A stretch of 40,222 nt of DNA. Origin: a virus. The stretch lies in the IMG/VR virus record IMGVR_UViG_3300037153_000426, positions 1 to 40,222 of that record. The stretch is one strand, 5' to 3'. Shown piece after piece: positions 1 to 40,222 of this stretch; position 1 is the first letter of the stretch, and every line of letters starts with the position of its first letter. Made by a program: the position numbers and the translations under genes. Below the pieces are notes generated by a model. The model was not told the DNA's origin, ran no database searches, and saw nothing but the letters and a program-made list of their open reading frames with translations.

Positions 1-236
1 CCGCGACCTGGCCACCGGGCGTACCACTGACGGCGTTGGTGACCTTGTCCAGCGACTCGGGAAAGATGACCGTGGCCTGGTGCTCGATCGGCACGCCGGC
101 CTCATCGGCCATCGGCGCGATCTTGTCGGCGGTGTCGGCCGCCTGGTCGAGCAGGTCACCGCCGACCTGGAGCGGCGTCTTCGTCCCGCCCGCGGTCACA
201 TCACTGGCCAGGCCCTGCAGGTTCTGGTTGAAGCGC
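1..236. repeat. Contig-end redundancy: two blocks duplicated near the right end
   Basis: Bases 1-115 are identical to 39201-39315, and bases 113-236 are identical to 40099-40222. The two blocks share a 3-base CGG microhomology (113-115). The second block is the normal closing overlap of a circular contig. The first joins two places that are 786 bp apart in the right-hand copy, so the left end represents an alternative, shortened allele of the giant gene. The implied full circle is about 39,986 bp. Confidence 0.95.
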
Positions 237-1729
237 CTGGTCAGGCCACCGGTGGCCAGGTCGCCCGCAGTGCTGACCGCGGCATCCAGGATCTGCACCC
301 CGCGGTCTTTGGCCTGGCCTGCGGTGTCCAGCGCCGACTGCAGTGGGTTCTGCTGGCCACCGCTGGGTGGGACACTCGTCGGACTGGGTGTCGCCACGCC
401 CGGGTTGTCGACGGCCAGGCCTCCCTGCAGGCCACCCATGCGCTGCTCCATCTGCGCCGGTGTCATCCACTCGCTGCCGTGCACCAGGTCCTTGCCGGAC
501 TGGCCGACGTGGAACGCGCCCGTCGACGGGTCGTACGCGTCGGCGGTGAAGTAGTGGCCGGGCGTGGAGATGACCACCGGGTTGCCCGAGCTCGCCTCCC
601 TGGCGAGCGTGTCCCAGTCGGCGCCCACCGTGCGGTGGGGGATACCGAGCTTGTCGAACAGCGACCCCTCCGAGCTCAGCCCGGCCATGCCCTGGTCGGC
701 GCTCCAGCCTACGGATTTCGCCAGGTCGGTCGCCTCGCGCAGGGTCGGGTTGCGGCCGTACAGCTGGGCGAACCGCACCGCGGCCGCGGGCCCGCACGCC
801 GCGTACGCCTCGGCCTGGCTCAGCTGCTGGTCGCCGAACTGGCTGATGTCGCTCAGCTTGCTGGTGGCCGCCTGCGTCAGGTCCTGCGCGCCCTGCTGCA
901 CGCCACCGACGAACTGGTTGTACGCCTGCTTCGCCTTGGCGATCTCGCCCGCGGCGAGGTCCTCGCGCGGGCGCTCGAACTTGTTGACGATGGCTTCCAC
1001 CGCGTCGTCACCGACCAGCCCCCTGGCCGCGCCCTGCACCTGGCCGAGCCAGTAGTCGATGCCCTCCGGCGTCCACGACCAGCGTGCGGCGTCGTCGCCG
1101 TGTTTGGCGATGATGTCCGCGCCCGCACCGTTGCCGTACCAGGACGGTGGCCCGAAACTGATGTTCTTCTCGCCGGGCAGCTGCCAGTGCGAGCCAGGGT
1201 CGGTGTTGAGCCCCTCCTGGTTGGCCACCGCCAGCACCGCCGCGGGGTCGAGGCCGAAGTCGCGGGCCTTCTGCTGCACGTAGGCGATGACGCCGTTCTT
1301 GTCGAGCGGCTGGTCGCTCTGCGGCTGGGGCTGCTGCGGCTGGTCGAGCGACTGACCCTGCGGCGCGGGTGGTGCTGACGGCGGGGCGAGCGGTTTGAGC
1401 GGCTGCAGCTGCTGGATACCCTGCTGCGCCTGCTGCGCGCCCTGGGTGGCGCTGGTGAGCGCCTGCTGGCCGAACGACTGCAGCCGATCGGTGACGGCGC
1501 CGACGTCCGGTGTGGGTAGCTGCTGGAGCGGATTGGGCGGTGGCTGCAGCGTGCCGATGCTCGAGCTGAGCTGCTGCTGGCCGAAGCTCATCAGTCGCTG
1601 CGTGGCGTCCTGGGCACTGGCGCCGAGGTCCTGCGCGCCCTGCCGCAGGCTAGCGAGCTGCTGCTGGCCGAACTCCTGCAGGCGACGCGTCGCCTCGTCC
1701 GCAGCGTCGTCAGCGAGCAGAAACGGCAT
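1..1729 (-). CDS. Giant virion protein, N-terminal part (runs off the window; continues at 35143-40222)
   Basis: Start ATG at 1729 with GAGG six bases upstream; the frame is open to base 1 and continues into the right-hand part across the circular join (joined 6573 bp, 2190 aa). Residues 1-140 are Gln/Pro-rich with a repeated RLxxFGQQ motif. Residues about 145-250 resemble a lytic transglycosylase (GLDPAAVLAVANQEG, candidate catalytic Glu172). Residues about 300-420 resemble a C39-like cysteine peptidase, with Cys312 in AACGPAA and His392 in PGHYFTADAYD. Wall-degrading and peptidase domains in a huge protein beside the portal suit an internal protein ejected with DNA; that role is inferred. 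In bases 1-115 the gene follows the shortened (deletion) form. Confidence 0.85.
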   Translation of the reverse strand, partial: MPFLLADDAADEATRRLQEFGQQQLASLRQGAQDLGASAQDATQRLMSFGQQQLSSSIGTLQPPPNPLQQLPTPDVGAVTDRLQSFGQQALTSATQGAQQAQQGIQQLQPLKPLAPPSAPPAPQGQSLDQPQQPQPQSDQPLDKNGVIAYVQQKARDFGLDPAAVLAVANQEGLNTDPGSHWQLPGEKNISFGPPSWYGNGAGADIIAKHGDDAARWSWTPEGIDYWLGQVQGAARGLVGDDAVEAIVNKFERPREDLAAGEIAKAKQAYNQFVGGVQQGAQDLTQAATSKLSDISQFGDQQLSQAEAYAACGPAAAVRFAQLYGRNPTLREATDLAKSVGWSADQGMAGLSSEGSLFDKLGIPHRTVGADWDTLAREASSGNPVVISTPGHYFTADAYDPSTGAFHVGQSGKDLVHGSEWMTPAQMEQRMGGLQGGLAVDNPGVATPSPTSVPPSGGQQNPLQSALDTAGQAKDRGVQILDAAVSTAGDLATGGLTRRFNQNLQGLASDVTAGGTKTPLQVGGDLLDQAADTADKIAPMADEAGVPIEHQATVIFPESLDKVTNAVSGTPGGQVA

Positions 1730-1736
1730 GGCGGCC

Positions 1737-2258
1737 TCAGTAGGGCGGCTGCGCCGGCGGCGGGATCTTCAGCTGCGACGGTGGCAAGGCCACCGTAGCC
1801 CCCACCGGTGGCGTGCCCGCGGGCACCGGTCCAGGCGCCGTGGACGGCGAGGGGAGTGCCGGTACGGCAGGCACCTGGTCGGGCTGCTTGAACGTAGCCG
1901 GCAGCGCATCGGGGTGCGGCTGCGGGATGGGCACGTTCGAGCGCGCGCCCGGTGGCAGCGGCGGCTCCTGGGGGATCTGCGCGTCGGGCGGCACAAAGAT
2001 CTTGCCCGCCTCGTGCAGTCGGCTCATCGAGCTCAGGAACTGGGTCGGGTCGCGCGCGGCCTCGGACATCAGGTACTGGCGATCGTTGGTGTGGATCGCC
2101 TGCAGGTAGCGCTGGTCGAGCTCGTCGTTGCTGACGTGCGAGACGTCAGGCTGCGGCCCGCGGAAGATCTGGCCCGCGATGTTGTACGCGTCGGTGGTCA
2201 CCTCGCGGGTCAGCGCGTTGCGCAGCGCCTCGGGGTCTTGCGGGTTCTGGCTCGGCAT
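1737..2258 (-). CDS. Putative virion-associated protein with Pro-rich tail
   Basis: 173 aa, lying immediately upstream of the giant gene in the late operon. I chose ATG 2258; a TTG codon immediately before it is in frame. The first ~95 residues are charged and helix-prone (ELDQRYLQAIHTNDRQYLMSE), and the remainder is Pro/Ala-rich and probably disordered. No catalytic motif is visible. Position between portal and giant protein suggests a structural or assembly role, but the function is unknown. Confidence 0.8.
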   Translation of the reverse strand: MPSQNPQDPEALRNALTREVTTDAYNIAGQIFRGPQPDVSHVSNDELDQRYLQAIHTNDRQYLMSEAARDPTQFLSSMSRLHEAGKIFVPPDAQIPQEPPLPPGARSNVPIPQPHPDALPATFKQPDQVPAVPALPSPSTAPGPVPAGTPPVGATVALPPSQLKIPPPAQPPY

Positions 2259-2261
2259 CAA

Positions 2262-2429
2262 TCAGCGCCTCCAGCCGTGATCGCCCACCGGCAAGGTGCG
2301 GTAGTCGCACCGCGCGTGCGGGCCCCAGCCCCAGCCTTTGAGCTTTAGCCAGGCTCTGAAGTAGCCGGACCAGCGCTCGAACTGAGCCCGCGGACGGATG
2401 TACGGCGCTGACGGATTGTCCCGCACCAT
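2262..2429 (-). CDS. Small basic aromatic protein, unknown function
   Basis: 55 aa starting at ATG 2429, overlapping the stop of the preceding 28-codon ORF as TGATG. It is rich in Trp, Tyr and Arg (FERWSGYFRAWLKLKGWGWG). I recognise no family. Translational coupling to its neighbours and the close-packed late-operon position are the main support. Confidence 0.55.
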   Translation of the reverse strand: MVRDNPSAPYIRPRAQFERWSGYFRAWLKLKGWGWGPHARCDYRTLPVGDHGWRR

Positions 2430-2515
2430 CAGCGCCACTCGTTGAGCAGGATCACCGCCAGTACCAGCAGCATCAGTGCGAAGCACACCAGCGGGAAGAT
2501 GGCGCCATCATCCAC
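2429..2515 (-). CDS. Tiny single-span membrane peptide
   Basis: 28 aa with a GTG start at 2515. It is almost entirely one hydrophobic helix (IFPLVCFALMLLVLAVILL) followed by NEWR. Its stop overlaps the next ATG (TGATG), and it fills the gap between two accepted genes, which supports its reality. Function unknown; it could insert in the host membrane during entry or lysis. Confidence 0.5.
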   Translation of the reverse strand: MDDGAIFPLVCFALMLLVLAVILLNEWR

Positions 2516-2519
2516 GTAC

Positions 2520-2705
2520 TCACTTGTTGAAGCTGCGCAGCGTCTTGGCCAGCGCCGCCTGGCGCTTGGTCTGGGTGCTCGCTTTGCTACCGGGCTTCGT
2601 GGCCTTGTTCGCGAACTCGGACACCGACATGCCCGCCGCCTTGGCCTTTTTGGTGAACGCGCCAGGGCGCGAGACCGCGCCCTTGATCCAGTTCTTGCCC
2701 GCCAT
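2520..2705 (-). CDS. Small basic phage protein (KNWIKGAV...GMSVSEFA type)
   Basis: 61 aa, Lys-rich. The layout KNWIKGAVSRPGAFTKKAK, then GMSVSEFA, then a basic C terminus matches a small protein I have seen repeatedly near portal genes of phages and in metagenomic phage contigs. Its role is not established to my knowledge; the basic character allows nucleic-acid binding or packing inside the head. The start ATG 2705 lies 2 bp downstream of the preceding stop. Confidence 0.85.
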   Translation of the reverse strand: MAGKNWIKGAVSRPGAFTKKAKAAGMSVSEFANKATKPGSKASTQTKRQAALAKTLRSFNK

Positions 2706-2707
2706 GG

Positions 2708-2857
2708 CTACTTGCCTTTCTTCGCGGGTCGGACGGGCACGCCGCGGGAGCGATCGAGCGCGTTGTCCTTGGCGCTGCCAGGCTTGATGCCGGCCTTCTT
2801 GTCAGCCGCGGCGTCTGATGCCTCGGTCCACTTGCGACCGCGCCGCTTCTGGACCAT
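2708..2857 (-). CDS. Small basic hydrophilic protein
   Basis: 49 aa from ATG 2857 to TAG 2708, 2 bp before the next ATG. It opens with MVQKRRGRKW and ends PVRPAKKGK, and is Lys/Arg-rich throughout. No family recognised. Like its two neighbours it may be a DNA-associated head component; this is only inferred from charge and position. Confidence 0.7.
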   Translation of the reverse strand: MVQKRRGRKWTEASDAAADKKAGIKPGSAKDNALDRSRGVPVRPAKKGK

Positions 2858-2861
2858 GGCG

Positions 2862-3053
2862 CTACCTGGTCGAGACGCCGTGCGGCGGTCGCGTCACGGC
2901 GTTGCCCTGCGCCTTGCCGGCGGCGCTGGTGTCGGTATTCGTCGATGGTCCTGGGCTGTGCTGGCCACCGATACAACTCGTCTTCTGGCCACCCTTGAAC
3001 GGCGGATGCTCACGCCCCGACGGCGGGCTCCAACCACCTGACTTGCTTGCCAT
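2862..3053 (-). CDS. Small polar protein downstream of portal
   Basis: 63 aa, start ATG 3053, 5 bp after the portal stop. It is Gly/Ser/Pro-rich and polar with a single Cys, and probably disordered. It lies between the portal and other small late genes, each separated by a few bases. No function can be assigned. Confidence 0.65.
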   Translation of the reverse strand: MASKSGGWSPPSGREHPPFKGGQKTSCIGGQHSPGPSTNTDTSAAGKAQGNAVTRPPHGVSTR

Positions 3054-3058
3054 CTCAG

Positions 3059-5032
3059 TCACATACCTCCTGCACCTGGTGCGCCGACATTCTGCGCTGC
3101 GCCCTGCATGACCTGCTGCCCCGGCGGTGGCAGAGCCCCCACCCCGTTGGGCGCGGTGGCGAGCGCGGCCAGGTCCGGAACCCCGCCCGCACCTGGCCCG
3201 CCACCCTCGAACACGCCCGGCGCCATCGGTTTGGGTGGCGCGAACGGGCCACCGGGTCCCATGTTGCCCATCGTCGGCTGCACCTTGGCCGCGATGGCCT
3301 GCGCCTGTGCCGCGGCCCCGAGGATGTCGCCGCGGCCCGCGAACTGGAACACCTGCTCGTCGAGCCACTTCTGATACTCGGGGCTCTGGCGGATACGGTC
3401 GCGCGCCTTGGACCTGCGGATCTCGTCGGGGTTGTCGCCCAGGTACTCGATCGCCTCGTCCGAGCCCCACGTGCCGGCCTGCAGCCGCTCGTGGGCGTAG
3501 CGCGCCTTGATCAGGTCGTCGGTGGGCAGCTCCTGCTGCACGTCCCAGCGGATGCGCACCGGGCGCGCGAAGTCGTCGGGCCCCAGCCCGATCCAGCCGC
3601 TGCCGCCCTTGGCGTCCTGGCCGCTGTAGCCGACCCAGATCTTCTCCTGGACCTTGTTCTGGGCCAGGTCCCACAGTTTTTCCGTCTGGCGCTTGAGCAG
3701 CTCCTGGATGTTGTTGACGATCGGCCCGACACGCGTACGGGAGTAGCTCAGCACCTGGCTGATGGCGAAGCCGGCACCCTCCATGCCGCTGAGGGTGGTC
3801 ACCCGCGGCGACTCGAGCTCCTTGATGGCGTTGTCGATGAGCTGCATGTGCTTTTCGAGCGTGGCCGCATCGGGGTACTTGATCGGCTGCATCTGGCGGC
3901 CAGGGCCCAGGTTGATCACCTCGCCTGGCAGCGGACCAGGATCTCTGTCGCGCGGTTTGCCGTCGTCGCCGATGACCGGCGCGGCGCTCGAGTCGCCGTA
4001 GGTCACCAGTGGGCTGAGCAGGTCGCGGGCGACGTACTGGGCGTGCATGGCGCGCAGGTACTGGCGGTACTGGACCAGCCACAGCTTGGTCTGGGAGACG
4101 CCCCAGCCGACCTTGCGATTGCGCCAGTGGTTCATCCACAGGCCTGGCGCGAAGTCGTAGGGGATGAAGCCGTAGCCGTGGCGGAACTGCTTCACGATGT
4201 GACCGGTCGGCTGGCGCTTGTAGTTCTCGCCGGTGACGCACCAGGTCGCCCACGTCTCGTCCCAGTGCTCGAGCATGGTGATCGAGCTCGGCAGGATCGG
4301 CCGACCGTTGGCGCCCCAGGCATTGCTGGGCTGCGGCTGCCCGAGCTCCTCGGGCACGATGTTGCCGTCCTCGTCGTAGCCCAGGCGGTAGCGGCGGAAG
4401 GTGGTCCTGACCGGTCGGTCGGTGACCTCGATCACCTCGGCGATCCTGCCGCCCATCGTGTCGGGGTACACCGTGCGCGCGTCGACGAACTCCCAGGCGA
4501 AGGGCGGGCCGCACTGCTTCTTGGCGTCCTCGGTGGCCTTGTCGTAGTGCTGCCAGGCCTCGTACGACTCGCCCGGGTTGGGCACCGGGTAGGCGTAGCG
4601 CTTGTCCCACGCGTCGGGCAGGAACAGGATCTTGGCCCACGCGCCACCGTCGTTGAGCGCCGCGTCGGTCAGGAACGACATGGTGTCCATGCCCGGCGTG
4701 CGCGCGCCGGTGCTCCACAACGTCTCCTCAGTCCAGTGCTCGCGCTGGCTCGCCGCGGTCTGCGCCGTGTCGGACTCGCCGCCGTCCAGGTGCAGCTTTG
4801 GACGGTTGAGCGTCAGCATCGCCGTCTGCTGGAACGCCTCTTCGGAGACGTCCGGGTCGCGCGGATCCACGTTGACCAGGGTGTACTTGTCGTCGGCACC
4901 CATCATCGCCGGGACGCGCATCTCGCGCTGGGCGCGGTACGTGTCGATCTGCACGTCGTCGCGCCGGTAGCGATCGTACATTTCCGCCTGGAGCTCGCTC
5001 AGGTAGCTCGAGCTCGGTGGGTCGTCAGCCAC
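3059..5032 (-). CDS. Portal protein
   Basis: 657 aa from a GTG start at 5032. The N-terminal motif VNVDPRDPDVSEEAFQQTAM, a central ligand-rich core, and the segment TLSGMEGAGFAISQVLSYSRT before a long C-terminal helical region fit a large (600-700 aa) phage portal family. The last ~90 residues are Gly/Pro/Ala-rich. It forms the dodecameric ring at the packaging vertex and docks TerL. It opens the late minus-strand structural run, separated from the terminase by an accessory cassette. Confidence 0.9.
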   Translation of the reverse strand: MADDPPSSSYLSELQAEMYDRYRRDDVQIDTYRAQREMRVPAMMGADDKYTLVNVDPRDPDVSEEAFQQTAMLTLNRPKLHLDGGESDTAQTAASQREHWTEETLWSTGARTPGMDTMSFLTDAALNDGGAWAKILFLPDAWDKRYAYPVPNPGESYEAWQHYDKATEDAKKQCGPPFAWEFVDARTVYPDTMGGRIAEVIEVTDRPVRTTFRRYRLGYDEDGNIVPEELGQPQPSNAWGANGRPILPSSITMLEHWDETWATWCVTGENYKRQPTGHIVKQFRHGYGFIPYDFAPGLWMNHWRNRKVGWGVSQTKLWLVQYRQYLRAMHAQYVARDLLSPLVTYGDSSAAPVIGDDGKPRDRDPGPLPGEVINLGPGRQMQPIKYPDAATLEKHMQLIDNAIKELESPRVTTLSGMEGAGFAISQVLSYSRTRVGPIVNNIQELLKRQTEKLWDLAQNKVQEKIWVGYSGQDAKGGSGWIGLGPDDFARPVRIRWDVQQELPTDDLIKARYAHERLQAGTWGSDEAIEYLGDNPDEIRRSKARDRIRQSPEYQKWLDEQVFQFAGRGDILGAAAQAQAIAAKVQPTMGNMGPGGPFAPPKPMAPGVFEGGGPGAGGVPDLAALATAPNGVGALPPPGQQVMQGAAQNVGAPGAGGM

Positions 5033-5052
5033 GACGCGCCCAGTCTACGCCG

Positions 5053-5081
5053 CGTGAAACATTGTGGGCGAATGTTTCACG
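5053..5081. repeat. 11-bp perfect inverted repeat upstream of the portal gene
   Basis: Arms CGTGAAACATT (5053-5063) and AATGTTTCACG (5071-5081) are separated by 7 bases. As RNA it forms a stable hairpin between the gene ending at 5089 and the portal start at 5032, without a T-run on either strand, so it is not a standard terminator. The arms contain GTGAAACA and TGTTTCAC, the two half-sites of chromosomal parS, in the opposite (everted) order. It could be a protein-binding site or an RNA-processing hairpin. Confidence 0.8.
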
Positions 5082-5088
5082 GTTACCG

Positions 5089-5361
5089 TCAAGCCGGCGC
5101 GGTGTCGCCGTTCCAGTAGACGGGCGTGCCTCCCTCAGGCTTGGGCAACTGCTTTCGCGGCCGGGGTGGCGGGATGGGAATGGGTGAGGCACCGATTTTC
5201 GACTGCGTTGCCCGCGCGATCTGGCTCAGCCAACGGTTCACTTGACTGATGTCGGGAGCATGCTCAGTTCGCACGCGGAACACCAAGTCGGTGTAATAAC
5301 CGTCTGAGCCCTCAATGATCGTCCAGCCAAACTGCTGCTTCTGCTCAATCGGGTCTGTCAT
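5089..5361 (-). CDS. Hypothetical protein of accessory cassette
   Basis: 90 aa. The ATG at 5361 overlaps the stop of the upstream gene (ATGA), so the longer reading from 5397 is rejected. The N-terminal half looks folded (FGWTIIEGSDGYYTDLVFRV), with an RWLSQIARATQ helix; the C terminus is Pro-rich. It is paired with 5358-5732 and base composition here is less GC-rich than in the flanking structural genes. Function unknown. Confidence 0.7.
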   Translation of the reverse strand: MTDPIEQKQQFGWTIIEGSDGYYTDLVFRVRTEHAPDISQVNRWLSQIARATQSKIGASPIPIPPPRPRKQLPKPEGGTPVYWNGDTAPA

Positions 5362-5732
5362 GCCATGCGCTCCTGTTGTTGACACAGACGAATCCACGCC
5401 TGCTCATCGTGTCGAGCCCTGCGCGCGCCCTGCACACGCCGTAGTTCGCTGAGCAACGCCGTCAATTGCCAAGCCGGGGGTGGCCAACAGTCCGCACTGT
5501 CGCAATGGCATGTGGCCTCGCTAGCGGCCCAGTGTTCTTCAAACCACCTGAGTTCACGCCGATACCGCGAATACGTCGAGTCATCTAGATCCAGAATGTT
5601 GCATGCCCAACCCGGCGGTATTTCCTGGCCGCGACTTTGTGGGTGGGTATCGTCCCAATACCACTCAAGCAGAACCATGAACCCCGTGAACTGGTTCAGC
5701 GTCATCTCCCGCGGACGCCCAGGTGAGACCAT
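5358..5732 (-). CDS. Hypothetical protein, Trp/Cys-rich
   Basis: 124 aa if translation starts at ATG 5732 (MVSPGRPREMTLNQF). The frame stays open upstream to 5987, but that extension runs antisense through the better-supported plus gene and its leader, so I excluded it. Visible features are aromatic residues (FMVLLEWYWDD), a Cys/His cluster (CHCDSADC) that could bind a metal, and an Arg-rich C terminus. Probably co-transcribed with 5089-5361. The start is uncertain; ATG 5705 is an alternative. Confidence 0.6.
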   Translation of the reverse strand: MVSPGRPREMTLNQFTGFMVLLEWYWDDTHPQSRGQEIPPGWACNILDLDDSTYSRYRRELRWFEEHWAASEATCHCDSADCWPPPAWQLTALLSELRRVQGARRARHDEQAWIRLCQQQERMA

Positions 5733-5891
5733 TACGTCGCTCACGCTCGCATAATTCGACGATTTGAGGCGTCCGGACAGGGTTTTGAGACGATTTCCGG
5801 CTATTTCGGCGACTGAAGGCGTATAGTCGGCAGCCCGGCCCGAGTTGGCACAGGACCGGGCCACCTCGCACAACGAAGGAACGTCTTCGCC
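5733..5891 (+). promoter_or_regulatory. Intergenic region: candidate promoter and structured 5' leader of the plus-strand accessory genes
   Basis: A -10-like TATAGT lies at 5822-5827, with no clear -35. Downstream are two possible RNA hairpins: GGCCCG (5837-5842) with CGGGCC (5857-5862), and CGAAG (5874-5878) with CTTCG (5885-5889). The second contains the AAGGA that would serve as ribosome-binding site for ATG 5892, so translation may be gated by folding. The same stretch must also hold the promoter of the divergent gene at 5732, which I cannot define. Confidence 0.45.
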
Positions 5892-6068
5892 ATGCAGCCA
5901 CAGACTAACGAACCCGTCTACCGCCTCGTCGTCGCCGCGGTCTTCATGCTGCTCGGGTTCGGCGGAGGCGTGTTCTTCACCACCCACGACTACGTAATCG
6001 GCGCACTCTTTCTCGGGTTTGGCGCGCTGCTCGCCCTCACCTCACCTCGCCTGATCAGGTCCCGATAA
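5892..6068 (+). CDS. Small two-span membrane protein
   Basis: 58 aa. Two hydrophobic segments (LVVAAVFMLLGFGGGVFF, and VIGALFLGFGALLAL) flank a short polar turn TTHDY, and the C terminus is basic (RLIRSR). AAGGA lies 11 bases before the ATG. It is on the plus strand among minus-strand late genes and has its own leader, the arrangement of a phage moron expressed from the prophage. A membrane role such as exclusion is possible but not shown. Confidence 0.65.
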   Translation: MQPQTNEPVYRLVVAAVFMLLGFGGGVFFTTHDYVIGALFLGFGALLALTSPRLIRSR

Positions 6069-6098
6069 CGGTGGTGCGCATCGTGCACAGGCTCAGGC

Positions 6099-6368
6099 AT
6101 GACCACCGCACCGGACAACCAGCCGAACAAGCGAACGCAGACGCCGGAAGACGCCATGGCCCGTATCGCCGGCGTGCCGCGGACCGCTGAGGAGTCCCAG
6201 GCTGACCGCGAGGCGCTCGAGCAGGAGCGCATCGTCCAGGCGCAGAAGATGGGCGGCACCTACCAGGGTCACGCTGAGACGGAGCGCGGCACGTCGCCCG
6301 CGCCACCGAAGACGACCAGCGCTAGCAGCAAGAGCCCGAGCAGCGACACGCCGAAGACTACCGACTGA
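6099..6368 (+). CDS. Hydrophilic disordered protein
   Basis: 89 aa, start ATG 6099, 30 bp after the membrane-protein gene and in the same orientation. It is charged and Thr/Ser/Pro/Lys-rich with one predicted helical stretch (TAEESQADREALEQERIVQAQKM cut here to its sense: acidic, heptad-like). It ends 11 bases inside the convergent terminase gene. No family recognised; likely part of the same accessory unit. Confidence 0.6.
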   Translation: MTTAPDNQPNKRTQTPEDAMARIAGVPRTAEESQADREALEQERIVQAQKMGGTYQGHAETERGTSPAPPKTTSASSKSPSSDTPKTTD

Positions 6369-7557
6369 ACGCGTAGTCCGTTCGATAGGTCCGCGTGTCG
6401 AGCGCGGCCGCGGCCCAGGCCAGCGCCAGGGCCATCACCGTGTCGTCGTGCTGTCCCGACGGCGCGCCGTACCGCAGCATGCCGCTGGGTAACCGTTCGA
6501 CCTCGTAGGCCTGCAGCTCGCTGGTCTGCACCGCGTCGTCGAGCAGGCTCAGGCTGCCGTCCTCGATCGCCACGCTCAAACTCTGGACCACCGCGGCCTT
6601 CGTCGCGTTGGTCGACCACCACGCCTGGATCGGCAGCGGCCGCCGACTGTCGCCGTACAGGCGCCCATAGCCCTGCTGCAGGCGCTCAACGAGCGGCTGG
6701 CCCAGCGCGTTGGCCTCGGCCAGGATGACGCGCGGCTTGTACAGGTCGGCCCAGCGGTGCAAGCGCTCGGTCTGGAACTCGAAGTCGATCTGGGTGAAGC
6801 GGTCCATGGCGACCTGCTCGTAGGTACTGGCGTCGACGACGCTGAAGACGGTGAAGTCGTTCGAGCGGGCCCAGTCGCAGCCGATGACGTACGTATGCCC
6901 ACGCTGCGGGGGTGACGGCTCGAGGCGCGCCGCGGCCTGCACACCGCGAAACACGCCCGAGCCCTCGACCTCCAGGAACTGGGCCAGGAATTCCTGGGCG
7001 TACACGCGCTCGGGCATGGCGCGGCGCGCGGCCTCCAGCTCCTCGGGCTTGATGTATGGCGACGCCGACGACGGCATCTGCCACGAGCGCCACTCAGGCT
7101 CGAGGTCGTCCTGGCCGAGCTGGTACAGGCGGTGGAAGAAGTTCAGCCCCTTGGGCGTGGACAAAAACCACGCGCCGCCCTCGAGCACGCTCAGCGTCGG
7201 CCGCAGGCTGGCCTGCCACACGTCCTCCAGGTTGCGCACCATGGCCGCCTCGTCGACGACGATCAGCCCGTAGCGCCGACCGCGGCCGGCGTCCTCGTCG
7301 TCGAGCGACCAGCAGTCCACGCTGCCGCCGCCACGCAGGTCGAGGTGGTGCTGCTGCTCGGATTTGCCCGTGGTGACCGGCTCGAGCGCCAGGCGCAGCG
7401 CGCGCCACACCTGCTCGAGGTACTTGTACGTCGGCGCGAACCAGGCGGTGGGCCGTCCGTCGGCCGCGGCGCGGGCGAGGCGGTCGATGCCGAGGGTGGT
7501 CTTGCCGATCTGGCGTCCGCAGGCCGCGACGTTGAAGCGCTTGGCCTCACGGATCAT
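6358..7557 (-). CDS. terL: Terminase large subunit (TerL)
   Basis: ATPase/nuclease motor that pumps DNA into the prohead. Walker A-like ACGRQIGKTT lies near the start, Walker B is LIVVDEAAM, and a coupling motif is visible at FLSTPKG. The RNase H-like nuclease domain has IGCDWARSNDF (first Asp), ILAEANALGQP, and QHDDTVMALALAW near the C terminus. ATG 7557 overlaps terS by 11 bases and gives 399 aa. The upstream codons still encode LPTPHPAQQT, which looks like the usual TerL N terminus, and the frame is open to a TTG at 7776. The true start may therefore be a non-ATG codon upstream. Confidence 0.93.
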   Translation of the reverse strand: MIREAKRFNVAACGRQIGKTTLGIDRLARAAADGRPTAWFAPTYKYLEQVWRALRLALEPVTTGKSEQQHHLDLRGGGSVDCWSLDDEDAGRGRRYGLIVVDEAAMVRNLEDVWQASLRPTLSVLEGGAWFLSTPKGLNFFHRLYQLGQDDLEPEWRSWQMPSSASPYIKPEELEAARRAMPERVYAQEFLAQFLEVEGSGVFRGVQAAARLEPSPPQRGHTYVIGCDWARSNDFTVFSVVDASTYEQVAMDRFTQIDFEFQTERLHRWADLYKPRVILAEANALGQPLVERLQQGYGRLYGDSRRPLPIQAWWSTNATKAAVVQSLSVAIEDGSLSLLDDAVQTSELQAYEVERLPSGMLRYGAPSGQHDDTVMALALAWAAAALDTRTYRTDYAFSR

Positions 7558-7975
7558 CGTCTGCTGCGCCGGGTGCGGCGTCGGCAGGTCCAGCGAGCTC
7601 GGACTGCTTTGTGTCGGCGACGGGGCGGAATCCTGCGAGAAGTCGAATGAGCGTGTCCCGCTCGGTCCCCAGTAGCGCGGCAAGGTCTCCGGCGGATTGC
7701 CCCTGAACGTAGGCAGCGGAGGCGGTCGCTTGAAGCTGAGCGCGAATCGTCGTGATGTGCTCGGCGACGAGGTCAAAGATCATGGCCTCCAGCACTTCGG
7801 GACTGCGCTCGCGCGTTGTCCGAACCGTCCGAATCTCTTCGGATTGGAGCCACTCGGAGACGGTCTGCTTGCGGAGTCCGAAACGTTGCGCCACCTGAGC
7901 AACGGTCGCCCCGGCAATGACCGCGGCGACGGCCTGGGCGCGCAGCTCGGGCGAGTGTGGTACGCCACGCGGCAT
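7547..7975 (-). CDS. terS: Terminase small subunit-like HTH protein (TerS)
   Basis: 142 aa, ATG 7975 overlapping the stop of the preceding gene (TAATG). Residues about 8-50 (SPELRAQAVAAVIAG, ATVAQVAQRFGLRKQTVSEWL) form a transposase/terminase-type helix-turn-helix. A helical oligomerisation region and a polar Ala/Asp-rich tail follow. Position directly before terL makes this the DNA-recognition subunit that selects the packaging site. Confidence 0.85.
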   Translation of the reverse strand: MPRGVPHSPELRAQAVAAVIAGATVAQVAQRFGLRKQTVSEWLQSEEIRTVRTTRERSPEVLEAMIFDLVAEHITTIRAQLQATASAAYVQGQSAGDLAALLGTERDTLIRLLAGFRPVADTKQSELAGPADAAPGAADDDP

Positions 7976-8247
7976 TAGGCATGGACCCGGCTGGGCGCCC
8001 GGCTGGGCGCCAGAACGTGGACCCGGCTGGGCGCCAGAACGCGCCGACGGCGCCACACTTCGCGCAGCAACTTCGAGCGATCTTCGCGCACACTTTCGCG
8101 ATCGAACCGCACACGGTCGGCACGCACATATTGGCCCTCGGACTCGAAGATTGAAGCGAGCCGATCCAGTCGGACGAGCTCCACGGCCAGCGCGTGGCAG
8201 CGTTCGCGGGCCGCAAGGTACCAGTCGGCGCTGAGGGTGGTGGTCAT
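7975..8247 (-). CDS. Helical hypothetical protein before terS
   Basis: 90 aa. Start ATG 8247 overlaps the upstream stop (ATGA), and its stop overlaps the terS start. It is strongly helical and charged (RADRVRFDRESVREDRSKLL). The last ~20 residues are encoded by a short tandem repeat and read as repeats of VLAPSRVH. Function unknown; coupling to terS suggests a packaging accessory or simply shared transcription. Confidence 0.75.
   Translation of the reverse strand: MTTTLSADWYLAARERCHALAVELVRLDRLASIFESEGQYVRADRVRFDRESVREDRSKLLREVWRRRRVLAPSRVHVLAPSRAPSRVHA
7983..8041. repeat. Short GC-rich tandem repeat
   Basis: The core CGGCTGGGCGCC occurs three times. A 17-bp unit beginning GGACCCGGCTGGGCG is at 7983-7999 and again at 8019-8035, and a copy ending CAGAACG is at 7998-8017 and 8022-8041. 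The repeat lies in the 3' end of the gene preceding terS, just upstream of the terS start. Iterated sequence beside terS is a reasonable place for a packaging-recognition site, but slippage in coding DNA is also possible. Confidence 0.8.
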
Positions 8248-9170
8248 CGCGGTTGCTGACCGATGCGTGCGACCTCGGCGGCGATTTGCTCGGGTGTCGG
8301 ACGCTCACGCTCCATCCGCTCGAGCTCGGCGCGCACCTCCGGCGGCACGGTGTCGGAGGCCTCGAAAACGCGATGCAAACCACGGCCTCCGCGGCGGCGC
8401 GCCGGAGGCGTCTGCACGGGCTCGCCGACGACGAGCTGGCAGTCGTGATTTTCGACCTCGGCGACGGGCATTGAGCGTTCGCAGCGTGGGCAACGGGCCG
8501 TGAGCAGACTCACTTCGCCCTGGCCGTTGGGGGTGCCGCGGTGCTGCCCCGGGGCGATCTCCTCCCACTGCGGCGGGATGTTCGGAGCGGACGCGGTGGG
8601 CGGAGCCCCTTGAGCGTCCGCGTCCAGGCCATCCGCGACGTCCGGCGGCAAAGGGGTTTGGGGTTGGTCCGGTAAGGACGCTTCGCGTCCTGTCGGTAGG
8701 TCCGGTTGGTGGCGTGCGCGCGTAGGGGATGCGCCGCCGGCGCGTCCGGGCGGCCCTTCCGGACGTCCGGCCGGCGCATCGTCTTCCGTCCGGCCGGCGC
8801 GTCCGGTTTTCTTCCGCCACTCCTCCTTGCGCTGGTTCTCTTTTTCGTAGCGTTGGATCCGTCGCACGGCGTACTCGTCCCAGTCGTGCACCAGGTAACC
8901 GTCCACTCCGGCCAGGACTTCCAGAAAGCCAGCCTCAACCAGTCCACTCCAGAACTTCTGGGGCCGACCATGCCACTCGCACGCGGTCACCACCTGCGGA
9001 AAGAACGCCGAGCGGATGACGCCGTCCGGCGCGTACTCCAACGTCCACCACCACAACTCGTGCAGGTGGCCGAGCACGCATGGCTTGCGGTCACTCCACG
9101 CCGCGGCGAGCGCGACCGTCTTGGGATGATCTCGCAGCCCGCGGTGCGACTCGATCCAGTCGAACGCCAC
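8244..9170 (-). CDS. Replication-initiator-like protein (winged helix plus zinc finger)
   Basis: 308 aa, GTG start at 9170. Residues 1-105 have the pattern of phage O/DnaD-type N-terminal winged helices: HRGLRDHPKTVALAAAW, a WWWTLEYAPDGVI strand, then FWSGLVEAGFLE and LVHDWDEY. A basic linker and Pro/Ala-rich middle follow, then a C2HC-like zinc site (CPRCERSM ... NHDC) near residue 235. It probably binds the origin and recruits host replication proteins, since no polymerase or helicase gene is present. Family assignment is by pattern only. Confidence 0.7.
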   Translation of the reverse strand: MAFDWIESHRGLRDHPKTVALAAAWSDRKPCVLGHLHELWWWTLEYAPDGVIRSAFFPQVVTACEWHGRPQKFWSGLVEAGFLEVLAGVDGYLVHDWDEYAVRRIQRYEKENQRKEEWRKKTGRAGRTEDDAPAGRPEGPPGRAGGASPTRARHQPDLPTGREASLPDQPQTPLPPDVADGLDADAQGAPPTASAPNIPPQWEEIAPGQHRGTPNGQGEVSLLTARCPRCERSMPVAEVENHDCQLVVGEPVQTPPARRRGGRGLHRVFEASDTVPPEVRAELERMERERPTPEQIAAEVARIGQQPR

Positions 9171-9177
9171 CCGTCAG

Positions 9178-9492
9178 CTAGACGTGCTCGCTCGAGCGTG
9201 TGCCGTGGCGACGGCGCCCATTCGACGGGATAGCCACCGGTTCCTCCAGGTCGGCGTCCACCTCATCGGCTAAGTGGCCGTTCGATCGGTCCTCGGTGTC
9301 CTCCGCTTCGAACAACGGGCCCATCGAGGCGGTGGCCTCCGACAAATTGACGACCAGGTCCTCGCCCAGCTGGCTGAAGAGCCAGTCCGTGGGAACGTCA
9401 TGCGCCTCCAGATTGAGCCGCACGACGGTGCGCACATCGTCCGCGCGTGAGGGCGTTCCGCGCACCGCGGCGAGCCGAGCTTTGAATTGCAT
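9178..9492 (-). CDS. Acidic hypothetical protein
   Basis: 104 aa. The ATG at 9492 overlaps the stop of the preceding gene (TGATG), so the longer reading is rejected. Its first half is mixed helix (RTVVRLNLEAHDVPTDWLFSQLGEDLVVNL), its second strongly acidic, ending in a basic RRRHGTRSSEHV. No family recognised. It lies in the early operon between the zinc-binding protein and the initiator-like gene. Confidence 0.7.
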   Translation of the reverse strand: MQFKARLAAVRGTPSRADDVRTVVRLNLEAHDVPTDWLFSQLGEDLVVNLSEATASMGPLFEAEDTEDRSNGHLADEVDADLEEPVAIPSNGRRRHGTRSSEHV

Positions 9493-9755
9493 CAGTTGGA
9501 GTCCTTTCTCGGTCTGTCTCTGCACGTCCGCCAGTGGCTCGTGCCGGTCCTGGTGCCGTCGGGCTTGATATCGAATGGACACCGCCGGTTGTTGGCACGC
9601 GTGTAGCCCCACCAGATCGGGGCCTTGCACATGGGCTGGGCGCATACAGCAGTGCGGGCCGCCACCGGCAGCAGCAGCTCGCGCGCGTCGTCGGGGTACA
9701 CCCTCCACGCATATTCGCGCTGCGTCTCTCCCTCAAGTGCTGGCGGCTTTGGCAC
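9492..9755 (-). CDS. Phage zinc-ribbon-like protein
   Basis: 87 aa, GTG start at 9755. The pattern CAQPMCKAPIWWGYT ... RRCPFDIKPDGTRTGTSHWRTC matches a small phage domain of the form CxxCxxxI.W..T...G...P.D........SH..TC, which I take as metal binding. It overlaps its upstream neighbour by 23 bases and its downstream neighbour by one. Probably a DNA- or protein-contact factor in the early operon; the exact role is unknown. Confidence 0.75.
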   Translation of the reverse strand: MPKPPALEGETQREYAWRVYPDDARELLLPVAARTAVCAQPMCKAPIWWGYTRANNRRCPFDIKPDGTRTGTSHWRTCRDRPRKDSN

Positions 9756-9981
9756 GCTCGGCCCTCTGTTTTCTCCACAAACGGATCAGGTCCGGGTCGC
9801 TGTCGCGCATGAGCTCCTCGAGCGTCTCGAAGCTCACCACCTCCATGTCGGTGAGTTGCTTGACACCATTGACGCTGCGCACGCCGTTCCACACGCCGAA
9901 GCGATCCGTGGGCGCGGTCGTCGCCGTCAACGGCAAATGCTCCAGGTCGTCGTACAACTCCACCAGCCACCAACGGCTCAC
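9733..9981 (-). CDS. Hypothetical protein downstream of recT-like gene
   Basis: 82 aa. GTG 9981 overlaps the RecT-like stop (GTGA). The sequence reads as a compact mixed alpha/beta protein (RWWLVELYDDLEHL, then MEVVSFETLEELMRDSDPDLIRLW) with a basic C terminus. I recognise no family. Tight coupling to recT suggests co-expression with the recombination genes. Confidence 0.7.
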   Translation of the reverse strand: MSRWWLVELYDDLEHLPLTATTAPTDRFGVWNGVRSVNGVKQLTDMEVVSFETLEELMRDSDPDLIRLWRKQRAERAKAAST

Positions 9982-10988
9982 GAGGCGACGATGCCCTCTT
10001 CCGCCTGGCGCACGCGCCGCTCGAGGTCCTCGACCGCAGCGAGTGCGTCTGTGTCACTCACCGACTGGCTGATGGGCTCGTACTCGACGCCCAGGTCACG
10101 CGCCTTCCCCGTCAGCAGTCCCCAGCGCTCCCGCAGTTGCGCACGACTGAGCTGCGCCACTGTCTCGTCGCGCGCCTGGGCCGCGGCGTGCGCCTGCTCG
10201 ACGATCGCCGCGGCGCGCGGGTCCTGGACCACCTCGCCGGTGCGGGTGTCGACCGCGTAGACGCTCTCACCGAGCATGCGCGTGTACTCGTCCGCCTGGG
10301 CCATGGTCTGGGCTGCTGACGCGCGCTCGACCACGACCGGGCCCGTCGGCTGCTCGCCCTCGTCGACGTCCGCGAGCCCACCCGTCTCGGACGGGAACGC
10401 ACGCCGCAACGCCTGTCGTTCGGCGGCTATGGAAAGCATGCTGCGCGGCCGAGCGCGCCACATCCGACCGCGGGGTCCGACGCCCGGGTAGCACTCGTCC
10501 ATGAACGCCACGCCCTCGAACGCGCCCACGCGACCGCCATTGTTGGCAAACACCGTGACCACGCACTTCGCGGGTACCGGCTTGGTCGCGCCGCGATCGT
10601 CGACGCGCATGTCGTAGACGTCAGAAAAGCGTGGCTCACCCGCGCCGACGTAGCGTCCGGTCTTGACGGCGATGGTGCGCAGCCCGTCGATTCCGATGTG
10701 CAGGGATGGACCGCTGCTCTCGCCCCCAAAACGCTCGTAATAGACCTGCTTGAGGAGCGCGTCGAGCCCACGCCGACGCACCCCGGCGATCAACGTGACG
10801 AGCTCCTCCATTGACGAGCACTCTTTGAACGTGGTTGACGCAAGCAACACCAGTTCCGTTTCGTCGACGCCCGCCAGCTCCAGCGCACGGTTGAGATCCA
10901 TGCTCGAGGTGGCCGGCGGCAGATCGCCAAACTGACGGATGCCCGAGGTTTTATCCAGCGGTCGGCGTTGTTCAAGAGCTCGGGTCAT
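9978..10988 (-). CDS. recT: RecT/Bet-family single-strand annealing protein
   Basis: 336 aa. The family core is visible: GVRRRGLDALLKQVYYERF, IGIDGLRTIAVKTGRYVGAG, AKCVVTVFANNGG, and the closing SIAAERQALRRAFPSE. The C-terminal ~110 residues are a helical, charged extension. Such proteins anneal single strands in phage recombination and replication of concatemers. It is coupled on both sides (ATGA and GTGA overlaps). A DEDDh exonuclease two genes upstream and a VRR-NUC nuclease in the same operon may supply the nuclease activity. Confidence 0.85.
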   Translation of the reverse strand: MTRALEQRRPLDKTSGIRQFGDLPPATSSMDLNRALELAGVDETELVLLASTTFKECSSMEELVTLIAGVRRRGLDALLKQVYYERFGGESSGPSLHIGIDGLRTIAVKTGRYVGAGEPRFSDVYDMRVDDRGATKPVPAKCVVTVFANNGGRVGAFEGVAFMDECYPGVGPRGRMWRARPRSMLSIAAERQALRRAFPSETGGLADVDEGEQPTGPVVVERASAAQTMAQADEYTRMLGESVYAVDTRTGEVVQDPRAAAIVEQAHAAAQARDETVAQLSRAQLRERWGLLTGKARDLGVEYEPISQSVSDTDALAAVEDLERRVRQAEEGIVAS

Positions 10989-11191
10989 GTCAGCAAGACC
11001 TCCATGCTTGGTTGGAGTAGCGCGTCGTAGCGTGCGCGCTGGGTGCGCAGCTCCTGGAGCTCGGCTAACCAGCGCGTCAGTTGCGCCTCGAGCTCGCTTC
11101 CCTCGAGGTAGAGGTTGTCGAGGGCTTCAGCGAGGAACTTCGCGAGCGCCTCGGCATCGTCCACTTCGAGGCGCCAGACGATCTCGGTCAC
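10985..11191 (-). CDS. Small acidic helical protein
   Basis: 68 aa, GTG start at 11191 within the GTGA overlap with the exonuclease stop; the stop overlaps the RecT start (ATGA). The sequence is a helical hairpin (DDAEALAKFLAEALDNLYLEG, then ELEAQLTRWLAELQELRTQ). Sandwiched and coupled between exonuclease and annealing protein, it may be an accessory to recombination. This is inference from context. Confidence 0.7.
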   Translation of the reverse strand: MTEIVWRLEVDDAEALAKFLAEALDNLYLEGSELEAQLTRWLAELQELRTQRARYDALLQPSMEVLLT

Positions 11192-11739
11192 GGGACGAAT
11201 CCCTGGGCGTATGCCTTGCTGTACTGGGCCAGGAACTCCCACGCCTGGCGGTTCCACTTGGCGTCGGCGAGCGCGTGGTGCTCGCCTTTGCCCTGTTCTG
11301 GCAGCGCCGGGTTGCCGAGCTCGTCCGCCCACTGTTTCAGGTCGCGGCAGTACATCGGCCAGCCCTTCGGCAGGTCGACCATGGCGCCGAACAGCTGGCA
11401 CAGCACAACCCAGTCGTAGTCGGCATAGAAGCCCCAGAATTCAGGCTTGCCGAAGCGGCTGGGGTCGCAGAACTCCTCCACATCAAGGCGGAGCTCAGCT
11501 CGCGACACGCGACCTCCGAAGTGCGAGGTCAATGCGGGACGCCCGAGCTGGGGCAGGACGTGTTCACGCACCCAGTCGTTGGCCTTGCCCAGGTCGGCCT
11601 CCGTGTTCTCGGCGTAGAACTCGCGACCGTCCTCCGCGACGATGCCGATGCTGAGGAGGTCAATCGTGCGGCCGTCCTCAATGAATTCGGTATCCAACCA
11701 GTAGCGCATCAGGATGGCGATTGGGCAGCGCTCAGTCAT
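11188..11739 (-). CDS. DEDDh 3'-5' exonuclease (Rv2179c-like/RNase AS type)
   Basis: 183 aa. Motif I is RYWLDTEFIEDG near residue 12, followed by LLSIGIVAEDGREFYAEN. Motif II corresponds to WGFYADYDWVVLCQLF, and motif III is HHALADAKWN (His and Asp). This order fits the small 3'-5' exoribonuclease family of actinobacteria and their phages. It could process RNA or trim DNA ends for the adjacent annealing protein. The start is ATG 11739, or ATG 11709 just before motif I. Confidence 0.85.
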   Translation of the reverse strand: MTERCPIAILMRYWLDTEFIEDGRTIDLLSIGIVAEDGREFYAENTEADLGKANDWVREHVLPQLGRPALTSHFGGRVSRAELRLDVEEFCDPSRFGKPEFWGFYADYDWVVLCQLFGAMVDLPKGWPMYCRDLKQWADELGNPALPEQGKGEHHALADAKWNRQAWEFLAQYSKAYAQGFVP

Positions 11740-12221
11740 CAGCAGAGCCCTGCCGCGACGACAGCGAACTCGCGGGCGCGCCCGGCGTCAAGCATGTACT
11801 GCACGGCGGCGCGGTTCGCGTCCGCGTTGAACACCGACAGTCCGGCGCGGCCCTGGGGTGTGGACCTCCAGGTAGAGGCCAAGAATTGGCCCAACCCCGC
11901 CGCGCCGGACCGCGGATTCACAGCATGCGCATCGCCGCGGCTTTCGTACTGGATGATGCACGCCACTCGCCCGCTGACCGTAGAGGCGACCGAAGTCCGG
12001 CCAGCGGGAAGTGGTGGCAGCTCGCCCGTACCCCGCAAGTAGCTGTACGGGTCCACTCCGGTGGAATTGACCGCGCCGGCCAGGTCGACGGGGTCCACGT
12101 GGGCCGCGGCGGCCGCAGACAACACCTCGGCGCTGACGTCGTCGGCGTGGGTGCTCGCCACGGCGGCGCACAGGGCAATGCCGCACACCAGACCGCCAGC
12201 GAACGCCATCGCGCGCGCCAT
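11739..12221 (-). CDS. Secreted lytic transglycosylase-like protein
   Basis: 160 aa. ATG 12221 overlaps the upstream stop (TGATG). A signal-like segment (AFAGGLVCGIALCAAVASTHA) precedes a Pro/Ala-rich linker. The catalytic region has IIQYESRGDAHAVNP with candidate Glu, then SGAAGLGQFLASTWRSTPQG and LSVFNADANRAAVQYML, the signature of transglycosylase/Rpf-like folds. It would cleave peptidoglycan outside the membrane. It lies in the early operon, about 8 kb from the small membrane genes of the late region. Confidence 0.8.
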   Translation of the reverse strand: MARAMAFAGGLVCGIALCAAVASTHADDVSAEVLSAAAAAHVDPVDLAGAVNSTGVDPYSYLRGTGELPPLPAGRTSVASTVSGRVACIIQYESRGDAHAVNPRSGAAGLGQFLASTWRSTPQGRAGLSVFNADANRAAVQYMLDAGRAREFAVVAAGLC

Positions 12222-12424
12222 CAGGCCACGCTCCGGATTGGGTGATGGCCGAGGCACTCCTCCGGTTCATCGCAGTCACACACGCAGTACTGGACATGCG
12301 CGCAGCCGCCGTCAGTGCCCTTCTCGTCGTCGCAAGCAAACGAGTCGGCGATGGCTTTGTGCGTAGGACAGACGTGGCACATCACCTCGGGCTTGCCGTC
12401 GAACATGACGTGGAAGAGCGGCAT
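12221..12424 (-). CDS. Cys/His-rich small protein
   Basis: 67 aa with ATG 12424 overlapping the upstream stop. It carries at least eight Cys and several His (CHVCPTHK, FACDDEKGTDGGCAHVQYCVCDCDEPEECLGHH), so two metal sites are possible. Similar small Cys-rich proteins are common in high-GC phage early operons. The longer frame reading back to 12925 looks like a shadow of the next gene. Function unknown. Confidence 0.75.
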   Translation of the reverse strand: MPLFHVMFDGKPEVMCHVCPTHKAIADSFACDDEKGTDGGCAHVQYCVCDCDEPEECLGHHPIRSVA

Positions 12425-12855
12425 CAGATCACCGAGAGCGGGCGCTGGTCGTCGAACTCGACGTTGGCGGTCAGCGGCCCGCGCGTCCGCACGGCCTTGC
12501 GCGCCATACACGGCGGGCACACACCACAGTCGACGGGGATCCACAGATCGGGACGATTGCGGTCGAATGTTCGTCGCCCCGGCGAGTAGCAGGGCATCGC
12601 GCTCGGAATGTCGGGCACGCCACACGACTCCAGGACCTCGAGCGGCCCGCCGGCGATGTCGACCGCATCCGCCTGGTGCCACCACTCGGGGATCTGGGCG
12701 AGCTCGTCCTCGCGCACCGCGCGGTGCATGCACAGCGTGATGCACATCCGAAAGACGCGCTCGCGACTCGGGTTGCCAGCGCCATCGAGGACCTGGTCGA
12801 GCAACCGCCTGGCGTGCCGCATCTGCCGCGGGGTCCACGTGTTGGACGAGATCAC
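12424..12855 (-). CDS. Hypothetical protein with Cys motif; true N terminus uncertain
   Basis: 143 aa from GTG 12855. It contains RQMRHARRLLDQVLDG, RMCITLCMHRA, and a late CGVCPPCMARK motif that could bind zinc. The frame upstream of the GTG still reads as convincing protein (FGGEPVWLASVSLRNRRGE) back to an in-frame TGA at 12922, but there is no ATG, GTG or TTG in that stretch. The N terminus may therefore be longer than annotated, through an unusual start or recoding. Confidence 0.7.
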   Translation of the reverse strand: MISSNTWTPRQMRHARRLLDQVLDGAGNPSRERVFRMCITLCMHRAVREDELAQIPEWWHQADAVDIAGGPLEVLESCGVPDIPSAMPCYSPGRRTFDRNRPDLWIPVDCGVCPPCMARKAVRTRGPLTANVEFDDQRPLSVI

Positions 12856-12921
12856 CTCGCCGCGGCGATTGCGCAGCGAGACTGATGCGAGCCAGACCGG
12901 CTCGCCGCCAAAGGCGTCGTT

Positions 12922-13059
12922 TCAACGGTTGACCGTCAGGCCGAGCCTGGCGTCCTCATTCGTCGGACTGACGTAGTCTTCGAAGTGCTCGCCCTGCACC
13001 TGGTTGGCACGCGCGGAGGGCTGCGCCATCGCCTGCTGTTGCAGCTTCGTCCAGCTCAC
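12922..13059 (-). CDS. Short ORF in frame with the next gene
   Basis: 45 aa from GTG 13059, in a GTGA overlap with the preceding stop. It is polar (QVQGEHFEDYVSPTNEDARLG). Its TGA stop (12922-12924) is in frame with the following coding region. It could be a separate small protein, or the first part of a longer protein interrupted by TGA. I cannot tell which. Confidence 0.5.
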   Translation of the reverse strand: MSWTKLQQQAMAQPSARANQVQGEHFEDYVSPTNEDARLGLTVNR

Positions 13060-13478
13060 AGCGGCAGGTCCTCGTCGTCGTCGCCATCCCGAGCGGTCAC
13101 GAGGTCGCGCTCATCCTCCTGACGTTCCTGCTCCTCGTTATGGCGCTTGGCCTCCTGGTAGCGGGCCTCGCGCTCGGCATCCTGCTCGAGCTTGCACGCC
13201 GTGTGCAGGTAGCCCGTCTCATCGTCGGCGAGCAGCTCGTTGCAGTGGTTGCAGCGGCGCACCTTGCGGATCATGGCCTGGCGCACCTTCAGGTTGGGCG
13301 ACTGCAGCAGGTCATGCTCGACCTGCATGCGCGCGGTCGCCATCATCCAGTCCAGGACCGTGTGCGGCTCGTCGCCGGGCTCGAGGTCGGCAAAGATCTC
13401 GACCTCGGACTTCTCTGAGCCGTAGTCGCCATCGTTGGCGCGCTTTTCGAGCGAGATGCTGACGCGAGTCACGCGCAC
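13056..13478 (-). CDS. Zinc-finger protein with charged tail
   Basis: 140 aa from GTG 13478, with GGAGGGG eight bases upstream, inside the end of the VRR-NUC gene. The N-terminal half is a possible beta/alpha domain (RVTRVSISLEKRA ... VEIFADLEPGDEP), followed by helices and CNHCNELLADDETGYLHTAC, a C4-like zinc site. The last 45 residues are a charged coiled coil. Part of the early DNA-metabolism operon; exact role unknown. Confidence 0.75.
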   Translation of the reverse strand: MRVTRVSISLEKRANDGDYGSEKSEVEIFADLEPGDEPHTVLDWMMATARMQVEHDLLQSPNLKVRQAMIRKVRRCNHCNELLADDETGYLHTACKLEQDAEREARYQEAKRHNEEQERQEDERDLVTARDGDDDEDLPL

Positions 13479-13936
13479 TAGCTCAACCCCTCCAATCCAT
13501 GTCGAAAGACGTGCTCGACGGTGCGCCAGTCCTTCGGCCACCAGGTGAACACCTGAATGCCGCCGCGGCGCATCGACGGAATCGTGCGTTTTTGAAACTT
13601 GCTCAGCGTGCCGAACTTGCCCTTGAGCTCGGCGTCGAACGACTCGCCAAATTCCTCGGACCAGAAGCGCCAGTCGGGCTGGCCGAGCGCTTCCGAGAAA
13701 CCGTCCAAACGCGTGAGGTGCACGCTTTCCATGACGCCCTCGCTGTCCCGCAGGTGGACGCCGTGCCAGCCCCAGAGCTTGGCGCGCGACTTGACCCAGC
13801 GCGTCCACTCGTCCTCGCCGACGATCGACTCGACGAGCAGGACCTGGGCGCGCGTGAGCACCTTCTGCGGTACCACACGCACCGCCATGCGGCGCGTAGC
13901 AGGGAAGGCCAGACCACGGCGCAGCAGGTCAGGCAT
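13478..13936 (-). CDS. VRR-NUC domain nuclease
   Basis: 152 aa from ATG 13936, overlapping the previous gene by eight bases. The PD-(D/E)XK-type core has FDAELKGKFGTLSKFQKR, with the Glu-x-Lys, and then GGIQVFTWWPKDWRTVEHVF, a typical VRR-NUC ending. The N-terminal segment LTRAQVLLVESIVGEDEW is helical. Phage VRR-NUC proteins act on branched DNA and are taken as Holliday-junction-type nucleases. It suits resolving recombination intermediates made by the RecT-like protein. Confidence 0.85.
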   Translation of the reverse strand: MPDLLRRGLAFPATRRMAVRVVPQKVLTRAQVLLVESIVGEDEWTRWVKSRAKLWGWHGVHLRDSEGVMESVHLTRLDGFSEALGQPDWRFWSEEFGESFDAELKGKFGTLSKFQKRTIPSMRRGGIQVFTWWPKDWRTVEHVFRHGLEGLS

Positions 13937-14081
13937 CGCCTCCCTCCGCATCGCCTGAACGCACGCCGAGCGTTTCGAACTCCTCCGGCTCACGCAGCCA
14001 TCTGAACCACTTCGCAATGCCGAGCGCGAAGCAGACGCTCGCGACCAGCCAGAGCACCAGGAGCCACGCCCACTCGGGCAT
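13929..14081 (-). CDS. Single-span membrane protein
   Basis: 50 aa. ATG 14081 overlaps the upstream stop (TGATG). One strong transmembrane helix (WAWLLVLWLVASVCFALGI) is followed by KWFRWLREPEE and an acidic tail, implying N-out/C-in topology. It lies in the early operon between a zinc protein and VRR-NUC. Function unknown. Confidence 0.7.
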   Translation of the reverse strand: MPEWAWLLVLWLVASVCFALGIAKWFRWLREPEEFETLGVRSGDAEGGDA

Positions 14082-14374
14082 CAGCGGTGCGTCCTTTGCT
14101 GCGCCGCGGCGAAGGCCGCCACGTCGGCCAGCGTGAAGCGCTTCGCCCACGCCGGCGTGAGGCCCAGCTCGACCATCTCGCCATGCAGCCACGTCTTGAG
14201 GTCCTCCTGTCCCATCCCGGACGCGGCGCGCCGTGCCGCACCCAGCATCAGCGCCGACATGCGCGCATCGAGGCAGGTTGGACACACGCCAGGCGCCGGA
14301 TCGTCCGGCCCGAAGCTGAATTCGTCACCACCCTGGCGGCCGCAGTAGCGGCACGTCTCGATCGCCTGAGTCAT
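14081..14374 (-). CDS. Small zinc-finger protein
   Basis: 97 aa from ATG 14374, which overlaps the preceding stop (ATGA). The N terminus has CRYCGRQGGDEF ... GVCPTCLDAR, a four-Cys zinc ribbon. The rest is helical (RRAASGMGQEDLKTWLHGEM, FTLADVAAFAAAQQ). It is likely a regulatory or DNA-binding accessory of the early operon. Confidence 0.75.
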   Translation of the reverse strand: MTQAIETCRYCGRQGGDEFSFGPDDPAPGVCPTCLDARMSALMLGAARRAASGMGQEDLKTWLHGEMVELGLTPAWAKRFTLADVAAFAAAQQRTHR

Positions 14375-14673
14375 GCGTCCACCTCGCTCTTCCAGTACGC
14401 GCTGCCCTCTTCCATCTCGCGTTCGATGTCGTCGCTGGCCTGCAGGTCGCGCAGGCGCTGCTCGAGCGCCTCGACACGTTGCATGACCTCGAGCAGATGC
14501 ATGCCGAGCTGGCTGTTCTCGCGAATGCCGGCCCAGTACGCCTGCCGCCAGGCCTCAGCCCAGGCCTGGCCAGCGTCTTCGGCTTGGTGCGGATGCTTGG
14601 CCCGCCACGCGAAATACCGCCTCGTCGGATCGGAGATCTTGGGCAGGCTCGCGCCAGGATCGCTCGTCGCCAC
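14371..14673 (-). CDS. Helical hypothetical protein
   Basis: 100 aa from GTG 14673. The middle is Ala/Trp/Gln-rich (AGQAWAEAWRQAYWAG), and it is followed by a heptad-like segment (LEVMQRVEALEQRLRDLQA) that suggests a coiled coil and oligomerisation. It lies 3 bp after the RHH-like gene. No family recognised. Confidence 0.7.
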   Translation of the reverse strand: MATSDPGASLPKISDPTRRYFAWRAKHPHQAEDAGQAWAEAWRQAYWAGIRENSQLGMHLLEVMQRVEALEQRLRDLQASDDIEREMEEGSAYWKSEVDA

Positions 14674-14676
14674 GAG

Positions 14677-14841
14677 CTAGGCCGCGACGGTCTCGCGCGG
14701 CTGTGTCGAGGTCGGGGTCAGCAAGCCGAGTGCCTGCAGGACCAGCACCGTCGCCTGCTGACGGACGGTGCGGTGCTCCTGGTCCGCCAGCTGCTCCAGC
14801 CGAAGGCCCTCAGCGTCCGACAAATAGATCGTGACTCGCAT
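14677..14841 (-). CDS. Ribbon-helix-helix-like small regulator
   Basis: 54 aa starting at ATG 14841 (MRVTIYLSDAEGLRLEQLA). A short beta strand followed by two helices (LEQLADQEHRTVRQQATVLVLQAL) fits an Arc/CopG-type ribbon-helix-helix DNA-binding fold. The sequence AATAAACCGTG (minus strand) at 14888-14878 lies about 37 bases upstream and is shared with the promoter region of the gene above. It may autoregulate part of the early operon. Confidence 0.7.
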   Translation of the reverse strand: MRVTIYLSDAEGLRLEQLADQEHRTVRQQATVLVLQALGLLTPTSTQPRETVAA

Positions 14842-14877
14842 GCGGGCCAGTATGCAGCCGGCGCAAGGGCCCGGATG

Positions 14878-14888
14878 CACGGTTTATT
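14878..14888 (-). promoter_or_regulatory. Shared 11-bp upstream element, copy 1
   Basis: The minus-strand sequence AATAAACCGTG occurs here, ahead of the RHH-like gene, and again at 15353-15343 ahead of the first early gene. The AT-rich half resembles a -10 region; the exact repetition ahead of two genes suggests a promoter or operator element. No clear -35 could be fixed. Confidence 0.4.
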
Positions 14889-14892
14889 TGAA

Positions 14893-15288
14893 TCAATCGC
14901 CGGGGCCGGCAACATCCTGCGGAGGCCCCCAGAGCGCGAGGTACTTAGCGAACGTGGCGTACGTCAGCTTCATTCCCACCGCCAGGTGGGTGCGCACATA
15001 GGGTCGCTTGAGGCCCCGTGCAGCTATTCGGTACCGCCGCCAGAAGCGTTCTTTACTCCAGTTCGTCGAGCCTTGTTTACGCCCGCGACGCTTCTTGGGG
15101 ATCTCCTCGCCGTCGAGCTGAGCAACGGTCTTGAGGAGCGCGTCCTTCAGCTCCTCACGGTGTTCCTGCAAGAACCGATCGATCGCGCCCGTCGTTCCGA
15201 AAAGCGCGGATACGTTCGATTCGCTCATCGTCGACCGCACTGGGACGTTGATCATGCCCGTATTGAGAGGAGAGCCGCCGATACCCAT
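14893..15288 (-). CDS. Basic protein, first gene of the early operon
   Basis: 131 aa from ATG 15288, chosen because GGGGGA lies about eight bases upstream; ATGs at 15255 and 15228 are alternatives, with the folded part probably starting at MSESNVSALFG. Residues show a helix (AIDRFLQEHREELKDALLK), then a strongly basic segment (IPKKRRGRKQGSTNWSKER) and RRYRIAARGLKRPYVRTHL, like a DNA-binding region. It ends 52 bases before the RHH-like gene. Possibly a regulator; no family assigned. Confidence 0.7.
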   Translation of the reverse strand: MGIGGSPLNTGMINVPVRSTMSESNVSALFGTTGAIDRFLQEHREELKDALLKTVAQLDGEEIPKKRRGRKQGSTNWSKERFWRRYRIAARGLKRPYVRTHLAVGMKLTYATFAKYLALWGPPQDVAGPGD

Positions 15289-15342
15289 GTATTCAGTCCC
15301 CCGTGGAGAACCCATCTTGCGCTGCCGGCGTCCAAGCTGAAT

Positions 15343-15353
15343 CACGGTTTATT
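15343..15353 (-). promoter_or_regulatory. Shared 11-bp upstream element, copy 2
   Basis: Second copy of minus-strand AATAAACCGTG, 55 bases upstream of ATG 15288. Just upstream (minus sense) lie AT-rich stretches including TTGAAT and TAAATA, making this the probable early promoter region, though spacing is not canonical. The remaining gap to 15495 holds an ACACGTGT palindrome (15421-15428) and otherwise no gene that I can support. Confidence 0.4.
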
Positions 15354-15495
15354 CCAATATTTACGCGACCAGATTCAAATTGTGATGCGTAGCAGCGCAA
15401 TCTTTACCGCCAGATGATGCACACGTGTCACACTCAAGAACTGCTCAGACAATCCGAACAATGCCGTACACGCACACATTTTTTCTCAAGCGTGA

Positions 15496-15534
15496 TCTGT
15501 GTGCACTTAGAGCACCTGTTCTAGTGCACACAGA
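15496..15534. promoter_or_regulatory. Composite operator: 12-bp inverted repeat around a second palindrome
   Basis: Arms TCTGTGTGCACT (15496-15507) and AGTGCACACAGA (15523-15534) are perfect inverted repeats. Between them a 16-bp near-palindrome TAGAGCACCTGTTCTA (15508-15523) is centred one half-base away. It sits directly upstream of the -10 of the plus-strand HTH gene, overlapping its -35, and between divergent early and regulator transcription. This is the layout of a phage repressor operator. Confidence 0.75.
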
Positions 15535-15537
15535 GAA

Positions 15538-15543
15538 TAAAAT
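15538..15543 (+). promoter_or_regulatory. Candidate -10 of the HTH gene
   Basis: TAAAAT lies 33 bases before ATG 15577. The -35 position falls inside the composite operator and is a poor match, which fits repression or activation by a bound regulator. There is no clear Shine-Dalgarno before the ATG. Confidence 0.45.
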
Positions 15544-15576
15544 GGCACCGCTGCATGACACCAATGCACCACCGGC

Positions 15577-15981
15577 ATGGCACGACCAGGCGCGCCTAGC
15601 GCGCTTGCTGACTGGCTGCGCGACGAGCTGGCGGCGCCTGGGTGGACCAACAGACGCCTCGCTGAGGAATGCGGCGTCGACCAGTCAATGGTCAGCCGCT
15701 GGAAGAATGGCAAGGTCGTGCCGTTGGCTCGCAACTGCGACTGCATCGCTCAGGCCTTCGGCGTCGAGCGAGAGTTTGTTCTCCAGCTGGCCGGCCATTT
15801 CGTCGCGGCGGACGTCGAGCCTACTGACGACGATTGGACCGCGAAGAAACACGAGTGGACACGTCGCTTCGAACGACGCATTCACAGCCTCAACCGACCG
15901 GAGCATGACGACTGTGTTGAGCGGACCGTAACGGCCTGGCTCGACGGTTTCACGCTCCTGGTTGATCGACTCGGTACCTAA
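15577..15981 (+). CDS. XRE-type HTH protein, candidate lysogeny repressor
   Basis: 134 aa. Residues 5-60 form a Cro/CI-type HTH (ALADWLRDELAAPG, RRLAEECGVDQSMVSRWKNGKVVP, then CDCIAQAFGVEREFVLQLAG). The C-terminal half is acidic and Trp-rich (DDDWTAKKHEWTRRFERR), with no LexA-like Ser/Lys protease motifs. It is transcribed divergently from the early operon across an elaborate operator, which makes it the leading repressor candidate; an alternative is a Cro-like or immunity factor. Confidence 0.8.
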   Translation: MARPGAPSALADWLRDELAAPGWTNRRLAEECGVDQSMVSRWKNGKVVPLARNCDCIAQAFGVEREFVLQLAGHFVAADVEPTDDDWTAKKHEWTRRFERRIHSLNRPEHDDCVERTVTAWLDGFTLLVDRLGT

Positions 15982-16037
15982 ATCAAATCGTCAATTAGCG
16001 TGCATCCAGCGCACGCCCTAGGCCGCACACTGATGCT

Positions 16038-16247
16038 GTGGCGGATCCAGCTCGCCAGCCGAGACCGAAGCGCCGCCGTGACGACGGCTATCGTCTGCGC
16101 GTCGAAAGCATCACCTATCTGGGTGATGACGCCGCGGCCGCCCGAGCGATCGAAAACTTCCTGCGGCTAAGCCGGTCGCGCGACCGGCAGGGACCGGTGG
16201 AGCTCGAGGCTGACCGTCGGAACGGTGACCGCGGCCCCCAGCCCTGA
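16038..16247 (+). CDS. Small basic protein overlapping the integrase 3' end
   Basis: 69 aa from GTG 16038. It is Arg-rich (RQPRPKRRRDDGYRLRVESI, then AARAIENFLRLSRSRDR). It runs convergently into the integrase gene for 81 bases, so its last third is antisense to the integrase C terminus. The first ~50 residues look more protein-like than that tail. Low support; it could be a small regulator or not a gene. The preceding 56-base gap contains GCGTGC/GCACGC arms (15998-16003, 16011-16016). Confidence 0.4.
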   Translation: MADPARQPRPKRRRDDGYRLRVESITYLGDDAAAARAIENFLRLSRSRDRQGPVELEADRRNGDRGPQP

Positions 16248-17945
16248 CTCGTCACGCCAAATATGCCGATAGTGCTGTTGGTTGTTTTCGCGTGACACGG
16301 GCGCCGAGAACACAAACACCATGCGCACCGCGCCGTCTGCTGACAGGTACATCTCGCGCAGCGTGTCCTGGACCATGGCGCGCAGCGCGACGCGATCCTC
16401 GGCCTCGCGCGCCGCAGGCCAGCGCTCACGGAGGTCATGCAGCCGGCCAACCGACTCCACCAGGCGCGTCTCGATGACGCCCGCGAGCGCATCTTCGGCC
16501 TCGAGCATCTCCAGTTCGTGGCGCACCGCGCCGGCTTCTTCGCCCGCCGCTTTGGTCTCGCGGAAAAACTCCTCTTCGGAGATCTGGTTGCGGCGGACGT
16601 AGGTCAGCAACTTCGCCCTGGCCTGTTCGTAGTCGGCAAGGCGGGCGCGGAGGGCTTTGGTGCGGTCGTCATTGGCGACACTCGTCCCGTGACGCTCGCG
16701 GGCTTGCTCGCGCAGGACCTCGAGAGCCGAGTCCGGGTGAGCGACGAAGTCGTCGATGGCGTCCAGAACGAAGGCCTCAAGCGCATAGCCGTCGTGGTTG
16801 CGCCTGGCCTGGCAGGGGTCGAGGCCGCGGCGACCGCGCGGCGCTTTGGCCGAGGCGCACACGTAATAGAGGCGCGCCTTCGGATCCCAGCGCTGATTGG
16901 CGACACGATAGTTGCCCAGCATCCGGTGCCCACACTCCGCGCACAGCAGCTTGCCCGACAGGAGGTAGACGTATCCGTCGTTCTGGCCGGCGTTGAACTT
17001 GCTGATGCGACCGCTGACCATTGCGTTCGCCTTATCCCACAGCTCACGGCTGACCAACGCAGGCACCTCCTGGCGCAGGACCGCGCCAGAGTAATTCAGC
17101 TCACGCTCGCCGTAGTAGGTGGGTGAGTGAATCAGCTTCTGCATGCGTGCAGCGTTCCATTGTTCGACGGTCCGCTCGCGCTCGGCACCGTCGCGACGGA
17201 TGTAACGCTGCGTCGACGGCACACCGTTCGCCCTCAGCCAGACGGTCAGCGCCGCGGCACTTTCACCGGCCGCGGCGCGCTTGAAGATCTGGCGCACCAT
17301 GTCGGCTTCGGTACAGCCGAGCTCCTCCACGCGCCGCTCCGACGGCACCAGACGGTTGTCGTCGCCGAGGTCGTAGCCGATCGGCACCGGGCCATTGATG
17401 AACTTGCCCTCGCGGGCGCTGCGGTCGCGGCCGAGCGTGAAGCGCTCGATGATTGTCTCGCGCTCGAGCTCGGCGATGGAGCCGAGCAGTTGGAAGACGA
17501 ACTGGCCGATGGGCGTGCGAGTGTCGAAGGGCTCGGTCGCGCTCAGGATCGCGACGTTGTACCGCTCGAACTCCTCGTGGATGTCGAGGAGCACGCCGAG
17601 ACGGCGGCCGAGGCGATCCAGCCGATAGGAGATGACGACGTCGACACCGCGGGCGCGGACCAGGTCGAGCAGGCGTTTTCCCTCAGGGCGGTCCTCGATC
17701 GCGAGAGCGCCGCTGTAGCCGTCATCGACGAACTGACCGACGAACTGCATGGGCTCGAGCGAATCCGGGTCGAAGTTCGCCTGGTACTTCTTTTGGAGAA
17801 AGTCGATCTGGTTGCGGGCCGTCGCACGCTCGGTCTGCTCTTCGCTGGAGACGCGAACGTAGAACGCGACACGTGTGAGAACACCCATCGCGATGAGTTC
17901 GCGAGGTGTGGCGCGGCGGGTGCGCCGGCTCGCGGCGGTAGTCAC
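16167..17945 (-). CDS. int: Large serine recombinase (integrase)
   Basis: 592 aa. The N-terminal resolvase domain has VAFYVRVSSEEQ with catalytic Ser33 (or Ser34), FVDDGYSGALAIEDRPEGK, VDVVISYRLDRLGRR and QLLGSIAELERE. A recombinase domain follows (NGPVPIGYDL ... IHSPTYYGERELNY). A zinc ribbon shows CAECGHRMLGNY paired with a later YYVCASAK ... DPCQARR, and a coiled coil runs through residues 420-500. It would insert the phage at a specific attB. GTG 17945 overlaps the stop of the XRE gene (GTGA), so the two are translated together. ATG 17888 is an alternative start. Confidence 0.95.
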   Translation of the reverse strand: MTTAASRRTRRATPRELIAMGVLTRVAFYVRVSSEEQTERATARNQIDFLQKKYQANFDPDSLEPMQFVGQFVDDGYSGALAIEDRPEGKRLLDLVRARGVDVVISYRLDRLGRRLGVLLDIHEEFERYNVAILSATEPFDTRTPIGQFVFQLLGSIAELERETIIERFTLGRDRSAREGKFINGPVPIGYDLGDDNRLVPSERRVEELGCTEADMVRQIFKRAAAGESAAALTVWLRANGVPSTQRYIRRDGAERERTVEQWNAARMQKLIHSPTYYGERELNYSGAVLRQEVPALVSRELWDKANAMVSGRISKFNAGQNDGYVYLLSGKLLCAECGHRMLGNYRVANQRWDPKARLYYVCASAKAPRGRRGLDPCQARRNHDGYALEAFVLDAIDDFVAHPDSALEVLREQARERHGTSVANDDRTKALRARLADYEQARAKLLTYVRRNQISEEEFFRETKAAGEEAGAVRHELEMLEAEDALAGVIETRLVESVGRLHDLRERWPAAREAEDRVALRAMVQDTLREMYLSADGAVRMVFVFSAPVSRENNQQHYRHIWRDESGLGAAVTVPTVSLELHRSLPVARPA

Positions 17946-18145
17946 GCATCCACCATGATCAAGTCCGCAGGCTTGATTTTCAGAGCTCTTGCGAGCTTGC
18001 GAATGGTTGCTGGCCGAGGTTCCTGCTGGCCTGTTTCGATCTTGTGAACGCTCAACTCGGAGATGCCAGCCAGAGAGGCGAGCTCGGCCTGGGTTAGGAC
18101 GCTCTGCTCACGCAGTTGCTGAAGACGCGCCCGGTCAAAGGGCAT
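17942..18145 (-). CDS. Small XRE regulator coupled to the integrase
   Basis: 67 aa from ATG 18145 (MPFDRARLQQLREQ), chosen because a TATACT -10 lies exactly six bases upstream, giving a leaderless transcript; ATGs at 18178 and 18214 are in frame but lie within or upstream of the operator. Residues 10-60 are a textbook Cro/CI HTH (LTQAELASLAGISELSVHKIETG, RKLARALKIKPADL). It overlaps the integrase start (GTGA). It probably controls integrase and the divergent operon through the GGTTC/GAACC sites just upstream. Confidence 0.85.
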   Translation of the reverse strand: MPFDRARLQQLREQSVLTQAELASLAGISELSVHKIETGQQEPRPATIRKLARALKIKPADLIMVDA

Positions 18146-18151
18146 AGAGCG

Positions 18152-18157
18152 AGTATA
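18152..18157 (-). promoter_or_regulatory. Candidate -10 (TATACT) of the XRE-integrase operon
   Basis: TATACT on the minus strand is followed by CGCTCT and then ATG 18145, so transcription should start at or beside the A of the ATG. The -35 position has no TTGACA-like sequence and instead is covered by the operator at 18162-18183. That fits a promoter needing activation, or one that is autoregulated. Confidence 0.6.
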
Positions 18158-18161
18158 GATA

Positions 18162-18183
18162 GGTTCTAGCTGAACCATGGTTC
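18162..18183. promoter_or_regulatory. Triple half-site operator GGTTC / GAACC / GGTTC
   Basis: GGTTC (18162-18166), GAACC (18172-18176) and GGTTC (18179-18183) make two overlapping palindromes: GGTTC-N5-GAACC and the perfect 12-mer GAACCATGGTTC (18172-18183). The two alternatives cannot easily be filled together. The site covers the -35 region of the XRE-integrase promoter and lies 16 bases from the divergent -35, so it is the likely binding site of the XRE protein. Confidence 0.7.
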
Positions 18184-18198
18184 CCCGATGATAAATGC

Positions 18199-18228
18199 TT
18201 GTGTCGTTAGCCATGTTCTGACTATACT
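18199..18228 (+). promoter_or_regulatory. Promoter of the divergent plus-strand operon
   Basis: -35 TTGTGT (18199-18204), 18-bp spacer, -10 TATACT (18223-18228), then ACAGCC and ATG 18235. The six-base distance from -10 to ATG is the same as in the opposite promoter, so the first gene is also predicted to be leaderless. Confidence 0.65.
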
Positions 18229-18234
18229 ACAGCC

Positions 18235-18621
18235 ATGGTTATGATCTCAGAAACAGACCCGCGCGGCGCCAAGGCGGTCGCGATCGCCACCGATGCCGGC
18301 CAGTGGCTCAAGTGCCGCACCCGCGACGGCCGCAAGGCCTACGGCATCCGCTCGAGCCGCAACAGCGACGAGGTCTACTTCGTCACCCGCACCAGCTGCA
18401 CCTGCTACGACGGTCAGCGCCGCACCTGCAAGCACCAAATCGCGGTCCAGCTCCACTGCGACCTGGTCGCCGAGCAGCGCCAGGCCGCGGCCGCGGCGAA
18501 GTACGACGACATCTTCTCGCGCTTCGACGACGCCCCGAAGGCTGGATCAAACCTGAGCCGTATCCTCGGCCGGCCCCAGCGCGGCGTGATTGCTGCCAGC
18601 CAGATCGAGCGCGAGGACTGA
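18235..18621 (+). CDS. SWIM zinc-finger protein
   Basis: 128 aa. Residues 55-67 show CTCYDGQRRTCKH, a CxC-x7-CxH SWIM motif, preceded by a beta-rich region (AVAIATDAGQWLKCRTRDG, YFVTRT). SWIM domains bind DNA or protein. The C-terminal third is polar. It is the first gene of the leaderless plus operon divergent from XRE-integrase, and its stop overlaps the next ATG (TGATG). Likely a lysogeny or early DNA-metabolism factor; the target is unknown. Confidence 0.8.
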   Translation: MVMISETDPRGAKAVAIATDAGQWLKCRTRDGRKAYGIRSSRNSDEVYFVTRTSCTCYDGQRRTCKHQIAVQLHCDLVAEQRQAAAAAKYDDIFSRFDDAPKAGSNLSRILGRPQRGVIAASQIERED

Positions 18622-19022
18622 TGACGATCGTCAACGCCGCGCACGTCACGGTCGAGGGGACGATCGAGGCGCAGAACAAGACTGGCGTCAAGATCAACGG
18701 CGACTGGCTGAACCTGAGCAAGTACCGCCCGCTCGAGCTGCCCGCCTCCGGAGCCCGCGTTCGCGCCGAGGTCGACGCCCGCGGCTATCTGTGCTCGCTC
18801 GAAGTCCTCGACTCAGCGGTTCCGACAGTTCTGAGTCGCGAAACTCCCACAGTTTTGAGTCGCGCCGAGCGCAACGAGACTATCACCAGGCTGGCAGTTT
18901 TGAAGGCGGCCGCCAACTTCCTGGGGCTGATGAGCCAGTGCCGCGAAGAGGTGCGCTCGGAGCACGTCCTGGTGCTTGCCGACAAGTGGCTGACCTGGGT
19001 CAATCAGCCTGAGACACACTGA
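18621..19022 (+). CDS. OB-fold-like protein
   Basis: 133 aa from ATG 18621. Residues 5-62 read like an OB barrel (AHVTVEGTIEAQNKTGVKING, DWLNLSKYRPLE, ARVRAEVDARGYLCSLEVLD), which would suit single-strand DNA binding. A short repeat follows (PTVLSRE, PTVLSRA), encoded by an imperfect 24-bp tandem duplication near 18817-18863, and then a helical C-terminal region. A role beside the SWIM protein in DNA handling is plausible. Fold assignment is by pattern only. Confidence 0.7.
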   Translation: MTIVNAAHVTVEGTIEAQNKTGVKINGDWLNLSKYRPLELPASGARVRAEVDARGYLCSLEVLDSAVPTVLSRETPTVLSRAERNETITRLAVLKAAANFLGLMSQCREEVRSEHVLVLADKWLTWVNQPETH

Positions 19023-19038
19023 GACGCTGAGAGCCCCC

Positions 19039-19293
19039 GTGTCCGAAGACAGCGGCGCCTGGTTCAAGTGGCGCCATTTCCACCCACGCGAAGCTGAGGA
19101 TCCAGCCCGCGCCTTCGCCGCGGGCATCCTCGTCGGGCGGCAGCAGATGCTCAGCGACTCGTCCCAGTGGATTCAGCTCGAGCCGTTGCTCGCGTCACTG
19201 CTCGAGGAGCTCGTCACCCTGCGCGAGGAGCGCGCCATCGAGCACCAGGTCGTCGCTTCCGACACGCGCGACCAGGAGCCGTGCGCATTTTGA
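19039..19293 (+). CDS. Small acidic protein, last gene of the plus operon
   Basis: 84 aa from GTG 19039, 17 bases after the previous stop. It has an aromatic N terminus (SGAWFKWRHFHPREAEDP) and a helical remainder (LEPLLASLLEELVTLREERAIE). No family recognised. A strong terminator 100 bp downstream ends the operon. Confidence 0.65.
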   Translation: MSEDSGAWFKWRHFHPREAEDPARAFAAGILVGRQQMLSDSSQWIQLEPLLASLLEELVTLREERAIEHQVVASDTRDQEPCAF

Positions 19294-19330
19294 AACGGGC
19301 GTTCCATCGCGGGCACTGTCCTGCCACCTC

Positions 19331-19360
19331 TTGAGGCGATGAAGGCGCCAGTGCTAGGCT
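19331..19360 (+). promoter_or_regulatory. Possible extended -10 promoter
   Basis: TTGAGG (19331-19336), 18-bp spacer, TGC-TAGGCT with -10 at 19355-19360. The predicted start falls in the left arm of the 38-bp dyad and would make a transcript of only about 70 bases before the terminator. No ORF follows. It may direct a small RNA, or be coincidental. Confidence 0.35.
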
Positions 19361-19394
19361 GACGGACGACCCGTTCAAATCCGGTCCGTCAGCC
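19357..19394. other. 38-bp dyad, candidate attP (alternatively an RNA hairpin)
   Basis: Perfect 11-bp arms GGCTGACGGAC (19357-19367) and GTCCGTCAGCC (19384-19394) flank 16 bases containing GTTCAAATCC, a tRNA T-loop-like motif. The site lies in the gap between the end of the late operon and the lysogeny module, where attP is usual. Its size and symmetry fit a serine-integrase site, but I cannot identify the crossover. The tRNA-like centre could also be the remnant of a tRNA 3' end. Confidence 0.45.
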
Positions 19395-19434
19395 CCCGTG
19401 AGCGTTCGGTTAGCACTGTCGCTGCGGGGGTTTT
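19393..19434 (+). terminator. Rho-independent terminator of the plus operon
   Basis: CCCCCG (19393-19398) pairs with CGGGGG (19425-19430), extended by AGCG (19401-19404) with CGCT (19420-19423), and is followed by TTTT. It works on the plus strand only. It overlaps the 38-bp dyad by two bases. Confidence 0.85.
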
Positions 19435-19446
19435 GCGTTACCGCTC

Positions 19447-19547
19447 ACCCACAAGATGTTGTGGGTCACACGCAAGCCGGGAGGCTATGTTGGGGGCGTC
19501 GGCTCCGGCAAGGTGTCCGGTCATTTGTGACGTCCTGTTTTTGGACG
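19447..19547. other. Non-coding gap with two hairpins at the end of the late operon
   Basis: ACCCACAA (19447-19454) and TTGTGGGT (19459-19466) form an 8-bp stem with a 4-base loop. CGTCC (19531-19535) and GGACG (19543-19547) form a smaller one with a T-rich loop. They follow the last minus-strand late gene (stop at 19567) but lack a T-run on that strand, so they may be weak or factor-dependent termination/processing signals. No ORF is supported here. Confidence 0.5.
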
Positions 19548-19566
19548 ACAAGTGGCCTAATGGTGG

Positions 19567-19734
19567 TTAGAGCAGCAGTGCGAGCGCCAGGCCGCCGATG
19601 AGCAGGCCGGTCTTGAGCTCCATTTGGCCGGTCGCGAGGAACACGACGTCCAGGACGAGCACGATCAGGCTGATGATTGCACCAAGCCACGAGCGCGCGA
19701 TCGGGTAGGCGGGTAGGCCCGGACGATTCTGCAT
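19567..19734 (-). CDS. Small two-span membrane protein, last late gene
   Basis: 55 aa from ATG 19734, overlapping the previous stop by one base (TGATG). Two hydrophobic helices are visible: AIISLIVLVLDVVFLATG and GLLIGGLALALLL. It is the fourth of four consecutive small membrane genes. Such a cluster at the end of a late operon suggests a holin or holin-like function, but which member forms the hole is unknown. Confidence 0.65.
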   Translation of the reverse strand: MQNRPGLPAYPIARSWLGAIISLIVLVLDVVFLATGQMELKTGLLIGGLALALLL

Positions 19735-19913
19735 CAGCGTGTTTCCCTCCCGAAGATAAAACCTACGGCGCTGCCGACGATGACCAGCGCGCCCTTGATC
19801 GCCGCCTCATCCGTGTTCGGGCTGACCACGATCCACGTCATCGCGACGATCAGCACGATCGCCATGACCGCGGTGACGACCAGCTTCGCCAGCTCCAGGT
19901 GCTGGTCGCTCAT
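19734..19913 (-). CDS. Holin-like two-span membrane protein
   Basis: 59 aa from ATG 19913 (MSDQHLELAKL), in an ATGA overlap with the upstream gene. Helices are VVTAVMAIVLIVAMTWIVV and GALVIVGSAVGFIFG, linked by a polar loop, with a short charged C terminus (RETR). Size and layout fit a class II holin. Confidence 0.7.
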   Translation of the reverse strand: MSDQHLELAKLVVTAVMAIVLIVAMTWIVVSPNTDEAAIKGALVIVGSAVGFIFGRETR

Positions 19914-20143
19914 CGGCGCGTCAGCGCGGTGATCCATGCCGTGGTCACCGACGACAGGATGGCGATCGCCGCCTGCTCTTCAACCGGCTTGTCACTGCCC
20001 AGCAGGATGGCGAAACACCCGCCGCCGATAAATAGGGTCAGCCAGAACCCTGCAACCAGCCGCGCCAGAGTCAGGGTGACCTTGAGTCCTCGCCATTCGA
20101 GGATGACCGCGTGGTCCGGGTCGAGTTGCGGCGGCTGATCCAT
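19910..20143 (-). CDS. Holin-like membrane protein
   Basis: 77 aa, two likely transmembrane helices (LARLVAGFWLTLFIGGGCFAILLG cut to its hydrophobic core, and AAIAILSSVTTAWITAL) after an acidic cytosolic N terminus. ATG 20143 lies inside the end of the upstream ORF. Part of the four-gene membrane cluster; a holin or antiholin pair with its neighbour is possible. Confidence 0.65.
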   Translation of the reverse strand: MDQPPQLDPDHAVILEWRGLKVTLTLARLVAGFWLTLFIGGGCFAILLGSDKPVEEQAAIAILSSVTTAWITALTRR

Positions 20144-20259
20144 CGAGCACGAACCTCAGCCCCTGCTATGCCGCCGATGAACCCTGCGATGGTGGGCAGC
20201 CCGTGATTGCCTAGCCAATCGGCCAGGTAGAGCAGCAGCGTGCTGGTCGGGTAATCCAC
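20071..20259 (-). CDS. Small membrane protein with basic tail
   Basis: 62 aa from ATG 20259. One hydrophobic segment (TIAGFIGGIAGAEV) and a preceding amphipathic stretch (LLLYLADWLGNHG) are followed by a strongly basic polar tail that overlaps the next gene by 73 bases in another frame. It starts 3 bases after the peptidase-like gene ends. Reality is fairly likely, but the overlapped C terminus is less certain. Confidence 0.55.
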   Translation of the reverse strand: MDYPTSTLLLYLADWLGNHGLPTIAGFIGGIAGAEVRARWISRRNSTRTTRSSSNGEDSRSP

Positions 20260-20262
20260 ACA

Positions 20263-20928
20263 TCACGTGTTGTCGAGCCAGACGCACGAGAACGGGCCAA
20301 GGGAGTTGAACTGCTCGCGGGTGAGCGTGGAGTACACCCCGCAGTAGCCTTCGGCGCTGTTGGCCACGGCCAGGTTCGGACCATCCACGCCGCGGACGCC
20401 GACCCAGTGGTACCAGGCGCCGCCCGAGCACATGCCGGCCGTGGTCTGGTAGATCGCGTACGCCTGGTCGAAGTTGAGCCAGCCCTGCTTCGAGGGAATG
20501 CCGTAATCGCGTAGCACGCGCTGGAGCTGCGCGCCCGAGCCGTCCATCAACCCGTAGGTGCTGTTGATGTTGTTGGGCGTGCCAATTTCGTTGACCGCGC
20601 TCTGCTCTGTGGCGCCTGGGTTGACCTGGGTGGCCCGTTCAACCCAGGCCAGGCTGCAGGCCGAGCAGGTCCAGGACGCGGCCTGGCGCGGCATGTAGGT
20701 GTTGGGATCGTAGTTCCGCCACCAGTCGGGGCCGATGAGCTCGCCGACCTCTGAGGTCAGCAGGTAGTCGGCAACCGTCAGCGGCGCGAGTGTAGGGTTG
20801 ATCGCCAGCAAGAACGCCTCGACACTCGGCGGGGCACCGCCCCACTGCCCCTGCAGCATGGACACCAGCGTCTTGACGGTGAGCGCCTGCTGCGCTTGGA
20901 GCTGGGTGATGTCCACCGCTGTGGTCAC
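20263..20928 (-). CDS. Papain/C39-like cysteine peptidase-like protein
   Basis: 221 aa. Residues 85-95 SWTCSACSLAW resemble the Cys loop of C39_2-type peptidases (Cys88), with His174 in AWYHWVGVRG and Asn190 in NLAVANSAEG as the rest of a triad. Residues 5-45 (ITQLQAQQALTVKTLVSML ... SVEAFLLAINP) match the small upstream protein and may be a docking module. It lies between virion-type genes and the membrane cluster, so it may be a tail-associated amidase/peptidase or the endolysin. No signal peptide. Catalysis is inferred. Confidence 0.7.
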   Translation of the reverse strand: MTTAVDITQLQAQQALTVKTLVSMLQGQWGGAPPSVEAFLLAINPTLAPLTVADYLLTSEVGELIGPDWWRNYDPNTYMPRQAASWTCSACSLAWVERATQVNPGATEQSAVNEIGTPNNINSTYGLMDGSGAQLQRVLRDYGIPSKQGWLNFDQAYAIYQTTAGMCSGGAWYHWVGVRGVDGPNLAVANSAEGYCGVYSTLTREQFNSLGPFSCVWLDNT

Positions 20929-21122
20929 GGCTGCTCGCTCTGCGTCACCGGCGGATCGCTGGTGATCATGCCCTGGAGGCCAGGGTCGATGGCGTACAGA
21001 TACGCCTCCACCGAGCCGGCACCGGTCCAGTTGCCGGCGAGCGCGGCGACGAGCGCCTGGACGGTGAGTGCCTGTTGCTGCTGCAGTTGGGTGATCTGTG
21101 CGGTGGTGTCCTCGTCAGTCAT
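20925..21122 (-). CDS. Small protein sharing the N-terminal module of the peptidase-like protein
   Basis: 65 aa from ATG 21122. ITQLQQQQALTVQALVAAL followed by GAGSVEAYLYAIDPGLQ aligns with residues 7-47 of the 221-residue neighbour downstream. It overlaps both neighbours (8 bases, and ATGA). It looks like a tandem duplicate of the module without the enzyme. Probable virion or tail accessory. Confidence 0.75.
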   Translation of the reverse strand: MTDEDTTAQITQLQQQQALTVQALVAALAGNWTGAGSVEAYLYAIDPGLQGMITSDPPVTQSEQP

Positions 21123-21384
21123 GCGCCACCCCATTGGCAACGAGCTCGCCGAACTGCGGCACCGCTGGCGCCTCGACCTCGACCTCGCCGTTTTGCCAGT
21201 TGACGGTGACGCGATCGCCCTGGCCCAGGTCGATGCCCGCGGCGAAGGCGACCGCCTCGAGGTAGCTCTTGACCAGGTCCTGCGCGTCGTTTTGGACGAG
21301 CTGCGCGAGCTGGAGCGCGCCCTGCACCGCGGCGAAGCGCAGCTCGAGCACGCGGAGCTGCGTCTGCGACTCGATGCGTGGCAT
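21115..21384 (-). CDS. Hypothetical late protein, helix then strands
   Basis: 89 aa from ATG 21384 (TGATG overlap). A long helix (LRVLELRFAAVQGALQLAQ, DLVKSYLEAVAFAAG) precedes a short beta region (DRVTVNWQNGEVEVEAP). Located among tail/fibre genes; function unknown. Confidence 0.75.
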   Translation of the reverse strand: MPRIESQTQLRVLELRFAAVQGALQLAQLVQNDAQDLVKSYLEAVAFAAGIDLGQGDRVTVNWQNGEVEVEAPAVPQFGELVANGVAHD

Positions 21385-21680
21385 CAGCCGCCCAGGTACA
21401 GACCCATGAGGCGTCGCGAGAACACGCCCAGGTCGCTGGCTGGCGTGTGGTCGGTGGTGCCCTTGTAGACACCGGCAACGGTAGCCATGTCGCCCACGCC
21501 GCTTTTGATCAGCGCCACATCATCCGCGGTGTAGCCAAACTCCTCGAGATCGGCGTCGGGCGTAGCGTCCATGTACTGCTTGAGCTGCAACGCCTGATTG
21601 GCGAAGGCCTCGAGCGTACGCGCCAGGGTGCCCACCTGGTTGTCGATCTGGAACTTGTCTACGGGTAGTCCTGCTGCCAT
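21384..21680 (-). CDS. Hypothetical late protein
   Basis: 98 aa from ATG 21680, with AAGGAGG just upstream. It is mainly helical (NQVGTLARTLEAFANQALQLK, DVALIKSGVGDMATVAG) and ends SRRLMGLYLGG. It sits directly after the fibre gene. A structural or assembly role is likely from position only. Confidence 0.8.
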   Translation of the reverse strand: MAAGLPVDKFQIDNQVGTLARTLEAFANQALQLKQYMDATPDADLEEFGYTADDVALIKSGVGDMATVAGVYKGTTDHTPASDLGVFSRRLMGLYLGG

Positions 21681-21690
21681 CGGGGCCTCC

Positions 21691-22737
21691 TTAGGTCCAG
21701 TACGGGAAGTAGCACGTCGAACCGTTGATGTTGAACTGCACCCATCCGATGCCGCCGGCGCCCGTTGGCCCGAAACCCGAACCCTTGGACGGAGGCAGCG
21801 TCGCAACGGCGCCGTTGCCCTGGCCCACCTGACCGCCGAACCCGACGCCGGTGCCGACCGGCGCGGTGCCCTGGCACAAGATGCCGTAGCCACTCATGAT
21901 GAGCGGCGTGGTGACGTTGGTATTGACGGCCAGCGTGGCTACGGCCAGGGTGGTGACGGTCAGTTTGTTCGCCGCGACATATCCGCCGCCACCGTCGCTG
22001 AACTGCCCGCCGCTCGGCCACACGATCGCCGCCGCGGCCCCCATCGACACACTGCCAGTCAGGAAGCTGCCGCCGGTCACTGAGAGCGTGCTCTGGCACG
22101 TCACCGCGCCGCTGAATACCGCGGTGTTCGCAGCAGCAACGGTCAACGGACCATTGACGGTGAGCGTGTTCGTTGCCGTAGTGCCCGGCGTGACGGTCAG
22201 TGCGTTGATGTTGACGTAGCCGCCCGGGTAATCACTGATCGTGCCGCCCGCGGCGAACTTGAGACCAGGATTGGCACTTGGCCAGATCGTGGCGTAGGTC
22301 GTAATGGCCGGCGCCGCTGGAGCCCCCGCGTACGACAGGTTCATGTAGGCGGTAAGGCTCGTCGCCCCGCTATTCGCGGCGGCGCTGATGTTGATGTTCG
22401 AGCCTGAAACGGCGAGTTGCGAATACACCGCGCCGCCGCGGTTGTAGCTCTGGAGCACGCCCTGGGACGTGCCAGTGTCGTAGTACATCTCGAGCCCCTG
22501 GCCCGCGGCGGGAAATGCGGAGGTGTGCCCCGTCGAGCGGAACCAGTCCGGCATGTCGATGGCGGTTTTGATCGCCGTGCCGGCCACGCCCAGGCCCTTG
22601 CCCACGGCGTCGTGCGTGTGGAGCTCCACCGCCTGAGCCAGCTGCTGGACGTCGGTCATCTTGAACAGGTCGGGCCCGGTGGTGGCGTACGTGAATTGCA
22701 GTGCGCCGGTGTAGTTGACGGATGTGCCGCGTGCCAT
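21691..22737 (-). CDS. Tail fibre/spike-like protein
   Basis: 348 aa with AGGAGGT just before ATG 22737. After a short N-terminal anchor (LQQ-type region with VELHTHDAVGKG) the protein is a repetitive beta-rich, Gly/Thr/Val/Ala-rich sequence (TLTVNGPLTVAAANTAVFSG, TLAVATLAVNTNVTTPL), as in trimeric fibres. The C terminus is aromatic (GIGWVQFNINGSTCYFPYW). It probably contacts the host surface. Confidence 0.8.
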   Translation of the reverse strand: MARGTSVNYTGALQFTYATTGPDLFKMTDVQQLAQAVELHTHDAVGKGLGVAGTAIKTAIDMPDWFRSTGHTSAFPAAGQGLEMYYDTGTSQGVLQSYNRGGAVYSQLAVSGSNINISAAANSGATSLTAYMNLSYAGAPAAPAITTYATIWPSANPGLKFAAGGTISDYPGGYVNINALTVTPGTTATNTLTVNGPLTVAAANTAVFSGAVTCQSTLSVTGGSFLTGSVSMGAAAAIVWPSGGQFSDGGGGYVAANKLTVTTLAVATLAVNTNVTTPLIMSGYGILCQGTAPVGTGVGFGGQVGQGNGAVATLPPSKGSGFGPTGAGGIGWVQFNINGSTCYFPYWT

Positions 22738-22745
22738 GGGACCTC

Positions 22746-24692
22746 CTAGCTAGGTGGCGGCTCGACGGCCGTCCACTGCACCGCTTTGATATGCAGGCTG
22801 CCGCGCCATTGGCGGCCAACCTCGTCGAACGCCTGCGACACGCTGTAGTCGACGAAGCTGAGCTCGGTGTTGATCTCGTCGGGCAGCACCACCGCCACCG
22901 CGCCGGGGTTATCGACCGCGGCCTCCACCAGCTGGCGGATCATCGTCCTGCCCATCCGGATCGGTACCCCGTCGCGCCGCACCAGCCCGTCGGCGCACAG
23001 GATGTCGCCCTCAAAGGTCATGATGCGCGAGGGGCGCAGCGCGTGGCCGATCGAAACGCTCGAGATCTCGGGCGAGCTCGTGTTGACCGTGTTGTGCAGG
23101 TGCACCCGGAACTGGGCCAGGATCGTCACCGTGCCCACCGGGAAGGGCTGGCGATCGAACACGCCGTGCTCGAAGCTATAGCCGAAGTCGGTCCAGCTTG
23201 CCTGGTGTGGGTCGGTTTTGTAGTCGAGCGTGACGTAGTCGGTGGCGTCCACTTTGGGCCCGGTCACGCTGAAGCTGCGCAGCGTCTTGCGCGTGGCCGG
23301 GTAGGTGCCCGTCCAGTTGGGCAGGCGCACCCAGTCGTCGCCGACCAGGAAGCGGTACGTCGAGCACGCCAGCGGGTTGAAGGTGCAGGGGTTCACCAGC
23401 CGCTCGAAGCTGCCGTCGGAAAAGCCGATCATGGTGAAGGTGTGGCCACCGGGCGCGCCGATCGCCGTGGTCCACATCCTGGTCGGGTACTTGCCGACCC
23501 AGCCGCGGTTCAGGCTGCCGTTCCAGGCGTCGATGCGCTGCGGCGCGGGCAGCACGTTGGCCAGCGTCTGATACGTGCTGAAGGTGCCCTGGATGATGAA
23601 CGCGCCGAACTTGAGCAGGTAGCTGGTCGAGGTGTCCGGGTTCCAGATACCGGCGTAGCCGAACAGCGCGCCGACGCCGACGAAGCTGGTGATCTGGCCA
23701 TGCACGACGGTGTCCTGGTCGGGCAGCGTCTCGGGTCCGATCTCCTCGAGGCCCAGGTCGGGCCCCACGCGCGACAGGTTGGTGCCGTAGCCGACGTACA
23801 GGTCGTTCAGGAACTCGCCGCGGCACTTTCCGTTGCGGGCGTTGGGCGCGTATTGGAGAAACGGGAACAGCGGGTGGTCGTCGCCGGCCGGGTCCAGCGT
23901 GTACATGCCGTCGGTCTTGCAGATCACCAGCACCCCGCCCGCGGTGGCCAGCAGGCTGGTGATCGGCGAGGTCATGTCGCCCACCTTGAAGATCAGCGCG
24001 GTGTAGTTCGCCTCGTTGGTCGGGTCGGCGCTGGTGTCGCATTTTCTCAGCGTGTTGACGTTGTCGGCCCACCACCACTCGCGCGCGATGCGGATGAACG
24101 CCAGCGCCTCGAAGGTGGTCATGCTGGTGAACGTCGCGCCGTCGGTGCTCCAGGCCGCGTTGAAGCCGGCACCGAAGCCGACCCACACGCGCTCCACGCC
24201 GTCGAAGTTGGACGCGAAGACCACCGCGGCGACGATGGTGTGGCCGAAGTCGGCGGTGCTGGACCAGCTGTTGCTGGGCGGGTCGTAGCGCATGATTTTC
24301 GAGCCCGCCGCCGCGAACAGCACGCCGTTGAGCTCGAAGAAGTCCGACACCTCGCCGTTGCCGGTGGTGCCACCGGCCACCAGGCACTCCGGGCCCTTGC
24401 ACCACGGCCACACGCTCAGGTCCAGGCCCATGGCCTCGGCGTAGCGGTAGTCCGTCCACTTGTGCTGCTGGCGCATGCCCAGGCCCATCGTCAGGCTCTC
24501 GTACGGCTCTTCACGATCGGCCACCGGTGGCAGGTTGGCGTAGTTGAAGTCGGGCGGATCGACCTTGCTGATGTCCTCAGCCTTGGCCGAAAGCATCGCC
24601 GGCTTGCCCGGACCGGGACTGCCGAGCAGGAAGCCGGTGCCCGAGATCTTCAAATTGAACGGCCACGGCTCGCGCTTGGCGTACAGGCTCAC
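22746..24692 (-). CDS. Large tail protein, beta-propeller-like
   Basis: 648 aa from GTG 24692, which overlaps the upstream stop (GTGA). The sequence alternates short beta repeats with aromatic/Gly turns (FFELNGVLFAAAGSKIMRY, RVWVGFGAGFNAAWSTDG, GGVLVICKTDGMYTLDP), typical of propeller-like phage tail proteins. The C-terminal part reads as further beta domains. In short-tailed phages a protein of this size and position often forms the tail tube/nozzle; that is my inference here. Confidence 0.75.
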   Translation of the reverse strand: MSLYAKREPWPFNLKISGTGFLLGSPGPGKPAMLSAKAEDISKVDPPDFNYANLPPVADREEPYESLTMGLGMRQQHKWTDYRYAEAMGLDLSVWPWCKGPECLVAGGTTGNGEVSDFFELNGVLFAAAGSKIMRYDPPSNSWSSTADFGHTIVAAVVFASNFDGVERVWVGFGAGFNAAWSTDGATFTSMTTFEALAFIRIAREWWWADNVNTLRKCDTSADPTNEANYTALIFKVGDMTSPITSLLATAGGVLVICKTDGMYTLDPAGDDHPLFPFLQYAPNARNGKCRGEFLNDLYVGYGTNLSRVGPDLGLEEIGPETLPDQDTVVHGQITSFVGVGALFGYAGIWNPDTSTSYLLKFGAFIIQGTFSTYQTLANVLPAPQRIDAWNGSLNRGWVGKYPTRMWTTAIGAPGGHTFTMIGFSDGSFERLVNPCTFNPLACSTYRFLVGDDWVRLPNWTGTYPATRKTLRSFSVTGPKVDATDYVTLDYKTDPHQASWTDFGYSFEHGVFDRQPFPVGTVTILAQFRVHLHNTVNTSSPEISSVSIGHALRPSRIMTFEGDILCADGLVRRDGVPIRMGRTMIRQLVEAAVDNPGAVAVVLPDEINTELSFVDYSVSQAFDEVGRQWRGSLHIKAVQWTAVEPPPS

Positions 24693-24925
24693 GCACCGCT
24701 CCTGGTGGCATGCCAGATCCTGCGATACGGGTCGTGGTGGTGCGGGCCGTAGGTAACGTCGCCGCTCACGGCGTGCACCGTCAGGATGCCGTCGCCGAAG
24801 CTGAACGACGGGTGGCACCCGATTTCGGCCAGGAACTCGTCGGCCACCAGGATCTCAGGCGGCGCGTCTCGGATCTCCACCGTCTCGCCGCGCGGAGTCG
24901 TCGCGTAGATCACCAGGTCGCTCAC
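24689..24925 (-). CDS. Small late protein
   Basis: 78 aa, ATG 24925, overlaps on both sides (ATGA upstream, GTGA downstream). It is beta-rich (SDLVIYATTPRGETVEIRD, GDGILTVHAVSGDVTYG) with a His cluster (GPHHHDPYRRIWH). Unknown function in the connector/tail region. Confidence 0.75.
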   Translation of the reverse strand: MSDLVIYATTPRGETVEIRDAPPEILVADEFLAEIGCHPSFSFGDGILTVHAVSGDVTYGPHHHDPYRRIWHATRSGA

Positions 24926-25113
24926 TCAGGCCTCGCCCTCACGTCCATGGCCACCGTCTGCGCCGCAGCGATCCAGCACGTCTTGATCTCGTCGCGGACC
25001 ATCTCCCAGGCTGGCAGGTCGTCGCCGCTCACCAGGCTGCGCCCGCCCGCCTGCTCGCAGTACGCCTCGTAGCAGATGCGCCCCAGGCGCTCGTCTGTGT
25101 CTTGCATGGTCAT
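24922..25113 (-). CDS. Small conserved-looking phage protein
   Basis: 63 aa from ATG 25113, in an ATGA overlap. The pattern ELGRICYEAYCEQAGGRSL-like (here ERLGRICYEAYCEQAGG), then LPAWEMVRDEIKTCWIAAAQ, recurs in many phages next to structural genes as a protein of unknown function. The helical content and position give no mechanism. Confidence 0.8.
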   Translation of the reverse strand: MTMQDTDERLGRICYEAYCEQAGGRSLVSGDDLPAWEMVRDEIKTCWIAAAQTVAMDVRARPE

Positions 25114-26150
25114 CCCAGGTATTGTCCTGCCAGCTGGCGCGGTGGCCCGAAGTGGCGCCGACGCCGCAGCGTCCTGCCGGGTAGCGGCGCGGTGAAGTGC
25201 TCGCGGGTGCGGTCGGTGAACCACGCCGCGGCGGCGGCCTGGTCGCGGATCAGGCGCTGGTTGGCGGCGACCTCGAGCAGATGGGCGAAACGGCGCCAGG
25301 CGACCACCAGCGCTGAGGCGGCCACCCAGTCGCGCTCACACGGCGCCTCGTCCGTCTCGAGCGCCAGGCCACTCTGCTCGCCGAAGATGCCACCGGAGGC
25401 GCGGCAGTGGTCGTACGCGCGCTTGAGCACGCGCAGCCAGAGCACGTCGCCGTCGACGAAGGTGGTCGTGCCGGTGTTCAGGTAGAAGTCGCCACCGTCG
25501 CGCTCGACCATGCCGCGCACGATGTTTTCGAACGGGTCGGTCAGGTCGCGGTCCTGGTACTCCTTGATCAGTCCCACCTGCAGAATGTCGTTGGGGTCCT
25601 GCAGCCAGGGACACACGATCGACAGGTTGTGGCGCGCCTTCATCGGCGTCGGCAGGCACTGCACCTCGACCACCAGCCAGCACTGCTTCAGGCCGTCGTT
25701 GATCAGGCGGTGCGTCGTCGGCACGTCGAACGGGCCCAGCACCTCGAACCGCTCGCCGAAGCCGGCCAGGCCGGTGTTCTCCATCTCCTCGTACGTCAGC
25801 TGCTCCAGGCCCGCGTAGGTGAACGCCTCCAGGTCCACGTAGCGCGTGCCCACGCCCGGGTCGGCCAGCGGCGAGTTGGTCCACTCCAGGTCGGGTGTGA
25901 TCAGCCCCTGGGCCGGGTCGTACGCCTGCACGTAGCGGTGCTGGTCGCCGGGCTCGACCGCGTTGGGGCGGTACAGCGGACGGTCGATCAGCTGGTCGGT
26001 CTGCGGGATGCCGCTCTTGATCGGGTAGGCGCTGCAGAACAGCTGGGTGGTACTCGAGTTGCTGGTGGCGCGCACCACGTAGCTCTCGGGCCCGATGTAC
26101 GGGCCGGCCTCGACGCTGAAGGTGGAGCGGTACTGCTGCAGGGTCGGCAT
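25110..26150 (-). CDS. Connector/tail structural protein
   Basis: 346 aa. No enzymatic motif. It is a mixed alpha/beta protein with long loops (RYVQAYDPAQGLITPDLEW, GTRYVDLEAFTYAGLEQL, DPFENIVRGMVERDGGDFYL) and a helical, Arg-rich C terminus. It lies between the collagen-like fibre gene and the propeller-like tail gene. A head-tail connector or tail component is the most likely role; the family is not identified. Confidence 0.7.
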   Translation of the reverse strand: MPTLQQYRSTFSVEAGPYIGPESYVVRATSNSSTTQLFCSAYPIKSGIPQTDQLIDRPLYRPNAVEPGDQHRYVQAYDPAQGLITPDLEWTNSPLADPGVGTRYVDLEAFTYAGLEQLTYEEMENTGLAGFGERFEVLGPFDVPTTHRLINDGLKQCWLVVEVQCLPTPMKARHNLSIVCPWLQDPNDILQVGLIKEYQDRDLTDPFENIVRGMVERDGGDFYLNTGTTTFVDGDVLWLRVLKRAYDHCRASGGIFGEQSGLALETDEAPCERDWVAASALVVAWRRFAHLLEVAANQRLIRDQAAAAAWFTDRTREHFTAPLPGRTLRRRRHFGPPRQLAGQYLG

Positions 26151-26152
26151 GG

Positions 26153-26878
26153 CTAGCCAGCGTAGGTGAGATCTTCGAGTGAGTTGGGCATGGCCGCAAT
26201 CTGGCTCTCGAGCGTGGCCACGCGCGCCATCAGCGCGTTGAACGCGGCCAGCGTGACGGCGGGGTCCTGCCAGGCGGTGGCGTAGTCGGTGGCGCTGGTC
26301 TTGGTCAGCAGCTGGCCGGTGGTGCCACCAGCGATGACGCCCTGGCCCGGCTGGCCGGGCGGGCCCTGCGCACCAGGCGGTCCAGGCACGCCGTCGGCAC
26401 CGTCGGCACCGTCGGCGCCGGCCGGGCCCGTCGGGCCGGGCAGCCCCTGGCGCGCCATGAGGCCCCAGGTCGGGTCAACAACAGGCGATTGCCCGCCGGC
26501 GGGGATATCCACCGTGGTGACGTAGGACGAGCCGAGGTAGTAGACCGCGTCGTTGGGCGCGTAGCTGCTGGCCGAGTCCCAGGCGCCGCGCCACACCAGG
26601 CCCGGACCGGGATCGCCCGCCTCACCCGGCGGGCCCACCGCCCCGTCGGCACCTGGAGGACCAGGCATCCCCTGGGGCCCCGCGGGACCTGGCGGCCCGG
26701 TCTGCCCTGGTGGACCGGGCGGACCCTGCCAGGCCGGCGGGTAGTTCGGATCGAACGGCGGCGCAGGCGGTGGCACCGTCCCTGGCGGGATCAGGGGCGG
26801 CGCAGAGGTACCTCCTACAGGCAGTAATGGTGGCGACTGGGTGTTCTGGCGCGGGTTGAGCGTGGGTGTCTCGGTCAT
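26153..26878 (-). CDS. Collagen-like fibre protein with possible carbohydrate-binding module
   Basis: 241 aa. Two Gly-X-Y blocks (about residues 51-92, starting [16 protein letters not shown], and about 143-180) flank a module [20 protein letters not shown] with YYLGSSYV, which matches carbohydrate-binding/chitin-binding-type folds found in phage fibres. The N terminus is Pro-rich, and the C-terminal ~45 residues form a helix ([18 protein letters not shown]), a likely trimerisation coil. Probably a virion surface fibre. ATGA overlap with the gene upstream. Confidence 0.85.
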
Positions 26879-27072
26879 GTCGCTGGCGGTTGCGCTGCTT
26901 CCAGCGCCTCGACGCGCGCCTGGAGGCCTCTGAGCGCCACGAGATCGTCGGGCAGTGTCGCGACCTGCACGGAGCCGTCCGGCAGTTGGAAACGCACCGT
27001 GAGGCGTCCGGCGTGCGTCCAGGTGCCACCGGTGCGGTGCTCAGTGAACAGCGTGCGCGTGTCGGTCTGCAT
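26875..27072 (-). CDS. Small late protein before the collagen-like gene
   Basis: 65 aa, ATG 27072 within TGATG. A beta-type N terminus ([21 protein letters not shown]) is followed by a helical end ([17 protein letters not shown]) resembling a short coiled coil. Possibly a fibre or decoration accessory. Function unknown. Confidence 0.7.
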
Positions 27073-27470
27073 CAGACCAGGTCCTGCACCGGCGTGCGGC
27101 GCTTCTTGATGACCACGCTGGCGCGATCGCGCCCGTCCGCGGCAGCCCGGTCCGCGGCCAGCACCGCGGCCTCGATAGCGCGGTATGCGCGCTCGTAGTC
27201 GGCCTCACTGTCGATGCCGAGCTCGATCATGGCCCGCTCGCGCGGCATGGCCAGGAAGGCCTCGCCGTCGACGACGCCGCGCGCGCTCTCGTCAGGCTCG
27301 AGCGGGTCGAGGCAGGCGTCGCGCTGGACGCGGACCATGCTGCCCGGTGGCAGCAGGCGGCGCACCGCCTCGACCTGCTGCTCGGTCTGACAGAAACGGC
27401 GGCCACCGTCGCTGAGGACGACACGGTAGAAGCCTGGGCCGAAGACGCACCCAGGACGGTGGCTGCTCAT
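27072..27470 (-). CDS. Hypothetical late protein
   Basis: 132 aa from ATG 27470, chosen because it overlaps the stop of the FnIII-like gene; the longer frame runs antisense-like through that gene. The first half has RPGCVFGPGFYRVVLSDGG and VEAVRRLLPPGSMVRV; the second half is helical and acidic/basic (EADYERAYRAIEAAVLAADRA). No family recognised. Position suggests head completion or decoration. Confidence 0.7.
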   Translation of the reverse strand: MSSHRPGCVFGPGFYRVVLSDGGRRFCQTEQQVEAVRRLLPPGSMVRVQRDACLDPLEPDESARGVVDGEAFLAMPRERAMIELGIDSEADYERAYRAIEAAVLAADRAAADGRDRASVVIKKRRTPVQDLV

Positions 27471-27883
27471 GTGGTGGTGAACGTCCCGTCGGCGCTCTGA
27501 CCGGTGTAGCCAGCGCCCGCCGAACTGACGCGGTAGTGGTACGTCGTCGTCGCCGCCAGGCCGCTCAGCTGCACACTGTGCGCGGTGGTCTGCACGGCGC
27601 TGTACGCCGTGTTGCCATAGCCGGTCGTCGGCCCGTAGGACACCAGCGAGTCGGCTGGCAGGGGCGTGGTCCAGGTCACCAGCCCCGCGGCGGTGGCCGC
27701 CTGACCGGTGATCGTCTGCTGGACGCCACCCTGCGGCCGCTGACCACCGCCCACACCGGGCGTGCCGTTGATCGCGTCGGCCGGCCAACTGGCCGGTTTG
27801 GTGGCGCCCTCGTTGCCCGCCCAGTCCACCGGCGTGTGCGTCCACAGGCCACCGGCGTGGCCGGGACCCGTCGAGAAGCTCAC
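27467..27883 (-). CDS. Fibronectin type III-like/Ig-like decoration protein
   Basis: 138 aa. After a Gly/Trp N terminus, residues 55-138 read as one FnIII-like sandwich (LVTWTTPLPADSLVSYGP, HSVQLSGLAATTTYHYRVSS, GTFTTT). Such domains are common on phage capsid and tail surfaces and are thought to aid adhesion. It lies between head genes and the fibre genes, with ATGA overlap to the upstream gene. Confidence 0.8.
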   Translation of the reverse strand: MSFSTGPGHAGGLWTHTPVDWAGNEGATKPASWPADAINGTPGVGGGQRPQGGVQQTITGQAATAAGLVTWTTPLPADSLVSYGPTTGYGNTAYSAVQTTAHSVQLSGLAATTTYHYRVSSAGAGYTGQSADGTFTTT

Positions 27884-28182
27884 GCCTTGGGTGCTCCTTG
27901 CGGCATGGCGCCGGGCGTGGCGGTGGCCTCAGTGCCCTCGACGCCGGAGGCGGGCGGCAGCAGCGAGCCCGGGCTGACCGCATCGCGGAAGGCGTCGGAA
28001 TCGCTCAGTGTCTGCTCACCGGTCACGGTGTAGCCCAGCCGCAGGTAGCCCTCGGCCTGCGCCGCGGCGGCCAGGAACGTGTCGCCGTCCGGCTTGCTGA
28101 AGGTGAAGTACAGGTCACCCGGTGGGGTGGCCACCGGCGCGCGGTAGGGGCTCGCCTGGGCCGCGTCGAGAAACTCGCTCAT
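27880..28182 (-). CDS. Hypothetical head-region protein
   Basis: 100 aa from ATG 28182, with GGAG seven bases upstream and an overlap with the preceding stop. It has an aromatic beta segment (GDLYFTFSKPDGDTFLAAA) and EGYLRLGYTVTGEQTL, then a Pro/Gly-rich tail. The longer reading frame upstream is a shadow. Unknown function. Confidence 0.7.
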   Translation of the reverse strand: MSEFLDAAQASPYRAPVATPPGDLYFTFSKPDGDTFLAAAAQAEGYLRLGYTVTGEQTLSDSDAFRDAVSPGSLLPPASGVEGTEATATPGAMPQGAPKA

Positions 28183-28745
28183 CGTCGTCTCCTTGCCTGG
28201 TCGATCGGGTCGTAGCCCTCGCCGCGCTGCAGCTTGGCCGCGAGCTCCTCCTGGGTGTGGCTCGCCGACGTCTCGACGCCGGCCAGCAGCGCCTCTTTCG
28301 GTGCCGCCTTCTCGGGCGGGATGCGCGGCAGCCGCGGCTTGTAGCCGGCCTGCTCGCACAACTGGTTGAACTCCTGCTCGAGCTCGTCAACGTCCAGGTC
28401 GCGCAGCGCGAAGTTGTCGTCGTCGAGCAGCTGGATCTGCGGGTGGCGCGCGATCAACGAGCGGATGCCGGTGATCAGCTGCGCCTTACGTTTTTGCTGG
28501 GCGATGACCTCGGGGCGTACCTCCTGCTCCCACTCGCGCACCTCGTCGGGGCGCAGGATGACGAAGCCCAGGTCCTCGTACATGGCGCGGTTGTTGGGGT
28601 CGCTCTGCAGCTGGACGATGTCGCCGTCGGGTCGGCGGTACCACGCGAGCGGATAGTTGTAGTTGAGCGCATGGTGCGGCACCGCCGGTCCAGCCGGCGC
28701 GGCGCGCTGCTCGAGCCGCTCGAGCAAGCTGAGCGACTCAGCCAA
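28179..28745 (-). CDS. Head-region protein downstream of the capsid, TTG start
   Basis: 188 aa beginning with TTG 28745 (MAESLSLLERLEQ). That TTG lies inside the surviving original tail of the capsid gene (ATTGGCTGA), so start and stop overlapped before the endonuclease insertion. The sequence is helical (EVREWEQEVRPEVIAQQKRKA, ALRDLDVDELEQEFNQLCEQ) with an N-terminal ALNYNYPLAWYRRPDGDIV. It may be a neck or head-closure factor; family not identified. Confidence 0.8.
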   Translation of the reverse strand: MAESLSLLERLEQRAAPAGPAVPHHALNYNYPLAWYRRPDGDIVQLQSDPNNRAMYEDLGFVILRPDEVREWEQEVRPEVIAQQKRKAQLITGIRSLIARHPQIQLLDDDNFALRDLDVDELEQEFNQLCEQAGYKPRLPRIPPEKAAPKEALLAGVETSASHTQEELAAKLQRGEGYDPIDQARRRR

Positions 28746-28770
28746 TGCCCTTGGCCCACACGAAACTGCG
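28738..28770 (-). pseudogene. Relict 3' end of the major capsid gene
   Basis: Read on the minus strand, codons for R-S-F-V-W-A-K-G-I-G-stop are still present here, with the GC-ending codons usual for this genome (GTG, GCC, AAG, GGC). The same peptide (SFGVWAKGIG) now ends the intact capsid gene 767 bp upstream, using GTA, AAA, GGG and ATA. This piece is therefore the original end of the capsid gene, displaced by the inserted endonuclease block. Confidence 0.8.
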
Positions 28771-29543
28771 GCTCAACCTGAGTCGCGCATTTCTTGGCGA
28801 ATACTGAAATGTGCTCACGTCTATTGATCCTTCATTCGGCCACTGGCTGGCCGGCTTCACAGACGGCGAGGGCGCATTCGTCCTGGCGCGCGTCACATCG
28901 ACTCACGGAAACCCACATGGCAAAACATGGGCTACGGCGCGATACGAGATCACGCTTCGCGCTGATGACGCGGCCACGCTGGACCTCATCCGCGACACAC
29001 TCGGCATCGGGACGGTTCGGGCGACCTCCGCCGCGAGCGCAAGCCGACCGAATCAAAAGCCCGCACTGCGCTACGCCGTCTGGCGATTGGGGGAGTGCCT
29101 TGTGCTTGTGGACTTCTTCGAACGGTTCCCGTTGCGCGCGAAGAAGCGGCATCAGTTCGACATTTGGGCTCGTGGTGTACGCGAACTGGCGAAGGGTTCG
29201 TTTCGCGACGAAGCTGTCATCCTCGCCTGCCGTGCAGAACTGGCCGCAGTTCGAGTCTACGACGAGGCCGTGCTGCAAGGCTGGGCACCGACAGCCCTTC
29301 GCCCACTGGTGCGCGAGACAGATCGTGGCGAAGCGCCCAACTGTCTGTGCGGCTGCGGGCAGGCGGTCCTGCCTCACGGCGGGCGCGGCATTCCGCATCC
29401 CGACAATCTGTTGTTTGCTCGGTTTCTTCGTGGCCATCATGCGCGAACAGAGGCTTCTAGGGCTCGCGTCAGGCTCAGGTTTCGCGGTTACTGATTCCCA
29501 AGAATTACCCTATCCCTTTGGCCCATACGCCAAACGATGGACG
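28771..29543. mobile_element. Homing-endonuclease insertion carrying a replacement capsid tail
   Basis: The block between the two copies of the capsid C-terminal coding sequence contains a plus-strand LAGLIDADG gene and, at its capsid-side end, re-coded codons for the last 9-13 capsid residues plus a TAA stop. Codon use changes from GC-ending to AT-ending near 29543. The insertion thus keeps the capsid reading frame complete without splicing. Exact borders are uncertain by about 15 bases. Confidence 0.7.
28811..29494 (+). CDS. LAGLIDADG homing endonuclease
   Basis: 227 aa from GTG 28811. The motif HWLAGFTDGEGAFVLAR at residues 11-27 is a LAGLIDADG helix with the catalytic Asp/Glu. RYEITLRADDAATLDLIRDTLGIG and LVDFFERFPLRAKKRHQFDIW follow, as in the LAGLIDADG_1-type fold with one motif, so it probably works as a dimer. 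The C terminus has CLCGCGQAV ... RFLRGHHAR, an added Cys/His module. It is convergent with the capsid gene, 10 bases apart. It would cut capsid genes lacking the insertion. Confidence 0.9.
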   Translation: MLTSIDPSFGHWLAGFTDGEGAFVLARVTSTHGNPHGKTWATARYEITLRADDAATLDLIRDTLGIGTVRATSAASASRPNQKPALRYAVWRLGECLVLVDFFERFPLRAKKRHQFDIWARGVRELAKGSFRDEAVILACRAELAAVRVYDEAVLQGWAPTALRPLVRETDRGEAPNCLCGCGQAVLPHGGRGIPHPDNLLFARFLRGHHARTEASRARVRLRFRGY

Positions 29544-30356
29544 CATCATCTGATGCCCGAAGATGACCTCCGACGCCAGCTTCCAGGTGAAAAAGTCGAT
29601 GTCGTAGAAGAGGTGCATCTTGGGACTGCGCTGCACGATCAGCGCAATCGCCTCACGCTGGAAGATGAAGTTATTGGCCTGGCCACCGGCGGGCTTGACC
29701 AGGTTGGTGGTCACGCTGATGTTGAGGCCGTACATGTCGCCGATCGAGCCGCTGACCGCGGGCTTGGGGTTGCCGATGTACAGCGCGTTCGACCAGCGGT
29801 CGAGGGTGATCTTGTTGGCCTTCTCGGCCGGCGACATGATCAGGAAGCGGTCGTTTTCGGGCGCGTCGGCGTCGTCCAGGTACTGGTTGCCGCGCACCAC
29901 GTCGATGTCCGCCAGCGCGGTACCCAGGGTGCCGACGGTCTGGGTGAAGCCGGCCACGTCGGCCGCCAGCTTGGAGTCGATGTCCTTGGCGATGGCGTAG
30001 CCCATCTTCATCTGGTACTCGTTCTGGACGTCGACGATCGACTGCACCTTGACGATGTCCTCGATGCCGACCGCGGCGTAGTCCCAGATGTTGAGGGTGA
30101 TCGTCGTCGCCGTCTCAGCCACCGTCTCGTAGGTAATCGCCGTGTTCTCGGCTTTGGCGCGCGCTGCGACGTTGCCGATCGAGGCGACCTTGACGCTCTT
30201 GCCCACGCTGGCGTCGTCCTCGAACTCGCGGTTCACCTCTTTGGCGAACACCAGGTTCGCCTCGGTGGCGCGCAGCACCTGCTTGGACCAGATGTCCGGC
30301 GAGAACACGCCATCGGCAATCGTCTTGTCGACGAACTCGGTTGCTCCTACTGGCAC
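29505..30356 (-). CDS. Major capsid protein
   Basis: 283 aa from GTG 30356, with AAGGA seven bases upstream. KSVKVASIGNVAARA, ATTITLNIWDYAAVGIEDIV, DRFLIMSPAEKANKIT and FIFQREAIALIVQRSPKMHL are typical of P22/N4-gp56-type HK97-fold coat proteins, and the scaffold-like gene lies immediately upstream. The last ~10 codons are AT-ending (GTA, AAA, ATA, TAA), unlike the rest, because this tail came with the inserted endonuclease block. The protein sequence at the end matches the relict copy except for one extra Gly. Confidence 0.92.
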   Translation of the reverse strand: MPVGATEFVDKTIADGVFSPDIWSKQVLRATEANLVFAKEVNREFEDDASVGKSVKVASIGNVAARAKAENTAITYETVAETATTITLNIWDYAAVGIEDIVKVQSIVDVQNEYQMKMGYAIAKDIDSKLAADVAGFTQTVGTLGTALADIDVVRGNQYLDDADAPENDRFLIMSPAEKANKITLDRWSNALYIGNPKPAVSGSIGDMYGLNISVTTNLVKPAGGQANNFIFQREAIALIVQRSPKMHLFYDIDFFTWKLASEVIFGHQMMRPSFGVWAKGIG

Positions 30357-30375
30357 CCCGTATTCCTTTCAGCGG

Positions 30376-30391
30376 CCCCCATTGCGGGGGG
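30376..30391 (-). promoter_or_regulatory. Short GC hairpin between scaffold and capsid genes
   Basis: CCCCC (30376-30380) and GGGGG (30386-30390) are separated by ATTGC, forming a small RNA hairpin in the 38-bp gap before the capsid Shine-Dalgarno. There is no T-run, so a transcription-tuning or RNA-processing role is more likely than full termination. Confidence 0.4.
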
Positions 30392-30394
30392 AGA

Positions 30395-31300
30395 TCACCG
30401 CCTGCGCACGTCGATGCCGCGCTCCAGGCGCACGCGAACGCCGGGTCTTGGCCGGCCCTTTTCGTCGAAGAAGCGGTCGTACTCCTCGAGCGACATGGCG
30501 GAAACCTGGGCATCCGTGATCTCGCGGGTGCTCTGGGCAGGTCCTCCGTCCAGCTCGGGTGACATCTCACTCCCGACGGTTTGTGAGAGCTCTGCTTTGG
30601 ACAGCGCCCCCGCGCGCTTTCTGACTTCCTCGCTCACGCCGTGGCGAATCGCGGCGTCCTGGACGGCGGTCAGATACGCGCCAAACGAATCGTATTGCTT
30701 TCCCTGCACCTCGCGCTGCACGTCTTCCGGCAAGCTGGCCTGGAACGCGCGCACGGCGTGGATGTACGGGTCGGACTGCTGGCGCGCCTGGGCCTCGGCG
30801 GCCTCACGCTGCTGCTGCAGCTGGGCGGCGGTCAGCTGGCCCAGGGTATACAGGTCGCCCTGATCGTAGGCGCGCAGCCGCGCCTGCTCGTCGGCCTGGC
30901 GCTGCTGGTCCTCGAGGATGCGGCGGGCACGCTGATTGCTCAGGTCGCCCAGCAGACCGGCGAGCACCTCGTCGCGCGTCAGCTCCTCGCGCGGCAGGTT
31001 GCGCGTCAGCAGTGCCAGCTTCTCCTTGGGATCGGTGGCTGCGTCAACGGCGACCAGCCATTCGGGCGCGGTCGGCGTCGAGGTGTCTTCGCGCACCTCG
31101 GCGCCATCAGGTGGTGCGCTGAGCGGCTCTTCCGACTGGGAGTCTCCGGGAGGGGAGACGTCAGGTTGAGCCAGCGCGCCACGCCCGCGCCGCCGTCGAG
31201 GTGAGGTGCGCTCGGCGGTGGCGCCCGCGGCGAGGTTCATCTGCTCGGTGTATTCGTCGAGCAGATCCGGGTGAATGGATCGCGTGATGTCGATGCTCAC
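30395..31300 (-). CDS. Scaffold protein
   Basis: 301 aa, highly charged and helical. Glu/Gln/Arg-rich central segments (RRILEDQQRQADEQARLRAY, AQLQQQREAAEAQARQQ) suggest a long coiled coil, and the C terminus is basic (VRVRLERGIDVRRR), the usual capsid-binding end of a scaffold. It lies directly before the major capsid gene. ATG 31300 overlaps the previous stop (ATGA). Confidence 0.85.
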   Translation of the reverse strand: MSIDITRSIHPDLLDEYTEQMNLAAGATAERTSPRRRRGRGALAQPDVSPPGDSQSEEPLSAPPDGAEVREDTSTPTAPEWLVAVDAATDPKEKLALLTRNLPREELTRDEVLAGLLGDLSNQRARRILEDQQRQADEQARLRAYDQGDLYTLGQLTAAQLQQQREAAEAQARQQSDPYIHAVRAFQASLPEDVQREVQGKQYDSFGAYLTAVQDAAIRHGVSEEVRKRAGALSKAELSQTVGSEMSPELDGGPAQSTREITDAQVSAMSLEEYDRFFDEKGRPRPGVRVRLERGIDVRRR

Positions 31301-31452
31301 TTCTTCGACTTGACCTTCTTGGGTAGTCCTTTCGGTGACTGCCCACTGGTGAACTCGGCCGCTTTGGCCTTGCTCAGGCCTGGCGCCTTGATCGAGCCGG
31401 ACTCAACGCCTTTCATGAAGCGGAACTGCGCCTTGCTCTTCGCGGGGCTCAT
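31297..31452 (-). CDS. Small Lys-rich protein
   Basis: 51 aa from ATG 31452, with ATGA overlaps on both sides. The sequence MSPAKSKAQFRFMKGVESG ... GLSKAKAAEFTSGQSPKGLPKK resembles a short phage protein often found near head genes (KSKAQFRFMK ... SGLSKAKAAEF). Very basic; a DNA-associated or head-assembly role is possible but unproven. Confidence 0.8.
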   Translation of the reverse strand: MSPAKSKAQFRFMKGVESGSIKAPGLSKAKAAEFTSGQSPKGLPKKVKSKK

Positions 31453-32936
31453 CCGGCGATCTTCCCGAACGTGGTCGGCGCAGTGAATGCCGGCAGGGTG
31501 TTCTTGATCTGGGTCATCGAGTCCTGGGGATCGAGGCCGTACTTCTCCTGCATGCCCTGCAGCACCATCTGCTGGGTACTCGGCGCGGCGCGCATGAACT
31601 CCACCGAGTTGACCTTGTTCGGCGTCGGGATCGCGTTCAGCACACTCTGCATGCTGGTCTGATTGGCGCCGTTGGTGCCCGCGCGGATGTCGTCGATCAT
31701 CTGCTGCATGTAGCCCATGCCGCCCTGGGTGTTGCCGCCCTGGGTGCCGACACCGGCCACCGTGTTGGGCGCCGAGAAGCCGGGCACACCGGTGGCACCG
31801 GTCAGCAGCGGCCCCAGCTGGCCGATGACCTGCTGCTGGCGGAAAGGGTTGGCCTGCAGGCTCGCCGCGGTCTGGATCGCGCCCATCTGCTGGGCATACG
31901 CCTGCTGCTGCGCCGCCTGCGTCCAGGTGCCCGGCGCCGGCGCGTTCACGCCGGCCTGCGCCGTCTGTCCGGGCGTCAGCGGCGTGTAGTACTGCCCGAA
32001 CTGATTGGCCAGGTCGGCGGCCTGAGTGAAGTACTGATTCTGCGCCGCGAGCGTCTCCTGGGGCGTACCCGGCGTCCCGATGCCTGGTGCCTGCCCCTGG
32101 CCACCGGCGGCGGTGTACGCCTGCTGGATCGCGGCGTTGGAATCGGCCACCCACTTGTTCATGGCCGCGTTCCAGTCCGAGCCGTTGGACATGAAGTAGG
32201 CCATCTGCGTGTCCTGGGGCAGGTCCTGGAACTTGCCGCCCTGCATGTTGGTACCCGGTGGCACCACCTGGCCGGGCGCGGTGAACATGCCCGTCGCGCC
32301 CGCCACCGCCAGCGCGTTGTTCTGCGCCGCGGTGTTCAGGTTGGAGTACGCCGTCAGGCCCTGGATGGTCTGCTGCGGGGCGTTCTGCGGCGGCGCCTTC
32401 TCGAGCATGATCGCCTGTGTCGCAGGGATCGTGTTCATCGTCGACAGGTCGCCGTTCCAGCCCATGGCCTTGGCCTGGGGGATGTTCACGCGTTGCAGCT
32501 GGCCGCTGGGCAGCACGTAGCTGATCTGCACGTCGCCGTACTGCTGGGTGTCGTACGTGGACGGGTCCAGGCGCACGAACGTGCCCGGCGTCCACGAGCT
32601 CTGAACCGGCGCGGCGTACCAGCCCGTCAGCCCCGCGGCGTTCTGGGCGATCGAGTTGTTCTGCGCGACCTGGGACATGATCTGGCCCGCGTCGCTGCCG
32701 GTGTAGCCCGGGATGTAGCCGATCGAGCCGAACTGCGAGCCCGCGGCGAGCGTGGCCGCGCCGATCGGTGCCGGCTGGCCAGGCCCCCAGTTCTGGCCGT
32801 ACAGCTGCGCCACGTCGTTGGCGTAGCCGAGGTTGAACTCGCGGATCGCCTCCTGGATCGACTGCGTATTGCCCGAGGCGATCGCGCCGAACAGCTTCTG
32901 GAGGCCGGAGCTCAGCTGAGCACTGGAATCTGGCAT
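31449..32936 (-). CDS. Gln/Ala/Gly-rich virion protein
   Basis: 495 aa, low-complexity with many Gln, Ala, Asn and Gly. The N-terminal 50 residues are a folded-looking helix (LQKLFGAIASGNTQSIQEAI, REFNLGYANDVAQLYG). Later segments such as QYYTPLTPGQTAQAGV are repetitive. It lies between the 731-residue protein and the scaffold. An ejected or internal head protein is plausible; no catalytic motif is seen. Confidence 0.75.
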   Translation of the reverse strand: MPDSSAQLSSGLQKLFGAIASGNTQSIQEAIREFNLGYANDVAQLYGQNWGPGQPAPIGAATLAAGSQFGSIGYIPGYTGSDAGQIMSQVAQNNSIAQNAAGLTGWYAAPVQSSWTPGTFVRLDPSTYDTQQYGDVQISYVLPSGQLQRVNIPQAKAMGWNGDLSTMNTIPATQAIMLEKAPPQNAPQQTIQGLTAYSNLNTAAQNNALAVAGATGMFTAPGQVVPPGTNMQGGKFQDLPQDTQMAYFMSNGSDWNAAMNKWVADSNAAIQQAYTAAGGQGQAPGIGTPGTPQETLAAQNQYFTQAADLANQFGQYYTPLTPGQTAQAGVNAPAPGTWTQAAQQQAYAQQMGAIQTAASLQANPFRQQQVIGQLGPLLTGATGVPGFSAPNTVAGVGTQGGNTQGGMGYMQQMIDDIRAGTNGANQTSMQSVLNAIPTPNKVNSVEFMRAAPSTQQMVLQGMQEKYGLDPQDSMTQIKNTLPAFTAPTTFGKIAG

Positions 32937-32937
32937 A

Positions 32938-35133
32938 TCACACCGTCACAGGTGCCGCGAACGGCTGCGCGCCGGGATACCACGGCGACGTCGGGATAGG
33001 GAGTGGTTGGACGGGCCCGACCACCGGACCGGTGGCCGGTTGGCCGACGGCACTGCGGATGCCCTGCTGGTAGGCCGGGTTGTACAGACCAGGCGCGATC
33101 GGCCCGGTCACGCCGGTGGCCACCGGTGTCTGCCCCGCGGCCATCGCGCGGCCCTGCGGGTTGTCCATCAACCCTCGGGCGTTCAGCGAGGCAGTGCTGG
33201 GACCGGTAGCGCCCGCAGCCGCTGCGGCCGCGGCCTGCTGGTTGGCGAGCGCCTGCTGCTGGGTGACGTTGGTCATCGGCTGGCCGTCCTGCGGCTGGGT
33301 GCCACCGCCTGCCGTGGTGGGCGCGGTGAACGCCTTGTTGTCGGGCTGCCAGTCGTCGCCAGTCCTGGCCTTGTACAGGTCCATGTAGCCGCGCAGCGCG
33401 GCGTACGCCTGCTGCGCCAGCGTCGGGTTGCCGCCGAACGTGCCTGGCGCGGCCTGATTGATCATCGCCGCGGCCGAGTCGTACACCGGCTGGCCACCGC
33501 CCAGGCCGGTCACCCACTCCTGCAGGCCACCGACCAGGTCCTGGGCCATGCCCGCGGGCACGCTGGTCATCTTCGAGTTGGCCGCGGCCGAGATGATGTT
33601 GTTGAGGCCGCCCATCGCCGCGGTCACGCGGTTCTGCAGCAGCCCGGCGCCCGTCTGCGCGCCCTGCTGCAGCGCGTTCAGCGAGGTCGACGCCGCGTCG
33701 GCACCCAGCTTCTGCTGGTTGGTCTGCGCCGTCAGCATCTGCGCGCGCGCGGTCATCGAGTTGGTCAGGTCGGTGATCAGGTCCTGAGCGGCCTTCTCCG
33801 ACATCGTGCCGTCGGCGACCTTGCCGCCCAGCTGCTGGATCAGCTGCTTCTGCGCCTCGCTGATCGACAGCTTGTTCTCGTTCGGGGTGAAGACCGGCTT
33901 GCCGTCGTTACCGATGGTGACGACGAACGGCGCCTCGGTGCTGGGCGTGACCGCGGTACCCGCATTGGCGTTCTTGGGCGCCGTCCAGCCGGGCTTGTCG
34001 GCGCGCGCGATCTCCTTGCCCTGGTCGTCGTACCACACCAGGATCGGCGAGTTGGGGTCGTCGTAGACCTTGGTGGCGTGCCCCTCGGACGCCTTGCGCG
34101 TCAGGCCCTCGATGTCCTGTTTCTTGCCGTCGACGATGCGGCTGCCCTGCTGCTGGTCGGTGCCCGGGATGTCGGTCCAGATGACGTCGCTCGGCGCGGT
34201 GGTCTGCGGCGCGGCGGTACCGGGGATCCTGGTGTACGCGTCCGGGCCCGTCTTGGAGGGGTCGTAGTCGAACACGCCCACGCCCGGCACGTTGATCTGG
34301 GTGTGGTCCTTGGTCAGTGTGATCGGCTTGCCGTCGGGACCCGTCACCGCGGTGGCCGTACCGTCGGGCTTGACGATCATCGGCTGGTTGTTGATCGTCG
34401 TCAGCGTGCCGTTAGGGTCCTTGGGGATCTCGATCGTGGTGCCGGTGGCTGGATCGCGCAGCTGCACCGCCTTGGTGGTGGTGTCGTCCGGCGCGATGAC
34501 GTGACCCTGCGAGTCGAGGCGGTCGAGCTTGGCCGTCGCCGTCGGCGTCTTGGGCTGTTGCGGCACGTCGGCCACCGGCTTGGACTGCGTCCAGCTGAGG
34601 TCGCGCAGGTCGCCGGTGTAGATGTTCTTGGCGTCGTCACCCTGGTCGTTGATGCCCGTCTGCCGTGCGACCTTGCCGTCCTTGGACGCGTCAGCCTTCA
34701 GGAACAGCGCGCGCTCGACGCCCTGGGGGTCCTTGACGACGACGTAGTAGTTGCCCGTCCCGCGGTTGACCGTCGACGCTGGCAGACCTGGCGTCGGATT
34801 GGGCAGGCTGGCAACGACCGTCTCTTCGATCGGCTGCCCGGTGGGGTCCTTCAGTGTCCAGCCTGGGCCCAGACTGGACACCACCTGCTGGATGCTCTGG
34901 CCGGTCTGTCCTGGCGTTCGCGGGGTGCTGCCGACGCCCGGTGCGGGCGGGCCGGCGGGCGTGTCGTACGGCCCCTGTGGCGCGCTGGTCGGGCCACCGC
35001 TGGCCACCGGGTCGCTCTGGGCGATGAACGGCGTACCGGGGCCACCGGGCTGGCTCGCGGGCTGGCCAGTGGCCGCGTCGATCCAGATCCACCCGCCAGG
35101 ATTGTTCGGGTCGGGGCCAACCTTGAGCGGCAT
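32938..35133 (-). CDS. Pro/Gly/Thr-rich virion protein
   Basis: 731 aa from ATG 35133, with AAGGAG five bases upstream, ten bases after the giant gene stops. The first 150 residues are Pro/Gly-rich; residues 150-400 contain repeated beta-type units (VQLRDPATGTTIEIPKDPNG, MIVKPDGTATAVTGPDGKPI). A helical region follows (SISEAQKQLIQQLGGKVADG, AAQDLITDLTNSMTARAQML), then an Ala/Gln-rich C terminus. Together with the giant protein and its downstream neighbour it may form a set of internal or ejection proteins; this is inferred from order and size. Confidence 0.75.
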   Translation of the reverse strand: MPLKVGPDPNNPGGWIWIDAATGQPASQPGGPGTPFIAQSDPVASGGPTSAPQGPYDTPAGPPAPGVGSTPRTPGQTGQSIQQVVSSLGPGWTLKDPTGQPIEETVVASLPNPTPGLPASTVNRGTGNYYVVVKDPQGVERALFLKADASKDGKVARQTGINDQGDDAKNIYTGDLRDLSWTQSKPVADVPQQPKTPTATAKLDRLDSQGHVIAPDDTTTKAVQLRDPATGTTIEIPKDPNGTLTTINNQPMIVKPDGTATAVTGPDGKPITLTKDHTQINVPGVGVFDYDPSKTGPDAYTRIPGTAAPQTTAPSDVIWTDIPGTDQQQGSRIVDGKKQDIEGLTRKASEGHATKVYDDPNSPILVWYDDQGKEIARADKPGWTAPKNANAGTAVTPSTEAPFVVTIGNDGKPVFTPNENKLSISEAQKQLIQQLGGKVADGTMSEKAAQDLITDLTNSMTARAQMLTAQTNQQKLGADAASTSLNALQQGAQTGAGLLQNRVTAAMGGLNNIISAAANSKMTSVPAGMAQDLVGGLQEWVTGLGGGQPVYDSAAAMINQAAPGTFGGNPTLAQQAYAALRGYMDLYKARTGDDWQPDNKAFTAPTTAGGGTQPQDGQPMTNVTQQQALANQQAAAAAAAGATGPSTASLNARGLMDNPQGRAMAAGQTPVATGVTGPIAPGLYNPAYQQGIRSAVGQPATGPVVGPVQPLPIPTSPWYPGAQPFAAPVTV

Positions 35134-35142
35134 CGCGTCTCC

Positions 35143-38100
35143 TTACTGCCCCGTTTGCTCGGACAGGGGCTGGCTCAGCGGTGTGTAGCCACCGGTGCCG
35201 TAACCATACGCCGGCGCCAGCGGGCCGGTGGCGATGAAGCGCGAGCGCAGCGCCGAGGTGTCTTTGGCGAGCTCCTGACGCAGCTTGCCGTCGGCGACCT
35301 GGGCGCTCGAGCTCACCACCGCGGCCACGGCGTTGCGCTGCGCGATCTTGCCCTTGTCGGTGCCGTCGTCCAGCTTCCTGTACGCACTTGAGCTCATCAG
35401 CTTGGTCGCCGCGTCCGTGAGCGCCTGGCCGCGGTACTGCTGCCAGCGGAACTGCTCCTGGGGCGTCAGCTTGACCTCGTTGGCCGAGCCGAACGACAGC
35501 GTGCCCGGCACGTTCGTCGGCTTGACGCCGACCTTGGCGAGCTCGTCCAGGATCGGGTCGCCCTGGACCACGCTCGAGCGCGGCATCAGGATGCCCAGCC
35601 CCTGCTGCGGGTTCGACAACTGCCGACCGGTGGCGCTCAGGCGCGGCTGCAACTGCTCGCGCTGACCGGGCAGGCGCGCCAGCAGCGCGTTCTGGATGTC
35701 CTCGAGCGGGTTCGCGCCCGCGCGCGGGTTGCGCTGGAACGGGTCCTGGCTCGCGGCGTAGTTGGCCAGCAGCGCGCCCTGGGGCACGATCGACTGCAGC
35801 ACGCTGGCGGCCTCCTGCTGCGGCACCTGGCCCTGCTGGAAGCCGGCGCCCATCAGGTTCAGGATGTCGCCCACGCCGCGCAGGAACGTCTCGTCGTTGA
35901 AGTAGCGCCCCTGGCGCGCGACATAGTCGCCGAGCTCGTCGAGCACGCCCGGCTGCTCCTCGCCTGTCGGCGTCTTCTTGAGCGGCAGCCCCTGGCCACC
36001 GGGGCCATTGCGCGCCTCGTACAGGTTCGCGCCGGCGATCAGCGGCCAGCCCAGCTGCCCGAGCAGGTGTGCGTCGAAGTAGCGGCCACCGAGTCTGACC
36101 GAACTCGGCTGCCAGCCGGTCTGTCGCAGCGCGGCCTGCTCGGCGGGGTCCTCGGGCCCCTCGCCAGTGACGTTGCCCTGCGCCGCCTGCTGGTAGCCCT
36201 CGTACATCAGCGCCAGGCCGATCAGGTGGTTGCGCACGCGCTCTGCCAGGGGCGTGACGGCCTCGTTCGCGCCGCGGCCGGCCCAGTTGCCGCCCGCGTA
36301 CGGGCCCGTGCCGGTGAGGCCCCTGGCCACGTCCCAGGCGGTGCCGAGCGGTCCCAGCGTCGGCGTCATCTCCACGCCCTTGGAGGCGATCTTGTAGCCG
36401 ATGTCGAAGATCGGCAGCGCGAAGCGGGCCAGCGGCGCGTCGTGAATCAGCTGGCTGATCGCCGTACCGGTGGTGCCCATGCGCCCCGAGAGCCCCGCGG
36501 TGCCGGCCGCGAAGTTGGCCGCGGACTGCATCGCCGCCGTGGGGCTGGCCACCAGGCGCGCCACCTCGGCCCGCCAGGCGGCGCCACCGCGCGCCAGCCC
36601 GGCGTCGGTGGCCTGCTGCGCCGCGGTGCGGTAGAGCTCCATGTAGTTGGCCATCTGGCGCGGGATGTCCTGCAGCACCGGGTGCAACTTGACCGCGCCG
36701 GTCAGCCCCGTCTCGAGCGCGCCCGGCGCGCTGAGGGTGCTGGTGGCACCCATGCTCCTGGCCAGCGGACCGGGCTGGTTCAGGGTGCTGGCGGCGTTCA
36801 GGCCCCAGGCGCGCAAGCCCTGCATCGCGCCGTACAGCTCGGCCGCGGTGGCCTCGGGATAGCGCACGTTGGCGGCCAGGTCGGAGGCCAGCTTGGTGCC
36901 GATCTGCACCGGCGTGTTCAGCGCGATATGCGCCAGGGTGGGCAGGCCACCGGCCAGCGAGCCGACGCGCGCGGCCTGAAGGACGCGGCCTAGCCGGTCG
37001 AGGTTGAGCGAGCCGTCTTCGTTGGCGAGGAAGTCGCCGAGTCGCGAGCCAGGCGCGTTGGCTTCTTCTGCGGCGCCAGCGCCTCCGGCGGTACGTCCGA
37101 GGACGTCGTCGACGGCGGGCTGTAGACGTTCAGCGGCTCGCTGGAACTCAGATGCGCGTTCGCTTCCGGACTGCCGAATGGCAGCAAGGTAGTCTTCGCC
37201 ATTGGGGTTCGAGTTCCAATCGTTGCTCAGGATTTCCCCGTCGTGCGCCTGGCGCGACAGGGTGACATCGTCGATAGATTGTAGCTTGTTGGACGCCGTC
37301 ACCACGGCGTTGTGAAAGGCCGTGTTGGGCGTGGTGCCGCGGTTGAGCACCCACGCGCCGTCCTGGCTGGGGATGACGTGCACGCCACTGTCGGCACCGA
37401 GCAGGTCGTTCAGGTGGCCCTGCATCTCGGCCACCGCCTCCGGCGACCAGCGCCCGTCGGGGCTGGTGGCCTTCATCGCGTTGGCGTCGGCGACCTTGCC
37501 CATCGGGAACAGGCGTGCCCAGCCGAGTTGGGGCGCCTTCGTCAGCAGCGCGCGCGCGGCGGTGTACGCGTTGATCAGTGTCCTGGCCTGGGGCTGCACC
37601 TTGCCGACGTTCTCGGGAAACTTGATCGTCTTGCCGTCGATCGTCCGCGACTGCTGCGCCTGCGGGATGCTCACCTCGCCGTTGCCACCGAGCAGCCCGA
37701 ACGCCCGCGCCAGCTCGTCCGTGCCGGTCGCGGGATCTTTGAGCGCCGCCTCCAATTGTTCGTCCAGGTTGCCGACGGGGTTGGTCAGCCGCTTGCGCAG
37801 CGCGTCGGCGTAGCTCCAGCCGGCGCGGCTGAGGTCGGTGCCGTACTTCTCGTCTTCCCAGCCGGCTTTCGCGGCTGACCAGATCGCCGCCTGGGCCTGG
37901 TCGGGTCGCCAGCCCAGTTGGTCGGCCACACGACGGATCTCGTCTGCGGCCCAGTCGTACTGCGCCTGGGTGCTCGGGCTCTTGCGCAGCGAGTTGAGCG
38001 CGCGCTGCATCCACACGTCGATGGTCACACCGGTCTGCTTGACGCCGTCGACCGACTCCTTGCCCAGCGCGGTGAACACGTCGGGGTCGATGTGCATCAT

Positions 38101-40222
38101 CAGGTTGCGGTAGAAGTTGTTGGTCTTGCGGCCTTCCCAGGGCACGCCCCGCTCGAGCAGGTCGCGCGCGCGCTGGTTGGGGCCGCCCATGTTCGGCGCA
38201 TTGATCGGCTCGCCGGCCTTCCACTGATGCCAGGCGGTGAGCGCATCGTCCAGGTTCTTGTCGACGGGCGTGTTGTTGGAATAGATGCCAGCCAGCTGCG
38301 CGATCTTCTCGGCGTCCTGCTTGTTGCCCTGGGCGGCGTCCATGATCTGGCGCGAGCTGACGTCGTACCAGTCCTTCTGCAGCGCGCCCTGCTTCGCCAG
38401 GCTCAGGAGCTGACGACGCAGCAGTGCCAGTCCTTGGGGCGTCTGCGCGCCCGGATAGGGGTTCAGCGCGCTCGAGCCGCCTTCGACGCCTTGCAGTGTC
38501 TGGCGCGCATCAGCGAGCTCCTGGGCGGTGACACGCCCCTTGAGGTCCTGCTCGAGCTGCTGCGCCACCGGGCCCGTCACGGCCTGGCGCAGGTTGCCCG
38601 CCGCGGCGGTGGCACGGTCCATGGCGCTCGTTGCGCCGAGCTTGAGTGCGCCGCTCTCGCCAGTGGCCAGGCCACCGGCCACCGCTGGCAGCCCACGTCC
38701 AATCACACCCTCGAGCGCCGCGGGACCGATGAGGTTGCCGGCCTGGCCGAGCACGCGCGAGACGTTTGGGTCGACGCCCGCGGCGGTCAGACCGGCGGAC
38801 AGTGGGGAGCTCACGTCGGCCAGCGAGGTGCCGGCTGGACCGCTGGCCACGTCCGCGCCGCGCGCGGCGGCGTTCAGGATGCCGCCGACGTCGCCGCTGC
38901 GGATGGCGTCCAGGTAGTCCTGGGTGATCTGCGCCGGGTCGAGGTCGCGGCTGCGCTGCTGCAGCACGTCGTTGGCGGCCTCGAGCCCGCGCGCCACCGG
39001 TGCCGTCCAGCCGCCGGGCTGGATCGGGCTGGTGGCCGCCTGCTGCTGGCGGAAGTCCTCGAGCTTCGAGCCCAGGTCGTCCAGCCGGTCCTTGACGTCG
39101 TCGAGGGTGAACGGCGCCTGGAAGTTGTCGCGGTTGTCCAGCAGCGCCTTCGCACCGAGCCCCAGCGCTGCGGCACCACCGAGACCGGCTGCGAACGGGG
39201 CCGCGACCTGGCCACCGGGCGTACCACTGACGGCGTTGGTGACCTTGTCCAGCGACTCGGGAAAGATGACCGTGGCCTGGTGCTCGATCGGCACGCCGGC
39301 CTCATCGGCCATCGGAATGCGCTTGCCGCCGGCGTAGGTAATGCCGTCGAAGCCTGCCTGCGCGAGGACCTTGTTGGCCGCGGCCTTTGTCCCGTCAAGC
39401 TCGCCGCGAACGATGCTGTAGACAGACTCCCCGTCGGCGCCGGGCTGCGACCAGCTCGCCACCTCGGCACGGACTTCGGGGTCACTGAGGTCCCAAGCAC
39501 CGGGCCGTAGCGTATTCAACTGCTGAGCAATTGCCGCTGCCTGCTGCGGTGCCACGGGCTGCTCCATGTCCAGCAGATTCAGATGCCCCGGAACATCGAC
39601 GGCGCGCACGTTGGCGCCGAGGTCCAGTGTGTCTGAGGTTGCGTTCGGGTTTTGCTGCGCGTAGCCGGCCTGGATGACGTCGCCCCGCTCGAACGGACGG
39701 CCCTCGCGCATCAGCGGGCCCAGGGGATCCGGCTCGCCTCCTCTGGCGATCACGCCGCCCGCCACGCGCGGGTCGCTAGTCAGGTAGTAGCCGGGCCCGT
39801 ACAGGTTGCGCTCGCTGCTAATTGCCTCCGGCGTCGCTCGAGGGAAGTCCGCGGACGTGCCATGGAACATGCGCGAGGTACCCGGAGCCTCAGCTCCACC
39901 GCCACTGACGACGCCGCCGACCGCCACCAGCGCCTGGCCCGCGGCGCGGCGGTCCTCGGGCGAGTACTGGTCGGTGTCCATCGTGCCGTACTTGCTGTTC
40001 AGGTCCTGGAGGATCTGCATCGAGTCGAGCACGCCCGGACTGCGCAGGAAGTTGGCGCCGGTGCGCATCAGGTCGCTGGGAATCAGGCCACCGCCACCCG
40101 GCGCGATCTTGTCGGCGGTGTCGGCCGCCTGGTCGAGCAGGTCACCGCCGACCTGGAGCGGCGTCTTCGTCCCGCCCGCGGTCACATCACTGGCCAGGCC
40201 CTGCAGGTTCTGGTTGAAGCGC
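35143..40222 (-). CDS. Giant virion protein, C-terminal part (continues at 1-1729)
   Basis: Runs off the right edge in the frame that continues at base 236 and below to ATG 1729; ATG 40185 is internal. Counting from 40185, residues about 105-310 resemble an ADP-ribosyltransferase (MFHGTS, YGPGYYLTSDP, AGFDGITY, then QATVIFPES). Residues about 570-760 are a helical domain (GIYSNNTPVDKNLDDALTAW, RKTNNFYRNLMMHIDPD, LGWRPDQAQAAIWSAAKAG) that I associate with large phage proteins but cannot name securely. Long helical regions and a polar C terminus follow. Probably ejected into the cell with the DNA. Confidence 0.88.
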   Translation of the reverse strand, partial: RFNQNLQGLASDVTAGGTKTPLQVGGDLLDQAADTADKIAPGGGGLIPSDLMRTGANFLRSPGVLDSMQILQDLNSKYGTMDTDQYSPEDRRAAGQALVAVGGVVSGGGAEAPGTSRMFHGTSADFPRATPEAISSERNLYGPGYYLTSDPRVAGGVIARGGEPDPLGPLMREGRPFERGDVIQAGYAQQNPNATSDTLDLGANVRAVDVPGHLNLLDMEQPVAPQQAAAIAQQLNTLRPGAWDLSDPEVRAEVASWSQPGADGESVYSIVRGELDGTKAAANKVLAQAGFDGITYAGGKRIPMADEAGVPIEHQATVIFPESLDKVTNAVSGTPGGQVAAPFAAGLGGAAALGLGAKALLDNRDNFQAPFTLDDVKDRLDDLGSKLEDFRQQQAATSPIQPGGWTAPVARGLEAANDVLQQRSRDLDPAQITQDYLDAIRSGDVGGILNAAARGADVASGPAGTSLADVSSPLSAGLTAAGVDPNVSRVLGQAGNLIGPAALEGVIGRGLPAVAGGLATGESGALKLGATSAMDRATAAAGNLRQAVTGPVAQQLEQDLKGRVTAQELADARQTLQGVEGGSSALNPYPGAQTPQGLALLRRQLLSLAKQGALQKDWYDVSSRQIMDAAQGNKQDAEKIAQLAGIYSNNTPVDKNLDDALTAWHQWKAGEPINAPNMGGPNQRARDLLERGVPWEGRKTNNFYRNLMMHIDPDVFTALGKESVDGVKQTGVTIDVWMQRALNSLRKSPSTQAQYDWAADEIRRVADQLGWRPDQAQAAIWSAAKAGWEDEKYGTDLSRAGWSYADALRKRLTNPVGNLDEQLEAALKDPATGTDELARAFGLLGGNGEVSIPQAQQSRTIDGKTIKFPENVGKVQPQARTLINAYTAARALLTKAPQLGWARLFPMGKVADANAMKATSPDGRWSPEAVAEMQGHLNDLLGADSGVHVIPSQDGAWVLNRGTTPNTAFHNAVVTASNKLQSIDDVTLSRQAHDGEILSNDWNSNPNGEDYLAAIRQSGSERASEFQRAAERLQPAVDDVLGRTAGGAGAAEEANAPGSRLGDFLANEDGSLNLDRLGRVLQAARVGSLAGGLPTLAHIALNTPVQIGTKLASDLAANVRYPEATAAELYGAMQGLRAWGLNAASTLNQPGPLARSMGATSTLSAPGALETGLTGAVKLHPVLQDIPRQMANYMELYRTAAQQATDAGLARGGAAWRAEVARLVASPTAAMQSAANFAAGTAGLSGRMGTTGTAISQLIHDAPLARFALPIFDIGYKIASKGVEMTPTLGPLGTAWDVARGLTGTGPYAGGNWAGRGANEAVTPLAERVRNHLIGLALMYEGYQQAAQGNVTGEGPEDPAEQAALRQTGWQPSSVRLGGRYFDAHLLGQLGWPLIAGANLYEARNGPGGQGLPLKKTPTGEEQPGVLDELGDYVARQGRYFNDETFLRGVGDILNLMGAGFQQGQVPQQEAASVLQSIVPQGALLANYAASQDPFQRNPRAGANPLEDIQNALLARLPGQREQLQPRLSATGRQLSNPQQGLGILMPRSSVVQGDPILDELAKVGVKPTNVPGTLSFGSANEVKLTPQEQFRWQQYRGQALTDAATKLMSSSAYRKLDDGTDKGKIAQRNAVAAVVSSSAQVADGKLRQELAKDTSALRSRFIATGPLAPAYGYGTGGYTPLSQPLSEQTGQ
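39201..39315. repeat. Copy of bases 1-115
   Basis: Identical to the first 115 bases of the window. In this copy the next base begins the ADP-ribosyltransferase-like coding block; at the left end the sequence jumps instead to the block starting at 40099. Confidence 0.95.
39256..39873 (-). other. ADP-ribosyltransferase-like domain of the giant protein
   Basis: The order MFHGTS (candidate catalytic His), GPGYYLTSDP (Tyr), AGFDGITY and a last strand QATVIFPE fits the H-Y-[E/Q] class of ADP-ribosyltransferases, where the final residue lies on the last strand (here near Gln303/Glu310 of the 40185 numbering). The deletion joining Pro29 to Met292 removes everything except that last strand. Confidence 0.55.
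40099..40222. repeat. Terminal overlap with 113-236
   Basis: Identical to positions 113-236. This marks circular closure of the contig (circular or circularly permuted genome), and it carries the giant gene across the join without a frame change. Confidence 0.95.

Follow-up and report, generated by a model that had tools for sequence, protein, structure and literature searches.

A LAGLIDADG homing endonuclease gene behind a phage capsid gene with a re-spelled 3' end

Endonuclease genes that provide an essential gene with a new 3' end have been described in fungal mitochondria. Such tail-replacing mORF hybrids are found in atp6 of Allomyces macrogynus and in atp6, atp9, cox2 and nad3 of Glomus (PMC3630166). 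In Glomus atp6 a LAGLIDADG gene is situated between the inserted and the native C-terminus; the two are ~64% identical in DNA, and for the native C-terminus the identity to a relative reaches 91% (PMC3630166). For the phage locus analyzed here, the original prediction drew a comparison with fungal atp6, which proved to be apt (PMC3630166), and held that a similar replacement was not known from a phage capsid gene. In line with the latter, we found no phage case of such a tail-replacing endonuclease in the open-access literature, which was the text covered.

The capsid locus and its two tails

The window, that is, the whole stretch of DNA analyzed, is a 40,222-bp IMG/VR virus contig (hereafter W) derived from a soil phage. 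Besides the capsid gene there are genes for a terminase and a RecT-like annealing protein. A large serine integrase (window positions 16167-17945, with Resolvase and Recombinase domains) is encoded as well, so the phage is probably temperate. No relatives of the W capsid were found in two scans of 84,980 GTDB species genomes, and a 3-kb region of W had no match among 50,697 phage records. With the capsid protein as query, 62 viral loci were obtained; searches with the homing endonuclease gene (HEG) and two further capsids gave 170 loci, 112-113 of which are distinct. The features of the locus are listed in Table 1.

Table 1. Features around the capsid gene 3' end in the window
Feature	Position	Strand	Basis or remark
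Major capsid gene, 283 aa	29505..30356	(-)	ORF; Pfam Phage_capsid_2 and PHROG 267 (major head protein); ends in the replacement tail
Re-spelled final 11 codons + TAA, CCATCGTTTGGCGTATGGGCCAAAGGGATAGGGTAA	29505..29540	(-)	Differs from empty-site relatives; 26-nt block common to L019
LAGLIDADG homing endonuclease gene, 227 aa	28811..29494	(+), antisense to capsid	Pfam PF00961, PDB profiles
39-nt segment ahead of the HEG start, ending ...GTTGAG	28772..28810	(-)	Right end of the putative mobile unit
Native capsid 3' end remnant, CGTGTGGGCCAAGGGCATTGGCTGA	28738..28762	(-)	Exact match to the capsid gene ends of L003, L004 and L006
Next gene, 188 aa	28179..28745	(-)	TTG start inside the native capsid remnant

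As predicted, the capsid reading frame terminates with SFGVWAKGIG and TAA (MRPSFGVWAKGIG-TAA), and a LAGLIDADG gene lies on the opposite strand between this end and a second copy of the tail. The two genes are arranged tail to tail, the stop codon of the LAGLIDADG gene being 10 bases beyond the capsid TAA. The LAGLIDADG ORF matches Pfam LAGLIDADG_1 with an E-value of 3.5e-10 (41.1 bits; cut-off 23.1) and, in PDB profiles, I-OnuI-type structures (best E-value 8.5e-19). In its motif, LAGFTDGEG, residues D18 and E20 are invariant across four aligned HEG copies, and the copy in L069 has the same motif. An AlphaFold model of the HEG product built from four sequences had a mean pLDDT of 43, too low for use. 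C-terminal to the LAGLIDADG domain, residues ~176-212 contain a conserved Cys/His cluster (CLCGCG...H..RGHH; lost in L069), which is possibly a zinc-binding DNA-contact module.

Close relatives reveal the empty state of the site, as the prediction had anticipated for phages without the insert. The capsids of L003-L006 are 98-99% identical to that of W in protein, and their site is empty: in L003, L004 and L006 CCGACGTTCGGCGTGTGGGCCAAGGGCATTGGCTGA runs straight into the next gene, which in empty-site relatives overlaps the capsid stop by 8 nt. Since the native tail and the next gene are contiguous in close relatives, the downstream copy in W is the old tail, and not the unrelated sequence that could also have been encountered there. 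What remains of it are the final 25 nt with TGA, a stop located 767 nt from the new one. The old end had been expected to read SFVWAKGIG; of this, only the last eight codons, VWAKGIG and the stop, are convincingly native. The 'SF' ahead of them comes from the end of the element or from degraded sequence, and one Gly codon, between F and V, is absent.

The upstream tail differs from that of the empty-site relatives at 9-10 of 36 nt, nearly all of the differences being synonymous. Its description as consisting of AT-ending codons holds in part: five of the 11 sense codons, not all of them, end in A or T, and GC3 drops from ~0.93 in the capsid body to 0.50 in the last 12 codons. No other 11-codon window in the W capsid gene has GC3 this low, and genome-wide 110 of 8,340 such windows are as low. 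The tail also contains ATA and GTA, which account for 0.3% of Ile and 2% of Val codons in the genome, respectively. In the comparison with L003, no part of the capsid gene is less similar than the final 36 nt, whose similarity is at or below that of every one of the 248 body windows. Compared with L004, the difference is 24% in the tail vs 7.3% in the body (Fisher p=0.0035), with seven codons changed synonymously and one non-synonymously. The preservation of the protein while the codons change supports the replacement reading. With the downstream copy being the old tail, the upstream one, which is fused in frame with the capsid, is the replacement that the capsid now uses.

On the other side of the HEG, the right end ...GTTGAG is common to W, L019, L066 and, weakly, L060, and the flanks beyond it diverge. 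Shared right ends next to unrelated flanks mark a discrete unit. We regard it as quite probable, as part of the overall interpretation given below, that a mobile unit of ~0.78 kb comprises the replacement tail with its stop, the antisense LAGLIDADG gene and the 39-nt leader. The insertion point is ~8-12 codons upstream of the capsid gene end. In the W leader there is also a possible 14/15-nt match to a 'HQEMRD'-type capsid end; it is shared by neither L019 nor L066 and was given no weight.

Recurrent insertions and re-spelled tails among relatives

A look for other insertions with different re-coded tails had been suggested as a check, and such insertions were found. An antisense LAGLIDADG gene is present behind the capsid in five lineages, represented by W, L019, L060, L066 and L069. 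HEG identity to W is 85% for L019, 72% for L066, 60% for L069 and 55% for L060. The L069 gene is truncated to ~159 codons, and therefore its mobility may be over. Three additional lineages (L121/L122, L173 and L027/L028) have at the same junction an HNH_3 endonuclease, which is unrelated to the LAGLIDADG family, or its remnant. The gene is intact (HNH_3 + NUMOD4) and antisense in L121/L122 and L173, and it is reduced to a remnant in L027/L028.

Capsid tails are altered in all of the HEG-bearing lineages, LAGLIDADG and HNH alike. The LAGLIDADG lineages have different tails, with W and L019 as the exception: an identical re-spelled block of 26 nt occurs in both, even though 64% of synonymous sites differ between their capsid bodies. 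In L066 the tail is not as poor in GC, and several of its amino acids are changed. In L069, compared with relatives ~6% different in the capsid body, changes are concentrated in the last 11 codons; its active tail is re-spelled, and its remnant GGCCAAGGGAGCCGCGTAG has the native spelling of the clade. The altered tract is ~11 codons long in W and L069 and reaches ~30 codons in L060 and the HNH cases, and in the HNH cases the start of the next gene is altered too, at least in L173 and L027. Native remnants are kept in W, L060 and L069, those of W and L060 both starting at or near the same GTG codon. They are lost in L019 and L066, where the element reaches the next gene and no native tail remains.

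The presence of the HEG is thus polymorphic at one site among relatives. On the capsid-body tree the LAGLIDADG label, absent from L003-L006, needs five changes and the HNH label three, with gains and losses indistinguishable on this tree; each HEG-bearing lineage has HEG-free neighbours. In nearly all of the distinct HEG-free loci the capsid gene and the next gene overlap or are within ~40 nt of each other, so that an insertion must break one of them. For distinct loci, the GC3 drop in the tail is 0.33 with the HEG (n=8) vs 0.07 without it (n=104; p=4e-5), and the excess of divergence in the tail over the body, measured against the nearest HEG-free relative, is also greater with the HEG (p=1e-4). 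Excess tail divergence at p<0.01 is seen in 12 of 95 HEG-free loci as well, which means that the tail is variable anyway.

Some re-spelled tails occur without an endonuclease gene. L011 and L059 have a W-type tail (positions 5617-5652 in L011), 33 of 36 nt being identical to W compared with 83% identity in the body. The nearest capsids to L011 by body are those of L027/L028 (94%), which have another tail. L029 is re-spelled on both sides, at the capsid end and at the start of the next gene, and has no endonuclease gene, a two-sided pattern resembling the scar of a lost HNH element. All of these loci look like scars or resistance alleles.

The same capsid family contains insertions at two other positions. 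At capsid codon ~88, L045 (4249-4998) and L046-L052 appear to have a group I intron that holds a LAGLIDADG gene; its RF00028 match is weak (E-value 3e-4, below the gathering score). At codon ~20, L031 (~4390-5000), L027, L028, L044 and L192 have an intervening sequence with a LAGLIDADG gene; the L031 insert has no Rfam intron match even at an E-value of 10.

Proposed mechanism and alternative explanations

The interpretation that we find likely is that homing endonucleases invade the 3' end of an essential gene and bring along a functional, presumably cleavage-proof replacement. Within it we infer cleavage, homing and resistance; cleavage and protection by re-spelling follow from what is known of homing endonucleases. 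The endonuclease would cut the native capsid 3' end in a co-infecting relative, and repair off the HEG-bearing genome would join the recipient capsid to the element's own tail. That tail would encode nearly identical amino acids with different codons and keep the capsid functional; re-spelling would remove the cutting site, and the new tail would presumably no longer be a substrate. An element residing in the last codons of the capsid gene would have to supply the capsid end, and the native end would have to stay where the next gene starts inside it. The displaced native tail would then remain downstream, untranslated, being kept where it holds the start codon of the next gene and eroded elsewhere.

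Speaking against this interpretation are the tail variability among HEG-free loci, the atypical tail of L066 and the truncated HEG of L069. The re-spelling, moreover, could be donor sequence carried by co-conversion and not selected for resistance. In its complete form, this alternative considers the HEG an ordinary free-standing intergenic gene homing by normal double-strand-break repair, and the odd tail the AT-richer capsid end of a donor that was never under selection for resistance. It predicts alterations on both sides of the insertion, as indeed observed in the HNH cases (capsid end and next-gene start), and it agrees with the variable tract lengths; HEG-free phages with W-type tails (L011, L059 and L029) could be direct donors. 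However, the tails retain clade-specific residues (AKGIG, AKGAA, NGAS), unlike what a distant donor would bring, and native remnants persist on the right, where normal two-sided homing would replace them. We also found no capsid that combines a naturally AT-rich body with such a tail. We judge this alternative, ordinary homing with co-conversion and no selection, to be unlikely. A further alternative is a group I intron: the block, with its LAGLIDADG gene in antisense, would be removed from the RNA by splicing, and the native tail would be restored. Native codons do exist downstream, a comparable intron is known in the capsid gene of mycobacteriophage LittleE (PMC3706429), and the capsid family itself has the apparent introns at codons ~20 and ~88. 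Nevertheless, the upstream tail already codes for a complete capsid end, and L019 and L066 have no second exon, as there is no native tail to splice to. Of 18 junctions that would restore the protein by joining to the remnant, none combines U at the end of the exon with G at the end of the intron, and the block has no Rfam intron match up to an E-value of 10, in a search that failed to detect the codon-20 intron as well. Based on these junctions, the missing Rfam match and the lost native tails, we rejected the group I intron, which seems very improbable. An intein was rejected as well, because the capsid frame stops at TAA ahead of the HEG and the HEG is antisense.

Finally, W is at first sight a single metagenome record, and one might suspect an assembly chimera or a chance likeness of the two tails. 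A second IMG/VR record, however, spans the whole insert with seven mismatches in 13,997 nt (99.95%), a third contains the right junction with 100% identity, and both empty sites and further cases occur in other samples. With the insert spanned by the second record, we rejected an assembly artefact, and this explanation as a whole has next to no probability left. The predicted invasion of an essential gene without intron or intein, by replacement of the last codons, is backed by the empty sites, the reading frame and the failed splice junctions.

If the replacement reading is taken further, these elements might be natural 'home-and-rescue' drives: at least two unrelated families, LAGLIDADG and HNH, would have arrived independently at one capsid 3' end, each with a cleavage-proof copy of that end in synonymous codons, and HEG-free L011/L059 and L029, with nothing but the re-spelled end, would be natural resistance alleles or scars. 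We see about an even chance of this being so. On the replacement reading itself, the locus shows how a selfish gene can gain access to an indispensable phage gene: it needs no self-splicing device, as it supplies a substitute for the part that it disrupts. The relatives form a dense set (empty sites, recent insertions, eroded insertions and HEG-free re-spelled alleles), in which the course that such a drive takes, with resistance included, can be studied in nature. The same process may explain patchy codon anomalies at phage gene ends.

Comparison with known systems

Several described systems share individual features with the W element. The free-standing T-even HEGs segF, segG and mobE also have neither intron nor intein, reside beside an essential gene and are presumed to target that gene in relatives (review PMC2988022). 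In the passages covered, T-even HEGs are placed between intact genes or split a gene (Aeh1 mobE in nrdA), and a replacement tail with a native remnant left behind is not among the arrangements described (PMC2988022). LittleE likewise has an antisense LAGLIDADG gene inside a phage major capsid gene (PMC3706429), but there it is part of a spliced intron, the capsid is restored at the RNA level and no tail is duplicated. Mitochondrial introns of Tremella (PMC7315562) are mobile elements that bear a piece of the host gene, exchanged upon insertion; in contrast to the phage case, these host-gene duplications are N-terminal, intron-borne and fungal. Engineered HomeR drives (PMC7968924) combine a homing nuclease in an essential gene with functional rescue. 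They are synthetic and CRISPR-based, and the likeness is one of analogy only.

The closest counterparts are the fungal mORF hybrids (PMC3630166). In both systems an essential gene has an endonuclease gene inserted close to its 3' end, the replacement C-terminus is in frame, synonymous but diverged, and the native C-terminus is left downstream (here in W, L060 and L069, though not in L019 and L066). The differences are that the gene invaded here is a phage capsid gene and that the HEG is separate and antisense in all LAGLIDADG and HNH cases. In two Glomus cases (atp6 and nad3) host gene and endonuclease ORF are in phase, and this same-strand arrangement is not seen here. Furthermore, the phage site is used by two unrelated HEG families, the replacement is as short as ~11 codons, and HEG-free loci carry a re-spelled tail. 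By analogy, then, the W element appears to work like the fungal mORF hybrids, and we do not class it as a member of that group by descent.
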